Shown piece by piece: positions 1 through 64,000 of a stretch of DNA of 64,000 nucleotides. The notes beneath the pieces were generated by a model. It saw only the letters and a program-made list of their open reading frames with translations, was not told the DNA's origin and did no database searches. Every line of letters begins with the position of its first letter. The stretch's first letter is position 1. Position numbers and translations under genes: made by a program. The DNA comes from Planctomycetaceae bacterium (GTDB taxonomy: Bacteria; Planctomycetota; Planctomycetia; Pirellulales; UBA1268), in contig CANHCU010000005.1 in NCBI GenBank assembly GCA_947459185.1, positions 1 to 64,000 on the forward strand. The letters are read 5' to 3'.

Positions 1-589
1 CCGCACCATTGAGACCGGGCTTTCCATCCTTGCCAGCCGCGCCGTCCTTGCCCGCCGCACCGTTGAGGCCGGGCTTGCCATCCTTGCCCGCCGCGCCATC
101 CTTGCCCGGCGCACCGGGAAGACCGCGCTCACCAGCCGGACCACGCTCGCCCTTCGCACCAGCCGCACCGTTAAGACCGGGCTTCCCATCCTTGCCAGCG
201 GCGCCGTCGCGGCCGGGAGCACCATCCTTGCCCGCCGGACCAGCCGGGCCACGCTCGCCAGCAGCGCCCTTCGACCCCGCTGCGGCAGCACTGCCCGCCG
301 CGCCGCCACCAAAGCCCACCGCCTCAGCAAGGTTTGCGATCAGGCCAGGAGACGCATGGTGCAGCCGGCCAATTTCGAACCACTTCTTGTGATCGTGATC
401 CCAGATCCAGAGCAGTCCGTGGGCCTCTTCGTACCACGCATCGCCCGCCTCGCCGTGCGCCGGCAGGCTTTCGACGTTGTCAACGATGCCCAGGATTCTG
501 CTGATCGGGGGGATGCCACGGCGTGCCACTGGAGAGCCTCCAAAAAGAACTGTGCGGTGAAGAACAATGGTGGGAATACGACCCCACAC
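1..589 (-). CDS. Collagen-like (Gly-X-Y repeat) protein, C-terminus truncated by the left window edge
   Basis: Minus-strand translation from a candidate GTG (589-587) reads MWGRIPTIVLHRTVLFGGSPVARRGIPPISRILGIVDNVESLPAHGEAGDAWYEEAHGLLWIWDHDHKKWFEIGRLHHASPGLIANLAEAVGFGGGAAG... then GSKGAAGERGPAGPAGKDGAPGRDGAAGKDGKPGLNGAAG..., open to position 1. The + ORF 9..392 is the antisense of this repeat. Start codon is a guess. Confidence 0.75.
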   Translation of the reverse strand, partial: MWGRIPTIVLHRTVLFGGSPVARRGIPPISRILGIVDNVESLPAHGEAGDAWYEEAHGLLWIWDHDHKKWFEIGRLHHASPGLIANLAEAVGFGGGAAGSAAAAGSKGAAGERGPAGPAGKDGAPGRDGAAGKDGKPGLNGAAGAKGERGPAGERGLPGAPGKDGAAGKDGKPGLNGAAGKDGAAGKDGKPGLNGA

Positions 590-813
590 AACGCAAGCGG
601 CATAAATTACCCAGCCTGCGTAGACTGCAAGATCGCCAGATTATCGGCCGAATCATGGCAAATCAAGAGCCCCAGACATACGAATTGCGGGGATCTTCCC
701 CCCATTTCAAGCCCGCGGCCCGTGTGGCGATCACGGGCGATTCGATCACCGCGGAAGGACAGAGATCGGCGCCGCCGCTGGCCGTACTGCGCAGGCGGCC
801 GCGGCCCACCAAC

Positions 814-2937
814 TCACTGCAGTTCGCGGTCAAGAAACATGAAGCCGAGTGCTTCCATGAAGGCACGCTGCCGGTTGTCGGCCGCGCCGCCGTGGCCGCC
901 CTCGATGTTCTCGTAATAGATCACCTGCTTGCCCAGTTCCTCGAGACGCGCCGTCATCTTGCGGGCATGCCCCGGGTGCACGCGGTCATCCCGCGTGGAG
1001 GTGGTGATCAGGATCGGCGGATACTCCTGCTCACGGTTCAGGTTGTGATACGGCGAAAAGCCACGGATGAATTCCCACTCCTCGGGATTGTCGGGGTTGC
1101 CATATTCGCCCATCCAGCTCGCACCGGCCAGTAGTCGGTGAAACCGTCGCATGTCGAGCAGCGGCACCTGGCAGACGATGCCACCAAAGAGATCGGGCCG
1201 CATCGTCAGCATGTTGCCCATCAGCAGTCCGCCGTTGCTTCCCCCCTTGATTCCCAGGTGCTTTGGAGACGTGACCTTCCGGGCGATCAGGTCTTCGGCC
1301 ACCGCGATGAAGTCTTCGTAGGCCCGTGGACGCTTCGCCTTGAGGGCCGCCTGATGCCACTCCGGGCCGAACTCACCGCCGCCCCGGATGTTCGCGATCA
1401 CGTAGACATGCTTTCGCTCGAGCCACGCGGTGCCGGCAATCGGCTCGTAGCCCGGCAGCAGCGGAATCTCGAAGCCGCCGTAGCCATAAAGCAGCGTCGG
1501 CGTGCTGCCATCGACAGGCAGGTTCTCTGGGCCGATCTGAAAATAGGGCACCCGCGTGCCATCTTTGGAGACCGCCTCATGCTGGCTGACCCGCAGCCCG
1601 GCGGCATCGAAAAACGCCGGCGACTGCTTGAGCCTTTCCGGCACTGGAGCCTGGGCTACGGCACCGATGGTTCCCAGCGACAGGGTCGATGGCTGAAGCG
1701 AACTGGCTGTGATCAGGAAAAACTCATCGGTTTCAAGATCATCGACGGGGATGCATGAGGCCGTGCCGTATTCGGGGAGGCCCTGCAGCGGCTGGCGTTG
1801 CCACGCGCCATCGCGAAAGCTGAGCGTGAACAGCCGGTTGCGGACGTTGTCGAGCGTGGTGACGATCAGATGGTTGCGTGTGGTGGCGAAGGAGATCAGC
1901 GACGTCCGGGGCGTGGGCTCGAAGAGCAGGTGGATCGTGCGATCACCAGCGAGAAAACCTTCCAGTTCGGCCGCCAGCAGACTGCCGGCCGGATAGGTCG
2001 TGCCAGCCACGGCCCACGGACTCCGCAGTTCGATGAGCAGCCATTCGCGATGCACCGCGGCCGACGCATCGTCCGGCTTGTCGATCTTCACAAGTCGCCC
2101 GTCTCTGCGAAGCAACATCTCGCTCGTGTAGAAGGTCTTCTGCCGCACGACGAAGTCGCGTTCAAAGCCGGGAGTGAGGTCGCGCCAGGCGGTCACGCTC
2201 ATGTCGTCAGGCTGGCCTTCGTAAACGAGCGGCGCAGCAGCCAAGGGCGTGCCGCGGGTCCACTCACGGATCGTCCGCGGGTAGCCGGAATCGGTGAGCG
2301 ACCCGGGGCCGAAATCGGTGGCCACAAACAGGCTGTCGGCACTCCGCCAGGCGACACGGCTCTTTGCCTCGGGCAGCGTAAAACCGCCCTCCACGAAGGC
2401 CTTCTTTTCCAGGTCGAACTCCCGCACCACGTCGGCATCGGCACCGCCACGGGAGAGCGAAACGAGGCAGAGCCGATCCGCCGGTTCCAGCACCGATGCA
2501 CCGTGCCAGACCCAGTTTTCTCCCTCCTGCGCCGAGAGTGCATCGAGGTCGAGCACGGTCTCCCAGGTAGGTTCCGGCTTTCGGTATTCGTCAAGCGTCG
2601 TCCGCCGCCAGAGCCCCTTGGGGTGTGCGGCATCCCGCCAGACGTTGTAGAAGCGGTCGCCGATCTTCGTGACCATCGGAATCCGCTCCTTCGAGTCGAG
2701 GATACCGCGGATTCGAGTCTCGAGCGCCTTGAACGGGTCCGAACCGGCGAGTTGCGTTAAGCACGCGGCATTCCGTTCGCGAACCCATGCGAGCGGCTTC
2801 TCGCCGGTGACTTCCTCCAGCCAGACATGGAGGTCGGTGGGCTCGTTCGCCAAGGCTGATTCCGACATGGCCACAAGAATGCTCCACAAAAAGAGGAACC
2901 CGAGAACGCGAAGAGATCGGTGTGGCCAGACCCTCAC
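814..2937 (-). CDS. Prolyl oligopeptidase family (S9) serine peptidase with signal peptide
   Basis: GGSNGGLLMGN nucleophile motif, late Asp (TSTRDDRVHPGH) and His (EGGHGG); N-terminal hydrophobic signal; GTG start overlapping the proA stop. Confidence 0.9.
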   Translation of the reverse strand: MRVWPHRSLRVLGFLFLWSILVAMSESALANEPTDLHVWLEEVTGEKPLAWVRERNAACLTQLAGSDPFKALETRIRGILDSKERIPMVTKIGDRFYNVWRDAAHPKGLWRRTTLDEYRKPEPTWETVLDLDALSAQEGENWVWHGASVLEPADRLCLVSLSRGGADADVVREFDLEKKAFVEGGFTLPEAKSRVAWRSADSLFVATDFGPGSLTDSGYPRTIREWTRGTPLAAAPLVYEGQPDDMSVTAWRDLTPGFERDFVVRQKTFYTSEMLLRRDGRLVKIDKPDDASAAVHREWLLIELRSPWAVAGTTYPAGSLLAAELEGFLAGDRTIHLLFEPTPRTSLISFATTRNHLIVTTLDNVRNRLFTLSFRDGAWQRQPLQGLPEYGTASCIPVDDLETDEFFLITASSLQPSTLSLGTIGAVAQAPVPERLKQSPAFFDAAGLRVSQHEAVSKDGTRVPYFQIGPENLPVDGSTPTLLYGYGGFEIPLLPGYEPIAGTAWLERKHVYVIANIRGGGEFGPEWHQAALKAKRPRAYEDFIAVAEDLIARKVTSPKHLGIKGGSNGGLLMGNMLTMRPDLFGGIVCQVPLLDMRRFHRLLAGASWMGEYGNPDNPEEWEFIRGFSPYHNLNREQEYPPILITTSTRDDRVHPGHARKMTARLEELGKQVIYYENIEGGHGGAADNRQRAFMEALGFMFLDRELQ

Positions 2938-4229
2938 GACCGCACCTGCCCACTCCCGACCACGACATATTTATAGGTCGTGAGTTCCCGCGTGCCGCAT
3001 GGGCCGCGGGCGTGGAGCTTATCGGTGGAGATGCCGATCTCGGCCCCCAGTCCCATCTCGCCGCCGTCGTTGAACCGCGTGCTCGCGTTGATCATCACCA
3101 CTGCGGTGTCCACACGGGCCGCAAACCGGTCGATCGCTGCCTGATCGGCCGACACAATCGCATCGGTGTGACGGGAGCCGTAGTGATTGATGTGGTCGAT
3201 CGCCGCGTCAACCGAATCGACGACTGCCACCGAGATCTTGGGGCCGAGATATTCCGTCGCAAAATCGGTGGCGGAGGCCGGGCCCGCCGCAGGCACGAGA
3301 CCACGGGTGGCGGCGTCGCCCACGATCTCAACGCTGTGCTCGCCCAACGCGGCTGCGATGTCGGGAAGGAACCGGTCCGCCACGTCGCGGTGCACCAGCA
3401 GCGACTCCGCCGCGTTGCAGACGCCCATCCGCTGGCACTTCGCGTTGACGGTGATGGCCTTCGCCATCGCCAGGTCGGCCGCCCGATCGACGTAGACGTG
3501 GCAGTTGCCCGTGAAGTGTTTGAGCACCGGCATCCGCGCCTCGGAGCAGACCCTGCGGATCAGCGTCTCGCCGCCGCGGGGAATCACGATGTCGATGAGG
3601 TCGTCCATCGTGAGAAACGCGCCGACCGCCTCCCGATCGGCAGTGTCAACCAACTGCACGCAGTCCGCCGGCAGGCCGGCGGCGACGATCCCCCTTCGCA
3701 TGCTCTCCACGATCCGACCGCTGGAATGGGCTGCCTCCTTGCCGCCGCGGAGGATGATGGCGTTGCCGGCCGCGAGGGCCACTGCCGCCGCATCGGCGGT
3801 GACATTGGGCCGCGACTCGTAGATGAAGAAGACCACGCCGAGCGGCACCCGGATCTTGCGGACCACCAGCCCGCTGGGCTGCCTCGATTCCTCGATCACT
3901 TCGCCGACCGGATCGGGGAGCTTGGCCACCGCCTCGACGCCTGCGGCGATGCCTTCCACCCGCTTGGCATCGAGCGTGAGCCGGTCGATGGCCGCGGCCG
4001 TGAGGCCGAAGCCGGGGGCGGCAGCGAGGTCGAGCCGGTTGGCGGCGAGGATGTCGGCGACGTCGGCCCGGATCGCGGCGGCGGCGGCCCGCAGGCAGGC
4101 CGCCTTCGCGTCACCGGGCACACCGGCCAAGTCGATGGCGGCCCGCCGGGCCCGCTCGGCGATCGAGCGGCAGTGCGCCTGCAGGGCGGTCGCGGGAGGG
4201 GTGGCGACGATCGTGGAAGCCGTGGACAT
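2934..4229 (-). CDS. proA: Glutamate-5-semialdehyde dehydrogenase (gamma-glutamyl phosphate reductase)
   Basis: GVVFFIYESRPNVTADAAAVALAAGNAIILRGGKEAAHSS and VNAKCQRMGVCNAAESLLVH motifs; ORF trimmed to MSTASTIV at 4229. Confidence 0.95.
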   Translation of the reverse strand: MSTASTIVATPPATALQAHCRSIAERARRAAIDLAGVPGDAKAACLRAAAAAIRADVADILAANRLDLAAAPGFGLTAAAIDRLTLDAKRVEGIAAGVEAVAKLPDPVGEVIEESRQPSGLVVRKIRVPLGVVFFIYESRPNVTADAAAVALAAGNAIILRGGKEAAHSSGRIVESMRRGIVAAGLPADCVQLVDTADREAVGAFLTMDDLIDIVIPRGGETLIRRVCSEARMPVLKHFTGNCHVYVDRAADLAMAKAITVNAKCQRMGVCNAAESLLVHRDVADRFLPDIAAALGEHSVEIVGDAATRGLVPAAGPASATDFATEYLGPKISVAVVDSVDAAIDHINHYGSRHTDAIVSADQAAIDRFAARVDTAVVMINASTRFNDGGEMGLGAEIGISTDKLHARGPCGTRELTTYKYVVVGSGQVRS

Positions 4230-4316
4230 GGATCGTTTTCCGAGCGGAGTGCGTGTGGCCTTCGTTTGCATTATCTTACGGTGCCTTCCAGTTCTTGACA
4301 CGCAGGAGTTGCCCCG

Positions 4317-5150
4317 ATGCTCAGCACGAATCTCTCCCGTCGCTCGTTCCTCGCCGCAACCGCCGGCGTCGCCGCCCTCTCGCCGCTCGCCCGCCTGGCC
4401 AGTGCAGCCTCGGCCAACAACCTGAACCTGGGCGTGCAGATCTATTCGCTCCGCAACTACAAGGTGGACGAGGCGCTCCAGCACACCCGTGACCTGGGCT
4501 TCAAGTTCGTCGAGTTTTATCCCGGCATGTATCCGATCGCCTCCGATGCCGCCGCGATCGACACCATGAAAAAGAAGCTGGCAGACCTCGGCCTCACGAT
4601 CTCGGCCCATGGCGTGAATCGCTTCACCAAGGATGCCGTGGCCAACCGGAAGATGTTCGAATTCGCGAAGGCGGCCGGCATCCGCACCTTTGGCGCCGAT
4701 CCCGACCCCGATTCCTTCGCGAGCCTCGACGAACTCGTGAAGGAGTTCGATGTTCGCGTGGCGATCCACAACCACGGCCCCACGCATCGCTACAACAAGG
4801 CGATCGACGTTCTTAAGGCAGTGGAAAAATATGATCCCCGCATCGGTGCCTGCGCCGACCTCGGCCACTACCTGCGGTCGGGCGAGCAGCCCGTGGAGGT
4901 GATCCGGGTGCTCAAGGGCAGGCTGTACGGCGTCCACTTGAAGGACTTTGCCGAGATGCAGGACAAGACCAAGGGCGTGATTCTTGGCAAGGGACACATC
5001 AACGTGCCGGCCGTGATGGCCGCGCTCGTGGCGGCCAATTTCCCTGCCGACGGCGCTCTCTCGATCGAGTACGAGGAAAACCCGCAAAACCCGCTCGCCG
5101 ACATCAAGGCGTGCGAGCAGGCCGCCCGCGAAGCGATCGCGGGGCTGTAG
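4317..5150 (+). CDS. Sugar phosphate isomerase/epimerase (xylose isomerase-like TIM barrel), Tat-type signal
   Basis: SRRSFLAATAGVAAL leader, LGVQIYSLRNYKVDEAL, GVHLKDF, SIEYEENP. Confidence 0.88.
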   Translation: MLSTNLSRRSFLAATAGVAALSPLARLASAASANNLNLGVQIYSLRNYKVDEALQHTRDLGFKFVEFYPGMYPIASDAAAIDTMKKKLADLGLTISAHGVNRFTKDAVANRKMFEFAKAAGIRTFGADPDPDSFASLDELVKEFDVRVAIHNHGPTHRYNKAIDVLKAVEKYDPRIGACADLGHYLRSGEQPVEVIRVLKGRLYGVHLKDFAEMQDKTKGVILGKGHINVPAVMAALVAANFPADGALSIEYEENPQNPLADIKACEQAAREAIAGL

Positions 5151-6057
5151 AACGCTTCTCATCCTCAGAGACCGCCGCGGTTGCGCAATACATCTCCAGC
5201 GCGGTGCGGACCAAGCCCACGGCGTGGACGCGGACGATCTGGATTCCCGCGGCTGCCAGCCCGCAGGCGCTGCCGGCGGTGCCGCCGTCGCGTTCCTCGA
5301 GGCTGGCAGGCCGGCCGAGGGCCTGCTCGAGCGACTTGCCAATGAAGCCCTTGCGGGAGTGGCCGACGAGGATCGGCACACCCAGGTCGAGAAACTCGCC
5401 CGCGCGGGCCATGAGTTCGAGGTTATGGGCATGGGTCTTGCCGAATCCGATGCCTGGATCGAGGCAGATGCGGTCGAGTGGAATGCCGGCGGCGAGGAGC
5501 GTGTCGCGACGCCGCATCAGGTAGGCGTGGATGTCGCCCACCACGTCGTCATAGCGGGGATCGACCTGCATCGTCTGCGGTGTGCCCTGCATGTGCATGG
5601 CACAGACGCCGGCACGCGACTCAACGGCGACGCGGAGCATGTCGGGATCGCCCTCCAGTCCGGTCACATCGTTGATGATCTCGGCCCCCAACTCGATGGC
5701 CCGGGCCGCGACCGCTGCCTTCGACGTGTCGATCGAGATCGGCACCCCCGCCTGCCTGGCAAGCCGCCCCACCACTTCGCCCACGCGGCGGAGTTCCTCG
5801 TCGGGCGGCACCGCCACGGAATAGGGCCTCGTGCTCTCGCCGCCGACGTCGAGCATGTCCGCGCCTTCGGCGACGAGCGTAAGACCGTGAGCCACGGCCG
5901 CCTCGACCCCCGCATGACGGCCGCCATCAGAAAAACTGTCGGGCGTCGCGTTGACGATCCCCATCACGAGCGGCCGCCGGATAGCGCGACCATCACCCGG
6001 GAGAGCCAGCCGTGTGGTCCGCAGCTGCCAGTGTTCGGGGCGGTGATCGATGCTCAT
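5104..6057 (-). CDS. folP: Dihydropteroate synthase
   Basis: MGIVNATPDSFSDGG, LDVGGESTRP, INDVTGLEGD, LDPGIGFGKT, VGHSRKGFIG. Confidence 0.96.
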   Translation of the reverse strand: MSIDHRPEHWQLRTTRLALPGDGRAIRRPLVMGIVNATPDSFSDGGRHAGVEAAVAHGLTLVAEGADMLDVGGESTRPYSVAVPPDEELRRVGEVVGRLARQAGVPISIDTSKAAVAARAIELGAEIINDVTGLEGDPDMLRVAVESRAGVCAMHMQGTPQTMQVDPRYDDVVGDIHAYLMRRRDTLLAAGIPLDRICLDPGIGFGKTHAHNLELMARAGEFLDLGVPILVGHSRKGFIGKSLEQALGRPASLEERDGGTAGSACGLAAAGIQIVRVHAVGLVRTALEMYCATAAVSEDEKRSTAPRSLRGRPARTP

Positions 6058-6183
6058 GAGGGGATTGTAAAGAACCGCCGGGTGGTCCGCTTGACACCGT
6101 TCCCCCCGAGGTTGAGCATAGCTCTCTGAAACGTCGTCCCATCTGTCCTTTTCCAGACCGTTTTTTCAGAAGGAACCCCAATC

Positions 6184-7644
6184 GTGACCGGTTCTGCCAT
6201 CGTGTGTCGCTGGGTGATCGGTCTTTCCTGCCTGTGGGCTGGCGTTTCGGCCGTCATTGGGCGGGCCGCCGAGGCGGGCAAGCCGCTCGAGGTGCTCTAC
6301 ATCACCGGGGGCTGCTGCCACGACTACGACGGACAGAAGAAGGTGATCACGCAGGGGATGGCGTCGAGGGCCCGGATCAACTGCACTGTGGTCCACGAGG
6401 GCGGCACGACCACCGATCACAAGGTCTCCATCTATTCGAAGCCCGACTGGTCGAAGGGCTACGACGTGGTCTTCCACAACGAGTGCTTCGCCGGCGTCAA
6501 GGACCCGGAGTTCCTCAAGCAGATCGTGGCCGAGCATGAGAAGGGCACCCCCGCCGTGCTGATGCACTGCGCCATGCACTGCTACCGGGCCGGCAACGAC
6601 GACTGGTTCAAGTTCGTCGGCATCACGTCGCCCGGCCACGGAGCCCACTATGAATACACCGCCAACCTGATCGCCGAGCACCCGATCCTCACCGGGCTTC
6701 CAAAGGCATGGAACGTTCCGAAGGAGGAGTTGTATTACTGCGACAAGGTCTGGGACACCGCCAAGCCGCTGGCCGAGGCGATGAGCCGCGAGCGGAAAGC
6801 CAACCAGACGGTCATCTGGACCAATCAATACGGCAAGGCCCGCGTCTTCGGCACGACGATCGGCCACTACACCCACACTGTCGAAACACCGGAGTTCCTC
6901 GACCTCGTGACCCGCGGCACGCTCTGGGCCGCCGGCAAGCTTCAGGACGACGGCAAGCCGGTCGCCGAGTTGGCCGTGGCGCCGGGCGAAGCCGCCGCCG
7001 CCTCGGGCTGGGCGGCCTCGGTGAAGCTTCCGGAAGCGGAGCAGTCCAAAGCAGTCAAGCTCTTTAATGGTCGTGACACCGAGGGCTGGGAGGGGCACGT
7101 CGATCCCTACTGGTCGGTCGAGAACGGCGAGATCGTGGGCCGCAACACCGAGGCCAACGCGCCAAAGGTGAGCACCTACCTGCTCACGAAAAAGCCGTAT
7201 CGCAATTTTCGGCTCTTGCTCGAGAGCAAGCTCGTCACGAGCGAGATGCACTCGGGCGTCGCCATTTGGGGTAAGAAGTTCGACAAGGATGGCGAGGCGT
7301 CGAGCTACCAGGGCCATCTCGTGATGTTTCCGTCGGGCTACGGGCTCTACGACCTCTACCGCCGCAACGGCATCAGTGGCGACCAGAACGGCCGGGCGAA
7401 GGCCGCCGGCAAGCAGCACGACTGGAACCAGCTGGAGATCCTTGCCATCGGAAGCCGAATTCGCTTCGCGGTGAACGGCAAGGAAGTGCTCGACTGGACA
7501 GACCCCAAGCCGGAGCTCTGCGAGGCCGGGCCGATCGGCCTGCAGCTGCACTCCAACAAGGTGCCGCAGGAGGTGCGGTTCCGCGGGCTCGTGCTTGTCG
7601 AGGATCCGACCGACGTGCTCGTGACAGCCAGCCCGACGCCGTGA
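6184..7644 (+). CDS. ThuA-like domain fused to a DUF1080 (3-keto-disaccharide hydrolase) domain, secreted
   Basis: LEVLYITGGCCHDYDGQKK, VLMHCAMHCYR (ThuA) followed by LFNGRDTEGWEG...GVAIWGKKFD (DUF1080); GTG start. Confidence 0.88.
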   Translation: MTGSAIVCRWVIGLSCLWAGVSAVIGRAAEAGKPLEVLYITGGCCHDYDGQKKVITQGMASRARINCTVVHEGGTTTDHKVSIYSKPDWSKGYDVVFHNECFAGVKDPEFLKQIVAEHEKGTPAVLMHCAMHCYRAGNDDWFKFVGITSPGHGAHYEYTANLIAEHPILTGLPKAWNVPKEELYYCDKVWDTAKPLAEAMSRERKANQTVIWTNQYGKARVFGTTIGHYTHTVETPEFLDLVTRGTLWAAGKLQDDGKPVAELAVAPGEAAAASGWAASVKLPEAEQSKAVKLFNGRDTEGWEGHVDPYWSVENGEIVGRNTEANAPKVSTYLLTKKPYRNFRLLLESKLVTSEMHSGVAIWGKKFDKDGEASSYQGHLVMFPSGYGLYDLYRRNGISGDQNGRAKAAGKQHDWNQLEILAIGSRIRFAVNGKEVLDWTDPKPELCEAGPIGLQLHSNKVPQEVRFRGLVLVEDPTDVLVTASPTP

Positions 7645-7689
7645 CGACAAACGCTGTGCTCAATCCTTATTCAAGCCCGCTCCCCGTTC

Positions 7690-7780
7690 ATCCAAGCCCG
7701 CAGCGCGAGCAAGGGAAATGCGGGTGATCGTGCAGGCATGCCACGCGGATTCCTCTCGCTCGCGCTTCGGGCTTGGATGG
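7690..7780. repeat. Interspersed palindromic repeat, family 1, two inverted units
   Basis: ccaagcccgcagcgcgagcaagggaaatgcg (7692-7722) opposed to cgcggattcctctcgctcgcgcttcgggcttgg (7744-7776); similar copies at about 42.0 and 52.8 kb. Confidence 0.8.
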
Positions 7781-7851
7781 GAGTGGAGCATGGATGTGCT
7801 ATGCTACGGCCATAGATGGCAGGATCCCACCCTGTGGAGGAGAACTGAGGC

Positions 7852-8997
7852 GTGGCACGCGCGGCACTGGCACTCGAGGACGGCACGGTCTATTTCGGTG
7901 AGTCGTTTGGGGCCGCGGGCACCGTCTCCGGCGAGGTCTGTTTCAACACCTCGATGACGGGGTATCAGGAGATCCTCACCGACCCGAGCTACCGCGGGCA
8001 GATCCTCACGATGACCGCGCCGCAGATCGGCAACTACGGTGTCAACGAGGCCGACGTCGAGAGCGGCAAGTTGCAGATGGAGGGCTTCGTCGTCCGCGAG
8101 GCGAGCCGCATCGCGAGCAACTTCACCTCCACGGGCACGCTCGGCGACTATCTCGCAAAGGCGGGCGTCGTGGGGCTCGCGGGGATCGACACGCGGGCGC
8201 TCGTCCGGCGGCTGCGGATCCGCGGCGCGATGACGGGCGTCTTATCGAGCGAGGTGCTCGATCCGGCGAAGCTCGTCGAAATGGCGAAGTCGGCGCCGAC
8301 GCTCGTGGGCCGCGATCTTGTCCGCGAGGTGATGCCGCAGGCGGACAGCGAATGGACCGAAACGCTCGATGACTGGGCGAGGCCGCTGCCGCAGCCACTC
8401 GAAGGGGGCGTGTTCCCGCCGCCGCCAGCCGTCGCGAGCGGCGTGAAGCATGTCGTCGCGCTCGACTACGGCATGAAATGGAACATCGCGCGGCATTTGG
8501 CGAGCGCCGGCTGTCATGTGACCGTGCTGCCCGGCAAGGCGACGGCGGCCGAGGTGCTTGCCCACAAGCCCGACGGCGTGTTTCTCTCCAACGGACCCGG
8601 CGATCCGGAGGTGCTCGACTACTGCGTCAACACTGTTCGTGATCTGGTCGGCAAGGTGCCGATGTTTGGCATCTGCCTCGGCCACCAGCTCCTCGCACTC
8701 GCCTGCGGCGCGAAGACCTACAAGCTGAAGTTTGGCCATCGCGGCGCTAATCAACCGGTGATGGATCTCGAGACGGGGAAGGTGGAGATCACGTCGCAGA
8801 ACCATGGCTTCGCCGTGGACGAGGCGACGCTGCCGCCGGAGCTGGTCGTGACGCACCGCAATCTCAACGACGGCACGATCGAGGGCGTGCGGCATACGAC
8901 GGCCAACGCAGCGAGCGTGCAGTATCACCCCGAGGCAGCGGCCGGCCCGCACGATTCCGCCTACCTCTTCGGCCGCTTCCGCCAGATGATGGCGTGA
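7852..8997 (+). CDS. carA: Carbamoyl phosphate synthase small subunit
   Basis: [15 protein letters not shown]..., [31 protein letters not shown] glutaminase motif. Confidence 0.97.
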
Positions 8998-9020
8998 GGC
9001 TGGGATTCTGGCTGATGGAA

Positions 9021-9051
9021 CGGTTCGGGGCAGCCCGTGCCCCTCACGGAT
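9021..9051. repeat. Interspersed repeat, family 2 (cggttcggggcagcccgtgcccctcacggat)
   Basis: Similar to arms at 14045-14067 and 14165-14190; just downstream of the carA stop. Confidence 0.6.
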
Positions 9052-9216
9052 GCATCGGCCGGAGTGCATTGAAATCGGCGAAAAAGCGTTTTTGACATTC
9101 GCCATTCGTGTGCCAGAGTTGCTTGAAGCTTCGGGCGGCATCCCGGCTTCACCCGCGGAATGCCCTTCCGCGGCCCCCCCAGTCACTGCCACCCTTTTCT
9201 TTTGGAGGCTCGCCTC

Positions 9217-9723
9217 ATGAGTCGTTCGCTGTTTTTCTGCGGTCTTGCGGCCGTCCTGTCGTTTGCTGTCGCCTCGCTCGCCGACGCGGGTTTTGGCCAC
9301 CATCGTCGTCAGGCTGACCCCGGCTGTGCGGCACCGGAAGGTGTTGGCTGCAGCCAGTTCGAGCCCGGTTGTGCCCTCGAGCCTTCGTGCGGCGTCGAAC
9401 CCGGCTGCGGTGCCGAGACCTGCTGTCCGACCAACCCTTGCATCAAGTATCGCCACAAGCATGCCCACAAGCACAAGTGTGCGAAGGGCTGCTGCGCGGA
9501 GCCGACCTACGAGACGGTCCTCAATCCGACGAGCCCCGAGACCTGCCAGACGGTGGCCGTGCCGGTCTGCCTGCCGGCCTGCTGCCAGGGCTGCCCGTGC
9601 GAGACCTCGCGGTGCACGCTGCTGGGCTGCGGCCAGGTGCGGTATGACTACGCCTGCGGCTGCTCGGTGATCATCCGCTTCCAGAAGCACGGCGACATCC
9701 TCGTCACCTACGCCGGCTTCTAG
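9217..9723 (+). CDS. Small secreted cysteine-rich protein of unknown function
   Basis: Signal peptide MSRSLFFCGLAAVLSFAVASLADA; 21 Cys after the signal; His/Lys segment KYRHKHAHKHKC; ggagg upstream of ATG 9217. Confidence 0.8.
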   Translation: MSRSLFFCGLAAVLSFAVASLADAGFGHHRRQADPGCAAPEGVGCSQFEPGCALEPSCGVEPGCGAETCCPTNPCIKYRHKHAHKHKCAKGCCAEPTYETVLNPTSPETCQTVAVPVCLPACCQGCPCETSRCTLLGCGQVRYDYACGCSVIIRFQKHGDILVTYAGF

Positions 9724-9767
9724 TCCGTCTGAAACAGATCAGAGCCCTCCATCTCAATCACCGTGAG

Positions 9768-9800
9768 CCCGGCCGGGAGTCCTTCCCGGCCGGGTTTTTT
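9768..9800 (+). terminator. Rho-independent terminator
   Basis: cccggccggg-agtcctt-cccggccggg followed by tttttt, downstream of the Cys-rich gene. Confidence 0.85.
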
Positions 9801-9814
9801 GTTTTGTGCACACT

Positions 9815-10927
9815 CTAGGGCACACTCGAGGGCTTGGGCTGTTTTGGCGCCGACAGCCGGAACGACTGTTCACCGACGCTGTGTTTGAAGAACCCATCGC
9901 GATTCCATGTCGGCTGTTCCTGCTCGGGAGGCGAGGGCAGGTCGAATGTCGCGGTGAGCGTGTAGGTGTCGGCATCGATCCGCTCGTACCGATACGGTTG
10001 TCCCGTCGCGGGGTCGGTCGTGTTCTGCAGGAATGTCGCCGGGTTATCCGCGAGCGCCTCGAGCGTGACGGGCATGACGCCCTCGCGTTCGAAGTAGGTT
10101 TCGACATTCTGCTGGATGGCACGGAGGTCACCGATGCGTCGGGCGTCGAGCCGGAGCTGCCGCTGTCGGAACGGACTGCCGGCGGCATAGAGCGCGGCCA
10201 GCATCGAGACGATGGCCACAGCCGCGCCGATCCGGTGAAGCCAATCCCGCCAAGGTGGTGGGGGCGGGATCGTGGCTGTTCCGGTGGTTGTGGTGATCCG
10301 CTCCTCTCGGCCAACGTCGCTGGAAAACCAGAGGTAGATGCCGCCGGAGAGCAGAAGAATGATCAACGCCTTGAGGATGAAGCGAACCGTCAATTCGCCG
10401 GAAAGAAAACAGACGACTGCGGCGATCAGGTCGCCGGCCATGACGAGCGATGTGATCAGCAGCGTGAGGTAGGCGAGCGTGCGATAGATCGGGGTCAGCC
10501 GCAGGGCCGGGTCGCGGCTGGCATCGCGGCCGATCGTGCGGTGCGCCAGCCCAAGGATGGGAAGCGAGACGAGCAGTGCGGCCGCCGCCGCCCGCAGCGA
10601 GCCACTGGAGATACCGAGCGAATCGTCCGTTGCCGCGGGCAGCCAGCGATCGACGAATTGAAACAGGATCGTGCCGGTGGCGAATGCGGCCGTGTAGAGC
10701 ATGGCCATGCCAAGCAGATGGACAAAGGCGTCGCGTGGCGAGCTCGACACCCGTTTCCTGGGCACGGGCACGGGCAGAAGCGAGTCGGCGAAGGCGTCGA
10801 GGGCACCCTTCGCCTCACGCGGTGACCACCCGCCGGATTCAATCGCGCGGCCGATGTCAGCCCGGGGCATCCCGCGTTCCAGACAGGCTTTTACGAATTC
10901 GACAAGCACTTCGGGAGCGGATGCCAT
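9815..10927 (-). CDS. Multi-TM membrane protein, DUF5671-like
   Basis: Several hydrophobic helices; SSPRDAFVHLLGMAMLYTAAFATGTILFQFVDR resembles DUF5671 proteins (recall only). Confidence 0.6.
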   Translation of the reverse strand: MASAPEVLVEFVKACLERGMPRADIGRAIESGGWSPREAKGALDAFADSLLPVPVPRKRVSSSPRDAFVHLLGMAMLYTAAFATGTILFQFVDRWLPAATDDSLGISSGSLRAAAAALLVSLPILGLAHRTIGRDASRDPALRLTPIYRTLAYLTLLITSLVMAGDLIAAVVCFLSGELTVRFILKALIILLLSGGIYLWFSSDVGREERITTTTGTATIPPPPPWRDWLHRIGAAVAIVSMLAALYAAGSPFRQRQLRLDARRIGDLRAIQQNVETYFEREGVMPVTLEALADNPATFLQNTTDPATGQPYRYERIDADTYTLTATFDLPSPPEQEQPTWNRDGFFKHSVGEQSFRLSAPKQPKPSSVP

Positions 10928-11135
10928 GGGGCAGGTCTCGGGGGCGCTAGTGGATCAGTCCGTGTAACTGTCGCCACGCCCCCGGGATTCGTCCAGAGAA
11001 AAGTCGTGGTGGGCGGGTTTTTCTTTTTTTGGGGCAGGCTGTAACGGATTCCGGGCGGCGGCGTTGTTTCTTCCAGACGGATCGACAGGTCATCCTGTAA
11101 GGTCGATCAGCGTCAGAACCACCGGGAAGAAAAGT

Positions 11136-11711
11136 ATGTCTGCCAGCGGCGAATCCCACGGCTGGGTGATGGAGGCCGTCGATCTCTACGAACTGCCGCT
11201 GCTGCGTTATGCGAGGCGGCTGCTCGGCGACGTCGACCTGGCCGCCGACGCGGTGCAGCACGCATTCGTGAAACTCTGTGAGGAGTCGCGAGAGCGGCTC
11301 GATGGCCGGGTGGCACCGTGGCTGTTTCGCGTCTGCCGCAACCGGGCGATCGATCACCTCCGCCGTTCGGGCCGCGAGCACTCGTTGCTCAATGAACCGG
11401 TCGATTCGCCGTCTGCCATTGGCCACCCCGGCAGTCGCGAGGCCGATCCGGCCATGTCAGCCGAGCGGGCCGATCTGGCCTCGCGACTCCGCGAACTGCT
11501 GCAGGATCTGCCGGCCCCGCAACGCGAGGCGATCGACCTCTGGTGCGAGGGGCTTACGTACCGCCAGATCGCCGAGGTCACCGGCCGGCAGGAGGGTCAT
11601 GTCCGCGTGCTGGCCCATCGCGGTCTCACCGCCCTCCGCGCGCACCCGCTGGTGCGAGACCTGCTTGTGACCGAAGGCCACCGGCCCACGCAGAACGCAT
11701 CGAACTCCTGA
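11136..11711 (+). CDS. Sigma-70 family (ECF-type) RNA polymerase sigma factor
   Basis: LYELPLLRYARRLLGDVDLAADAVQHAFVKL (region 2) and LPAPQREAIDLWCEGLTYRQIAEVTGRQEGHVRVLAHRGLTALR (region 4). Confidence 0.92.
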   Translation: MSASGESHGWVMEAVDLYELPLLRYARRLLGDVDLAADAVQHAFVKLCEESRERLDGRVAPWLFRVCRNRAIDHLRRSGREHSLLNEPVDSPSAIGHPGSREADPAMSAERADLASRLRELLQDLPAPQREAIDLWCEGLTYRQIAEVTGRQEGHVRVLAHRGLTALRAHPLVRDLLVTEGHRPTQNASNS

Positions 11712-11731
11712 CACACCCACCGAGGCAGACC

Positions 11732-14017
11732 ATGACCACCGAAAACGTTAACGATTCCCAGTTCAACAGCGACCAGTTCAACAGCGACCAGTTCAACAGC
11801 GACCAGCCGGCTCCGCGCGACCGCGAGGCTGCGGATGCGCTGCTCACGGCGCACGTTCTCGGACAACTCGAGGGCGACGAGCAGGCTGTCGTCGAACGGC
11901 TGCTCGCCGAACCCATGCGGCACGAGGAGCGGCGGACGGTCGACGAGATCGGCCGGGTGGCGACCGCGTTGCGTGCCGGCCGAACGAACGACGACGTGCC
12001 GCGGTCTCCGACACTGCGTCGGGCGGTGGTCGCCGCGATCGCGGCGAACGGTGGAGCCGCGAGGGAAGGGACGGTGGCGTCGGATGTCGTCGTCGCTCCA
12101 CAGCCTTCCCGGAGCCGGTTCGGCAGGGGACTGGCACTCGCCGCGTCGTTGCTGGCGGCTGTGCTCGTGATGGTGACGGCGGTGCTCGTGCGGCCCTGGG
12201 CGTTGCAGCCGCGAATGGCTCGTGAGGTCGCGCAGCGTGGGCCGGAACTCAGGACGGAAGGCGTCGCGACCGCTCGCCAGGAGCGGTCGGTCCTGGAGCG
12301 GCCTGATGAAAAACCATCCGAGGCGAAGGCGGTGACCGCGGCGGGCGACCAGTTGGCGTCAGAAAAAAGACCGGCCACGGAGCAGGTCGACAAGTCGACA
12401 AATCACTTGGGGGCGAATGCGAGTGGGTATGCGATGCCTGCCGCGCCGGCGGATATGGCCACGGCTGCCGCACCGGCTCCCGGAGCCCGCAGGTTGGCCG
12501 GCGACCGCGATGCCCGGGAACTCGAAATGCAGTCTATCGGTGGGCAGCGAAAGCAGCAGGATGCACAGGCCGGCGAGCGGTATGCTCGGTTCGACGAGAA
12601 CCGGCTGCGGACATCTTCGGAGCAGCCGCTCTCCACGTTTTCGATCGACGTCGATACGGCGTCGTATGCCAACGTGCGTAGGTTTCTCACCTCCGGTCGG
12701 CTGCCGCCCCCGGATGCGGTGCGGATCGAGGAGATGGTGAACTATTTTCGCTACGACGACCCGCAGCCCGTCGGCGACAGGCCGTTCTCGGTGACGCTCG
12801 AGGCGGCCGAGTGCCCCTGGCACTCCGGCCGGCGTCTGGTTCGCATCGGCCTCGAAGGCCGCGACATCGACCGCCGCGAGCGGCCCGCCGGGAACCTCGT
12901 GTTTCTCATCGACGTGTCGGGCTCGATGGCAGCGGCGAACAAGCTGCCGCTGGTGAAGCAGGCCCTCGCGATGCTGGTCGAGGAGCTCACGGAAAACGAC
13001 TCCCTGGCGATCGTCACCTATGCCGGCGACGCAGGTGTGAAGCTCCCCGCCACCAGCGGCGACCAAAAGGGAAAAATTCTCGCGGCGATCGAATCGCTCT
13101 CGTCGGGTGGCTCAACGCATGGCAGCGCCGGCATCAACCTGGCCTACGAGCAGGCGGCGGAGCGGTTCATCCCTGGCGGCGTGAACCGGGTGATCCTCGC
13201 CACCGACGGCGACCTGAACGTGGGTGTGACCAGCGACGAGGCGCTCGTGGACCTGATCAAGCAGAGGGCGGCCGGCGGCACCTTTCTCACGGTGCTCGGC
13301 TTCGGCGAAGGCAACCTGCAGGACGCGAAGATGGAAAAGATCGCCGATAACGGCAATGGCATCTACGCCTATATCGACGGCGCCCGCGAGGCGCGGAAGG
13401 TGCTCGTGGAGCAGCTCACGGGCAGCACGATCACGATCGCGAAGGACGTGAAGATCCAGGTGGAGTTCAACCCGGCGCAGGTGGCCTCCTATCGCCTGAT
13501 CGGCTACGAGAATCGGATCATGGCGGCCGAGGACTTTCGCAACGACAGGATTGATGCCGGCGAGATAGGAGCCGGGCACAGCGTCACGGCGCTCTATGAG
13601 ATCGAACTGGTGGGCGACGGCGGCGAAGGGTCGGCCGGGGCGGAGCCGCTCAAGTATCAGCCGCCGCAGCCCAAGCCTGCCCCTGAGGCCACGCTCGTCG
13701 ATGGTGAAACGAGCCGGGAGCTGCTCACGGTGAAGCTGCGGTGGAAGAAGCCAGAAGGCGATGCGAGCACGCTGGATGAAGTGCCGCTCGTCGATCGCGG
13801 TGGTGCTTTCGAACAGGCTTCCGCTGATCTGCGGTTCGCCGGTGCCGTGGCAGCCTTCGGAATGGTGCTTCGCAACAGCGAATACAAGGGGGAGGCCACG
13901 CTGCCGCTGGTGGCGAAAATCGCCGCGGGTGCGCTTGGGCCGGATCGGGGGGGCTACCGCGCAGAGTTTCTCGACCTCGTCCGCAAGGCGGAGACCCTCC
14001 GCGACGGCGGCCGATAG
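11732..14017 (+). CDS. von Willebrand factor type A domain membrane protein (YfbK-like) with an anti-sigma-like N-terminus
   Basis: NLVFLIDVSGSMAAANKLPLVKQALAMLVEEL MIDAS motif; TM LALAASLLAAVLVMVTAVLV; N-terminal ADALLTAHVLGQLEGDEQAVVERLLAEP. Confidence 0.88.
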   Translation: MTTENVNDSQFNSDQFNSDQFNSDQPAPRDREAADALLTAHVLGQLEGDEQAVVERLLAEPMRHEERRTVDEIGRVATALRAGRTNDDVPRSPTLRRAVVAAIAANGGAAREGTVASDVVVAPQPSRSRFGRGLALAASLLAAVLVMVTAVLVRPWALQPRMAREVAQRGPELRTEGVATARQERSVLERPDEKPSEAKAVTAAGDQLASEKRPATEQVDKSTNHLGANASGYAMPAAPADMATAAAPAPGARRLAGDRDARELEMQSIGGQRKQQDAQAGERYARFDENRLRTSSEQPLSTFSIDVDTASYANVRRFLTSGRLPPPDAVRIEEMVNYFRYDDPQPVGDRPFSVTLEAAECPWHSGRRLVRIGLEGRDIDRRERPAGNLVFLIDVSGSMAAANKLPLVKQALAMLVEELTENDSLAIVTYAGDAGVKLPATSGDQKGKILAAIESLSSGGSTHGSAGINLAYEQAAERFIPGGVNRVILATDGDLNVGVTSDEALVDLIKQRAAGGTFLTVLGFGEGNLQDAKMEKIADNGNGIYAYIDGAREARKVLVEQLTGSTITIAKDVKIQVEFNPAQVASYRLIGYENRIMAAEDFRNDRIDAGEIGAGHSVTALYEIELVGDGGEGSAGAEPLKYQPPQPKPAPEATLVDGETSRELLTVKLRWKKPEGDASTLDEVPLVDRGGAFEQASADLRFAGAVAAFGMVLRNSEYKGEATLPLVAKIAAGALGPDRGGYRAEFLDLVRKAETLRDGGR
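11759..11803 (+). repeat. 15-bp tandem repeat x3 inside the VWA gene (encodes QFNSD x3)
   Basis: cagttcaacagcgac repeated three times exactly. Confidence 0.97.
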
Positions 14018-14044
14018 TGGGGGGCCGTGGCTACCTGCTGGTGA

Positions 14045-14190
14045 CGGTTCGGGGCTGCCCACGCCCCGTCGCCGGACGCTCGCTTCGGCCATCCTAGCCT
14101 GCGCTCGCTCGATGCTGACTGCGCTACGGCATCCTGCCTGCGCTGGTCAGCAACGCCGGCTCCCGGGACATGGGCAGCCCCTCACGGATT
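14045..14190. repeat. Inverted pair of family-2 repeat arms
   Basis: ggttcggggctgcccacgcccc versus gacatgggcagcccctcacggatt in opposite orientation; related to 9021-9051. Confidence 0.55.
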
Positions 14191-14204
14191 ACTCAGAGTC
14201 AAAT

Positions 14205-14232
14205 AAAAGCCCTGAGCGTAAGCGACGGGATC
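14205..14232. repeat. Interspersed repeat, family 1 (aaaagccctgagcgtaagcgacgggatc)
   Basis: Similar to the unit at 48240-48267 in reverse orientation (gatcccgtcgcttgcgctctgggctt). Confidence 0.6.
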
Positions 14233-14362
14233 TGCATGACTCGCGCATCAGCGCCAGGCCCGGAGGGCAGGGTTAGCACCAGCGACCGGAGGTCGCCAAG
14301 CGACTCGCTGAGGACGGGCATCCGCCCGTCGTCGCGGCAGGATGCCGATGTTTCGCGTGTAT

Positions 14363-15439
14363 TCAGTGCACGCCCTGGCCTGCCAGCCAGCGTTCGGCAT
14401 CGAGGGCTGACATGCAGCCGGTGCCGGCAGCGGAGATCGCCTGACGGTAGTAGTCGTCGGCCACGTCGCCCGCCGCGAAGACTCCCTCCACGCTCGTCTC
14501 GGTTCGGAAGTGCTTCGTCCAGACGATGTATTTCTTGGGATTGAGTTCCAATTGGCCGTCGAGGAACGCCGTGTTGGGCGTGTGGCCGATCGCCAGGAAG
14601 ACACCCGTCGCCTCGAGCGTTGTCTCCTTGCCGGCGTCGACCGTGCTCGCCAGCCGCACACCCGTCACTCCCTTGGCATCGTCGCCGAGCACCTCGGCAA
14701 GGCCCGTGTTGAAGTGGATCTTGATCTTCGGGTCGTCGTGGGCCCGCTGCGCCATGATCTTCGAGGCACGGAGCTGGTCGCGGCGATGCACGAGGTGCAC
14801 CGTGCTGGCAAACTTCGTGAGGTAGGTCGCCTCCTCCACGGCCGAGTCGCCGCCGCCCACCACCACGATCGGCTTGTTGCGAAAGCGGGGCAGCGCGCCG
14901 TCGCAGACGGCACAGGCACTGACGCCGCGGTTCTTGAACTTCTCCTCGCTCGGTAGGCCGAGCCAGTTGGCGCTGGCGCCCGTGGCCACGATCACGCACT
15001 GGGCTTCCACCACGCCACCTTCGGAGGGATAGAGCTTGAAAGGGCGTGACGAAAAGTCCACCTTCAGGATGTCGTCGGTGACGATCCGCGTGCCCATGTT
15101 GACCGCCTGCTGCCGCATCAGTTCCATCAGTTCCGGGCCGGTGACGCCCTCGCCGGCATGTGGGGCCATCATCTGCCGGCGTTCTGCGGGCAGGGCGGAG
15201 TCGAGGAAGGCGCCAAGATTTCCGTGCGGGAAACCGGCATAGTTTTCAACCTCGCTCGTGAGGGCGAGTTGGCCGAGCGGCAGCGTGCCCGACATCCTGT
15301 TTTTCTCGGTGATCGCGCCTTCGAAGACCAGCGGCTTGAGCTGGGCCCGGGCGGCGTAGGTGGCGGCCGACCAGCCGGCCGGTCCGCTGCCGATGATGAC
15401 GAGGGTTTCGCGGGTCGTGTTGCCTGTGGTGGCGGACAT
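14363..15439 (-). CDS. trxB: Thioredoxin reductase
   Basis: [25 protein letters not shown] redox Cxx[14 protein letters not shown]; start trimmed to MSATTGN at 15439. Confidence 0.95.
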
Positions 15440-15452
15440 GCATGGCTCCATG

Positions 15453-15547
15453 AAAAAGGTGCCAGCCACCAAATCTGGGTGGTCTGGGGCGTCGTATCGA
15501 AGCAGCGGCTTCCTAAGTTGCCCCAATTTGGTGGCTGGCACCTTTTT
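15453..15547. repeat. 95-bp element with 22-bp perfect terminal inverted repeats (REP/MITE-like)
   Basis: aaaaaggtgccagccaccaaat (15453-15474) and atttggtggctggcaccttttt (15526-15547); inner tggggc (15485-15490) / gcccca (15520-15525) extends the stem. Confidence 0.9.
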
Positions 15548-15609
15548 TGGGCAAGATGAACAGGTAGAACGGCCGGTTCTCGCCATCTTCGCCACGACGT
15601 GGGGTCGCC

Positions 15610-17379
15610 ATGAGTCTGTTGTATGTCTTGCTGCCGAGCGCCCTGGTGCTGGCGATCGCCTATCGTGTTTACGGCAGCTTGCTGGCCCGACTCTTCCAAC
15701 TCGATACCGACGCCGCCACGCCGGCCGTCACACTTCGCGACGACGTGGACTACGCGCCGATCCCGCCGCAGCTTCTGCTTGGTCAACATTTTTCGGCGAT
15801 CGCGGCGGCCGGGCCGATCGTCGGGCCGATCCTCGCGGGCGTGGCCTTCGGCTGGCTGCCCGCCCTGCTCTGGATCTTGATCGGCAGCATCTTCATCGGC
15901 GGCGTGCACGACTTCGCGTCGCTCGTGGCCTCGGTGCGGCACAAGGCACGGTCGATCGCCGAAGTGGTTCGCGACCACATGAGCCAGCGGAGTTATCTCC
16001 TCTTCCTGGCATTCGTCTGGATCGCGCTGGTCTACATCATCGTCGCCTTCACCGACATCACGGCGTCGAGCTTCATCGGCAGACAGGTGCTGGAAAACGG
16101 CGAGACGGTATCGGGCGGCGGGATCGCGACGTCGAGCCTGCTCTACCTTGTGATCCCGATGATCATGGGGGCCTGTATGCGGTATGCGAAGATGCCGCTC
16201 TGGCTGGCGACCGCGATCTTCCTGCCGTTGGTCGGCCTGGCGATCTGGATCGGCCAGTTCTTTCCGTTCGACCTCGGGCAGATGCTCGGCACCTCCGACG
16301 CCACCGCTCAGAAGATCTGGGGCGTGCTCCTGCTGGCATACTGCCTCGTGGCGGCGATGGTGCCGATGTGGATGCTGCTCCAGCCCCGCGGCCACCTGGG
16401 CGGATGCTTTCTGTATGTGGCACTCGCGGGCGCTGCGATTGGCCTGATGGTCAGCGACAGGCTGGTGGCAGGTGATTCCGCGATCCGCTACCCAGCGTTC
16501 ACCGGCTGGCAGGCGTCCAATGGCCAGAACCTCATCCCGATGCTCTTCATCACGATCGCCTGCGGCGCCTGCTCCGGCTTTCACTCGCTGATCGCCTCGG
16601 GCACGACGAGCAAGCAGCTCCGCAAGGAGACCGACGCTAGGCCGATCGGCTACGGCACGATGCTCTTGGAAGCGATGGTGGCGATCGTGAGCCTGGCCTG
16701 CGTGATGGTGCTCGCCGGCGACTCGAAGCTCGCCAGCCAGCCGCCGAACTTTATCTACGCGATGGGCATGGGCCGGTTCCTGGAGATCCTCGGCGTGCCC
16801 GCGACAATCGGCGTGTCGTTCGCATTGATGGCTTTCACGACGTTCGTCTACGACACGCTCGATGTCTGCACGCGGCTGGGGCGATACATCATCCAGGAAC
16901 TCACGGGGCTTTCTGGCAAAGCCGGTGGTTGGCTGGGCACGACGCTGACAGCGGGCGTGCCGCTGGTGTTTCTCCTGCGGCCGCATGTCGACGCCGCGGG
17001 CAACGCGGTGCCGGTCTGGAAGACGTTCTGGAGCCTGTTTGGGGCGAGCAACCAACTGCTGGCGGCGCTCACGCTTCTGGGCGTGACGGTCTGGCTCTGG
17101 CAGACACGGCGAGAGACCTGGGTCTGGCTGGTGACGGGCGTGCCGACCGTGTTCATGTATGTGATGAGCACGTGGGCGCTAGCCAGCATGACGCTGCCGA
17201 AATTCCGGAATGCCAACGGCTTCTCCCTTCCGGCCGATCCGGTGCCGTGGGCGGGCCTGGTGCTCCTGTCGCTGGCCGCCGTGATGCTCGTCGAGGCGAT
17301 CCGCGTGCTCGCGATGCCGCAGGGGCCGCAGGGTGGGCTGGGTTCCGTAGTGGGCTCACGACGCGCGGCAGGCGCATGA
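15610..17379 (+). CDS. cstA: Carbon starvation protein CstA family transporter
   Basis: [61 protein letters not shown]; many TM helices. Confidence 0.95.
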
Positions 17380-17561
17380 CTGCGAAACGGTCACGGCCGC
17401 AGTCAGCGGGCCGAAAAGCCGCTCGTCCGAAGCCGGTGAAGGTCTGCGCGACATGCGGCCGCGAGTTTACATGGCGGCGAAAGTGGGCCGCCTGCTGGGA
17501 CGAAGTCCGCTACTGCAGCGACCGCTGCCGCGATTCCCGCGGTCAGCGACCGAAACCGTGA
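17376..17561 (+). CDS. DUF2256-type small zinc-ribbon protein
   Basis: KVCATCGREFTWRRKWAACWDEVRYCSDRCR; ATGA overlap with the cstA stop. Confidence 0.82.
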   Translation: MTAKRSRPQSAGRKAARPKPVKVCATCGREFTWRRKWAACWDEVRYCSDRCRDSRGQRPKP

Positions 17562-17589
17562 TGGTTTGGCATCGTGCGGCCCGCCGTGG

Positions 17590-17988
17590 CTACGGCGATT
17601 CCACGATCAAACCGGGAACGGCTTCGAAATGGCTGTCGTACGCGACGATGCGACCACCATTCTCGAGCGCGGTCGCTGCGATCCAGATGTCATTCGTCGG
17701 AATGGGGGTGCCCTGTCGCTTGAGCGACGTCACGACTGCCGCATACCGTTCCGCGACGTTATCGGTGACAGCGACGACCACGACTCCTGGCTGGCTGCGA
17801 AACGCAGCCAGCAACGTGAGGTTTTCCGCGAGCCGTCGCCCTCCTTGGAATCCGGCATACAGTTCTCCGAGCACGGTGATAGGCACGAGAATTTCATCCG
17901 CCGATTCGAGCCGCTCCTGGAGCTTCGGCTGTCCGCGCATCAACCGGCTGTAGGCCGTGGTATCGAGGCAGAGGCGGCTCACCGCCAA
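17590..17988 (-). CDS. PIN-domain (VapC/FitB-type) toxin
   Basis: LCLDTTAYSRLMRG, VLGELYAGFQGG, NDIWIAATALENGGRIVAYDSHFEAVPGL. Confidence 0.9.
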   Translation of the reverse strand: MAVSRLCLDTTAYSRLMRGQPKLQERLESADEILVPITVLGELYAGFQGGRRLAENLTLLAAFRSQPGVVVVAVTDNVAERYAAVVTSLKRQGTPIPTNDIWIAATALENGGRIVAYDSHFEAVPGLIVESP

Positions 17989-18227
17989 ACCTCTTCGTCA
18001 ACCGACTCAAACGGCGCCGTGGCACGATCGAAGTCTGCGGCCTCATGGGCGGTCCATCGGGCCGCGATCTGCGAGAGATCCCGCCTCGGCGCATGGGGCC
18101 TCTGGCCCGTTGCGGTCTCGAGCAGGCGGATCACAGTCTGATTGAGACTCAGTCCGGATTGCTCGGCCAGCGACCGCAGCTTCGTGTCGACTTCTGCGGG
18201 GATGTTACGAACGGTGAGCTGACTCAT
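17979..18227 (-). CDS. Ribbon-helix-helix antitoxin (VapB/FitA-type)
   Basis: SQLTVRNIPAEVDTKLRSLAEQSGLSLNQTVIRLLE; overlaps the downstream toxin start by 10 bp. Confidence 0.88.
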   Translation of the reverse strand: MSQLTVRNIPAEVDTKLRSLAEQSGLSLNQTVIRLLETATGQRPHAPRRDLSQIAARWTAHEAADFDRATAPFESVDEEVWR

Positions 18228-18232
18228 GGCGT

Positions 18233-18262
18233 GCCTGCATTGTGCATGCGTTTTATGCAGGC
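18233..18262. promoter_or_regulatory. Probable autoregulatory operator of the RHH antitoxin/PIN module
   Basis: gcctgcat (18233-18240) ... atgcaggc (18255-18262) inverted repeat just upstream of the antitoxin start, with an extra tgcat half-site inside. Confidence 0.6.
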
Positions 18263-18364
18263 GTCAAGCTACTCACCGTTTTTGATGAGCGTTGTCTGTT
18301 GATGGGACTGCGATTGGTGTGTGACATGGCGATTGCTTTTTCGCTTGTTTCTTAGCTCAATGAG

Positions 18365-18381
18365 ACTAGACTAAGTCTAGT
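18365..18381. promoter_or_regulatory. Probable operator of the Phd/PIN module
   Basis: actagac-taa-gtctagt perfect inverted repeat about 30 bp upstream of the antitoxin ATG at 18410. Confidence 0.6.
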
Positions 18382-18409
18382 TTGACACCATCGCAGTGAG
18401 GCTGACCGC

Positions 18410-18652
18410 ATGGCACACGTCGTCAATATTCACGAAGCGAAGACGCACCTGTCGCGGATCGTCGAGGAGGTGGCGGCCGGTCGGGAGGTGATCATCGCGA
18501 AGGCCGGTCGGCGCGTGGCCAAGCTCGTGCCGCTCGAGGCGGGCGGGCGTCCGAAGAAGCTCGGCGGACTCAAAGGGCGGATCAAGGTTCCCGATGACTT
18601 TAATGCGCCGCTCGACGATCGCGTCGTTGCCGCCTTCGAAGGAAGGCCGTGA
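18410..18652 (+). CDS. Phd/YefM family antitoxin
   Basis: HVVNIHEAKTHLSRIVEEVAAGREVIIAKAGRRVAKLVPL. Confidence 0.92.
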   Translation: MAHVVNIHEAKTHLSRIVEEVAAGREVIIAKAGRRVAKLVPLEAGGRPKKLGGLKGRIKVPDDFNAPLDDRVVAAFEGRP

Positions 18653-19038
18653 GCAGGATTCTCCTCGACACTCACCTGCTTCTGTGGGCGGTAAGCGAGC
18701 CGAGGAAGCTATCGGCGCAGGCCCGCCGCCGCATCGAAGAGGCCGACGTGTTCGTCAGCGCTGCCTCAATCTGGGAAGTGAGCATCAAGGCGGCCCTCGG
18801 GAAACTCGCCGCCGACCCATCCGAGTTGCTCGCGGAGATTGAGCCCGCGGGCTTCCATCTTCTGCCCGTGACAGGCCACCACGCCGCCGCGGTCGCCAAG
18901 CTGCCGCCGCTTCATAACGATCCCTTCGATCGAATGCTCGTCGCCCAAGCGAAAACGGAGCCGCTTCTGTTGCTCACGAATGACGTGACGCTTGCCGGCT
19001 ACGGCGACTGCGTGGAACTCGTGCCAGCTCGGAAGTGA
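18649..19038 (+). CDS. PIN-domain toxin (VapC-type)
   Basis: ILLDTHLLLWAVSEPRKLS, SAASIWEVSIKAALGKL, HNDPFDRMLVAQAKTEPLLLLTNDVTLAGYG; overlaps the antitoxin by 4 bp. Confidence 0.93.
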   Translation: MSRILLDTHLLLWAVSEPRKLSAQARRRIEEADVFVSAASIWEVSIKAALGKLAADPSELLAEIEPAGFHLLPVTGHHAAAVAKLPPLHNDPFDRMLVAQAKTEPLLLLTNDVTLAGYGDCVELVPARK

Positions 19039-19064
19039 GCTGAGGAAATGAGCTGCGTCCCCTT

Positions 19065-19919
19065 TTACAGGATGTCGGTGGGGGAGAAGCCGCGAGCGCG
19101 GAGGTCGCGGATCGCGAGGCCGCCCGTTCGCTTGGCGAGGCGACGGCCCGCGGCATCTCGCACGAGCGGCACGTGGCAGAACGCCGGCGCAGCCCAGCCG
19201 AGCGCCTCATAGAGCAAAAGCTGCCTCGCTGTGCTCGTGAGCAGATCCTCGCCGCGGACCACCTCTGCGATCTCCATCGCATGGTCGTCGGCCACCACTG
19301 CCAGTTCGTAAGCGGGAAGATCGTCCCGCCGCCAGACGACGAAGTCGCCGAAGTCCACGCCCGCCGTCCGCCGCACGCGGCCGGCCAAAGCGTCGTCGAA
19401 CTCGATCGTGCGACCGTCGGGCACGCGAAACCGCCAGGCGACGTTCCCCGGCGCGGCTGCACGATCCCACGCGGCCGGCCGCAGGCTCGTCGGAAAGATC
19501 GGCTCGGCATGCGCGTCGGCGCCTGCGATGGCATTCGCTTCTTCGGGCATCGGCTCGTGCGGCGCGGTGGCGGCCTCATCGACGTCGCGGCGGGAATGCG
19601 GGCTTGGGTAGATCACGCCCGCTGCCTCCAGCCGTCGCCAGATCTCCAGATACCAGGCAGTGCGTCCGCTCTGCCGATAGCTGGCGTGCGGCCCGCCGAT
19701 GTCGGGCCCCTCGGTCCATGCAAGCCCGAGCCAGCGGAGGTCTTCGATCGCCGCCTCGCAAAACTCCTCGCGGCACCGAGGCCGGTCGAGATCCTCGATC
19801 CGCAGCACGAGGCCAGCTGAGCCGGCCCGCGACGCTGCGACCGCGAACGTCCGCGCATGGCCAACGTGGAGGAAGCCGGTGGGCGTCGGTGCGAGTCGGC
19901 CGCGTCGATACTGAGCCAT
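19065..19919 (-). CDS. gluQRS: Glutamyl-Q tRNA(Asp) synthetase
   Basis: RGRLAPTPTGFLHVGHARTFAVA (HIGH-like), LRIEDLDRPRC, RRLAKRTGGLAIRDL (KMSKS-like), no anticodon-binding domain. Confidence 0.9.
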   Translation of the reverse strand: MAQYRRGRLAPTPTGFLHVGHARTFAVAASRAGSAGLVLRIEDLDRPRCREEFCEAAIEDLRWLGLAWTEGPDIGGPHASYRQSGRTAWYLEIWRRLEAAGVIYPSPHSRRDVDEAATAPHEPMPEEANAIAGADAHAEPIFPTSLRPAAWDRAAAPGNVAWRFRVPDGRTIEFDDALAGRVRRTAGVDFGDFVVWRRDDLPAYELAVVADDHAMEIAEVVRGEDLLTSTARQLLLYEALGWAAPAFCHVPLVRDAAGRRLAKRTGGLAIRDLRARGFSPTDIL

Positions 19920-19939
19920 GCAGGCGTTCCTCGCCGTTC

Positions 19940-20677
19940 CTACAGCAGCCACCAGTTGGCTGTCAGGAACACGTAGGTACCTAACGCCAGGTTTGTCATC
20001 GCATGAGCGAGAATCGTGTCGATCGGCCGACGGGTGGCCGCCGCGATGCCGGTGACGACGGCGAACCAGCCCACGGCGGCGACGCACTCCGAGGGATGCG
20101 ATGCCGCGGCGTAGAACAGGCAGGCCCCGACAGCCGGGAATGTCAGCATGCCAAACGGCACGGTCCAGAAATCCTCGCGGATGACATACCGCATCAGAAA
20201 TCCGCGTAGGAAGAGCTCCTCGATCAGTGGCACCACGGCGATCAGGCCGATCGCGCGGATGACGAAAAATGCCCAGGAACCTCCCGGGCCCGCGGTGAGA
20301 TCAGCGAAGGGGTTGAACCCCGCCCGCGCGGCCGTGCCCCCAGTCCAGCCGGCCTCGCGTTGGAGCGACGCGAGCACGATCCACGGCACGACGAGTGCTA
20401 GCCCCACCAGCGGCGGCCACCAACTCGGCCGGCCCAGCCAGCGGCGGATGGGCGTCCACGAGCGGGCGACCGCGAACAGCGTGGCGACGATTCGCAGGCT
20501 GTAGATGACGGGATAGGCCGAGAACGGGATTCCCAGGACCCCGGCCAGTCCTTCCCCGCTGCGGGTGGGCTCAAGCAGTCCAGCTGCCAAAAATACGATA
20601 AACGGGACGACACAGGCCTCCCACGGCCGGTCCGGGCCCTCGTTGTGCACGGCTGGCGAAGCGTCTAGTTGCTGCAT
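19940..20677 (-). CDS. CPBP family intramembrane glutamic endopeptidase
   Basis: VVPLIEELFLRGFLMRYV (EExxxR) and DTILAHAMTNLALG; multiple TM helices; start trimmed to MQQLDASP. Confidence 0.85.
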   Translation of the reverse strand: MQQLDASPAVHNEGPDRPWEACVVPFIVFLAAGLLEPTRSGEGLAGVLGIPFSAYPVIYSLRIVATLFAVARSWTPIRRWLGRPSWWPPLVGLALVVPWIVLASLQREAGWTGGTAARAGFNPFADLTAGPGGSWAFFVIRAIGLIAVVPLIEELFLRGFLMRYVIREDFWTVPFGMLTFPAVGACLFYAAASHPSECVAAVGWFAVVTGIAAATRRPIDTILAHAMTNLALGTYVFLTANWWLL

Positions 20678-20794
20678 GATGGTCGTGGTCTGTCGCGTTG
20701 GGGCCGGCTTGAGTATATTCCGTCCGGTCGACAGGCCTTTTTCCTGCCGATCCCTCCCCATTCCCGCCCTCCGTTCCCGAAGGTGTTTTCGTCC

Positions 20795-22885
<2,091 letters not shown>

Positions 22886-22937
22886 GTGGCAGCTGCCACG
22901 TCACTGGCGGTTGCCAAGGCGTGGCCGAGCGTGGCCG

Positions 22938-23756
22938 CTATTGCCACCTCGCGGCAATCCCGTCCCAGAGCGTGATCCGCGACTCCAGACATTCGCGGGC
23001 CGTCGCAGATGCCTCGGCCCAACGAGCCGGATCGTCTCCGCACAGCCGCGCGACGATTCGCCGGCAGACGGGGGCGTGCTTCTGGTCGTCGTGGGCGATG
23101 TGCCGCTCCAGGTAGAACCGAAACGGCACCCAGGCTGCCGGATCCTCGGCCGCCAGGGAGCAGACGAGGTGGCGGAACATGTCGGGAATGACGTCCTCGC
23201 GGCCATACGTAAAGGCGGCGACGATCCGGTGGGTAGAGCCCGACTGAATCACGTCGAATGAGCGACGCACGAAGTCGCAGGCCGGCGAAGGCCCACCACA
23301 CGCGGCGAGCGACTGCGAGAGCGTGCCGCCTTGGGCCAACAAGCCCAGCAGCCGTTCGATCGGCCCGGTATCGGCGGCCGCCTTCCGCATGCTCTGGAGG
23401 TAGAGCTCGAAGTGGGAAGCATGGCCGCCGTCGGGCAATTCGTCCGATTCCTCGTCGAGCACGATCTCGTTGACGAGCCGCCGAGCCTCGGGATCGGGCG
23501 TGGGCAGCCAGGGGATGCTGGTGCAGGTCAGCTTTTGCTGCATCGCCTTCAAGAGGCTCTGAAAATCCCAGACCGCGAAGACATGGTGCTCCATGAACAG
23601 CCGAAGCCGGTCCGGGCGGTCGATGAGTGAGTAGATCGGATGGTGGACGAGCCGCTCACGGGTCTCCCCGAGATCGATGGCACATTCGGTCCTGGGTGCT
23701 GGACACGGGGGCAGATCGGCAGCCATGGGGAGCGGTGGGGCATTCGTGGTGGGCAT
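22938..23756 (-). CDS. DUF3050 family protein (heme-oxygenase-like fold)
   Basis: LVHHPIYSLIDRPDRLRLFMEHHVFAVWDFQSLLKAMQQKLTCTSIPWLP, LDEESDE, RHIAHDDQKHAP. Start could be further upstream (23849). Confidence 0.78.
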   Translation of the reverse strand: MPTTNAPPLPMAADLPPCPAPRTECAIDLGETRERLVHHPIYSLIDRPDRLRLFMEHHVFAVWDFQSLLKAMQQKLTCTSIPWLPTPDPEARRLVNEIVLDEESDELPDGGHASHFELYLQSMRKAAADTGPIERLLGLLAQGGTLSQSLAACGGPSPACDFVRRSFDVIQSGSTHRIVAAFTYGREDVIPDMFRHLVCSLAAEDPAAWVPFRFYLERHIAHDDQKHAPVCRRIVARLCGDDPARWAEASATARECLESRITLWDGIAARWQ

Positions 23757-23918
23757 GGTGAAATGTCCGTTGGGGTGGTGGGCGAGGCTTGCTCTGCCTG
23801 CGTCTGTTGTAGTCGGCATCTGGCCGGTGGCGAATCGACTCTGGACCAAACCCCCAAAAACAGCGGCCCAGACGCTCGCTTCTCCGCCGAGCGGAGGCCT
23901 TCTGCTACCCTACCGATT

Positions 23919-25238
23919 ATGTATCGATCCGAGCCCCTCCCCCTGTCCATCTGGATCGTCAATCCCTTCGATGACATCCCCGGCGAGGGCCTGCCCCCGC
24001 TGCGGTATTGGTCGCTGGCCCGCGTGCTGGCCGGACGGGGCCACGACGTGACCTGGTGGACCGCGGCCTGGAGCCACCGTCGCAAGGCCCCCCGAGCCAC
24101 CCCGCTGCACACCCGTGACGACGAGGGATTTGCCGTCCGGCTGGTGGCGGTGCGGCCCTACACGAAAAACGTCTCCCTGGCCCGCCTGGCCAGCCACCGC
24201 GACTTCGGCCGCACATTCGAGCGGCTGGCCAACGAATCGATCGCATCGGGCCAGCTCGATCGTCCCGACGTCATTCTCGCCAGCCTGCCACCTCTGGAAG
24301 GACCGGAGGCCGCAGCGCGTCTCGCAAAACGCCTCGACGCCAATCTGGTGGTGGACCTGATGGACGTCTGGCCCGAGACGTTCGAGCGGCTCCTGCCCGG
24401 TCCAAAGTGGCTCCGCAAGGCGCTCTATCCCCTGCTCTTTGGCCGCATGGCGGCGCGGCGGCGGGCCCTGCTCGAGGGTGCCGACGCGGTCTCGTCATCT
24501 GCGCACGGCTATCTGACCGCCATGCCGGAGGCCACGGCCGGCGACAAGCCCCGGCACGTCTGTCATCTCGGGGCCTGGTTGGCCGAGTTTGCCGGGCCGC
24601 CGCGAGTGATCGACGAGGTTCCAAACACGGACGCTGCTGCGGCCCCTGCCGACCAGCCGGCCTCGGCCGCTCCACCGCTCGCCTGCGTCTATTCTGGCAC
24701 GCTCGAGTCGGGCCAGGATCTCGACACGCTCCTCGCCGCCGCGCGGCTTCTCTCCGCGCAGGGCGTCGCGGCCACGCTCCATGTGGCCGGCACCGGGCGG
24801 CTGGAATCGAGCCTGCGGACGGCGGCCGAGACCATCCGCGGATCATGTTCGCTGCGGGTACACGGTCTGCTCGACCGCGGCGCGTACGTGCGGCTGTTGT
24901 CAGAGTGCGACGTCGGCCTGGTGCTCGTGAAGCCGGAGTCGCTCGTGGCGGTGCCCTACAAGGTGTGCGACTATACCGCCGCCGGACTGGCACTGGTCAA
25001 CTCACTCCCCGGCGAACTGGAGCAGTTCGTATCGGACTATCGGGCAGGCATGCCGTACACCGCCGGCAGCGGGGATTCGCTCGCGCGTGCCATCGCCTTG
25101 CTGGCCGGCGATCGGCATCGGCTGCTCGAGATGCGGCAGGGATCCCGCAAGCTGGCAGAGTCGGAGTTTGACCGCGAAAAGACCTATGCTCGGTTCGCGG
25201 ACTGGCTCGAGGGGATCTCGCGAGGAAGTCAGGGCTGA
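23919..25238 (+). CDS. Glycosyltransferase family 4 protein (WbuB-like)
   Basis: WIVNPFDDIPGEGLPPLRYWSLARVLAGRGHDVTWWTA, two Rossmann-like halves, YSGTLESGQDLDTLL, KVCDYTAAGLALV. Confidence 0.85.
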   Translation: MYRSEPLPLSIWIVNPFDDIPGEGLPPLRYWSLARVLAGRGHDVTWWTAAWSHRRKAPRATPLHTRDDEGFAVRLVAVRPYTKNVSLARLASHRDFGRTFERLANESIASGQLDRPDVILASLPPLEGPEAAARLAKRLDANLVVDLMDVWPETFERLLPGPKWLRKALYPLLFGRMAARRRALLEGADAVSSSAHGYLTAMPEATAGDKPRHVCHLGAWLAEFAGPPRVIDEVPNTDAAAAPADQPASAAPPLACVYSGTLESGQDLDTLLAAARLLSAQGVAATLHVAGTGRLESSLRTAAETIRGSCSLRVHGLLDRGAYVRLLSECDVGLVLVKPESLVAVPYKVCDYTAAGLALVNSLPGELEQFVSDYRAGMPYTAGSGDSLARAIALLAGDRHRLLEMRQGSRKLAESEFDREKTYARFADWLEGISRGSQG

Positions 25239-25315
25239 CCTCGGCCGTTGAATAGTCGTCTGGAAATAGTTGTCTGGATTTTTAGCACGGTCGATCGGGA
25301 GGGGAGTTCATTTCC

Positions 25316-26845
25316 ATGGCGCGTGCACCATCGGTTTCAGAGCCGCCGCAGACGCTCTGGCAGTCGCTCTCCCATCTCGGACCAGGGATCATCCTCGCCA
25401 GTTCCATCGTGGGCAGCGGCGAGCTGATCGCCACGACCATCGTCGGTGCCGAAGCGGGATTCGTACTGCTTTGGCTGATCATCCTGGGATGTGCCATCAA
25501 GGTGGCGGCCCAGATCGAGATCGGTCGCACGACGCTGACGTGGGGCCGCACGCCGCTCGACGCCTTCAATCGCGTCCCAGGTCCCCGGTTCGCAGGCCTG
25601 GGCTGGATCTACTGGGCCTGGGTGGTCATGACCGCACTCGTCGTCGTACAGCAAGGAGGGATCCTCGCCGGAGTGGCGCAGTCGCTCGCGGGCGGCCTGC
25701 CCATCACGGCGGCCGGCCGCGAGTGGAACCGGCTGCACGACGAGGCTGCCGACATGTTCGTGGCGGAGGCGGCCGTTCGGCGGCGGGGTGATGCCGCGGA
25801 GGCAGACACGCTCAAGGCCCGCCTCGACACGGTTACCCGCGAGATGAACGCGTTGCCGGCGCCCACCGACGAGACGATCTGGGCCGTCATCACGGGGGTC
25901 GTCACAGCGGGACTGCTGGCAATCGGTCGCTACCGCCTCATCGAGCGGGTGTCGATCCTGCTTGTCGGCACCTTCACGCTCGTCACGCTGCTGGCCCTCG
26001 CGTTGCTCCAGTACGACCCGGTGTGGGCGATCACTTCAGGCGACATCATCAGCGGCCTGATCCCCTCGATTCCGCCCGCGGTGGGCGGACGGTCGCCCCT
26101 GGTGACGGCGTTGGCCACGATCGGCATCATCGGCGTGGGTGCCAGCGAACTGATGGTCTATCCCTATTGGTGCCTCGAGAAGGGCTACGGTAAGGCCGTC
26201 GGACCGCGAGACGATTCGCCCGCCTGGGCCGCCCGCGCCCGCGGCTGGATGAAGGTGATGCAACTCGACGCGTGGGGATCGATGATCGTCTACACGACCG
26301 TCACGATCTGCTTCTACCTCCTCGGCGCCGCCACGCTCGGCCGGCTCGGCCTCCGACCTGCCGGCGGTGAGATGGTCCGCACGCTGGGCGCCATGTATGC
26401 GCCGGTGTTTGGCGAGTGGGCGCGGGGTGTCTTTCTGATCGGGGCGTTCGCCGTTCTCTACTCGACGCTCTTCGTGGCCGCGGCGGGCAACGCCAGGATG
26501 GTGGTCGATGGCTTGATCCTGGCCGGTCGGCTGCCGTCGGACGATGCCTCGCGGGCCGCCTGGTCCCGGCGGCTCTCGGTGGCATGGCCGCTGGTGGCGC
26601 TCGTGCTCGCGCTGATCATCCGCGAACCGGTGGCGATGGTGCTCGCCAGCGGGATCGTCCAGGCCATTATGCTGGCGGCCCTCGGTGTCGCCGTGCTCTA
26701 TTTCCGCCACCGTGACTTCGATCCCCGGCTCGCGCCGTCGCGGGCCTGGGATCTGCTGCTGTGGGTCTGCTCAGCCGGATTCATCATGCTTGGAATGTGG
26801 ACGTTGTGGCAAAAGGCTGCCGCCATCCTGAAGTCGATCGTCTAG
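25316..26845 (+). CDS. Nramp-related membrane transporter (divergent)
   Basis: LGPGIILASSIVGSGELIATTIVGAEAGF and IGIIGVGASELMVYPYWCLEKGYGKAVG; about 11 TM; lacks canonical DPGN and MPH motifs. Confidence 0.72.
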   Translation: MARAPSVSEPPQTLWQSLSHLGPGIILASSIVGSGELIATTIVGAEAGFVLLWLIILGCAIKVAAQIEIGRTTLTWGRTPLDAFNRVPGPRFAGLGWIYWAWVVMTALVVVQQGGILAGVAQSLAGGLPITAAGREWNRLHDEAADMFVAEAAVRRRGDAAEADTLKARLDTVTREMNALPAPTDETIWAVITGVVTAGLLAIGRYRLIERVSILLVGTFTLVTLLALALLQYDPVWAITSGDIISGLIPSIPPAVGGRSPLVTALATIGIIGVGASELMVYPYWCLEKGYGKAVGPRDDSPAWAARARGWMKVMQLDAWGSMIVYTTVTICFYLLGAATLGRLGLRPAGGEMVRTLGAMYAPVFGEWARGVFLIGAFAVLYSTLFVAAAGNARMVVDGLILAGRLPSDDASRAAWSRRLSVAWPLVALVLALIIREPVAMVLASGIVQAIMLAALGVAVLYFRHRDFDPRLAPSRAWDLLLWVCSAGFIMLGMWTLWQKAAAILKSIV

Positions 26846-26897
26846 CGGTTCACGGAGTCGGTCTATAATGCGGTGACTGCTTCCGAGGACTTCCGCC

Positions 26898-27896
26898 ATG
26901 CCAATCTCTCGCCGTGACTTTCTGCTTGCCGGCTCAGCCGGCACATGCCTGGCCGCCGCTGGCATGCCCTCTTCGGCAAACGCCGCGCCTCCGCGGTCGC
27001 GCCGCCTGCGGATCGCGCACCTCACCGACATCCATCTCCAGCCAGAACTCCAGGCTGCCCGCGGTCTTGCGACCTGCTTCGCGCATGTACAGACGCGGCC
27101 GGTCGCCGCCAGTGGTGGCGTGGCGGGCGATGGGGGCGACGGCAGCCCGCCCGATCTGATCATCACCGGTGGCGATACGATCATGGACGCCTTCGAGGCC
27201 GACATGGCCCGCACGAAACTGCAGTGGGAACTGTGGCGGAAGGTGAAGGCCGACCACTGCGGAATCGAGATACACAGCGTCGTGGGCAACCATGATGTCT
27301 GGGGCTGGGCCCACGCGAAGGCCGGCACGACCGGCGACGAGCCGCTCTATGGGAAGCGTTGGGTGTGTGACGAATTCGGACGCGATCTGCCTTACACGAG
27401 CTTCGATCGCGGCGGCTGGCACATCGTGCTGATCGACAGCATCTTTCCCGATGAACAGCGATATATCGGCCGGCTGGACGAAGCCCAGTGGGACTGGCTG
27501 GAACGCGATCTGGCGGCCATCGATCCGGCGACGCCGGTGATCCTCTTCTCGCACATGCCGATTCTGTCCGCCACGCCGCTGGCGGTGGCGGGGCCATCGG
27601 CGCCGGGGACCACTGGCATCCAGGTGCCGGGCAAGTTCATGCACGTTGACGGCGACCGCTTTCAAAACTTGTTTGCCCGGCGTCGCAATATCAAGGCCTG
27701 CGCCTCCGGCCACATGCACCTCATCGAGCAACTCGACTATCAGGGTGTGCGGTACCTCTGCAACGGCGCGGTATCGGCCGGGTGGTGGAAGGGCCGAAAC
27801 CGCGACACCGATTTCGGCTATGCGGTCGTCGATCTGTTTGATGACGGCACTGTCGAACGTCGCTACGTGCCCTACGGTTGGGCGGCGGCAACGTGA
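26898..27896 (+). CDS. Calcineurin-like metallophosphoesterase, Tat-type signal
   Basis: SRRDFLLAGSAGTCLAAA; HLTDIHLQ, ITGGDTIMD, VVGNHDVWGW, FSHMPI, SGHMHL. Confidence 0.93.
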   Translation: MPISRRDFLLAGSAGTCLAAAGMPSSANAAPPRSRRLRIAHLTDIHLQPELQAARGLATCFAHVQTRPVAASGGVAGDGGDGSPPDLIITGGDTIMDAFEADMARTKLQWELWRKVKADHCGIEIHSVVGNHDVWGWAHAKAGTTGDEPLYGKRWVCDEFGRDLPYTSFDRGGWHIVLIDSIFPDEQRYIGRLDEAQWDWLERDLAAIDPATPVILFSHMPILSATPLAVAGPSAPGTTGIQVPGKFMHVDGDRFQNLFARRRNIKACASGHMHLIEQLDYQGVRYLCNGAVSAGWWKGRNRDTDFGYAVVDLFDDGTVERRYVPYGWAAAT

Positions 27897-28897
27897 GCGG
27901 GACCAACAGCGGGGCTCCGGCGGTGGTCGTCGAGGCACGCCCGACCATCAGGCTGAAGTTCGTCGGCTTTTGGGACGGCTTCGACACACACGACAACTTC
28001 TTCACGCGGCTGCTGGGCCGACGGTACCACCTCGAACTCTGCGACGATCCGGACTTCGTTATCTTCTCGTATGTCGGCGAGCGGCGACGGGACTATCGCC
28101 GCTGGAACTGCCTGCGGATCTTCTACACAGGTGAGAACATCCCGCCCGACTGGAGCGCGTGCGACTGGGCGTTTTCGTTCGAACACACGGCCCATCCCCG
28201 CCATTTTCGCATGCCCCATTGGCCGTTCTATGTCGATCCGATGGCGCTCGTGAAGCCGCCCGACCATAATCCAGCCGCTGTTCTGGCCGGCAAGCAACGC
28301 TTCTGCGCGTTCGTTGTCTCCAATCCGCTGTGTCGGACTCGAAACGACTTTTTCAGAAGACTCTCCCGCTACAAGCCCGTTGACTCCGGTGGCAAGGTGC
28401 TCAACACGCTCGGGCACCGGGTGGGGGACAAGCAGGCCTTCTTGCGCGACTACAAGTTCACGATCGCCTTTGAGAACGAGTCGCACCCGGGCTACACCAC
28501 GGAAAAGATCGTCGAACCGATGCTGGCCAACTCGATTCCGATCTACTGGGGCGACCCCCTCGTGGGCCGAGACTTCGACACACGGAGTTTTCTCTCGGCG
28601 CACGATTCCCCCTCGCTCGACGACCTCGTTGAACGGGTGATCGAAGTGGACCGCAACCCCGCCCTCCATCTCGAGCTGCTCAGCCGTCCGTGGTTTCGCG
28701 ACAACCGGGTGCCGGCCTGTGCCGACAGCAGGCAGATCCTCGACCAGTTCACGCGTATCTTCTCCACGCCCGTCGCACCAGTCGCCCGCAGTCGCAGCGT
28801 CAACCACCTGCTGGGCATCGACCGCCTGCCCGCGGAGGTGGCGAGCCTCCAACGGCGGATCCGCCGGAAATACTGGAAAATCACCCGCAACGCCTGA
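27893..28897 (+). CDS. Glycosyltransferase family 10 (fucosyltransferase-like)
   Basis: RIFYTGENIPPDWSACDWAFSFEH, YKFTIAFENESHPGYTTEKIVEPMLANSIPIYWGDP (GT10 signature); GTGA overlap with the upstream gene. Confidence 0.9.
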   Translation: MSGTNSGAPAVVVEARPTIRLKFVGFWDGFDTHDNFFTRLLGRRYHLELCDDPDFVIFSYVGERRRDYRRWNCLRIFYTGENIPPDWSACDWAFSFEHTAHPRHFRMPHWPFYVDPMALVKPPDHNPAAVLAGKQRFCAFVVSNPLCRTRNDFFRRLSRYKPVDSGGKVLNTLGHRVGDKQAFLRDYKFTIAFENESHPGYTTEKIVEPMLANSIPIYWGDPLVGRDFDTRSFLSAHDSPSLDDLVERVIEVDRNPALHLELLSRPWFRDNRVPACADSRQILDQFTRIFSTPVAPVARSRSVNHLLGIDRLPAEVASLQRRIRRKYWKITRNA

Positions 28898-28962
28898 ACA
28901 TGTGGGCGATTGCCTGCTTGGCCGGCATGACGCATACTCCCTCACCCGAGGAGGATCAACCC

Positions 28963-30507
28963 ATGACAGCTTCCGGTTATGTCACCGACGTCGCGTATGT
29001 TCCAGGCTTCTACCCGCAGATGTCGCCTGTCGCGATGCGGTATGTCGCCGCGCTCAACGGCGTCGTGCCGCCCAGCACCGTAGACGGCTTCCGCTTTCTC
29101 GAACTCGGCTGTGGCCTCGGCCGCTGCTTTACCACGCTCGCCGCCGCCCACCCCCGCGGTGAGTTCGTGGGCGTGGATCTGAATCCCGACCACACCGCGG
29201 CCGCTGCCCGCGACATCGCCGCGGGTAAACTCGCAAACGCGCGGGTCATCACAGCCGATTTCGGCCATCTGCCGACCGATCTGGGCTCGTTTGATTTTCT
29301 GGCGTTGCATGGTGTCTATAGCTGGGTGGCACCGAGCGTGCGCGAGGAGCTTCTGGCGATCGCCCGCGAACGGCTCGCTCCCGGCGGTTTGCTGCTGGTG
29401 AGCTACAACGCCATGCCTGGCTGGGCGCATCTGCAGCCAATCCGCGGCATCCTGCGGCAGTATGCCGCGTTGCGACAGGGCGACAGCGAGCAGCGGGTCA
29501 GGGACGCGGTGGCCTATCTCGTCTTCATGCGGGAGAAGCAGGCAAGATACTTCGAGGACAATCCCCGCGCCGCCGCCTACGTTGATGCCCTGCTGCAACA
29601 GGATCCCCGGTACCTCGTTCACGAATATATGAACGAGCACTGGACCAGCTTCTACTTTGCCGAGGTGGCAGGGGCATTTGGGCAGGAAGGACTCTCCTTC
29701 GTCGGCAGCCTGCCGGTGTTCACCAATTTCTGGGACCTCTGCGTGCGGCCGGAGTTTCAGGAACTATTTCGGACAACGACGAACCGGCTCGTTACCGAGG
29801 CCCACAAGGATTTCTGTGCTAACACGGCATTCCGCTGGGACATCTACGCGAAGTCGCCGCGACTGATGCGCGACTTGGGCGCGAGATTGCAGGAGGTGGA
29901 CGATCTCCACTACCGCGTCGCGAGGCCAGACATTGCGCTGCCCTACCAGGCGAATCTGGGCGTCGTCACCTCGACCGTGCAGGGACCGCTCTACCAGTCG
30001 CTGCTGGGGATTCTGGGGAGCCGGAGCCTGCGACTCTCCGAGATCGTGGCGGCCGAGGAACTGCGTGGCACGCCGCCGGCCGACATCGTCCGGGCCGTCG
30101 ATGCGGGCGTGGCCATGGGCATGTTTGACATCACCGCCGGAGCGATCGGGGAGGCCCCTGCGGCTCCGGCAGATGCGATCTCGATTACAAGCCCGTTCAA
30201 CCGCGCCCTGCTCGAGACCGATTCGTTGGGCGGCCGGTCGCTGGCGCTGGCCAGCACGCTCACCGGCACCGGTCACTCGGTCGGCGATCTCGATGCGGCG
30301 ATCCTCCACGAACTCTCCGCACGCGGCCGCGATGGGCTGGCCTCACGGGTGGCGAAGCGGCTGGAAGCGAGCGGCCGCACGCTCCAGCAGAACGGCCAGC
30401 CCGTCAACGACGCTACCAAGCGGAGCCAACTCGTCGAGGAGGCATGTCAGGCATTTATCCGCATGAGCCTGCCCGAACTGGTTCGCCTGGGCATCGTGAC
30501 GGCGTAA
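28963..30507 (+). CDS. Class I SAM-dependent methyltransferase with methyltransferase regulatory domain
   Basis: FRFLELGCGLGRCFTTLAAAHPRGEFVGVDLNPDH; regulatory region VFMREKQARYFEDNPRAAAYVDALLQQDPRYLVHEYMNEHWTSFYFAEVA; gaggagga upstream of ATG 28963. Confidence 0.88.
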   Translation: MTASGYVTDVAYVPGFYPQMSPVAMRYVAALNGVVPPSTVDGFRFLELGCGLGRCFTTLAAAHPRGEFVGVDLNPDHTAAAARDIAAGKLANARVITADFGHLPTDLGSFDFLALHGVYSWVAPSVREELLAIARERLAPGGLLLVSYNAMPGWAHLQPIRGILRQYAALRQGDSEQRVRDAVAYLVFMREKQARYFEDNPRAAAYVDALLQQDPRYLVHEYMNEHWTSFYFAEVAGAFGQEGLSFVGSLPVFTNFWDLCVRPEFQELFRTTTNRLVTEAHKDFCANTAFRWDIYAKSPRLMRDLGARLQEVDDLHYRVARPDIALPYQANLGVVTSTVQGPLYQSLLGILGSRSLRLSEIVAAEELRGTPPADIVRAVDAGVAMGMFDITAGAIGEAPAAPADAISITSPFNRALLETDSLGGRSLALASTLTGTGHSVGDLDAAILHELSARGRDGLASRVAKRLEASGRTLQQNGQPVNDATKRSQLVEEACQAFIRMSLPELVRLGIVTA

Positions 30508-30511
30508 TGCC

Positions 30512-31477
30512 TCACCGCTGGATGGGCACCAACGGCGGATTGGCGACGTTCGGTGCCGGTGCAGGCACCGCCGGCTGTGGCTGCAATGGCTGAATCGGCA
30601 GCGGCGGCTGCAGCGGCTGAATCGGCTGCTGTTGCACAGGAAATCCCCCTGGAAATCCAGATGGCTGGGGGGTGAATGCGGGCTGCGCCGGAGGGATTGC
30701 CATCGGGAATCCCGACGCCGTCACGGCGGGCGGGGCCGCTGCGACCATCTGACGCGAACGGATATTGAGATCGTTGATGAGTTGTTGGACTTCCTGATGG
30801 ACGGCAATGCCGCGGTTTTGGAAGACATCGGCCGGTGTGACACCGAAACGCCCGTAGAGCACCGAGTTGGCGTTGTTGTCCACGGAAAGATCGGCACCGC
30901 CGAGCGACACGCCCATGAACAGCCCGCGGCTGCGGGCATACGAATAGATTTCAGCGCCGAGCTTGGCGTCGGTTCCCGCATTGGCCTGCACGCCGACCGG
31001 GCCAGCCGCCACAGACGCATCGGCACCGAGCGTGACCTTCTGTCCCTGCAGCACGCCGTTGAGACTTCGCGGCGTGGCAAACACAAGCAGGATGTCGGCC
31101 GACTGCACGCCCACCTGGAATCCGACACTGCCGCCCCCCATCGTCACCATCACCGGCGGGCTCCACGTACGATCGGGGTTGCGGACGTGGAGTACACCCT
31201 TCCCATAGTTGACACCGAGGATGAAGCCCCCCTTGATCATATTGGGGAAGATCGCCACGCCCTCAGCCTTCTGCAGCATCGCTGCCGGGAGCGACTCGCC
31301 TGGATTGACGAAGAATTGGTCGAGCGACTGGCGGGCGCTTACGACGGTCTGCACCTCCTGCTCGCCGGCGATGGCCTGGGCCGCGGCTGGCCGCACACCA
31401 CAGCACACCACCACACAGCAGACCACGAAACCCCAGGCAACGAAACCGAAGGCAAATCGGGCAGACATCGATCGCAT
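30512..31477 (-). CDS. SYLF (YSC84) lipid-binding domain protein, secreted, Pro/Gln-rich tail
   Basis: AEGVAIFPNMIKGGFILGVNYGKGVLHVR, GGGSVGFQVGVQSADILLVF; C-terminal QQQPIQPLQPPLPIQPLQPQP. Confidence 0.88.
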   Translation of the reverse strand: MRSMSARFAFGFVAWGFVVCCVVVCCGVRPAAAQAIAGEQEVQTVVSARQSLDQFFVNPGESLPAAMLQKAEGVAIFPNMIKGGFILGVNYGKGVLHVRNPDRTWSPPVMVTMGGGSVGFQVGVQSADILLVFATPRSLNGVLQGQKVTLGADASVAAGPVGVQANAGTDAKLGAEIYSYARSRGLFMGVSLGGADLSVDNNANSVLYGRFGVTPADVFQNRGIAVHQEVQQLINDLNIRSRQMVAAAPPAVTASGFPMAIPPAQPAFTPQPSGFPGGFPVQQQPIQPLQPPLPIQPLQPQPAVPAPAPNVANPPLVPIQR

Positions 31478-31590
31478 GACGCATCCCTTCGCGGCGAGGA
31501 ACCAACAGGGCTGACAGACTATCCCGCCAGTGGCCTTCCGGTCGACGTCAGTTCCGGGAGCCGAATTCGCGATCCACGCGATCCCATAGC

Positions 31591-31649
31591 TGGCGCTCCG
31601 GGCTTTTATGGGGGCATACAAGCCCCCGGCGCGAGCCGGGGGATGTGGC
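31591..31649. repeat. Interspersed hairpin repeat related to family 1
   Basis: gctccgggcttttatgggggcatacaagcccccggcgcgagccgggggatgtgg; core gcccccggc/gccggggg hairpin; near-identical core at 48210-48240. Confidence 0.75.
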
Positions 31650-31692
31650 TTGGGTTCCGCGAAATGGCGATGGACTGCCTCGCCGGAGCGGC

Positions 31693-32772
31693 TCACGCCA
31701 GCCGGGCGTGGGCCTCGAGGATCAACTCCTCCGTCTCCCCCCAGCCGATGCACCCGTCGGTGACCGACACGCCATACTGCAACTGGGAGCGGTCGCTCTT
31801 CACCGGTTGGCTGCCGGGATGGATGTTGCTCTCAAGCATCATTCCCACGATCGACCGGTCGCCTGCCACGCGTTGCGAGAGCACGTCGCGCCAGACGATC
31901 GACTGCCGGCGATGATCCTTGCCGGAGTTGGCATGGCTGCAGTCAACGATCACGCAGGCGGGCAGACCTGCCGCCTCCAGTTTCGCGCGGGCCTCGTGGA
32001 GAACCTCGGGGGAATAGTTCGAGCCGCTGCGGCCACCGCGGAGCATCAGCACACCCCAGGGGTTGCCGGTGGTCGTGACAACACAGGTGCCACCGTCGTT
32101 GTCGATGCCGAGGAAGCTGTGGGAGGCGCGTGACGACTGCATCGCATCGACGGCGGCCTGGAGCGAGCCGTCGGTGGAATTCTTGAATCCCACCGGCATC
32201 GACAGCCCACTGGCCATCTGCCGATGCGTGGGCGATTCGGTCGTGCGGGCGCCGATGGCGCCGAGCACGATCGTGTCGGCGATGTATTGCGGCGTGATCG
32301 GCTCGAGGAACTCGGTCGCCGTAGGCAGCCCCATTCTGGCGATCTCGATGAGCAGCCCGCGGGCCAGCCGCAGGCCGGTGGCCACGTCGAAGGTATCGTC
32401 GAGGTGTGGATCGTTGATCAGCCCCTTCCAGCCGACCGTCGTCCGCGGCTTCTCGAAATAGACCCGCATCACGACGAGCAGGCGGTCGTTCACCCGCTCT
32501 GCCAGTTTCAGCAGCCGCGCGGCGTAGTCGCGGGCTGCGTCAAGGTCGTGGATCGAACACGGGCCGACGATGGCCATCAGACGGGAATCCTCTCCGGCAA
32601 GGACCCGTTCGATCGCCTGCCTGCCCTCTACGACCGTTCGGGTGGCAGCCTCATCGAGCGGCAGAAGTGCCGCCAGCCGGGCCGGAGGCACCAGAGGCTC
32701 CAGGCTGCGAATACGGAGGTTTGACGTGGACGGCACGGCGGCAATCGGACCAGCGATGGCGGGATAATTCAT
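31693..32772 (-). CDS. aroF: 3-deoxy-7-phosphoheptulonate synthase (class I DAHP synthase)
   Basis: IVGPCSIHDLDAARDYAARL, MRVYFEKPRTTVGWKGLINDPHLD, VIVDCSHANSGKDHRRQ. Paralogue symbol (F/G/H) not resolved. Confidence 0.94.
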   Translation of the reverse strand: MNYPAIAGPIAAVPSTSNLRIRSLEPLVPPARLAALLPLDEAATRTVVEGRQAIERVLAGEDSRLMAIVGPCSIHDLDAARDYAARLLKLAERVNDRLLVVMRVYFEKPRTTVGWKGLINDPHLDDTFDVATGLRLARGLLIEIARMGLPTATEFLEPITPQYIADTIVLGAIGARTTESPTHRQMASGLSMPVGFKNSTDGSLQAAVDAMQSSRASHSFLGIDNDGGTCVVTTTGNPWGVLMLRGGRSGSNYSPEVLHEARAKLEAAGLPACVIVDCSHANSGKDHRRQSIVWRDVLSQRVAGDRSIVGMMLESNIHPGSQPVKSDRSQLQYGVSVTDGCIGWGETEELILEAHARLA

Positions 32773-32832
32773 TGGTCTACTCTACACCACGTCTTCCAGC
32801 ACGTCCCGGCCGCGGAATTCAGGCAAGACTTA

Positions 32833-32858
32833 CGGGCTGCCGGAAGGACGGCAGCCCG
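32833..32858. promoter_or_regulatory. Perfect 10-bp-stem hairpin between divergent genes
   Basis: cgggctgccg-gaagga-cggcagcccg. Confidence 0.6.
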
Positions 32859-32905
32859 ATTCCTCACCCCGCCCCTGTTCTGACTGCCCTTGTGGGCACA
32901 CCAGC

Positions 32906-33259
32906 ATGCGACGTCGCCGCCGCCCTCTGGGCGGATCTCCGAAGCTGCACCATCGGGTCTACTGCATCGAACTGCATCCGGAAGTCAGGCGGCAGGTCCG
33001 CTTCCGCCGGCAGAATCCGCATGCCCGGCATGACGCCACATGCCTCTATGTCGGCTCGACGGGCCTCGATCCCGAGGCCCGTTTCGAGAATCATCTCCGT
33101 GGCCACAAGGGCTGCCCGCTGGTGCGAACCTACGGCATCCGCCTGCGGCCCGACCTCTTTGCTGATTTTCCTGCCATGACGTGGGAAGACGCGGTCGCCA
33201 CGGAAGCGGCCTATGCGCAGGAACTCCGCGAACTTCTCTACGCCGTCTACCAGCACTGA
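32906..33259 (+). CDS. Small GIY-YIG-like domain protein
   Basis: HHRVYCIELHPEVR ... TCLYVGSTGLDPEARFENHLRGHKG resembles the GIY-YIG core. Confidence 0.6.
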   Translation: MRRRRRPLGGSPKLHHRVYCIELHPEVRRQVRFRRQNPHARHDATCLYVGSTGLDPEARFENHLRGHKGCPLVRTYGIRLRPDLFADFPAMTWEDAVATEAAYAQELRELLYAVYQH

Positions 33260-33395
33260 CCGGCAGCCGACAGTCCCCCGCGACTCCAGCGACCGCGGCT
33301 TTCCCCACGCGCACGCCGGGCATTTGACCGACCGCGGCGAGGCTGGTTCAATCCGGTCGCGGGCTCGCGATAGCGCGGCCGCCAGGAGGCCTTGA

Positions 33396-35051
<1,656 letters not shown>

Positions 35052-35062
35052 GGAACACCATC

Positions 35063-35392
35063 ATGAACCAAGCTTATGACGACGAGCCGTCCGACGACAT
35101 TCTCTCCGCCGGCGATGCTGGCGATTCCGCTGGCGGAGGGCAGCCGCCGCCGGCGACATTCGAATTTCTTGCGCATACCCTCTTCACGCAGGCGTTGATG
35201 GCCTTGGGCAGGATTCCCAACCCGATCACCCAGAAAGCACACCGCAACCTGCCGACGGCACGGCACTTCATCGACACGCTCGCGATGCTCGAGCAGAAGA
35301 CCGCCGGCAACCTCTCGGAAGACGAGCGACGGGTGCTGGAGGAGATCCAGCACCAGTTGAGGATGATGTACATGAGTGAGCAGCCATCATGA
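35063..35392 (+). CDS. DUF1844 domain protein
   Basis: FEFLAHTLFTQALMALGRIPNPIT...LPTARHFIDTLAMLEQKTAGNLSEDERRVLEEIQHQLRMMY; ATGA overlap with folD. Confidence 0.85.
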   Translation: MNQAYDDEPSDDILSAGDAGDSAGGGQPPPATFEFLAHTLFTQALMALGRIPNPITQKAHRNLPTARHFIDTLAMLEQKTAGNLSEDERRVLEEIQHQLRMMYMSEQPS

Positions 35393-36279
35393 CGGCCACA
35401 CTGCTCGACGGCCGGGCACTCGCTACACGAATCGAAACCTCGTTGCAGGGCGAGGTTGACACGTTCGCAACGGTGTTCCATCGCCGGCCGCGACTGGTGG
35501 TGGTGCTCGTCGGTGATCTGGCAGCCAGCGGCTCCTACGTGAAAAGCAAGGCGGCGGCGGCCGGTCGCGTGGGGATCGATTCGGAGGTGGTGCGTGTGCC
35601 GGCCTCCGCAACCACCGAAGAGCTGGTGGCGCTCGTGGCCGCGATCGCCCGCGACGAACATGGCCCAGCCGACGGCATCCTCGTGCAGTTGCCACTTCCG
35701 GAGCATGTGGACACGGTCGCGGTGCTCGACGCCGTGCCGCCCGACCGCGACGTTGACGGCTTTCATCCCGAGAATGCCGGTCTGCTGTCACAGGGTCGGC
35801 CCCGTTTCGTGCCGTGCACCGCCGCGGGCGTACAGCGGATGCTGATCGACGCCGGTATCGAAACCGCTGGACGCCATGCCGTGATCGTCGGCCGCAGTGA
35901 CATCGTCGGCAAGCCGCTGGCACTGCTCCTGGCTTCACGGGGGCCGGGCGGTGACGCCACGGTCACGATCTGCCACAGCCGCTCTTCTGATCTGGCTGCC
36001 ATCACACGGCAGGCAGACATTCTGGTGGCCGCCGTTGGCAGGCCCCGACTCGTCACCGCCGACATGGTGAAGCCGGGGGCCGCGGTGATCGATGTGGGCA
36101 TCAACCGGATCGCCGGGCCGGACGGCAGCGGAAAACTCGTCGGCGACGTCGATTTTGACGCCGTTCGCGCGGTGGCCGGCTCGATCTCGCCGGTCCCGGG
36201 AGGGGTAGGACCGCTGACGGTGGCCATGCTCCTCGCCAACACCCTGCTCGCCGCCGAGCTGCGGGCCGGCCGCGGCTGA
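35389..36279 (+). CDS. folD: Bifunctional methylenetetrahydrofolate dehydrogenase/cyclohydrolase
   Basis: SYVKSKAAAAGRVGI, DGILVQLPLPEHVD, DVDGFHPEN, VIVGRSDIVGKPLALLL, PVPGGVGPLTVAMLLANT. Confidence 0.96.
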   Translation: MTATLLDGRALATRIETSLQGEVDTFATVFHRRPRLVVVLVGDLAASGSYVKSKAAAAGRVGIDSEVVRVPASATTEELVALVAAIARDEHGPADGILVQLPLPEHVDTVAVLDAVPPDRDVDGFHPENAGLLSQGRPRFVPCTAAGVQRMLIDAGIETAGRHAVIVGRSDIVGKPLALLLASRGPGGDATVTICHSRSSDLAAITRQADILVAAVGRPRLVTADMVKPGAAVIDVGINRIAGPDGSGKLVGDVDFDAVRAVAGSISPVPGGVGPLTVAMLLANTLLAAELRAGRG

Positions 36280-36309
36280 ACCGGCGGCTGATGCGCTGGG
36301 AGCCTCATT

Positions 36310-36409
36310 TGGGGGCCCATTTTGCCCCGATAACTTCACCTTGTTCGACCGGCTCGCGATCTCTATCTTCCCTGCCCGCACGGGATCGCGCACCGGGGCA
36401 AAGCCCCCA
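36310..36409 (+). promoter_or_regulatory. Nested inverted-repeat region in the folD/ABC transporter intergenic space
   Basis: Outer tgggggc..ttgcccc (36310-36328) vs ggggcaa.gccccca (36395-36409); inner cgcgatc (36355-36361) vs gatcgcg (36384-36390). Confidence 0.5.
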
Positions 36410-36531
36410 GATTGCCCGCTCCTGTGCATCCTCCCCGCGCTGTCCTCGTACGGCACGTGGTGGGGTCGCAGACGCGGTCGTTCCGATGCTTGAGGAACCT
36501 TTCCTCCCAGGCATGCCGAAAGCTCCGGTCC

Positions 36532-38481
36532 ATGAATCACTTTCTTCGAGCGCTTCGCGACGCGGTCAAAAGCTGGCCGTTCCTGCTCGCGGCCTTCTTC
36601 TGCTCAGCCTGCGTCGCAGGGCTGTGGGGCGCCAACATCGCCGCCCTCTTTCCGGTCATCGAAGTAACGCTCAACGGCGAGTCGCTCCAATCGTGGAACG
36701 GGCGGCGGTTGGTCGATGCACAGAACCGCATCGACGCCGGCGACCAAGAAGCGTCCGACCTGAAGGCGTCGCTGGCCGCGAACACCATCGCCGATGCCGC
36801 GGCCACGAAGGCGCGGAGCCGCATCGACACACTGGCCCTGAACCGTCGCGGCGACGAGGCGGTCGTCTATTCGGCCAGAAACCTGGCCCCGTGGCTCGAC
36901 CGATTCCTGCCGAAGGATCCGTTCCAGACGGTGCTGATGGTGGTGACACTGATCGTCTTCAGCACGTTTTTGAAGCACGTCTTCATGCTGGCCGGCACGA
37001 TGATGGTGGGATGGGTGGCGATGAACATCAGCCGCGATCTCCGCTTGCGGGTGTTCGACAAGGCGATTGAACTCGACAGGGCCCAGTTCATGCGGCACGG
37101 TTCGGCCGGCTTCATGTCACAGTTGACCCACACCACCGACATGCTGGCTGGAGGCATTACAGCCGTCTACGGCGGCGCCGTCACGGAACCGCTCAAGATC
37201 ATCGCCTGCCTCGCCGGAGCCTTCTGCATCTCCTGGCAGCTCACGCTTGCGTGCCTGACGCTGGCACCGGTTGTCGGCTTCCTGATGGTCTGGCTGAACC
37301 GCCGCATCCGCAGCGTGTCGAAGCACATCCTCTCGAGGTCCAAGGGCTTCCACCACGTGCTGCTCGAGACGCTCAACAACGTGCTCACCGTGCAGGCCTA
37401 CACGATGGAAGACTTCGAGCGGCAGCGTTTTCGCAATTGCACGGGCGACATGCTCCGCACCGGCATGTGGCACACCTTCTATTTCGCCCTGGCGAATCCG
37501 ATCACGGAGATCCTCGGCATCGGCATGGTGGCCACGTCGATCGCCGTCGGTGCCTGGCTCGTGATCAACCAGCAGACCCAGATCTTTGGCATCACCATGA
37601 CCGACCGGCCGATGACCGTGCCGGGGATCATGGTCTTCTTCGGGATGCTCATCGGCGCCAGCGACCCTGTTCGGAAGCTCTCCGGCGTGCTCACCGGCCT
37701 CAACATGGGCGTCGTCGGCGCGCAGGCGCTCTACCCGCTGCTTGACACTCCCTCCAAGCTTCGCGAAGCCGCGGCGCCGAAGACCCTCCCTTCGCCCCAC
37801 CGCGAGATCAGCCTGCGGAACGTGTCGTTCAGCTACGACGGCATCGATACGGTCGTCCGGAACGTGAACCTGTCGATCCGGTTTGGCGAGCGGGTGGCGA
37901 TCGTCGGCCCGAACGGCGGCGGCAAGAGCACGCTCATCAACCTCATCTGCCGGTTCTACGACCCCACGGGAGGCGATGTTCTGCTCGACGGCGTGCCGCT
38001 CACCGAACTGGCGCTGCACGATGTCCGACGCCGCATCTCGCTGGTCACGCAGCAGACCGAACTGTTCAACGAATCGATCCTCTACAACATCCGCTACGGC
38101 CGCTGGGATGCGACCGAAGAGGAGATCATCTCGGCCGCAAAGCAGGCGCATGCCCACGAATTCATCGCCGATTTCCCTGACGGCTACCACACGATGGTCG
38201 GCCCCAACGGCTTTCGGCTCTCGGGCGGCCAGCGGCAGCGGATCGCGTTGGCCCGGGCAATCCTGCGGAACGCCGAGATTCTGGTCCTCGACGAGGCAAC
38301 GAGCCAGGTGGACGTGGAGAGCGAACGGTTGATCCACGAATCGCTGGCTCGCTACGTGGAAAACCGCACCGTGATCATGATCACCCATCGCGCCAGCACG
38401 CTGGCTCTGGCAGATGCGATCGTGCACGTCGAGCATGGCACCGCCACGAAGAAGCCAGCTGCGCAGCATCGGGCAGCTTGA
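36532..38481 (+). CDS. ABC transporter, fused permease and ATPase (MsbA-like)
   Basis: GPNGGGKSTLINLICRFYDPTGG (Walker A), LSGGQRQRIALARAIL signature, ILVLDEATSQVD Walker B; N-terminal TM domain. Confidence 0.94.
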   Translation: MNHFLRALRDAVKSWPFLLAAFFCSACVAGLWGANIAALFPVIEVTLNGESLQSWNGRRLVDAQNRIDAGDQEASDLKASLAANTIADAAATKARSRIDTLALNRRGDEAVVYSARNLAPWLDRFLPKDPFQTVLMVVTLIVFSTFLKHVFMLAGTMMVGWVAMNISRDLRLRVFDKAIELDRAQFMRHGSAGFMSQLTHTTDMLAGGITAVYGGAVTEPLKIIACLAGAFCISWQLTLACLTLAPVVGFLMVWLNRRIRSVSKHILSRSKGFHHVLLETLNNVLTVQAYTMEDFERQRFRNCTGDMLRTGMWHTFYFALANPITEILGIGMVATSIAVGAWLVINQQTQIFGITMTDRPMTVPGIMVFFGMLIGASDPVRKLSGVLTGLNMGVVGAQALYPLLDTPSKLREAAAPKTLPSPHREISLRNVSFSYDGIDTVVRNVNLSIRFGERVAIVGPNGGGKSTLINLICRFYDPTGGDVLLDGVPLTELALHDVRRRISLVTQQTELFNESILYNIRYGRWDATEEEIISAAKQAHAHEFIADFPDGYHTMVGPNGFRLSGGQRQRIALARAILRNAEILVLDEATSQVDVESERLIHESLARYVENRTVIMITHRASTLALADAIVHVEHGTATKKPAAQHRAA

Positions 38482-38493
38482 TAGACTGCGGCC

Positions 38494-38865
38494 ATGAGTT
38501 CTTCCATCTCATGCATCTGCGGCTATCGCGGACCGAGCGTGTCGGAGGCGGGCAGCGACGTCTGCCCCATCTGCCGAACGCCAGCCGCGGCTCGCGACGA
38601 GTCGTTGCATATTCCCTGCCCCCGCGGTCACGTGCTGAAGGTGACCCAGGCGATGCTTGGCCAGCGGGTTGTGTGCCCGAAGTGCAATGACTTCTTCGTG
38701 CTGGCCGCCGACGCCAGCGTCGAACGCAGGCGGGAGATGGACCGCCTGATGCACGAAGATGACACGCGTCGAGCACGGCAGTGGCTGGCCCGCGCCCTCT
38801 GGGCGGCTGTCCTCGTGGTGGTGTCGCTGGTGTCGCTGATCGTGGTCAGCGCCCTGCCGAAGTAG
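38494..38865 (+). CDS. Zinc-ribbon protein with one C-terminal TM helix
   Basis: Paired CxC/CxxC (CICG..CPIC; CPRG..CPKC) and hydrophobic LWAAVLVVVSLVSLIVVSA. Confidence 0.7.
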   Translation: MSSSISCICGYRGPSVSEAGSDVCPICRTPAAARDESLHIPCPRGHVLKVTQAMLGQRVVCPKCNDFFVLAADASVERRREMDRLMHEDDTRRARQWLARALWAAVLVVVSLVSLIVVSALPK

Positions 38866-38895
38866 ACCCGTAGAAGTTCACCGCCGGGGGCGGCA

Positions 38896-40365
38896 CTACC
38901 GGAGCCGGGCATTCCAGCCGGCCGCGTCCCGTGGCTGGTAGTGGGCCAGTTCGAAGCTGTCGCGAACCACCGACCGCACCGCGCGGAGATCGACCGCCCC
39001 ATCGCAGGCGACGAGCTGTACGAGCAGGTTGCCGATGGCGGTCGCCTCGACGGGCCCGGCCACGACCGGGCGGTCCGCCGCGTCGGCGATCATCTGGCAG
39101 AGCAGCGCGTTCTTCACACCGCCGCCCACGACATGAATCCGCTCCACGCGGCGGCCGAGCAGTTCATCGAGTTCCTCGAGTGTCTTGCGAACGGCGGCGG
39201 CGACACTCTCAAGGGCCGTGCGGATAACGGCACCGGTCGTCTCGGGGACAGGCTCCCCCCCGCTGCGGGCGAGACTGCGGATCGCCTCCGGCATGTCGGC
39301 CGGCGCCACGAGCGACGGGTGATTGGGATCGACGAGCGTGGCCAGCGGCGCGGCCTCGGCCGCCAACGCAGTGAGCTGTTCCCAGCTCCACTCCTGGCCC
39401 GCCCGCTGCCAGCTCGCCCGGCATTGCTGCACGAGCCAGAGGCCACAGACATTCTTGAGCAGGCGAGTCGTACCGCCCACGCCGCCCTCGTTGGTGAAGT
39501 TATGGGCACGGCACTTCGGCGTGACGAGCGGCTGATCGAGCTCGGCGCCCACCAGCGCCCACGTGCCGAGACTCACGTAGCACCAATCGGGTCGGCTGCA
39601 GGGGGGCTCGAGGGCTGGCACGGCCGCCACGGCACTGGCGGTATCGTGGGTGCCGGGCACGACAACCCGAACGCCCGACAGGCCCGTCTCCGCGGCCACC
39701 TCAGGGCGTAGCGGCCCGAGGTCGGCGCCGGGCTCCACGAGCGGTCCGAAGAGATGCCGCGGAAGTTCGAACCGATCAAGCATGTCGAAGGCCCAGTCGC
39801 GGCGGCGTGGGTCGAAGCACTGCGTCGTCGTGGCGTTCGTCCGCTCGTTGGATCGCTCCCCCGACAGCAGCCAGTGAAAGAGATCGGGGATCATCAGTAG
39901 CCGGTCCGCGGCCGCCAGCACGGTCGGGTGCTGCCGTTTCAGGGCAAGCAGCTGATAGAGCGAGTTCAGCTCCATGAACTGCAGGCCGGTGGCCGCGAAG
40001 ATCTCGTCGCGGGGCACGATCGCCTCGGCGGCAGCGAGCATTCCCTGCGTACGGGCGTCGCGGTAGCAGACGGGATTGGCCAGCAACGCGCCGTCGGCCG
40101 TCAGGAAGGAGAAGTCAACGCCCCAGGTATCGACGCCGACGCTCCGCACCGTGCGCCCATGGCGGACTGCGGCGGCCCGCAGGCCGGTGACCACCTCCTT
40201 CCACAACCGCACCAGATCCCAGACAAGTTCGCCCCCCATCGCGACCGGTCCGTTCTCGAAGCGGTGGATCTCTTCCAGTTCCAACAGCCTGCCGTCAAAA
40301 GCTCCCGACACGACCCGCCCGCCGGAGGCGCCCAGATCGACCGCCAATGCCACAGATCTCGCCAT
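38896..40365 (-). CDS. rhaB: FGGY family carbohydrate kinase (rhamnulokinase-like)
   Basis: VALAVDLGASGGRVVSGAFDGRLLELEEIHRFENGPV, VGVDTWGVDF, VVPGTHDTASAVAAVP, HVVGGGVKNALLCQMIADA. Confidence 0.88.
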   Translation of the reverse strand: MARSVALAVDLGASGGRVVSGAFDGRLLELEEIHRFENGPVAMGGELVWDLVRLWKEVVTGLRAAAVRHGRTVRSVGVDTWGVDFSFLTADGALLANPVCYRDARTQGMLAAAEAIVPRDEIFAATGLQFMELNSLYQLLALKRQHPTVLAAADRLLMIPDLFHWLLSGERSNERTNATTTQCFDPRRRDWAFDMLDRFELPRHLFGPLVEPGADLGPLRPEVAAETGLSGVRVVVPGTHDTASAVAAVPALEPPCSRPDWCYVSLGTWALVGAELDQPLVTPKCRAHNFTNEGGVGGTTRLLKNVCGLWLVQQCRASWQRAGQEWSWEQLTALAAEAAPLATLVDPNHPSLVAPADMPEAIRSLARSGGEPVPETTGAVIRTALESVAAAVRKTLEELDELLGRRVERIHVVGGGVKNALLCQMIADAADRPVVAGPVEATAIGNLLVQLVACDGAVDLRAVRSVVRDSFELAHYQPRDAAGWNARLR

Positions 40366-40699
40366 GCGTGAAGACTCCTGCCGAACGTGTCGTGTCGCGA
40401 GCGGGATGTGGAAAGACGACCACAGCCTGCTCCAGCGGCACATTGTTCCTTTTTCCGATCTGGTGTCGAAGGGGCCGCAAAAAGAGTGCCACGGACTCCG
40501 CGAGGGGGACTGCCGACGGCAGACCTGGGAAAAACGGCGAACTTTCCGGTTGCATTGACTCTTCGTAGGCCGCAAGCGGGCGGAGGGTCGATAAATCCCG
40601 GGAGAGAGCCTATTGTTAACCTGCTTGGGCAACTTATGTAGGATTCAGGTAGGGCAGAATTTCGGCCCCACGCAGCCCTCCGGGCATCGGGCAGTCGCC

Positions 40700-41437
40700 A
40701 TGGGATTAAACGTCATCGAAACGGGCTCCGCAGGCGTCTCGCCAGAGGTGCTCGAGGATCTGTCCCAGGCCAGTCGTTTCCTGGAAGGACTCGAGCCCCC
40801 AGACATCATCCGCTGGGCCGTCGAGCGGTATGGTCAGCGTCTGACGATGGCCACCGCCTTTGGCCCGGAAGGCTGCCTGATCATTCATTGGCTCGCGACC
40901 ATCGCGCCGAAGACCTTCGTCTTCAACCTCGACACGGGCTACCAGTTCAAGGAAACGCTCGAACTTCGTGACCGCATCGCCCGTCGGTATGGCATCGACG
41001 TCTCGCTGGAGCGGCCGGAGACAACGGTCGAGGAATACGAACGGGCGAATGGCGGTCCACTCCATCAATCCGACCCCAACCGCTGCTGCGCTGACCGCAA
41101 GATCACCGTCATCCGCCGTGTGCTCACAAGATTCGATGCCTGGATGAGTGGCATCCGCCGCGACCAGAGTCAGGATCGGGCAGCCGCGGCGATCGTGGGG
41201 TGGGACCACAAGTTCAACGTGGTGAAGATTTCGCCGCTGGCCAACTGGACGAAGGCCAAGGTCTGGGACGCGATCGTGCGTGAGGACGTTCCCTACAACC
41301 CGCTGCACGACCAGGGCTACATCTCCATCGGCTGCTGGCCCTGCACCAGGGCCGTCTCTTTCGGCGACGATGAGCGAGCCGGTCGCTGGAGCGGCACGGC
41401 CAAGACGGAGTGCGGCCTCCATTCCCGCGATCACTGA
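40700..41437 (+). CDS. cysH: Phosphoadenylyl/adenylyl-sulfate reductase (assimilatory, Fe-S type)
   Basis: TMATAFGPEGCLIIHWL, FNLDTGYQFKETLE, RCCADRKI and GCWPC Cys motifs, KTECGLH. Confidence 0.93.
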   Translation: MGLNVIETGSAGVSPEVLEDLSQASRFLEGLEPPDIIRWAVERYGQRLTMATAFGPEGCLIIHWLATIAPKTFVFNLDTGYQFKETLELRDRIARRYGIDVSLERPETTVEEYERANGGPLHQSDPNRCCADRKITVIRRVLTRFDAWMSGIRRDQSQDRAAAAIVGWDHKFNVVKISPLANWTKAKVWDAIVREDVPYNPLHDQGYISIGCWPCTRAVSFGDDERAGRWSGTAKTECGLHSRDH

Positions 41438-41517
41438 CCGTCCGCGGTGTTTCACCTCAGAACCCCGACGCAGCGCGTTACGCAGAGCCCAAGCACAGAG
41501 GGCCGAAAAGAGTCAGG

Positions 41518-41955
41518 ATGAGACTTTCCGCGAAGACAGAATATGCCGCGATCGCCGTGCTCGAACTCGCGCGGCAGTGGACCTCCGGCGAGCCGGTACG
41601 CATCCGCTCGATCTGCGAGGCGCATGGCGTACCCGCCCGGTTTCTGGTGCAGATCCTGCTGCAATTGAAAGGGGCGGGGGTCGTCATCAGCACCCGCGGC
41701 GCCTCCGGCGGATACCAGTTGGCCCGTCCGCCGGCGGAGATCACGCTGGAGGATGTGTTTCGCGTGATCGAAGGCCCTGATGAACTGTTGACGGCAGTCA
41801 CCGCCGACCTCGCCGGGCGGTCACGAACGGTGCACGTGCTCCTCGATGCCTGGCGACAGGTGGCTCGGGCCGAAACGGAGACGTTGCGGGGCGTCACGTT
41901 CGCCGACCTCGTGGAACGCTCCCGCGCCGTGAACGAGCCGATGTATTACATATAG
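41518..41955 (+). CDS. Rrf2 family transcriptional regulator
   Basis: MRLSAKTEYAAIAVLELARQW...IRSICEAHGVPARFLVQILLQLKGAGVVISTRGASGGYQLARPPAEITLEDVFRVIEG. Confidence 0.93.
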   Translation: MRLSAKTEYAAIAVLELARQWTSGEPVRIRSICEAHGVPARFLVQILLQLKGAGVVISTRGASGGYQLARPPAEITLEDVFRVIEGPDELLTAVTADLAGRSRTVHVLLDAWRQVARAETETLRGVTFADLVERSRAVNEPMYYI

Positions 41956-41980
41956 TGGCACGAACCCCCTTAGATGAAGC

Positions 41981-42068
41981 GACGCGGATTCCTCTCGCTA
42001 GCGCTTCGGGCTTGGATGGGAAACATGAGCGCATCCGAGCCTGCAGCGCAAGCAAGGGAATGCGGGTG
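41981..42068. repeat. Interspersed palindromic repeat, family 1, two inverted units
   Basis: gacgcggattcctctcgctagcgcttcgggcttggatggg ... gagcctgcagcgcaagcaagggaatgcgggtg; same layout as 7690-7780. Confidence 0.85.
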
Positions 42069-42133
42069 AAAAACCCATATCGCTCGGAGAACCGAGTTCG
42101 GCCCGTCACCGGCGACGGCTCCGCTACCGCCGG

Positions 42134-43609
42134 CTAGCCGATGAGCGTGGTCAACATGTCGCTTATCTCGGCCGTCTGCAACGGCACCGTGACGGTTTTG
42201 CGACGGTCGTCCACCTTGGCGAGCCCCACCAATTCAGGCTGTGAGGGATCGAGGAGCAAAACCGCCGGAATGTTTCTGAGGAACGGATCCTCGGCCATCG
42301 TGTTGAACGCATCCACGCCCGTTTCGCCGAACGACGTACCGCTGATCACGAGGCAGTCGGCTGCCGGCGGCGACGCGGAACAGCGTTCCAAGGCCCGCTG
42401 CAGATTCTCCGTCAGCAGCACCTTGTAACCGAGCGTTTTGAAGAAACCACGCAGCTCCGTCTGCTCCGTCGGCGACGCCTCCGCCAGCATCAGCGTGCCC
42501 TTCAACGCCGCCTGTGCGGCCACGGCCTTGACGGCCTTCTTTTTCAAGGCGGCGCCGCTGGCACTGGCGGCTACCGATGCCTCGCCTGCGGTCGCATATT
42601 TGGCCACCAACGGCTCCAGGGCCCGCCGCACCTCCATCGCCGTCTGCCAGCGTTCGTCCGGATTGAGGTACATCATCCGCATGACAAGATCGACGACGTC
42701 GCGCGGCAGTTCCGGCGCCCGCCAGGCGAGCGGCTCGACCCCGGTGAATCGACGCGGATCGGTGCGGACGGCACGATCTCGCGATTCCGTCAGTGCCGAC
42801 ACGCCGCAGAGCGCCAGGTAGGCGACCGTGCCGAGAAAATAAATGTCGCTGCGAACACTGTCGTCCTTGACCTTTCCGATGCTCTCCAGCGCCGCATAGT
42901 CAACGGTCCGCGGCTGTCCCGTGCGACGCAGCGCCTTGCTCGCAGTCGTGTCGCCACCGGCGAGACCGAAGTCCACGAGCTTCGCCTGCCCGCTGAAAGA
43001 GATGAGCACGTTGGAAGCCTTGATGTCGCGGTGAGTCACACCGAGGCGATGGGCGTACTCCAGACCCTCCACGAGTTGCATGATGATGACCAGTGCCCGC
43101 GATAGGTCGATGGCCCCGCGGACTCGTACCAACTCCCGCAGCGTCTGTCCCTCGACGAACTCCATCGTGATGTAGCTGGAGTTGTATTCCCGCCCGACGT
43201 CCTCGATGGCGACGATGTTGGGATGCCGGAGCAACCGGCCCATTTCCCCTTCACGCTGGAACGACTGGCATTTCTCGGGATCGGAACTGTAGCGGCTGCG
43301 CAGCACCTTCACGGCGAGAATGCGTCCGGTATCGGCGTGGATGGCGCGATAGACGCGAGAGAAGGATCCAGCCCCCACCTGATAGAGGATCTTGGCCCTG
43401 CCGTAGAAGAAACCATCCACCTCACCACGCAGAAGCCGATCGACCTGATAGCCGGTCAGTCGTTCGTGGCGGACGAGCGCGGCGCCGAAATCCTGCAACG
43501 ACACGTTGTGGCCGCCGAGTTCGCTCCAGACGGCATCCAGGTGCGCCGCCGGCACGAGATCCAACTGCTCCAAACGGTGGGCCAGTTCGTCAGCCGTTGA
43601 CGGCTTCAT
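42134..43609 (-). CDS. Serine/threonine protein kinase with C-terminal receiver-like domain
   Basis: VGAGSFSRVYRA, LAVKVLR, THRDIKASNVLI, LVDFGLAG; C-terminus GTLMLAEASPTEQTELRGFFKTLGYKVLLTENLQRAL...DCLVISG...AVLLLD resembles CheY fold. Confidence 0.92.
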   Translation of the reverse strand: MKPSTADELAHRLEQLDLVPAAHLDAVWSELGGHNVSLQDFGAALVRHERLTGYQVDRLLRGEVDGFFYGRAKILYQVGAGSFSRVYRAIHADTGRILAVKVLRSRYSSDPEKCQSFQREGEMGRLLRHPNIVAIEDVGREYNSSYITMEFVEGQTLRELVRVRGAIDLSRALVIIMQLVEGLEYAHRLGVTHRDIKASNVLISFSGQAKLVDFGLAGGDTTASKALRRTGQPRTVDYAALESIGKVKDDSVRSDIYFLGTVAYLALCGVSALTESRDRAVRTDPRRFTGVEPLAWRAPELPRDVVDLVMRMMYLNPDERWQTAMEVRRALEPLVAKYATAGEASVAASASGAALKKKAVKAVAAQAALKGTLMLAEASPTEQTELRGFFKTLGYKVLLTENLQRALERCSASPPAADCLVISGTSFGETGVDAFNTMAEDPFLRNIPAVLLLDPSQPELVGLAKVDDRRKTVTVPLQTAEISDMLTTLIG

Positions 43610-43694
43610 GGTGGGCAGAAACCAAGCGGGGTCAGGCGAAATATGGAAGGCGGGGCCTGCCAGGCAGGGCAGGCAGGGAGGGCAGGCGGGGAGA

Positions 43695-43734
43695 TCTTCC
43701 GTTGCCGGGCCCCGCGGGGCCCGGCAACGGAAGA
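43695..43734. repeat. 40-bp perfect uninterrupted palindrome
   Basis: tcttccgttgccgggccccgcggggcccggcaacggaaga equals its own reverse complement. Confidence 0.95.
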
Positions 43735-43942
43735 ATCTACGGTCATCCTAACCGAATGTTCATGAACGTGTCGCCGATTCCGCCCAGAGGATCGCGAAAA
43801 TCGGCAGACTTTTCCCCGCTGGTGCGGAACCTTCGGCAGAGACGGCACAACCGGCCTGTCTCACGGCGAAGGGCGCATGGCACCGACGACTTTGTCCACG
43901 GACTGCTGGCATCGCTCTGGAGCCTGCGACGATCGGGGTGCT

Positions 43943-43958
43943 ACAAACCGCGGTTTGT
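43943..43958. promoter_or_regulatory. 16-bp perfect palindrome upstream of the large secreted protein gene
   Basis: acaaaccgcggtttgt, about 40 bp before ATG 43999. Confidence 0.5.
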
Positions 43959-43998
43959 GGCCGCCGCAGCCTTTCGGCCCGGCCGCCGTGGAGATTCC

Positions 43999-46900
43999 AT
44001 GCCCGTTCCACCTGTGCCGTCGCCGCTGCCCGCCCGTCACCTGTTGCTGGTGGTCGGCTGGTGCATGCTGGCTGTGGGGACGGTCCGGGCCCGAGCCGAT
44101 GACGTGGAGGAAGGATTCGAAGGCCGACAGCCCCTCTGGTCGCTTGCCGAAGCCGACTGCGGGCCGCGTGTGACCGGCCACGCCCTCACGGGCGATGCGG
44201 CCCACCGTGGCAATTTTGGCGAGCGGATCGTGCTGGACGCCGCTGCGGGCTCGACCCTGCGGCTGCAGTTCCCGATCGGCCCGGCGAGCGTCATCGACGA
44301 GTTCCGCGCCTCGGTCTGGGTGAGGGGCAATCGTCCGGCCGTCCGGCTTGGCGTGAGGATCGCGTTGCCGAACGTTTCGTCGCGGCAGACGGGGCGATCG
44401 ATCGACGCCGTGGTGCAGGGCACCGTCTCCCGCCACTCGGACCGCTGGGAGTTGCTGGAAGCTGGCGACATCGTGACCGGTTTGGAACGACAGCTCGCCG
44501 CGCTTCGCGCCCAGCACGGTCCAACGGCGAGCCTGACGGGCGCCGTGGTCACCCATCTCGTGCTCGAACTCTACTCCGCCCCAGGTCATTACGACCTGTG
44601 GATCGACGACCTGCGGGTGCAGGGTGTCATTCCAGCCGCTGCTCCGCAGGCCCAGCCAGCCACAGCGGGTCAGAGCGATGATGCGTTCGCCGTGCGGCAG
44701 GCCGCGTTCACCGAGGCGGCGGCACCCACGCAGGCCGTGCCGCCCACACAGGCCGCGGCACAGCAGACCGCCGCGCTCACGCGGGGCGTGCTGGAGGTGG
44801 GCGGGCTGCCCTTCTTTCCCCGCAGCCTCGATCACCATGGCGAACCGCTCGAAGCGATCGCGCGACTCGGCTTCAATTGCGTGCGGCTCTCCGCTCCCGC
44901 GACCGCTGACCTACTCGCCGAGGCGCAGCGGGCCGGCGTCTGGCTGATCTCTCCTCCACCCGACCTGCCCGACATCGACATCCGCGATGCAGACTCGCTC
45001 CCCACGTTCTCCGCCCGTTGGGACAGGGTGCTCTTCTGGGACATGGGCAGCGGACTGGCGGAACAGGATGTCGAGAATCTCGCCGAGCGAGTGCGGCGGG
45101 TGCGGACCTGCGACTCCCGCGGCAGCCGGCCGCTGATCGCTGCCGCCGACTCCGGCCTGCGGGCCATCTCGCGTCACGTAGACATGCTCGTGGCCCGGCG
45201 GACGGTTCTGGGCACCAGCCTCGAGCTCCTCGATTATCTCGCCTGGCTCCGGGAGCGGCCCCGGCTCACCCGGCCCGGCACGCCGATTCTGGCCTCACTC
45301 TCAACCGAGATCGATCCGCGAACGTCACGGCAAGCCGCGGCACTGTCCGGCATCGGTGGGCAGGGATTGTCGGTCGATCCGGAGAGCCTCTGCCTGGCAT
45401 CGTTGGCGGCGGTATCGGCGGGCACGCGAGGGATCCTGTTTTCCTCCACCCGCCGCATCGACGGTGACGACCACGAGTCGCGGGCCCGGGCGGCAGCCTC
45501 CCTCTCCATGAACCTCCAGTTACAACTGCTCGAACCCTGGGCCGCGGCAGGACGGTTTGCGGCGGCGGCGCAGTCGAGCGATCCCGAGGTGCAGGCTGTC
45601 GTGCTCGAGGCGGCTCGGGCACGGATGGTGGTCGCCTGGCGGTGCGTGCAGGGATCGCAGATCGTGGCCCGTCATTATCACGGCGACATTCCCCGCAATG
45701 CTCAGCCGCTCACGCTGCTTGTGCCCGGCGTGCCCGAGGCCCATCAGGCCTGGGAGGTGTCGCCCGGAGGCCTGCGTCCGCTGCGTCACAAGCGGGTGAC
45801 GGGCGGTATCTCGCTGACGCTCGAATCATTCCGCGGCCACTCGCTGGTGCTGCTCAGCGGCGATCCAGCCGTGACGGCGCACGTGCAGGAACGGGTCCGC
45901 GGACTTGTGCCGCTCGAACTTGCGTCGGCACGGGCTTTGGCCGCGGGGGTGTTGGCCGACGATGTCAGTCTGCTCGGCCGGCTGCCGCCCGCGGCGCTCG
46001 GCAACCTGCCGGTGGCCGCGATGCTCGCCGAGGCCCAGAGGGACGTGCAGCAGGCCGAGGCGTCGATGGCCGATCCCGCCGTGGCGATCGAATGTCTGCG
46101 GCGGGCCGCAGCCATCGGCGGACAGGTGGAGCGACTCGCCTGGGAACGCGGCGTGCTGGCCACCGGCTCGATGGTGGCAAGTCCGCTCTCGACCTCCGAC
46201 GCCACGCTCGCGGAACACTGGCGGTTCATCGACGCGCTCTCATCCACCTCGCCTTCGACGGAGTTGCTCACCGGCGGTGGCATGGAACGCATCGAAGATC
46301 TCGCCACGGCGGGCTGGCGTCATTTTGCCCTCGAACAGCAGTCGCTGCGATCGGCCGTGGAAATCGACCGCACGCAGCCTGCCAGCGGCACCGGCAGCCT
46401 GACGATGAAAGCCGAGCCGACCTCGGCCGCCGACGCTCCCGTGGTGGTGGAGACGCCGCCGGTCTGGGTGACCACGCCGCCAGTGCGGGTTCCGGCCGGC
46501 AGATTGCTCGAGATTCAGGCACGGGTCTGGGTGCCGAGGCCGATCAAGGGGAGCGTCGATGGGCTGCTCATCTTCGACTCCCTCGGCGGCCCCGCCCTCG
46601 CGGAGCGTGTGGGCATGACGCCGGCCTGGCGGCGACTGGTGCTCTACCGCATCGTGCCGGCCGATGCCGTCGATGAACCGCTGACCGTGACGTTCGCGCT
46701 CACGGGCATGGGCGAGGCGCGGATCGACGATGTTTCCATCCGCGTGTTGGATCGTGGGGTGGGTGGCATTCCGGCCACCGTCGTTTCCACGCCACCGCCA
46801 GCCACCGCTCTTCCCTCCGGATTCCCTCAACCGAGTCAGCTCCTCGCCGGCCCCGACGCCGCGCCCGCGGCCCTTCCCGAGGTGGGGCCCGTTCCCGCCG

Positions 46901-47103
46901 TCGTCGCGGCACCGTCGGCAGTCACCGCGGCACCGTCGGCGGCGGCGCCAAGCCCTCCGTCTGCGGCCCTCCCGCAGTGGCCCGGCATGAATCTCGAGTG
47001 GCCGAAGCTTCTGCCTTTTGGCCAGTCCTCCTCCGCGCCGCCGCCCGGCCCGGGCGGCGGCACCGTCGATCCGTTCAAGCGATCCCGCGCGGCGCAGCCC
47101 TAA
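43999..47103 (+). CDS. Large secreted protein of unknown function (carbohydrate-binding-like and degenerate TIM-barrel-like regions)
   Basis: Signal peptide RHLLLVVGWCMLAVGTVRARA; N-terminal beta-sandwich-like segment; ARLGFNCVRLSAPATADLLAEAQRAGVWLISPPPD resembles a GH barrel; Pro/Ala-rich tail. Upstream ORF extension judged non-coding. Confidence 0.65.
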   Translation: MPVPPVPSPLPARHLLLVVGWCMLAVGTVRARADDVEEGFEGRQPLWSLAEADCGPRVTGHALTGDAAHRGNFGERIVLDAAAGSTLRLQFPIGPASVIDEFRASVWVRGNRPAVRLGVRIALPNVSSRQTGRSIDAVVQGTVSRHSDRWELLEAGDIVTGLERQLAALRAQHGPTASLTGAVVTHLVLELYSAPGHYDLWIDDLRVQGVIPAAAPQAQPATAGQSDDAFAVRQAAFTEAAAPTQAVPPTQAAAQQTAALTRGVLEVGGLPFFPRSLDHHGEPLEAIARLGFNCVRLSAPATADLLAEAQRAGVWLISPPPDLPDIDIRDADSLPTFSARWDRVLFWDMGSGLAEQDVENLAERVRRVRTCDSRGSRPLIAAADSGLRAISRHVDMLVARRTVLGTSLELLDYLAWLRERPRLTRPGTPILASLSTEIDPRTSRQAAALSGIGGQGLSVDPESLCLASLAAVSAGTRGILFSSTRRIDGDDHESRARAAASLSMNLQLQLLEPWAAAGRFAAAAQSSDPEVQAVVLEAARARMVVAWRCVQGSQIVARHYHGDIPRNAQPLTLLVPGVPEAHQAWEVSPGGLRPLRHKRVTGGISLTLESFRGHSLVLLSGDPAVTAHVQERVRGLVPLELASARALAAGVLADDVSLLGRLPPAALGNLPVAAMLAEAQRDVQQAEASMADPAVAIECLRRAAAIGGQVERLAWERGVLATGSMVASPLSTSDATLAEHWRFIDALSSTSPSTELLTGGGMERIEDLATAGWRHFALEQQSLRSAVEIDRTQPASGTGSLTMKAEPTSAADAPVVVETPPVWVTTPPVRVPAGRLLEIQARVWVPRPIKGSVDGLLIFDSLGGPALAERVGMTPAWRRLVLYRIVPADAVDEPLTVTFALTGMGEARIDDVSIRVLDRGVGGIPATVVSTPPPATALPSGFPQPSQLLAGPDAAPAALPEVGPVPAVVAAPSAVTAAPSAAAPSPPSAALPQWPGMNLEWPKLLPFGQSSSAPPPGPGGGTVDPFKRSRAAQP

Positions 47104-47216
47104 GCCCTGCTATCCTGCCGGGAAGCCGCACACGGATCTCGGCGTTCCGGCTACATTCTGGGCTTCATTCGTGGCGACTCAGTGCCGTGCATCAATTGTT
47201 CCTTGGATGTCCTGAC

Positions 47217-48185
47217 ATGCGATCTGGATTGCGGTTCCGATCCGAACTGCTCCGCACCCTCGAGACCTCGGAGCAGACCGACCGGCTGGTTTCACCGACC
47301 GCGATGGCCGTGGCCACTGCCGTGATCGAAGCGACAGACAGGGCATTGCACGAGAGCGAGGGGGCTGGTGCCCTGCAGGCGGAAGAAGGCCTCGCCGCGG
47401 CGGAGGATGGTTCGTCGATCAAGGAGAAATCGGTCGGCGATTATGTGACGGCGCTCGACCTCAGCCTCGACCGTCACCTCAGCCGGGCGCTCGAGGCAAT
47501 CAAGGAGATGCCGATCATCTCCGAGGAGGGGCCTGCCATGCCCGACCTCCATGCTCTCCCCGAGGCCTGGCTCATCGACCCGCTGGACGGCACGACCGCG
47601 TCGCTCTGTGGGGAAACGGCGATCTGCGGACCGATGGTCGCCTGCCTGGAGCATGGGGAGCCGCGGATTTCCGTCATGCTCTCGCTTGACGGAACGACGC
47701 TCGGCATCGCCGAACGCGGCCGCGGTGCGGCGATCCTCCGATCGGGCGAAGACGGAATCGCCTGGCTGCCCGCGGGCAGCTTCGCCTCGATGGGCACGCT
47801 CAAGGATGGCTGCCTACTCTTCAATCCGCAGAGCGACAGCGGGCGATCCCATCCGGCGTTCATGAAACTGCACGACGCGATGCGAACCGGCGCCCACACG
47901 ATGGCAATCGAGAGCCGGATTCCGCACTCGATGGCCAGCCTGGCACTGGGGACCAAGCGGCGTCTGGCCGTGATCCACGACAACTCGGCGGCATTTCCCA
48001 AGCAGATGGCCTGGGATGTGCTGCCGGTCAAACTCTGGGTCGAGGAGCGCGGAGGTGTCTATTGGGGCATCGACGGCCGGCCCTATGACATCCGCCAGCC
48101 GATGCCGATCATCGCTGCCACGCGGGCTGACATCGCCGAACAGTTGGTCGCGCTGGCCGGGGTCCGCGGGGCATGGTACGGGTGA
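47217..48185 (+). CDS. Inositol monophosphatase family protein
   Basis: GDYVTALDLSLDRHL, IISEEGP, WLIDPLDGTT, AWDVLPVKLWVEERGGVY. Confidence 0.88.
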   Translation: MRSGLRFRSELLRTLETSEQTDRLVSPTAMAVATAVIEATDRALHESEGAGALQAEEGLAAAEDGSSIKEKSVGDYVTALDLSLDRHLSRALEAIKEMPIISEEGPAMPDLHALPEAWLIDPLDGTTASLCGETAICGPMVACLEHGEPRISVMLSLDGTTLGIAERGRGAAILRSGEDGIAWLPAGSFASMGTLKDGCLLFNPQSDSGRSHPAFMKLHDAMRTGAHTMAIESRIPHSMASLALGTKRRLAVIHDNSAAFPKQMAWDVLPVKLWVEERGGVYWGIDGRPYDIRQPMPIIAATRADIAEQLVALAGVRGAWYG

Positions 48186-48188
48186 CCA

Positions 48189-48267
48189 CCATCCCGTCGC
48201 TTACGCTCTGCATACAAGCCCCCGGCGGGAGCCGGGGGATCCCGTCGCTTGCGCTCTGGGCTTCTAT
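48189..48267. repeat. Interspersed hairpin repeat, family 1 composite
   Basis: atcccgtcgcttacgctctgcatacaagcccccggcgggagccgggggatcccgtcgcttgcgctctgggctt; lies between convergent genes. Confidence 0.8.
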
Positions 48268-48305
48268 CAATATATGGGTGCCTCCGGCATGACGGTCTCG
48301 GCCGA

Positions 48306-49259
48306 TCACTGCTGCTGGACCTCTTCCTCGTTGGAATACAGAGGCGCCGTCCGCAACACGGAGTGCTCGGGAGCGTCGAGCGGTGCCAGTTGATCGTGCC
48401 ACGAAAGGGAGGGCAGGCGATCGAGTGTCCGGGTGGCGACGCGGACCTTGATGCGTTCGTCGCCGGCACCACGGTAGATGCCCTTGTTGGGCGGCACGTC
48501 GGTGAAGTCCCTGCCCACCGCCGTCTTCACGAAATGCCCGCTCACGGGGCAACCGTTCGTGGGATCGAATCCCGTCCAGCCGACATCGGGCAGCCAGACC
48601 TCACACCAGGCATGGCTCTGCGACTCCTTGTTCTCTCGGTGGATGTAGCCGCTGACATAGCGGGCGGGAACGCCGTACGACCGCAGCACGGCGATCATCA
48701 GGTGGGTGAAATCCTGGCAGACTCCCTTGCCTCGCGTCAGCAGATGCTCGATGGGCGAAGTGGCATCGGTCACATCGCGGGCATACTCGAAACGTCCGCG
48801 GATGTACTCGGCGACCTGGCAGACCCACATGCCGACCCGCATTCTTGGCATCGGCCGCAATTCTGCCAGCACCGGGTCCAAGAGCGGCGTGGCTCGTGCT
48901 GGCCCCCGGAGCGGCAGGTAGTCGATCGCTTCGAGCGGCAAGAGCCAGTCGTCACCGGTGGCATCGGCTGAAAAAGTTGTCTGGCTGGCCATCGGGCCGA
49001 TTCCCGTATCCTCCGTCTCCACGACGCTGGCGGCGAGGATCCGCAGGATCGTGGGCGGTTTGAGGAGGTTGAAATGGTGCACGCGGTTGCCGAACCCATC
49101 GAGATAGTGGCTGAACGTCACCGGCTGGCCGACGCTGATCTGGAAGGAATGGCATCGCTGCGTGGCATCGCTCACCGGCTCCATCCGCAGTTCGCAGAGC
49201 CATTCGCTCACCGGCTGCGAATACTCCATCGATGTTTCGTGCTGGATTTCCAAAATCAT
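48306..49259 (-). CDS. Transglutaminase-like cysteine peptidase family protein
   Basis: LTRGKGVCQDFTHLMIAVLRSYGVPARYVSGYI (Cys), QSHAWCEVWLPDVGWTGFDPTNG (His, Asp). Confidence 0.94.
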   Translation of the reverse strand: MILEIQHETSMEYSQPVSEWLCELRMEPVSDATQRCHSFQISVGQPVTFSHYLDGFGNRVHHFNLLKPPTILRILAASVVETEDTGIGPMASQTTFSADATGDDWLLPLEAIDYLPLRGPARATPLLDPVLAELRPMPRMRVGMWVCQVAEYIRGRFEYARDVTDATSPIEHLLTRGKGVCQDFTHLMIAVLRSYGVPARYVSGYIHRENKESQSHAWCEVWLPDVGWTGFDPTNGCPVSGHFVKTAVGRDFTDVPPNKGIYRGAGDERIKVRVATRTLDRLPSLSWHDQLAPLDAPEHSVLRTAPLYSNEEEVQQQ

Positions 49260-49295
49260 CGAACAATCTCCATCGAAGCTTCTTTATGCCGGCAT

Positions 49296-50246
49296 TTATT
49301 GCAGGGCGTATTGTTGTTGAAGCAGGCTCCCGATCCGCGCGCAGCGAGTGAGGGCGTTGCCGAGGAACGAGTGCAGCCGCTCGCCGTCGAGGGCCTCGCC
49401 CTCGAGATAGACCAGATCGCTCAGCAGCCGGCCGACCGTGCGAACCACCTCATCGTCGCACCGGTCGGGGAGCCGGCCGCTGATCTCGGTGAGTGACTGC
49501 TGGATCCGCGACAAGCAAAACCGCACCGAGTGCGGGAAGTCTGGGTTCGTGAGAAGAAACTCCACCACCCGCTCGGGCTCGACGCGGCTGATGTAGAGAC
49601 GTTGGTAGGCCTCGTAGGCGGCGCAATTCTTGAGCACCGCGCCCCACTGCAGGTTGTTGATCGGCAGGTCGGCAGCGTCTGACCGCTCGAGGAGTCCGAA
49701 CTTGGAGTCGAGGATCCGCAGCACCTTCTCCGCCCGCTCCAGATGCCGGCCGAGCTGGATAAAGTGCCAGCCCTCGTCGTGCATGAGCGTCGCCTCGCAC
49801 ACGCCGTGAAAGAGGAGCACGCCGATCTGCGTCTCTTCGCAGAAATCGTGCGGCGACTCCGCCACCCGCGCCGGCAGACCGGCATCGGAGAGTCGCCAGT
49901 AGAGCTTGTTCAGCTCCCGCCACATCGGCGGGCTGATCGAGCCGCGGATGCTGCGGGCATTGTTGCGGGAGCGGTTCACGCACGACATCACGCTGCCGGG
50001 ATTGGCCATGTCGAGCAGAAGCCATCGTTGCACCGCACCGACGGGATGCTCGCCATCGCGGATCTGCGGCGGCGGCTGCCGCAGCAGCGACAGCAGCGCG
50101 TTCCACTCGAGTTCCACCGGATTGGCAAGCACGCCATGGAGATCGAGGTCGAGTTGGAAGGTGACATCGACCGCCCGCGCAAGATGGTCCGCCCGCTCGA
50201 GGTAGCGGCTCATCCAAAACAGCGCGTCGGCAACCCGGCTGAGCAT
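49296..50246 (-). CDS. Alpha-E domain protein (COG2307-type)
   Basis: MLSRVADALFWMSRYLERADHLARAVDVTFQLDLD...HFIQLGRHLERAEKVLRILDSKF. Confidence 0.92.
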   Translation of the reverse strand: MLSRVADALFWMSRYLERADHLARAVDVTFQLDLDLHGVLANPVELEWNALLSLLRQPPPQIRDGEHPVGAVQRWLLLDMANPGSVMSCVNRSRNNARSIRGSISPPMWRELNKLYWRLSDAGLPARVAESPHDFCEETQIGVLLFHGVCEATLMHDEGWHFIQLGRHLERAEKVLRILDSKFGLLERSDAADLPINNLQWGAVLKNCAAYEAYQRLYISRVEPERVVEFLLTNPDFPHSVRFCLSRIQQSLTEISGRLPDRCDDEVVRTVGRLLSDLVYLEGEALDGERLHSFLGNALTRCARIGSLLQQQYALQ

Positions 50247-50253
50247 GCGATCC

Positions 50254-51795
50254 TCACGGTGTCGGGGGGCCGGGGGGAGTCCTGTCGGCAAGGATCCACG
50301 TGTCCTTGCTGCCACCCCCCTGGGAGCTGTTGACGACCAAACTGCCCTTGGGAAGTGCCACACGCGTCAGGCCGCCGGGCGTCACCGTCACCCGCTCGCC
50401 ACAGAGCACGAACGGCCGCAGGTCGAGGTGGCGGCCCTCGAAGCGGCCATCGACGAAGGTGGGATGCGTGGAGAGTTGGATCGTGGGCTGCGCGATGAAG
50501 TCCCGTGGATTCGCCTGGATCATGCGGCGGAATTCATCCCGCTGCTCCTTCGTTGACGCGGGGCCGACGAGCATCCCGTAGCCCCCCGATTCATTGACCC
50601 GCTTCACGACGAGCTTCTCGAGGTTTTCGAGCACGTGGCTGCGGTGCGCCGGAATCTCCGGGCGGAACGTCTCGACGTTGTTGAGCAGCGGTTCCTGCTT
50701 GAGGTAGTAGCGGATCATGTCGGGCACGAACGGGTAGATTCCCTTGTCGTCGGCGATGCCGGTGCCGATGCTGTTGGCGAGTGCCACCGTGCCGGCGCGG
50801 TAGGCATTCACGAGCCCAGGCACGCCGAGGGCGCTGTCTGGCCGGAACGTCAGCGGATCGAGGAAGTCGTCGTCGATCCGGCGGTAGATGACATCGACCC
50901 GCTGGCGGCCCCGCGTCGTCCGCATGAAGACGCGATTCCCATCGACGAGCAGATCCCGCCCTTCGACCAGTTCGATTCCCATCCGCTGGGCGAGGAAGCT
51001 GTGTTCGAAGTAGGCGGAGTTGTACATGCCCGGGCTGAGCAGCACTGCCGTGGGCTGCGATGCCGATTCCGGTGCGATGTATTGCAGCACATCGAGAAGG
51101 GCTGCCGGATAGTCGTCGTTGGGGAGCACGTCGTAGTCGTTGAACAGCGACGGGAAGACCCGCTTGATGACCTGCCGGTTCTGCAGCATGTAGCTGACGC
51201 CCGACGGCGTGCGGGCGTTGTCCTCGAGCACGAGATACTCGCCGTCGGCGGCACGGATCAGGTCGGTGCCGCAGATGTGGATGTAGATCCGGCGCGGCAC
51301 GTTGACGCCGACGAATTCGCGGCGGAAAAACGCCCCCTGCAGCACGCGCCCGGCCGGCACCACGCCGTCCCGCAGGATGTGCTGTTCGTGATAGACATCC
51401 CAGAGAAAGAGGTTGAGTGCGTTGATACGCTGCGTGAGGCCCGCCTCGACCTGCCGCCATTCCGAGGCCGGAATGATCCGCGGCACCGGGTCCATCGGCC
51501 ATACCCGCTCGATCCCCTCCTCGGCGCGATAGACCGTGAAGCCCACGCCGTCCTGCCGCATCGAGAGGTCGGTCATCGCCTTGCGACGGCGGAAGTCCTC
51601 GGCGGTTGTTTGGAGAAGACGTTCGTGGAGCGGCTGATAGTGGGGACGTGCCGCCGGCCCATCGGCGTGGATCGCGCCGAACATCTCGTCGTAGGCCGCG
51701 CCGAGTTCATAGCCGGCAAACAGGCCTTCCTGCACGGAAAGTGCGCACTCCGTGCCCGAACGAGGGGCAGCGGCCGCGAGTTGGTGGGACATCAT
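50254..51795 (-). CDS. Circularly permuted ATP-grasp protein (COG2308-type)
   Basis: YEPLxxRLLQ-like start, [86 protein letters not shown]. Confidence 0.94.
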
Positions 51796-51898
51796 CCGCC
51801 CATTTCCTTGACGAAAACACCCTGTCCGTTAGTCTGCGACTCCGACGGACTCTACCACAGCAAGTTTCGCGCCACTTTCAAGATCAGCGGAGGATTCG

Positions 51899-52690
51899 AT
51901 GACTTACTGTGTCGGGATTCGGACCCATCAGGGGCTCGTGCTGGCCTCCGATTCGCGGACGAACTCGGGGATCGACCAGGTGGAAGTCTGTCGCAAGATG
52001 CACACGTTCGTCATTCCTGGAGAGCGGATGTTCACCATTCTCTCCAGTGGCAGCCTGTCGCTGACCCAGTCGGTGATGACCCGACTGGACCAGGACTTTC
52101 GAGCCGGCGATGGCCTCGCGAGCGCTGCCAACTTCTACGAGGCCGCCCGCTGCGTCGGGCAACAGGTCCGCGCCGTCGGAGCGCTCGACCGGGAATTTAT
52201 GGAGCGGGACAACATCAACTTCTCGGTCAATCTGCTCGTCGGCGGGCAGATTCGGGGCGAGTCGCCGCAGCTTTATCTGATCTACGCCCAGGGGAACCCC
52301 CTTCGCTGCACGCGACTGTCGCCGTTCCTGCAGATCGGCGAGAGCAAGTATGGGCGACCCATCCTCGACCGGGGCATCCGCTTCGGGGAAACCACTCTCG
52401 ATCAGGCGGTGACCTATGCCATCATCTCGCTCGACTCGACGATGCGGTCAAACGTGGCCGTGGGTCCGCCGATCGATCTGCTCGTGTATGCCAACGACGA
52501 CCTCTCGGTAAAACGCTATCGCCGTCTCGATGCCAGCGATCCGGCGCTCGGCGAGATTCGCTCCAGTTGGGAGCAGGCGCTGCGGCACGCGATCAAGACG
52601 GTGCCGCAGATCCATTTCGACGACACGGCACCCCAGGAGCAGTTGGGCGTGGCCTTCATCCGGCCGGCCGGCAGCGGTGGTGCGATCTAG
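51899..52690 (+). CDS. Proteasome-type peptidase, Anbu family
   Basis: MTYCVGIRTHQGLVLASDSRTNSGIDQVEVCRKMHTF (Ntn-type, beta-subunit-like), FTILSSGSLSLTQSVM, YAIISLDSTMRSNVAVGPPIDLLVYAND. Confidence 0.92.
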   Translation: MTYCVGIRTHQGLVLASDSRTNSGIDQVEVCRKMHTFVIPGERMFTILSSGSLSLTQSVMTRLDQDFRAGDGLASAANFYEAARCVGQQVRAVGALDREFMERDNINFSVNLLVGGQIRGESPQLYLIYAQGNPLRCTRLSPFLQIGESKYGRPILDRGIRFGETTLDQAVTYAIISLDSTMRSNVAVGPPIDLLVYANDDLSVKRYRRLDASDPALGEIRSSWEQALRHAIKTVPQIHFDDTAPQEQLGVAFIRPAGSGGAI

Positions 52691-52767
52691 GGTCGCCGGC
52701 TGTCTTCACGAAAAACACCGCATCGTGCGAAGCACTCTTGGAGGAGCGAACCCTCGCTGTCGTCCGC

Positions 52768-52900
52768 TTTCCCTTACTTGCGCTGCGGGCTTGGATGAAG
52801 AACTGCCCCATGCAAGCCCGAAGCGCAAGCGAGAGGAATCCGCGTTCCATCTCCGCGGGGGCCATGCGTATTCCCTTGCTTGCGCTGCGGGCTTGGATGA
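52768..52900. repeat. Interspersed palindromic repeat, family 1, three alternating units
   Basis: tttcccttacttgcgctgcgggcttggatgaa / atgcaagcccgaagcgcaagcgagaggaat / tattcccttgcttgcgctgcgggcttggatgaa. Confidence 0.9.
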
Positions 52901-52931
52901 AACCGGTAGGCGCGGCGCGGGCCGAAAGATG

Positions 52932-53648
52932 TCATGCTGGATCGCAGACGCCGCGGCCGGCGCGGAGGCGGCGTGCTTCGGCGTCGAGTTCGCGGATTCG
53001 GGCAGCACAGAGTTCGAAGATCTCCCTCTCGTCGAGTGTGGCGATCTCGGCGGCCGGAATCACTCGACCAAACTCCAGCCGGATACGGCCCGGCCGGGGC
53101 AGAAGCCGGGTCCGGGGCCAGCACTCGTACGCCCCAACGATCGCCACCGGCACGATCGGCACGTCGGCCTTCTTCGCCAGCAGCGCGAAGCCGCTTTTGA
53201 TCTCACCCAACTGGCCTGTGCTGGTTCGCGTGCCCTCCGGAAAGATGACCACGGCGCGGCCGGCCCGCAGACGGCCGATCAGGGCCTTCATGGTCTTCAC
53301 CATCGAAGCGTTGCGATCGATCGGCACGGCGTCGAGCGCCGTGATCACCGCCGCAAACGGTTTGAAGTGGTAGAGCGAACTTCGGGCCAGGGTTGACAGC
53401 CTGCGATCGGTCGCCAGCCCGAGCAGAAGCGGGTCGAGATGGCTCTGATGGCTCGACACCACGAGCAGCCCACCCTGTCGCGGCAGCGGCTCGGCGAACC
53501 GCACGCGGAATCCGAACATGGAGACCCCCAGCGTGCGACAGAGTACCCACAGCAAGTCATACAGCCAGCGGCCCAACATGCTGTGGCCTGCGGCGACGGC
53601 CGTTCCGCCGCGGGCGTCGTGAGCGGTGGAGTCATGGGAATCGTTCAT
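52932..53648 (-). CDS. plsC: 1-acyl-sn-glycerol-3-phosphate acyltransferase (PlsC-like)
   Basis: VVSSHQSHLDPLLLGL (Hx4D), VIFPEGTRTSTGQLGEIKSGFALLA. Confidence 0.92.
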   Translation of the reverse strand: MNDSHDSTAHDARGGTAVAAGHSMLGRWLYDLLWVLCRTLGVSMFGFRVRFAEPLPRQGGLLVVSSHQSHLDPLLLGLATDRRLSTLARSSLYHFKPFAAVITALDAVPIDRNASMVKTMKALIGRLRAGRAVVIFPEGTRTSTGQLGEIKSGFALLAKKADVPIVPVAIVGAYECWPRTRLLPRPGRIRLEFGRVIPAAEIATLDEREIFELCAARIRELDAEARRLRAGRGVCDPA

Positions 53649-54310
53649 GGCTGCTCCCGGCTGCGACGGCATGCCTCGGCCAGCTCGGCCAATCGCTGCA
53701 CCACCTCCTCGGCTGACATTCCGTCGGTCTCCAGAAGCACGGCATCGTCGGCCTGCCGCATCGCGCCCACGGGCCGCGAGCAGTCTGCGTCATCCCGCCG
53801 CGACTGCGACTCGAGCACGGACTCGAGCGTCGGGGCATGGCCGCGGCCGAGTTCCTCGCGATGACGTCGCCGGGCACGCTCCGCGGGCGAGGCGGTGAGG
53901 AACACCTTCAGTTCCGCCTGCGGAAATACCACCGAGCCCTGATCGCGTCCCTCGGTGACGACATCGATCCCCTCCGCCATGCGGCGCTGGATCCGCTTCA
54001 TCGCCTCGCGGACCGGCGGGGCATCGGCCACCGGCCGCGTCGCCGCGGTGATCTCTTCTGTGCGGATTTCCACCGAGACGTCGCGGCCGTCAACGTTGAC
54101 GCGGCCATCGCGAAACTCGATGCGGACCTCCTCGGCAAGCACGGCGATGCGGGGCGAATCGTCGAGCGGGATGCCCCGTTCGAGCGCCGTCAGCGCCACG
54201 GCACGATACATCGCGCCGGTATCCATGTAGCACCAGCCCAGCCGGGTGGCGAGCGCGCGGGCGGCGGAACTCTTGCCGGCGCCGGCCGGCCCGTCGAGCG
54301 TGATGATCAT
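53645..54310 (-). CDS. cmk: Cytidylate kinase
   Basis: IITLDGPAGAGKSSAARALATRLGWCYMDTGAMYRA, VTEGRDQGSVVFPQAELKVFLTASPAERARRR. Confidence 0.96.
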   Translation of the reverse strand: MIITLDGPAGAGKSSAARALATRLGWCYMDTGAMYRAVALTALERGIPLDDSPRIAVLAEEVRIEFRDGRVNVDGRDVSVEIRTEEITAATRPVADAPPVREAMKRIQRRMAEGIDVVTEGRDQGSVVFPQAELKVFLTASPAERARRRHREELGRGHAPTLESVLESQSRRDDADCSRPVGAMRQADDAVLLETDGMSAEEVVQRLAELAEACRRSREQP

Positions 54311-56934
54311 CGGTGAAACTCCAGGTCAAGATGCCGCCACTGATACCGCTTGAGATCCAGCGTGATCGAACGTCCGTCGATTGTCACGCCATCCACGGCC
54401 GATGCGTGATCCACTCGATCGGAGAGCTGCCTGCCAGCAGCATCGCAGGGGACGGCCCGGGCCACCTCGGCGGCACATTCCAGCCGCACCTCGCCCGCAC
54501 GGCCGGCCGATTCCAGCAGGCCAATCCGCGCCGCCACGACGCGGCCTCCCTCCTGCCTCACCGGCCCGACCGTCAGGCGCACGTTGTCGGCGACCGCCGG
54601 CTCGGCCAACACCGTCCGAAACGACGCGGTGGGCGACTCCGCCAACAGGGCAGTCGCCAGATCCCAAGGCCGTTTGAGACCGACTCCGACCGCCAACCGG
54701 TGCACGAGGCGGCCAGCTGATCTCGTCGGCGGCTGATTCGGTGCTTCGATCGGTGGCTGGAATGGCAGGATCGAATCGAGCAGGTGGGGGCTTGATCGCA
54801 CATGCCACGGGAGGCCGCCGGTGAGAATCGCCACGCGTCCGTCGCGATCGTCCGGGCTGCTGAGTTCGATGAACCAGGGGGCCGTGAACCGTCCTCGCTC
54901 GGTGGCGATCGACTGCGTGTGCAGGCTGCGATGGAGGGCGACATCCTCGTTTTCGTTCCAGGCAAAGCGGCAGGCTAGATGCTGCTCGAAGAGTGGTCCC
55001 CTGGGAGGCTCGAAGCCCCGTGCCTCGATGTCGATCAGCGCCAGAGGCAGTCCGGCGACGAGTTCGATTCGCTGAATGAACGATCCCACCTCGCGGTCTT
55101 TGTCGGCGATCAGACGGCCGCGACTCTCAATCACCTCGCCTCGTCCCTCGGCAGCAGGAATCCGCCTGATCGAGTCGGCCCGCATGTCCGAATAAACAGC
55201 CCGTTCGCTGACGTCTTCCCACGGTGTGCCCGGCGAAGGCGACGGACGAGTCGTGCGCGCCGCCAGCCGCTGCGACAGCCGATTGCCGCGGTCGGTAGGC
55301 CGCCGGACGGAGAGCAGGCCACCGGTCTGCCGGTGCACCTGAATCCGCAGCGAAGCATGTTCGAGCACGAGGTCGTCGTCGGGCCGTCGGACCGCGTTCA
55401 ACAGCGTGCCGAGCCCCCAGCCGGAGCGACCGGCCCTGACCGCGGCCCGCGGTGCCTGGGCGACGACCGAGGAGGTTTCACGGTGGAGGATGTCGCCAAG
55501 CGACTCGCGGGCGGCCATCAGGCGGCGAGCCTCGCCGCGGGCTGCGGCGACGCGGCTGGCGACGGCGTCTTGATGGCTGACTTCCGTGGAGGCTGTCGAA
55601 GGTGCGGCGGGGAGTCCAACCGGAAAGACATCCGGCTCGAAGGAGACCACCGTGCCTGCACCCGCAGTGCGGCTGAACAGCTCGGGAGCCGTGACGAAGG
55701 TCCCCAGCACGGTGCTGGCGGCACCAATCCGCCGCAGCACGTCGAACCAGGGGCTGGCGGTGCCGGCGTGGTGGGCAAACTGGATGACGGCGGTGTGGTC
55801 GTGATCCATGGCATCGCCGATCCGCTCGGGCAGGGCGAGGATCGTCTGCGCGCGGCGGGCATCCAGCGGGGCCTGGGCAACCCCGTCGATGCAGGCACCA
55901 CCGGTGCCATCCCAACGGATGCGGCTGCCACCTGGATCGGGGAGCGCCGTGCCATCGAAAAGTGCCCAGATCACACCTGTGAAGCCGAGGCTGGTGAGCA
56001 GTTGCGGCAGGATCGCCGACGAACCGCCCGTCTGCTGGGCGTACGTGACAGGGACCGTGCCCACGATCTCCCGCCACACCGCGAGTCCGCGCTCGAACGA
56101 GCCGACGATCTCCTCGGGCGTGCACTCGTCGAGGAGCTGTGAGTCGTAGCGGCCGCCCGCCGGGGCGATCGTGCCGTCCGCAGACCGTTCCCGCACGCGG
56201 GCCAACGCCGCTGGATTGGTGGCCGCGAGCTTCTCGATCAGTCCACCGGTGGCGACCAGCGTCATCGGCACCGTCGCCTGAAGCTCGCCATCCAGCGCGT
56301 CGCCGAGCGTTGACTCGGCCAGCAGAACAATGTCGAGGATCCAGACATCCACCGGGTAGTAGTGTGCCCGCGTGGACTCGAGGAATCCGTAGCATTCCTT
56401 CAGGGCCGCTCGGGCTGCCTCCTCGTCGCCGCTGATCGCGGCCCTGGCCGCCCGCACGGTCGTGTCGGCGAAGTCGGTGCCATTCAGGTCGGCGGAGGAC
56501 CGCATCCGCTGCGCCACCAGTTCGGCAAGCAATGTGGCCAGTCCAAGGGCGTGGAATTCGTCCGCCAGCCGCCCGCCCGGAAGCGGCTCCGCAATCGGGG
56601 TATCGCCAGCCAGCGCGGCCGCCGCTGCCGTGACGATGTTCGGGTGGCCTGTAACGCCACGAACCCAGCACGATCCGGCCGTGCAGAGGGCGTCGGACTG
56701 CAGGGCGAATCGGTCATCCCACGGGGCGGGCACGATGCCCAGACTCGCGCGGTCGGCCGGCGGCAGGTCAACGCTTGCCCACCGAGGCACATCGCCCACG
56801 GTGGCGATCAGCCATGGGTGCCAGGCCGCTGTCCAGGCCGATAGCAACGCGTCGGCCTCCGCCTCATCCAGCCAGGTTGGAAAATCATGGAGGGAGTGGC
56901 AGGGAAGGAACACGGTGATGCGGTCGGGTTTCAT
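54307..56934 (-). CDS. Hypothetical protein, possible GH38/GH57-like (alpha-mannosidase-like) enzyme
   Basis: ITVFLPCHSLHDFPTWLDEAEADALLSAWTAAWHPWLI...; beta-sandwich-like C-terminus; 4-bp overlap with cmk. Start trimmed to MKPDRI at 56934. Confidence 0.6.
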   Translation of the reverse strand: MKPDRITVFLPCHSLHDFPTWLDEAEADALLSAWTAAWHPWLIATVGDVPRWASVDLPPADRASLGIVPAPWDDRFALQSDALCTAGSCWVRGVTGHPNIVTAAAAALAGDTPIAEPLPGGRLADEFHALGLATLLAELVAQRMRSSADLNGTDFADTTVRAARAAISGDEEAARAALKECYGFLESTRAHYYPVDVWILDIVLLAESTLGDALDGELQATVPMTLVATGGLIEKLAATNPAALARVRERSADGTIAPAGGRYDSQLLDECTPEEIVGSFERGLAVWREIVGTVPVTYAQQTGGSSAILPQLLTSLGFTGVIWALFDGTALPDPGGSRIRWDGTGGACIDGVAQAPLDARRAQTILALPERIGDAMDHDHTAVIQFAHHAGTASPWFDVLRRIGAASTVLGTFVTAPELFSRTAGAGTVVSFEPDVFPVGLPAAPSTASTEVSHQDAVASRVAAARGEARRLMAARESLGDILHRETSSVVAQAPRAAVRAGRSGWGLGTLLNAVRRPDDDLVLEHASLRIQVHRQTGGLLSVRRPTDRGNRLSQRLAARTTRPSPSPGTPWEDVSERAVYSDMRADSIRRIPAAEGRGEVIESRGRLIADKDREVGSFIQRIELVAGLPLALIDIEARGFEPPRGPLFEQHLACRFAWNENEDVALHRSLHTQSIATERGRFTAPWFIELSSPDDRDGRVAILTGGLPWHVRSSPHLLDSILPFQPPIEAPNQPPTRSAGRLVHRLAVGVGLKRPWDLATALLAESPTASFRTVLAEPAVADNVRLTVGPVRQEGGRVVAARIGLLESAGRAGEVRLECAAEVARAVPCDAAGRQLSDRVDHASAVDGVTIDGRSITLDLKRYQWRHLDLEFHR

Positions 56935-57378
56935 GCCGACGAGTTTAGCGAAAGCGGAAAGCGAAAAGTTGAACTTCTGGCCCGGTGGGCCGGGTGAACA
57001 CAAGCGACGTGCAGTCGCCAAGCAGGGGGCGGACAGGATGTCCGAGCCCGGCGCATGGAGGGGGGAGCCGGGATCGGCGGAAGCTCGACGAGCGTTGGAA
57101 TTTCGCCCTGCCAGGATTTGCACTGGTCATACGCCCCACGGCGAAAGTCCCCGCGAAGGAGACTTCTGCCGTCCTGGCGGTGCGTGACATGCGACCGCGA
57201 CCCGTCGGCACGGGCTTCGCAAACTCCCGGACACGTTGAAAACTTGCCGCGACGGGGGCCAGTGAAGAGGCCCGTTTGACACCCCGCGCACATCACTCGT
57301 AAAGTGTTGATAGAGAAGCGTTTGATACGCTTTTGAGTTCCGGTCGAATCGCATCCCAAGGATGTTTTGGAAACGGTC

Positions 57379-59547
57379 ATGGCCAGTGGTTCTTACGTGT
57401 GGGGAATCGATATCGGCAAATGCGCCTTGAAGGCGCTGAGGTGTCGCGTATCCACCGAGCCCAAAAAGCTCGAGGCCGTCGCCTGTGAGTACATCGAATA
57501 CCCGATGATCCTCACGCAGCCCGAGGCCGACCCGATCGAACTGGTGCAGTCGGCCCTCGAGCAACTCATCAGCCGCCACGACCTGAAGGGCGACAAGGTC
57601 GCCGTGTCAGTTCCCGGCAATCTCGGTCTGTCGAAGTTCATCAAGCTGCCGCCCATCGAGGCCAAGAAGATTCCCGACATCGTGAAGTACGAGGCTCGGC
57701 AGCAGATTCCATTTCCGCTCGAACAGGTGGTGTGGCGGTGGCAGCGGCTCGCCGGTGGGATGGAGGAAAGTGGGTTCGTGCTCGACGCCGAGGTGGCGCT
57801 GTTCGCGATGAAACGCGAACAGGTGTTCAAGGCCCTGGCTCCCCTCGCCCAGGCGGGCATCCACGTCGATGTTCTGCAGCTGGCACCGATCGCCTTGGCG
57901 AATATGGCGATATTCGACCAGTTGCCCGACCCGAAGACCCAGGATCCGGACCAGCCCGCCCCGTCGATCGCGCTGGTGTCGGTCGGGGTGGATTCGACCG
58001 ACCTGGTCGTCACCAACGGGCGACGGATCTGGCAACGGAGCATCCCATCGGGCGGCAGCAACTTCACCAAGGCCCTCGTGCAGGGAATGAAGCTCACGTT
58101 TACCAGGGCCGAAAACCTCAAGCGGAATGCCGTCAAGGCGGAAGATCCGAAGGCCGTCTTCAAGATGATGAAGCCGGTGTTCAATGAATTCGCCTCCGAA
58201 CTCCAGCGGTCGCTGAACTATTTCACCGGCACCGACCGCACGGCGACCATCGGCAAGGTGCTGCTGCTCGGAAATGCGACCAAGCTCCGCGGGCTGACGG
58301 ACTTCGTCGGACAGCAACTGCAGCTCGACGTGCAGCGGCTGGATAAGTTCAACGGATTGGAAGGGGCGTCGGTGCTGTCGAACCCGGCCTTCCGGGAGCA
58401 CCAGCTCGCGTTCGGAACCGCCTATGGCCTTGCCCTCCAGGCGGCGAACGTGGCGGACATCAGCACGAACCTGCTCCCTGATGAGATCGTTCGCGAACGC
58501 ATCATCGAATCCAAGAAGCCATGGGCCGTGGGTGCGCTGGTCGGGCTCCTGGCTGCCGCGCTGATCAATTTTTTCGGCATGTTCGCCGCCTGGACGGCTT
58601 ATGCCCCCGACCTCTACGCAGCCGCGTTCGGCAAGGCCGACGCCGTCAAAAAACAGTCGGCGGCGGCCACGGCGGCGATCGGCCAGGTGCGCGAACGGCA
58701 GGCAGCCGCCATCGCACAGCAGCAGTGGCTGGCGAAGGTGCAAAACCAGCGGTTCGAGGCGCTCGACATGGTGCGGGCAGTGCGGACGCTGCTGCCCCGC
58801 GATGAAGCGGGCGTCGTGCCGGAGAATCCGGCCGACCGGCAGGAGCTTCACATCGATCGCATGGATTGCCAGTTTTCCCCCGACCTTGCCGTCTGGTTTG
58901 GTGATTTGAAGCCGCAGTGGGCAGAAACCCATATTGCGGAGGATGCCGCGGCCGAACAAAAGGGAGCGGAGCCTCCGGAGGGTGCCGACAAACCTGCGGA
59001 TGGCGAGCAGCCCGCCGTCACTCCCGATGCGCCGGCCGGTGAGGCGGACGCCGGTGGAGAAACAGCCGGTGGAGATACGAAGACCGCGGTCACTGGTCCC
59101 ACCGGCCCCGGCTGGATCATCGAGTTGCGCGGCCATCACTTCCACAACGAACCGCGACACAAGCCTTTGGAGGGAGCGCAATTCCTGCGATCCACCCTCG
59201 TCAAAAACCTGATGGACGGCGATGGAAAGGTTACCGTTTCGGCCGGACCGCTGGCCGGACAGCAAGTGACCGTGTCCGAATTGGGCATTGGCTTCCCGAT
59301 CATCGTCGTGTCGTCGCGGATCAAGTCGGTGCGGATTCCGGTGGCAAACCTCAGCGAAGGCAGCGGTCGGCCCGCTGGAGGCATGCCTGGGGGGATGCCG
59401 ATGCGGCCCGGCACTGAGCCGACGCAGCCGCTTGAACCGCAGGATCTGTCGCTCAAGCGGTATGACTTCGTGCTCCAACTGTGTTGGCAGCCGCGGCCCG
59501 CCGGACAGGCTCCGCCACCGCCTGCTGCACCGGCCGCCGTTGAATGA
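57379..59547 (+). CDS. pilM: PilM-like ASKHA ATPase with TM and PilN-like C-terminal region
   Basis: YVWGIDIGKCALKALRC, DKVAVSVPGNLGLSKFIKLPPIEAKKIPDIVKYEARQQIPFPLEQVVW; TM WAVGALVGLLAAALINFFGMF; then coiled segment and WIIELRGHHFHNEP. Confidence 0.85.
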   Translation: MASGSYVWGIDIGKCALKALRCRVSTEPKKLEAVACEYIEYPMILTQPEADPIELVQSALEQLISRHDLKGDKVAVSVPGNLGLSKFIKLPPIEAKKIPDIVKYEARQQIPFPLEQVVWRWQRLAGGMEESGFVLDAEVALFAMKREQVFKALAPLAQAGIHVDVLQLAPIALANMAIFDQLPDPKTQDPDQPAPSIALVSVGVDSTDLVVTNGRRIWQRSIPSGGSNFTKALVQGMKLTFTRAENLKRNAVKAEDPKAVFKMMKPVFNEFASELQRSLNYFTGTDRTATIGKVLLLGNATKLRGLTDFVGQQLQLDVQRLDKFNGLEGASVLSNPAFREHQLAFGTAYGLALQAANVADISTNLLPDEIVRERIIESKKPWAVGALVGLLAAALINFFGMFAAWTAYAPDLYAAAFGKADAVKKQSAAATAAIGQVRERQAAAIAQQQWLAKVQNQRFEALDMVRAVRTLLPRDEAGVVPENPADRQELHIDRMDCQFSPDLAVWFGDLKPQWAETHIAEDAAAEQKGAEPPEGADKPADGEQPAVTPDAPAGEADAGGETAGGDTKTAVTGPTGPGWIIELRGHHFHNEPRHKPLEGAQFLRSTLVKNLMDGDGKVTVSAGPLAGQQVTVSELGIGFPIIVVSSRIKSVRIPVANLSEGSGRPAGGMPGGMPMRPGTEPTQPLEPQDLSLKRYDFVLQLCWQPRPAGQAPPPPAAPAAVE

Positions 59548-59611
59548 ACCCGCGAGTTCCCTCACGGCTCTCCTTTCCACCCACCCATTCTCGTCAGCAA
59601 GCGTCACCACC

Positions 59612-61102
59612 ATGGCCAAGACTTCCGTTGCCGACACGGCTCGTCCCTGGTTAGCACTGCTCGCCAAGCATCATTTCTGGCTCTTGTCGCTGGTGGTTCC
59701 GCTGGTTTTGCTGCCGCTGTTATTCGTGGCGCAAGGTCAGCTCACCACCCAGATCGAGGCGGTGAGAAGGGAAATCGAGGGGCACATCTCGGCGCTCAAG
59801 AGTGTGCGACAAATTCCGCAGCATCCCAACGACTCATGGGCCAACGACATCGATTCCAGCACCATGCGGGTGAAACGCGAAACGCTCGCCGAGTGGCGGA
59901 AGTTCTGGGACAGCCAGCAGGCGATCCGCGTCTGGCCCGACTCCCTGGGCCCCGATTTTGTGAAGGCGGCCGAGACGCTCAAGTCAGATGGCAAACTCTC
60001 GCCGCGGCTGCTCGAGCGGTATCAGGACGTGGTGCGGACGCTTGTCCGGGAACTGCCCACGCGGTTGGGTGTGGAAGATGCCATGAAGGACGCCTCCGAA
60101 ACAGGGCAATCGTCCCCAAACGTCCCGATGCAGCAGACCATTCGCCCGGAGATGATTCGGCCCGGTATGGGCCCGGCGGACGGGGTTTCAGAGGTGTCGC
60201 CCTATGTCGCGACGTGGAGTTCAGAGAACCAGCAGCGGATCTTCGCGTCGTTCAATTGGGACAAGAAGCCATCCACCGCCAAGGTCTTGCTGGCGCAGGA
60301 AGAATTGTGGGTCTACGACGCGTTGTGTGACGTGGTGGCACGCATCAACAAGCCGGCCACTGGTCCACACAACGCTGCGATCTCCACCATCGACGAACTC
60401 TACGTTGGGTATCCGGCCGCTGAGGACAACCCAGGTGGCGTCGGCGGTGGCCGGGTCATTCGCATAACGGCAAATCAAATGCCCGACGGAGTGCCGCCGG
60501 ACATGATGGGCCCAGGAGGCCCGGGTGCCGCCGCGGGAAGGCCGCCCAACCCACGGTTTGAAGGGGGCCAGACGGGGGCCGCAGGGATGGGCCCTCCGGG
60601 TGGCGAAGCGGGCGCGGCAGGGCCGGTGGATCCAGAAGAGATGCTGCGGAACTGGGTCTACGTTGACTTTACCGGCAAGCCCTTGGACGCCACGCAGTTG
60701 GGGGCCGCGGTCGATTGCCAGATGATCCACCTTATGCCATTTGTGTTGCGGGTCGTGATCGATCAACGGCAGATCGACGGCTTGCTGGTTTTGCTGGCCA
60801 CCGCCAAGGTCCCGATTGACGTTCGCCAGGTGCGGATCAACGCTCCGACCTCGGGACAGGGGGCTCAGAAGGCCGTCTGGGAAGACAATGCCGCCGTCAC
60901 CTCCGATGCGGGAAGGCTTTATGACGTGACCCTTGAACTCCGTGGCACGATCGGCCTGGCCACGCCGCCGAATGAGGGAACCGTCGGCCTGGAGCCTGGC
61001 CAGGGGGATCCGGTGGCCCCGACTGAGGCGGCCGAGAAGCCTGCTCCAGTTCCCAAGGCCGCTCTCTTCCATCGGCCTACGCGTCGGAGGATTGCGTCAT
61101 GA
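59612..61102 (+). CDS. Single-TM protein of the PilM-like locus, unknown function
   Basis: TM HHFWLLSLVVPLVLLPLLFVAQG followed by coiled region and Met/Pro/Gly-rich linker MMGPGGPGAAAGRPP...GMGPPGGEAGAAG. Confidence 0.75.
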   Translation: MAKTSVADTARPWLALLAKHHFWLLSLVVPLVLLPLLFVAQGQLTTQIEAVRREIEGHISALKSVRQIPQHPNDSWANDIDSSTMRVKRETLAEWRKFWDSQQAIRVWPDSLGPDFVKAAETLKSDGKLSPRLLERYQDVVRTLVRELPTRLGVEDAMKDASETGQSSPNVPMQQTIRPEMIRPGMGPADGVSEVSPYVATWSSENQQRIFASFNWDKKPSTAKVLLAQEELWVYDALCDVVARINKPATGPHNAAISTIDELYVGYPAAEDNPGGVGGGRVIRITANQMPDGVPPDMMGPGGPGAAAGRPPNPRFEGGQTGAAGMGPPGGEAGAAGPVDPEEMLRNWVYVDFTGKPLDATQLGAAVDCQMIHLMPFVLRVVIDQRQIDGLLVLLATAKVPIDVRQVRINAPTSGQGAQKAVWEDNAAVTSDAGRLYDVTLELRGTIGLATPPNEGTVGLEPGQGDPVAPTEAAEKPAPVPKAALFHRPTRRRIAS

Positions 61103-62955
61103 AAGCGCCTAAAATCGCGTTCAATAAGGATGCGGTGCTGTCGTTCCTGCTGCTGCATGGCGAGAAGGTCGTGGCCGCCATGGTCGCCCTGGCAGCCTGC
61201 GGCCTCGCGTGGGGCGGGGTCGGGGCGCTCCGGAACATGAGGCCCAAACCGGAGCAGCAGCCGCAAGCGATCATCGCCGATGCGGCGGCGACAGCCGAAC
61301 ACATCGAGGCTGTGAAGATCGCTCCAGACGATGAACTGACCAGCGAGAAGGGGCTCGCGGATACCGTAGCCCAATGGATCGCTCCGAAAATTGAACCAGC
61401 ACCCTCGCTGGCAATGTTCAACAAGCCTCTGTTTGGTGAACTTGCCCGGCGCAGCAGCCCCGATATTCTCCCCATCGAAGACCTGCGAGCCGTCGCGGGG
61501 GTCGCCATCTTGACACTGAAGCCCAAGCCGATCGGGGATCGACCGATCCCCGATCGCCCCCTCAATCTCGATGCCAACAACGCAGCCAAGCCCGCCAAGC
61601 CTCCGCGGGGCGGAGGCCGGGGTGGCCCAATGCAGCCGATGCAGCCACCTGACATGGGTCTGATGCCTCCCCAGCCTGACCCAGATGCCGTGCAAGGAAA
61701 GATCGTGCCGTATGTGCTCGTCACCGGTCTGATCCCCGTCGTCAAGCAGCAGGAAGAATATGAGCGGCGATTCAGAACAGCGAGCCTCCGCGACCCGAAG
61801 CTCGACACGGCAAGCTGGAGCAATTACCGGCTTGAGAAGACCGAGGTGCTGCCCGGCGCTGCCGAGAAGTGGACTCCGGTTGACATGAAAACCGTCGCCC
61901 GTCGCTACGCTGGCGACTGGGGGGGAATCCAGCCGGAACCGATGCTACCCCCACTGCTGCTTCCGCCTGAACTGGAGCGGCGGGATCCGGTGCAGTCGCC
62001 GCTGCCGTTCTGCATCCCGATGCCGCAGTTGGCAGAAGGTTCCTGGGGTTTCAACGCTCTGCATCCCTGGTTTGCCGATTTTCTTCAGCGCGATGCTGCC
62101 GCTCGCAAGACGCTGGCCGAGGCCGAGGCCGAGAAGGCGGCAGTGAACACGAATGTCTTCGGTGGAGCCACGGGCGGCCCGCCGACCGGTGGCTTCGGGC
62201 CGACGGGCACCGATGGGGCCGGGATAACGCCGGGAATGATGCCAGGCGCGGACGGGCAGGGCACTCAGGGCCCGCTGGGGCCGGAGTATCGCCTGTTCAG
62301 GTTCATCGATCTTTCGGTCATGCCGGGGCGGACATACCGCTACCGGGTCAAGGCGGTCTGTTGGAACCCGAATCTCAACATGCCGAGCCGTCACCTCGTG
62401 GACGCTGAGATCGCAAAACAGCCCACCCTCGAATCCCCCGAGAGTAACGCCACCTCGCCGGTTGTTGTGCCCGACGGCACCCGCATGCTCGTGCAGCCTC
62501 TGAAGAAGCAGGAACTCAAGCGACTGAAGCCAGGCACGGTGGCCACGATGATCCTCGGCGAAAAGCCAAACGGCGGTTCGCTTGCCTTGCGTTCGCTGCT
62601 GCTTGAGGCGGGAGGCATCGCCAACGTCGATCCGTCTCAGAACAAGCGTGGTGATGCCCGTTCGCGGGGCGATGCGATCGTCACCGACCGAGTGCTCCTC
62701 GACGTCCGCGGCAAACTCGAGGATCGCGCGGAGACGAGGACGGGCAAGCCGACGCCGCCGCCCGAGCCGCTTGAGATGATCTTTCTGCGGCCCGATGGCA
62801 CCTTCGAGGTCGCCTCCTCGGCGGATTCGCAACAGTCCATCGACCGTTATCAGCTCACGTTGCCGGCCGAAGACGCAGGAGCCGCGGCCGGCACCGGTCA
62901 GCCCCCGGCTGCAGGCGAGTCGCCGTTTGGCAACCCTTTCGCACCCAAAAGATAG
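61099..62955 (+). CDS. Single-TM protein of the PilM-like locus, unknown function
   Basis: TM KVVAAMVALAACGLAWGGVG; GGGRGGPMQPMQPPDMGLMPPQPDP linker; 4-bp overlap with the previous gene. Confidence 0.75.
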   Translation: MKAPKIAFNKDAVLSFLLLHGEKVVAAMVALAACGLAWGGVGALRNMRPKPEQQPQAIIADAAATAEHIEAVKIAPDDELTSEKGLADTVAQWIAPKIEPAPSLAMFNKPLFGELARRSSPDILPIEDLRAVAGVAILTLKPKPIGDRPIPDRPLNLDANNAAKPAKPPRGGGRGGPMQPMQPPDMGLMPPQPDPDAVQGKIVPYVLVTGLIPVVKQQEEYERRFRTASLRDPKLDTASWSNYRLEKTEVLPGAAEKWTPVDMKTVARRYAGDWGGIQPEPMLPPLLLPPELERRDPVQSPLPFCIPMPQLAEGSWGFNALHPWFADFLQRDAAARKTLAEAEAEKAAVNTNVFGGATGGPPTGGFGPTGTDGAGITPGMMPGADGQGTQGPLGPEYRLFRFIDLSVMPGRTYRYRVKAVCWNPNLNMPSRHLVDAEIAKQPTLESPESNATSPVVVPDGTRMLVQPLKKQELKRLKPGTVATMILGEKPNGGSLALRSLLLEAGGIANVDPSQNKRGDARSRGDAIVTDRVLLDVRGKLEDRAETRTGKPTPPPEPLEMIFLRPDGTFEVASSADSQQSIDRYQLTLPAEDAGAAAGTGQPPAAGESPFGNPFAPKR

Positions 62956-62959
62956 GCTG

Positions 62960-64000
62960 ATGTCTGCCGTGATGAGATTCTCTGACTTCGCTCCGAACTT
63001 TGCTCCAAGGTGGCCGGCCTGCCAGCTCCTCCGCCGTTGCGTCACCGCGGTCCTGGCCGCGGGCATCGTGCTCACAGCCGCGGCCGATGGCGTTGGCCAG
63101 GATGGCGACGCCCGCTTCGCGGGCTGGGCCAAGTTGGAGTCTGCGGCGGAGACCAGGAACTACCGGGAGGCCATGAAGGGCGGCGGGCCGTTCGACCAGG
63201 CTGCGCGAGGTTTTCTCGAGGAGATCGCGCTGCCGCAACTGGCCCTCGAGGCCAACCGCAGCACGATCGAAAGGATCCGCAAGCGGATGCGGGAATACCT
63301 GCTTGCCGATATCGCCAACGAGAAGGCGGCGGATGAAGCCCTCAAGGCCGCCATGTCATTCATGGAGACGCTCGCTGGCAAAGACGACGCCGATACGGTC
63401 GTGCGGGTCAACGCCATGCTGTTGATCGGTGAGTTGCAGTCGATGGATCGAAAGCCCTGGCAGCCCGCCGCGGCGGTGCTCGCCGGAGCGGCCGCAAACG
63501 CCGACCTGCCGAAGGCGGTGCGGATCGCAGCCTGTGTGGGCCTCGCCAGATACGTCGAAGCGACGAAAGGAGTCGCGGAGGAGCAACAACGGATGGCCGC
63601 AGTGGCAGTCCCCGCCATCACGGCGATACTGAACGAGCCCGCGAAGGAGCCGACGTCTCAGACGATGGCCGTCGAGAACGACTGGATGGCCGCGAGGTGT
63701 CTCTCGATGCTGCCGCAACTCGGCCAGCTATCGCCGGCGACCGCGGCGGACGTGGTTCGGATCCTCAATGAGGACAACCGCTCGATCAACGTACGAGTGC
63801 GGGCGGCGACCGCGTTGGCGGCTGCCGGCGGCCCGGACTCGAAGATCGACAAGGCTGCTGTCATCCAGTCGATCGGGGCGTTGGCTACCTCGGCTCTCGA
63901 GCGAGACGTGGCCGCTGCGGACAAACTCCTGCTGGATCGTCAATACAGCGGCACGTCTGGCCAGCCCCAGCCAGGCATGATGCCGCCGGGCATGATGCCG
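62960..64000 (+). CDS. Secreted alpha-helical protein of the PilM-like locus, truncated by the right window edge
   Basis: Read directly: MSAVMRFSDFAPNFAPRWPACQLLRRCVTAVLAAGIVLTAAADGVGQDGDARFAGWAKLESAAETRNYREAMKGGGPF..., open to 64000 ending GQPQPGMMPPGMMP; not in the ORF track because it has no stop in the window. Confidence 0.8.
   Translation, partial: MSAVMRFSDFAPNFAPRWPACQLLRRCVTAVLAAGIVLTAAADGVGQDGDARFAGWAKLESAAETRNYREAMKGGGPFDQAARGFLEEIALPQLALEANRSTIERIRKRMREYLLADIANEKAADEALKAAMSFMETLAGKDDADTVVRVNAMLLIGELQSMDRKPWQPAAAVLAGAAANADLPKAVRIAACVGLARYVEATKGVAEEQQRMAAVAVPAITAILNEPAKEPTSQTMAVENDWMAARCLSMLPQLGQLSPATAADVVRILNEDNRSINVRVRAATALAAAGGPDSKIDKAAVIQSIGALATSALERDVAAADKLLLDRQYSGTSGQPQPGMMPPGMMP

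What the first reader, a model, noticed from the sequence alone, without database searches (positions are those of the whole stretch)
57379..64000. PilM-like locus with three uncharacterised partners sharing Met/Pro/Gly-rich linkers
Seen: PilM-like ASKHA protein carrying a TM and an extra C-terminal domain, followed by three same-strand genes (two single-TM, one secreted). All four contain similar low-complexity segments (GGMPGGMPMRPG; MMGPGGPGAAAGRPP/GMGPPGGEAG; GPMQPMQPPDMGLMPPQP/GITPGMMPGADG; GQPQPGMMPPGMMP). Inference: PilM and PilN are fused and the downstream genes replace PilO/PilP in a lineage-specific pilus or type II-like secretion platform; the shared linkers may mediate assembly.
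Basis: partly seen in the sequence, partly recalled or inferred. Interest (0 to 1): 0.62.

Follow-up and report, generated by a model that had tools for sequence, protein, structure and literature searches.

The report
Planctomycete type IV pilus base
These four genes encode the inner-membrane half of a type IV pilus-like machine that is conserved across planctomycete bacteria and related to the Akkermansia Amuc_1098-1101 system; it matters because it is a testable candidate for the uncharacterised crater-and-fibre structures with which planctomycetes catch polysaccharides.

Summary
ORF1 (57379-59547) is PilM followed by a PilN-type 'NLLP' motif, a TM helix and a periplasmic part: a PilM-PilN fusion. 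ORF2 (59612-61102) is predicted by AlphaFold2 to have the Amuc_1100/PilO fold (the ten best PDB matches are all Amuc_1100, then PilO). ORF3 (61099-62955) is a single-TM protein with FN3/Ig-like parts, in PilP's position but without a solved relative. ORF4 (62960-64351, past the window end) is a secreted protein found at this locus only in this family. ORF1-2-3 is conserved throughout Pirellulales and recognisable across Planctomycetota. In many relatives a 1100-1650 aa secretin follows; in this genome its 982-aa orthologue lies on another contig, as do PilB-like and PilT-family ATPases and one PilC/GspF-type protein. So the pilus reading is largely right: a divergent type IV pilus alignment complex related to Akkermansia Amuc_1098-1101. 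The linkers are not conserved in sequence, but their composition co-varies among the partners of one locus more than expected from relatedness or from neighbouring genes. New variant of a known kind. The link to crateriform structures is a hypothesis. Interest 0.6.

The parts
57379..59547 (+). ORF1, PilM-PilN fusion (722 aa): PilM domain at residues 9-354
   Evidence: PF11104 1e-38, TIGR01175 over cut-off, Amuc_1101 family 3.5e-55 below cut-off; PDB PilM structures
58468..58479 (+). NLLP motif (residues 364-367), the PilN signature that binds PilM
   Evidence: profile aligned with the PilN peptide in PDB 5eou; kept in distant homologues
58528..58590 (+). TM helix of ORF1 (about residues 384-404), followed by the periplasmic part
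   Evidence: hydropathy
59356..59442 (+). Met/Pro/Gly linker of ORF1 (about residues 660-688)
59612..61102 (+). ORF2 (496 aa), Amuc_1100/PilO-like: TM, coiled coil, ferredoxin-like core
   Evidence: AlphaFold2 pLDDT 81; Foldseek: ten Amuc_1100 chains, then PilO
60443..60631 (+). disordered Met/Pro/Gly linker of ORF2 (about residues 278-340) inside the core
   Evidence: mostly low pLDDT; composition
61099..62955 (+). ORF3 (618 aa), single TM, beta domains with FN3/Ig-like resemblance, in PilP position
   Evidence: AlphaFold2 pLDDT 79; only insignificant FN3/Ig matches
61564..61683 (+). first Met/Pro/Gly linker of ORF3 (about residues 156-195)
   Evidence: low pLDDT
62161..62283 (+). second linker of ORF3 (about residues 355-395)
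   Evidence: low pLDDT
62960..64000 (+). ORF4, secreted protein (463 aa; continues to 64351), with a Met/Pro/Gly linker from about 63956; family-specific addition to the locus

Best explanation
The locus encodes the inner-membrane alignment subcomplex of a type IV pilus-like machine. ORF1 is PilM and PilN in one chain: the PilM domain would sit in the cytoplasm and bind its own NLLP peptide, and the TM leads into the periplasm. ORF2 is the PilO/Amuc_1100-type partner that would pair with the PilN part. ORF3 takes the place of PilP and would reach, through FN3/Ig-like domains on long flexible linkers, to the secretin. The secretin, extension and retraction ATPases and platform protein are encoded elsewhere in this genome. 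The disordered Met/Pro/Gly linkers most likely act as adjustable tethers. Shown: the gene set, PilM domain, NLLP motif, predicted fold of ORF2, conservation of the operon, orthology of the secretin. Inferred: complex formation, the role of ORF3, the filament, and its use (attachment to, or capture of, polysaccharide).
For: PilM domain; NLLP of ORF1 on the PilN peptide of 5eou; ORF2 fold and weak Amuc_1100 hits in 4 of 20 orthologues; ORF2 in 78 of 79 relatives; ORF1-2-3 in order in 19 of 20 fetched loci and 12 of 17 class- and phylum-level loci; a long secretin directly downstream in 15 loci outside the family, with which the single secretin of this genome is orthologous (41-45% over about 880-930 aa in the best four); ten Planctomycetia genomes with ORF2 all keep that secretin; PilB-like ATPase, three PilT-family ATPases over cut-off, one GspF/PilC-type protein in this genome.
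Against: No secretin, ATPase or pilin gene next to the locus in this genome. ORF3 shows no PilP fold or family match. The periplasmic fold of ORF1 was not predicted. The major pilin is not identified. Four genomes of the family show no secretin.
Confidence: 0.82

Rival explanations
1. The machine is a type II secretion-like (pseudopilus) system rather than a pilus: ORF1 acts as GspL, ORF2 as GspM, ORF3 as GspC and the large secretin as GspD, exporting enzymes.
For: GspL too joins an actin-like domain, a TM and a periplasmic domain; the platform protein scores best with GspF; GspE-like ATPases are present.
Against: No GspL, GspM or GspC family match to ORF1-3 at E up to 1; TIGR01175 PilM is over its cut-off; the NLLP motif is PilN's; three PilT-family ATPases; the secretin is distinct from the GspD-type secretins of relatives.
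Confidence: 0.13
2. In this family the locus is a relic: the secretin left, ORF4 came in, and the complex now has another envelope role without a filament.
For: The secretin gene is absent from the locus and ORF4 is there instead; four of 48 family genomes show no secretin.
Against: ORF2 is found in every genome of the family searched; 44 of 48 family genomes keep a secretin match, and this genome keeps the ATPases and platform protein; two of the four genomes without a secretin are over 90% complete, but all are drafts.
Confidence: 0.05

Closest known systems
Akkermansia muciniphila Amuc_1098-Amuc_1102 cluster (MUL2; PMC5332112, PMC4960237, PMC13174399)
   Same: PilM of the Amuc_1101 type, Amuc_1100-type fold next to it, secretin in the cluster; the same gene order if the cluster is read from 1101 to 1098.
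   Different: Below the curated equivalog cut-offs; proteins are much longer with linkers; ORF3 not shown to be Amuc_1099; no Amuc_1102 pilin found next to it; the secretin is large in relatives and unlinked here.
Type IVa pilus alignment complex PilM-PilN-PilO-PilP-PilQ
   Same: PilM domain, NLLP motif, PilO-like fold, secretin, PilB-like and PilT-family ATPases.
   Different: PilM and PilN in one chain; ORF3 has FN3/Ig-like parts and no PilP match; long disordered linkers.
Type II secretion platform GspL-GspM-GspC
   Same: Same general plan; GspL also joins an actin-like domain, TM and periplasmic domain.
   Different: No GspL, GspM or GspC family match; NLLP motif and PilT-family ATPases point to pili.

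Membership tests
Type IV pilus alignment complex | PilM domain | tested here: met
   PF11104 1e-38; TIGR01175 152.7 bits, cut-off 133
Type IV pilus alignment complex | PilN NLLP motif followed by a TM helix | tested here: met
   aligned with the PilN peptide in 5eou; hydropathy
Type IV pilus alignment complex | PilN periplasmic ferredoxin-like fold | not tested
Type IV pilus alignment complex | PilO-like fold | tested here: met
   by prediction only: Amuc_1100 then PilO are the best PDB matches; no PilO family match by sequence
Type IV pilus alignment complex | PilP | tested here: not met
   no family match and no PilP among the 50 best folds listed; so the complex is filed as a divergent variant, not as canonical PilMNOP
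Type IV pilus alignment complex | secretin, PilB, PilT and PilC in the genome | tested here: met
   present but unlinked; PilB match just under its cut-off, platform protein below the cut-offs of GspF and PilC models
Type IV pilus alignment complex | major pilin assembled into a filament | not testable with these tools
   57 prepilin-like N termini in the genome; none assigned
Amuc_1098-1102 (MUL2) | Amuc_1101 equivalog | tested here: not met
   best match, 188 bits, but cut-off 650
Amuc_1098-1102 (MUL2) | Amuc_1100 fold | tested here: met
   sequence match weak
Amuc_1098-1102 (MUL2) | Amuc_1099 | tested here: inconclusive
   one of 20 orthologues at E 0.036, none of 48 in the larger set
Type II secretion platform | GspL/GspM/GspC families | tested here: not met
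   no such Pfam or NCBIfam match to ORF1-3 at E up to 1

The most novel reading that the evidence does not exclude
This complex with its large secretin is the core of the planctomycete crateriform structure and its 12-nm dextran-binding fibres, which fasten outer to inner membrane and take polysaccharide into the periplasm; its subunits are held together by disordered linkers whose composition evolves in concert.
Probability: 0.25. Interest if true: 0.85.

Novelty: new variant of a known kind. Interest (0 to 1): 0.6.

Why it matters
Boedeker et al. 2017 (PMC5394234) left the planctomycete crateriform structures, their pili-like fibres and the macromolecule uptake system as still to be characterised. 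An operon recognisable across the phylum, for an inner-membrane pilus base with an unusually large secretin, gives named genes to delete in a genetically tractable planctomycete. It also places Amuc_1100, known as an immune-active Akkermansia protein, as one case of a PilO-like part of a pilus machine that environmental planctomycetes also have, beyond the Verrucomicrobiales in which synteny was reported (PMC13174399).

Tried and rejected
ORF4 as the split-off N terminus of the large secretin: rejected (no profile match, HHalign probability 0.4%). ORF3 as Amuc_1099 by sequence: one weak hit, none in a larger set. Direct PDB sequence searches with ORF2 or ORF3: only chance matches. Linker similarity as recent DNA exchange in the window: not supported (11-12 nt shared words between non-overlapping ORFs; the longest shared words in several other loci are artefacts of overlapping gene calls, while three loci do share 26-29 nt repeats). 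Deep-relative ORF2/ORF3 proteins against Pfam and NCBIfam: nothing significant. A genome-contig scan with the ORF2 alignment failed for lack of conserved stretches; ORF1 was used instead.

Full report
What is there. The window is bases 1-64000 of a 73,406-base contig of a 4.09-Mb, 226-contig genome. Four + strand genes lie close together: ORF1 57379-59547, ORF2 59612-61102, ORF3 61099-62955 (overlapping ORF2 by the ATGA of its start) and ORF4 62960-64351, which leaves the window. A convergent 590-aa gene, by inspection an acetolactate synthase large subunit, follows. The spacing suggests one operon (inference).

The organism. Named relatives of ORF1 in genome contigs are MAGs called Pirellulales and Planctomycetaceae, and the cultured Aeoliella straminimaris and Botrimarina hoheduenensis. 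I take the organism to be a member of Pirellulales (inference).

ORF1. PilM is secure: PF11104 1e-38, TIGR01175 above its cut-off, PDB PilM structures. A profile of 20 orthologues aligns through the end of PDB 5eou, a PilM-PilN chimera, so that the NLLP of ORF1 falls on the NLLP of the PilN peptide. The motif is followed by a TM helix and recurs in slightly varied form in distant relatives (INLLP, INLMP, INLVP). ORF1 is thus PilM and PilN in one chain. NCBIfam's Amuc_1101 family is the best match (3.5e-55, residues 43-476), well below its equivalog cut-off; the same family is best for the distant homologues in L210 and L213. I did not predict the fold of the periplasmic part.

ORF2. No family matches the window protein significantly. 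AlphaFold2 with 57 sequences gave pLDDT 81, pTM 0.73: a TM helix, a long coiled coil, and an alpha-beta, beta-alpha-beta-beta core broken by a disordered linker. Foldseek's ten best PDB matches are all Amuc_1100 (E 7.5e-4 to 0.07, probability 0.96-1.00; one of them below 0.001), followed by PilO of the type IVa pilus model 3jc8 and of Pseudomonas. TM-scores are 0.53-0.61 by target and only 0.22-0.25 by query, because of the linkers and coil. Independently, four of 20 orthologues hit the Amuc_1100 NCBIfam model weakly, more than any other model.

ORF3. AlphaFold2 with 48 sequences gave pLDDT 79, pTM 0.68, with beta domains that resemble FN3/Ig folds at insignificant E-values (0.039 and up) and no PilP among the 50 matches listed. 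By position and topology it stands where PilP stands; membership in PilP is not claimed.

ORF4. A signal-like N-terminal segment and no Pfam family above cut-off. It adjoins ORF3 in the window's family; weak homologues elsewhere in the order were found, none of those I could compare lying near ORF3. It is not the lost N terminus of the secretin.

Conservation. ORF2 was found in 78 of 79 relatives, across about 20 families. In 20 fetched loci the automatic calls give ORF1-ORF2-ORF3 in order in 19; in the exception, L043, a long opposite-strand ORF was called where ORF3 should be. A profile of 57 ORF2 sequences hits 50 of 244 genomes of the phylum. Of 17 loci then fetched, 12 have all three genes together by profile, in Planctomycetia and in deeper branches; two of the deep ones (L210, L211) have the compact order PilM - ORF2 - ORF3 - secretin.

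The secretin. Outside the window's family, 15 loci carry a long secretin-profile protein close downstream, confirmed by PF00263 for L049, L055 and L058 (L051 in the same call is an RND transporter, not a secretin). This genome has one secretin protein, 982 aa, on contig 7. BLAST joins it with the long secretins: 41-45% over roughly 880-930 aa with four of them, and 36-67% in two long pieces with the others, whereas GspD-type secretins of the relatives match only short C-terminal stretches. Ten Planctomycetia genomes tested all have a 1447-1728 aa reading frame of this kind. The simplest reading is that in the window's family the secretin gene left the locus and ORF4 joined it. In some other genomes too (G052, G053, G061, G063, G070) the long secretin lies apart.

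The rest of the machine. In this genome: a PilB-like ATPase (619.9 bits, cut-off 675.65), three PilT-family ATPases above cut-off, further GspE-like ATPases, one GspF/PilC-type protein, and 57 prepilin-like N termini. No separate PilN was found. PilT-family ATPases and the PilM/NLLP pair favour a pilus over a type II system.

The linkers. They vary in length and residues between species, so no motif is conserved. But composition is matched within a locus. In 37 diverse loci the ORF2-ORF3 similarity is 0.729 against 0.578 (sd 0.016) after permutation; ORF1-ORF2 and ORF1-ORF3 also exceed all 2000 permutations. Against the nearest relative's locus, which controls in part for ancestry, ORF2-ORF3 within-locus similarity is 0.708 against 0.651 (42 of 60 loci, Wilcoxon p = 2.3e-4); pairs with ORF1 are weaker (p = 0.016-0.073). 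With segments limited to G/P-rich, poorly hydrophobic ones, the three partners still match (z 5.9-9.6), and segments of neighbouring ORFs do not (z -0.2 to -0.6). ORF4 matches ORF2 and ORF3 (p 0.0005-0.02), ORF1 not clearly (p 0.11); the secretin matches in the looser test and not in the stricter one (7-8 loci). Limits: crude gene calls, few controls, species not independent, thresholds chosen by me and three versions of the test run. The result says that the linkers of these partners evolve in concert; it does not say why.

Known work. Amuc_1098-1102 encode abundant envelope proteins, with Amuc_1098 a secretin (PMC5332112, PMC4960237). A 2026 paper calls amuc_1099-1102 MUL2, a type IV-like pilus system for attachment to glycans, and reports synteny in Verrucomicrobiales (PMC13174399); its two mentions of planctomycetes are in its reference list. 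Planctomycete crateriform structures carry 12-nm pili-like fibres that bind dextran, and appear to connect outer and inner membrane (PMC5394234); type IV pili were suggested for appendages of related strains from microscopy (PMC8303584). My searches found no paper that describes this planctomycete operon, in an open-access library only.

Verdict. A divergent type IV pilus alignment complex, recognisable across the phylum and related to the Akkermansia system, with a PilM-PilN fusion, an Amuc_1100-like PilO, an unfamiliar third subunit and, in relatives, a very large secretin. New variant of a known kind. The identification with crateriform structures is a hypothesis, at about 25%.

Noticed in passing
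L002:7385-9157 (-), window coordinates 64385-66157: A convergent 590-aa gene, by inspection acetolactate synthase large subunit, follows ORF4; a gene of about 590 aa sits in the same place in many loci of the family.
   Followed up: no
window 54307-57123 (-): A divergent 938-aa ORF of unknown identity lies upstream of ORF1; ORFs of similar size and strand precede ORF1 in several relatives.
   Followed up: no
L068, L075, L085 and others: MAG records titled Candidatus Kuenenia stuttgartiensis or Planctomicrobium piriforme carry loci up to 97% identical to this Pirellulales-type ORF1; the species names look misassigned.
   Followed up: no
G006, G008, G037, G045: Four genomes of the window's family show no secretin match although ORF2 is present; two of them (G006, G008) are 92% complete. 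Gap in a draft or real loss was not settled.
   Followed up: no
G000, whole genome: 57 prepilin-like N-terminal methylation motifs, scattered over many contigs, against a single GspF/PilC-type protein and a single secretin.
   Followed up: partly
L052, L053, L147: ORF2 and ORF3 share exact DNA words of 26-29 nt within glycine- or methionine-rich linkers, so repeat exchange may contribute to linker matching in some loci.
   Followed up: no
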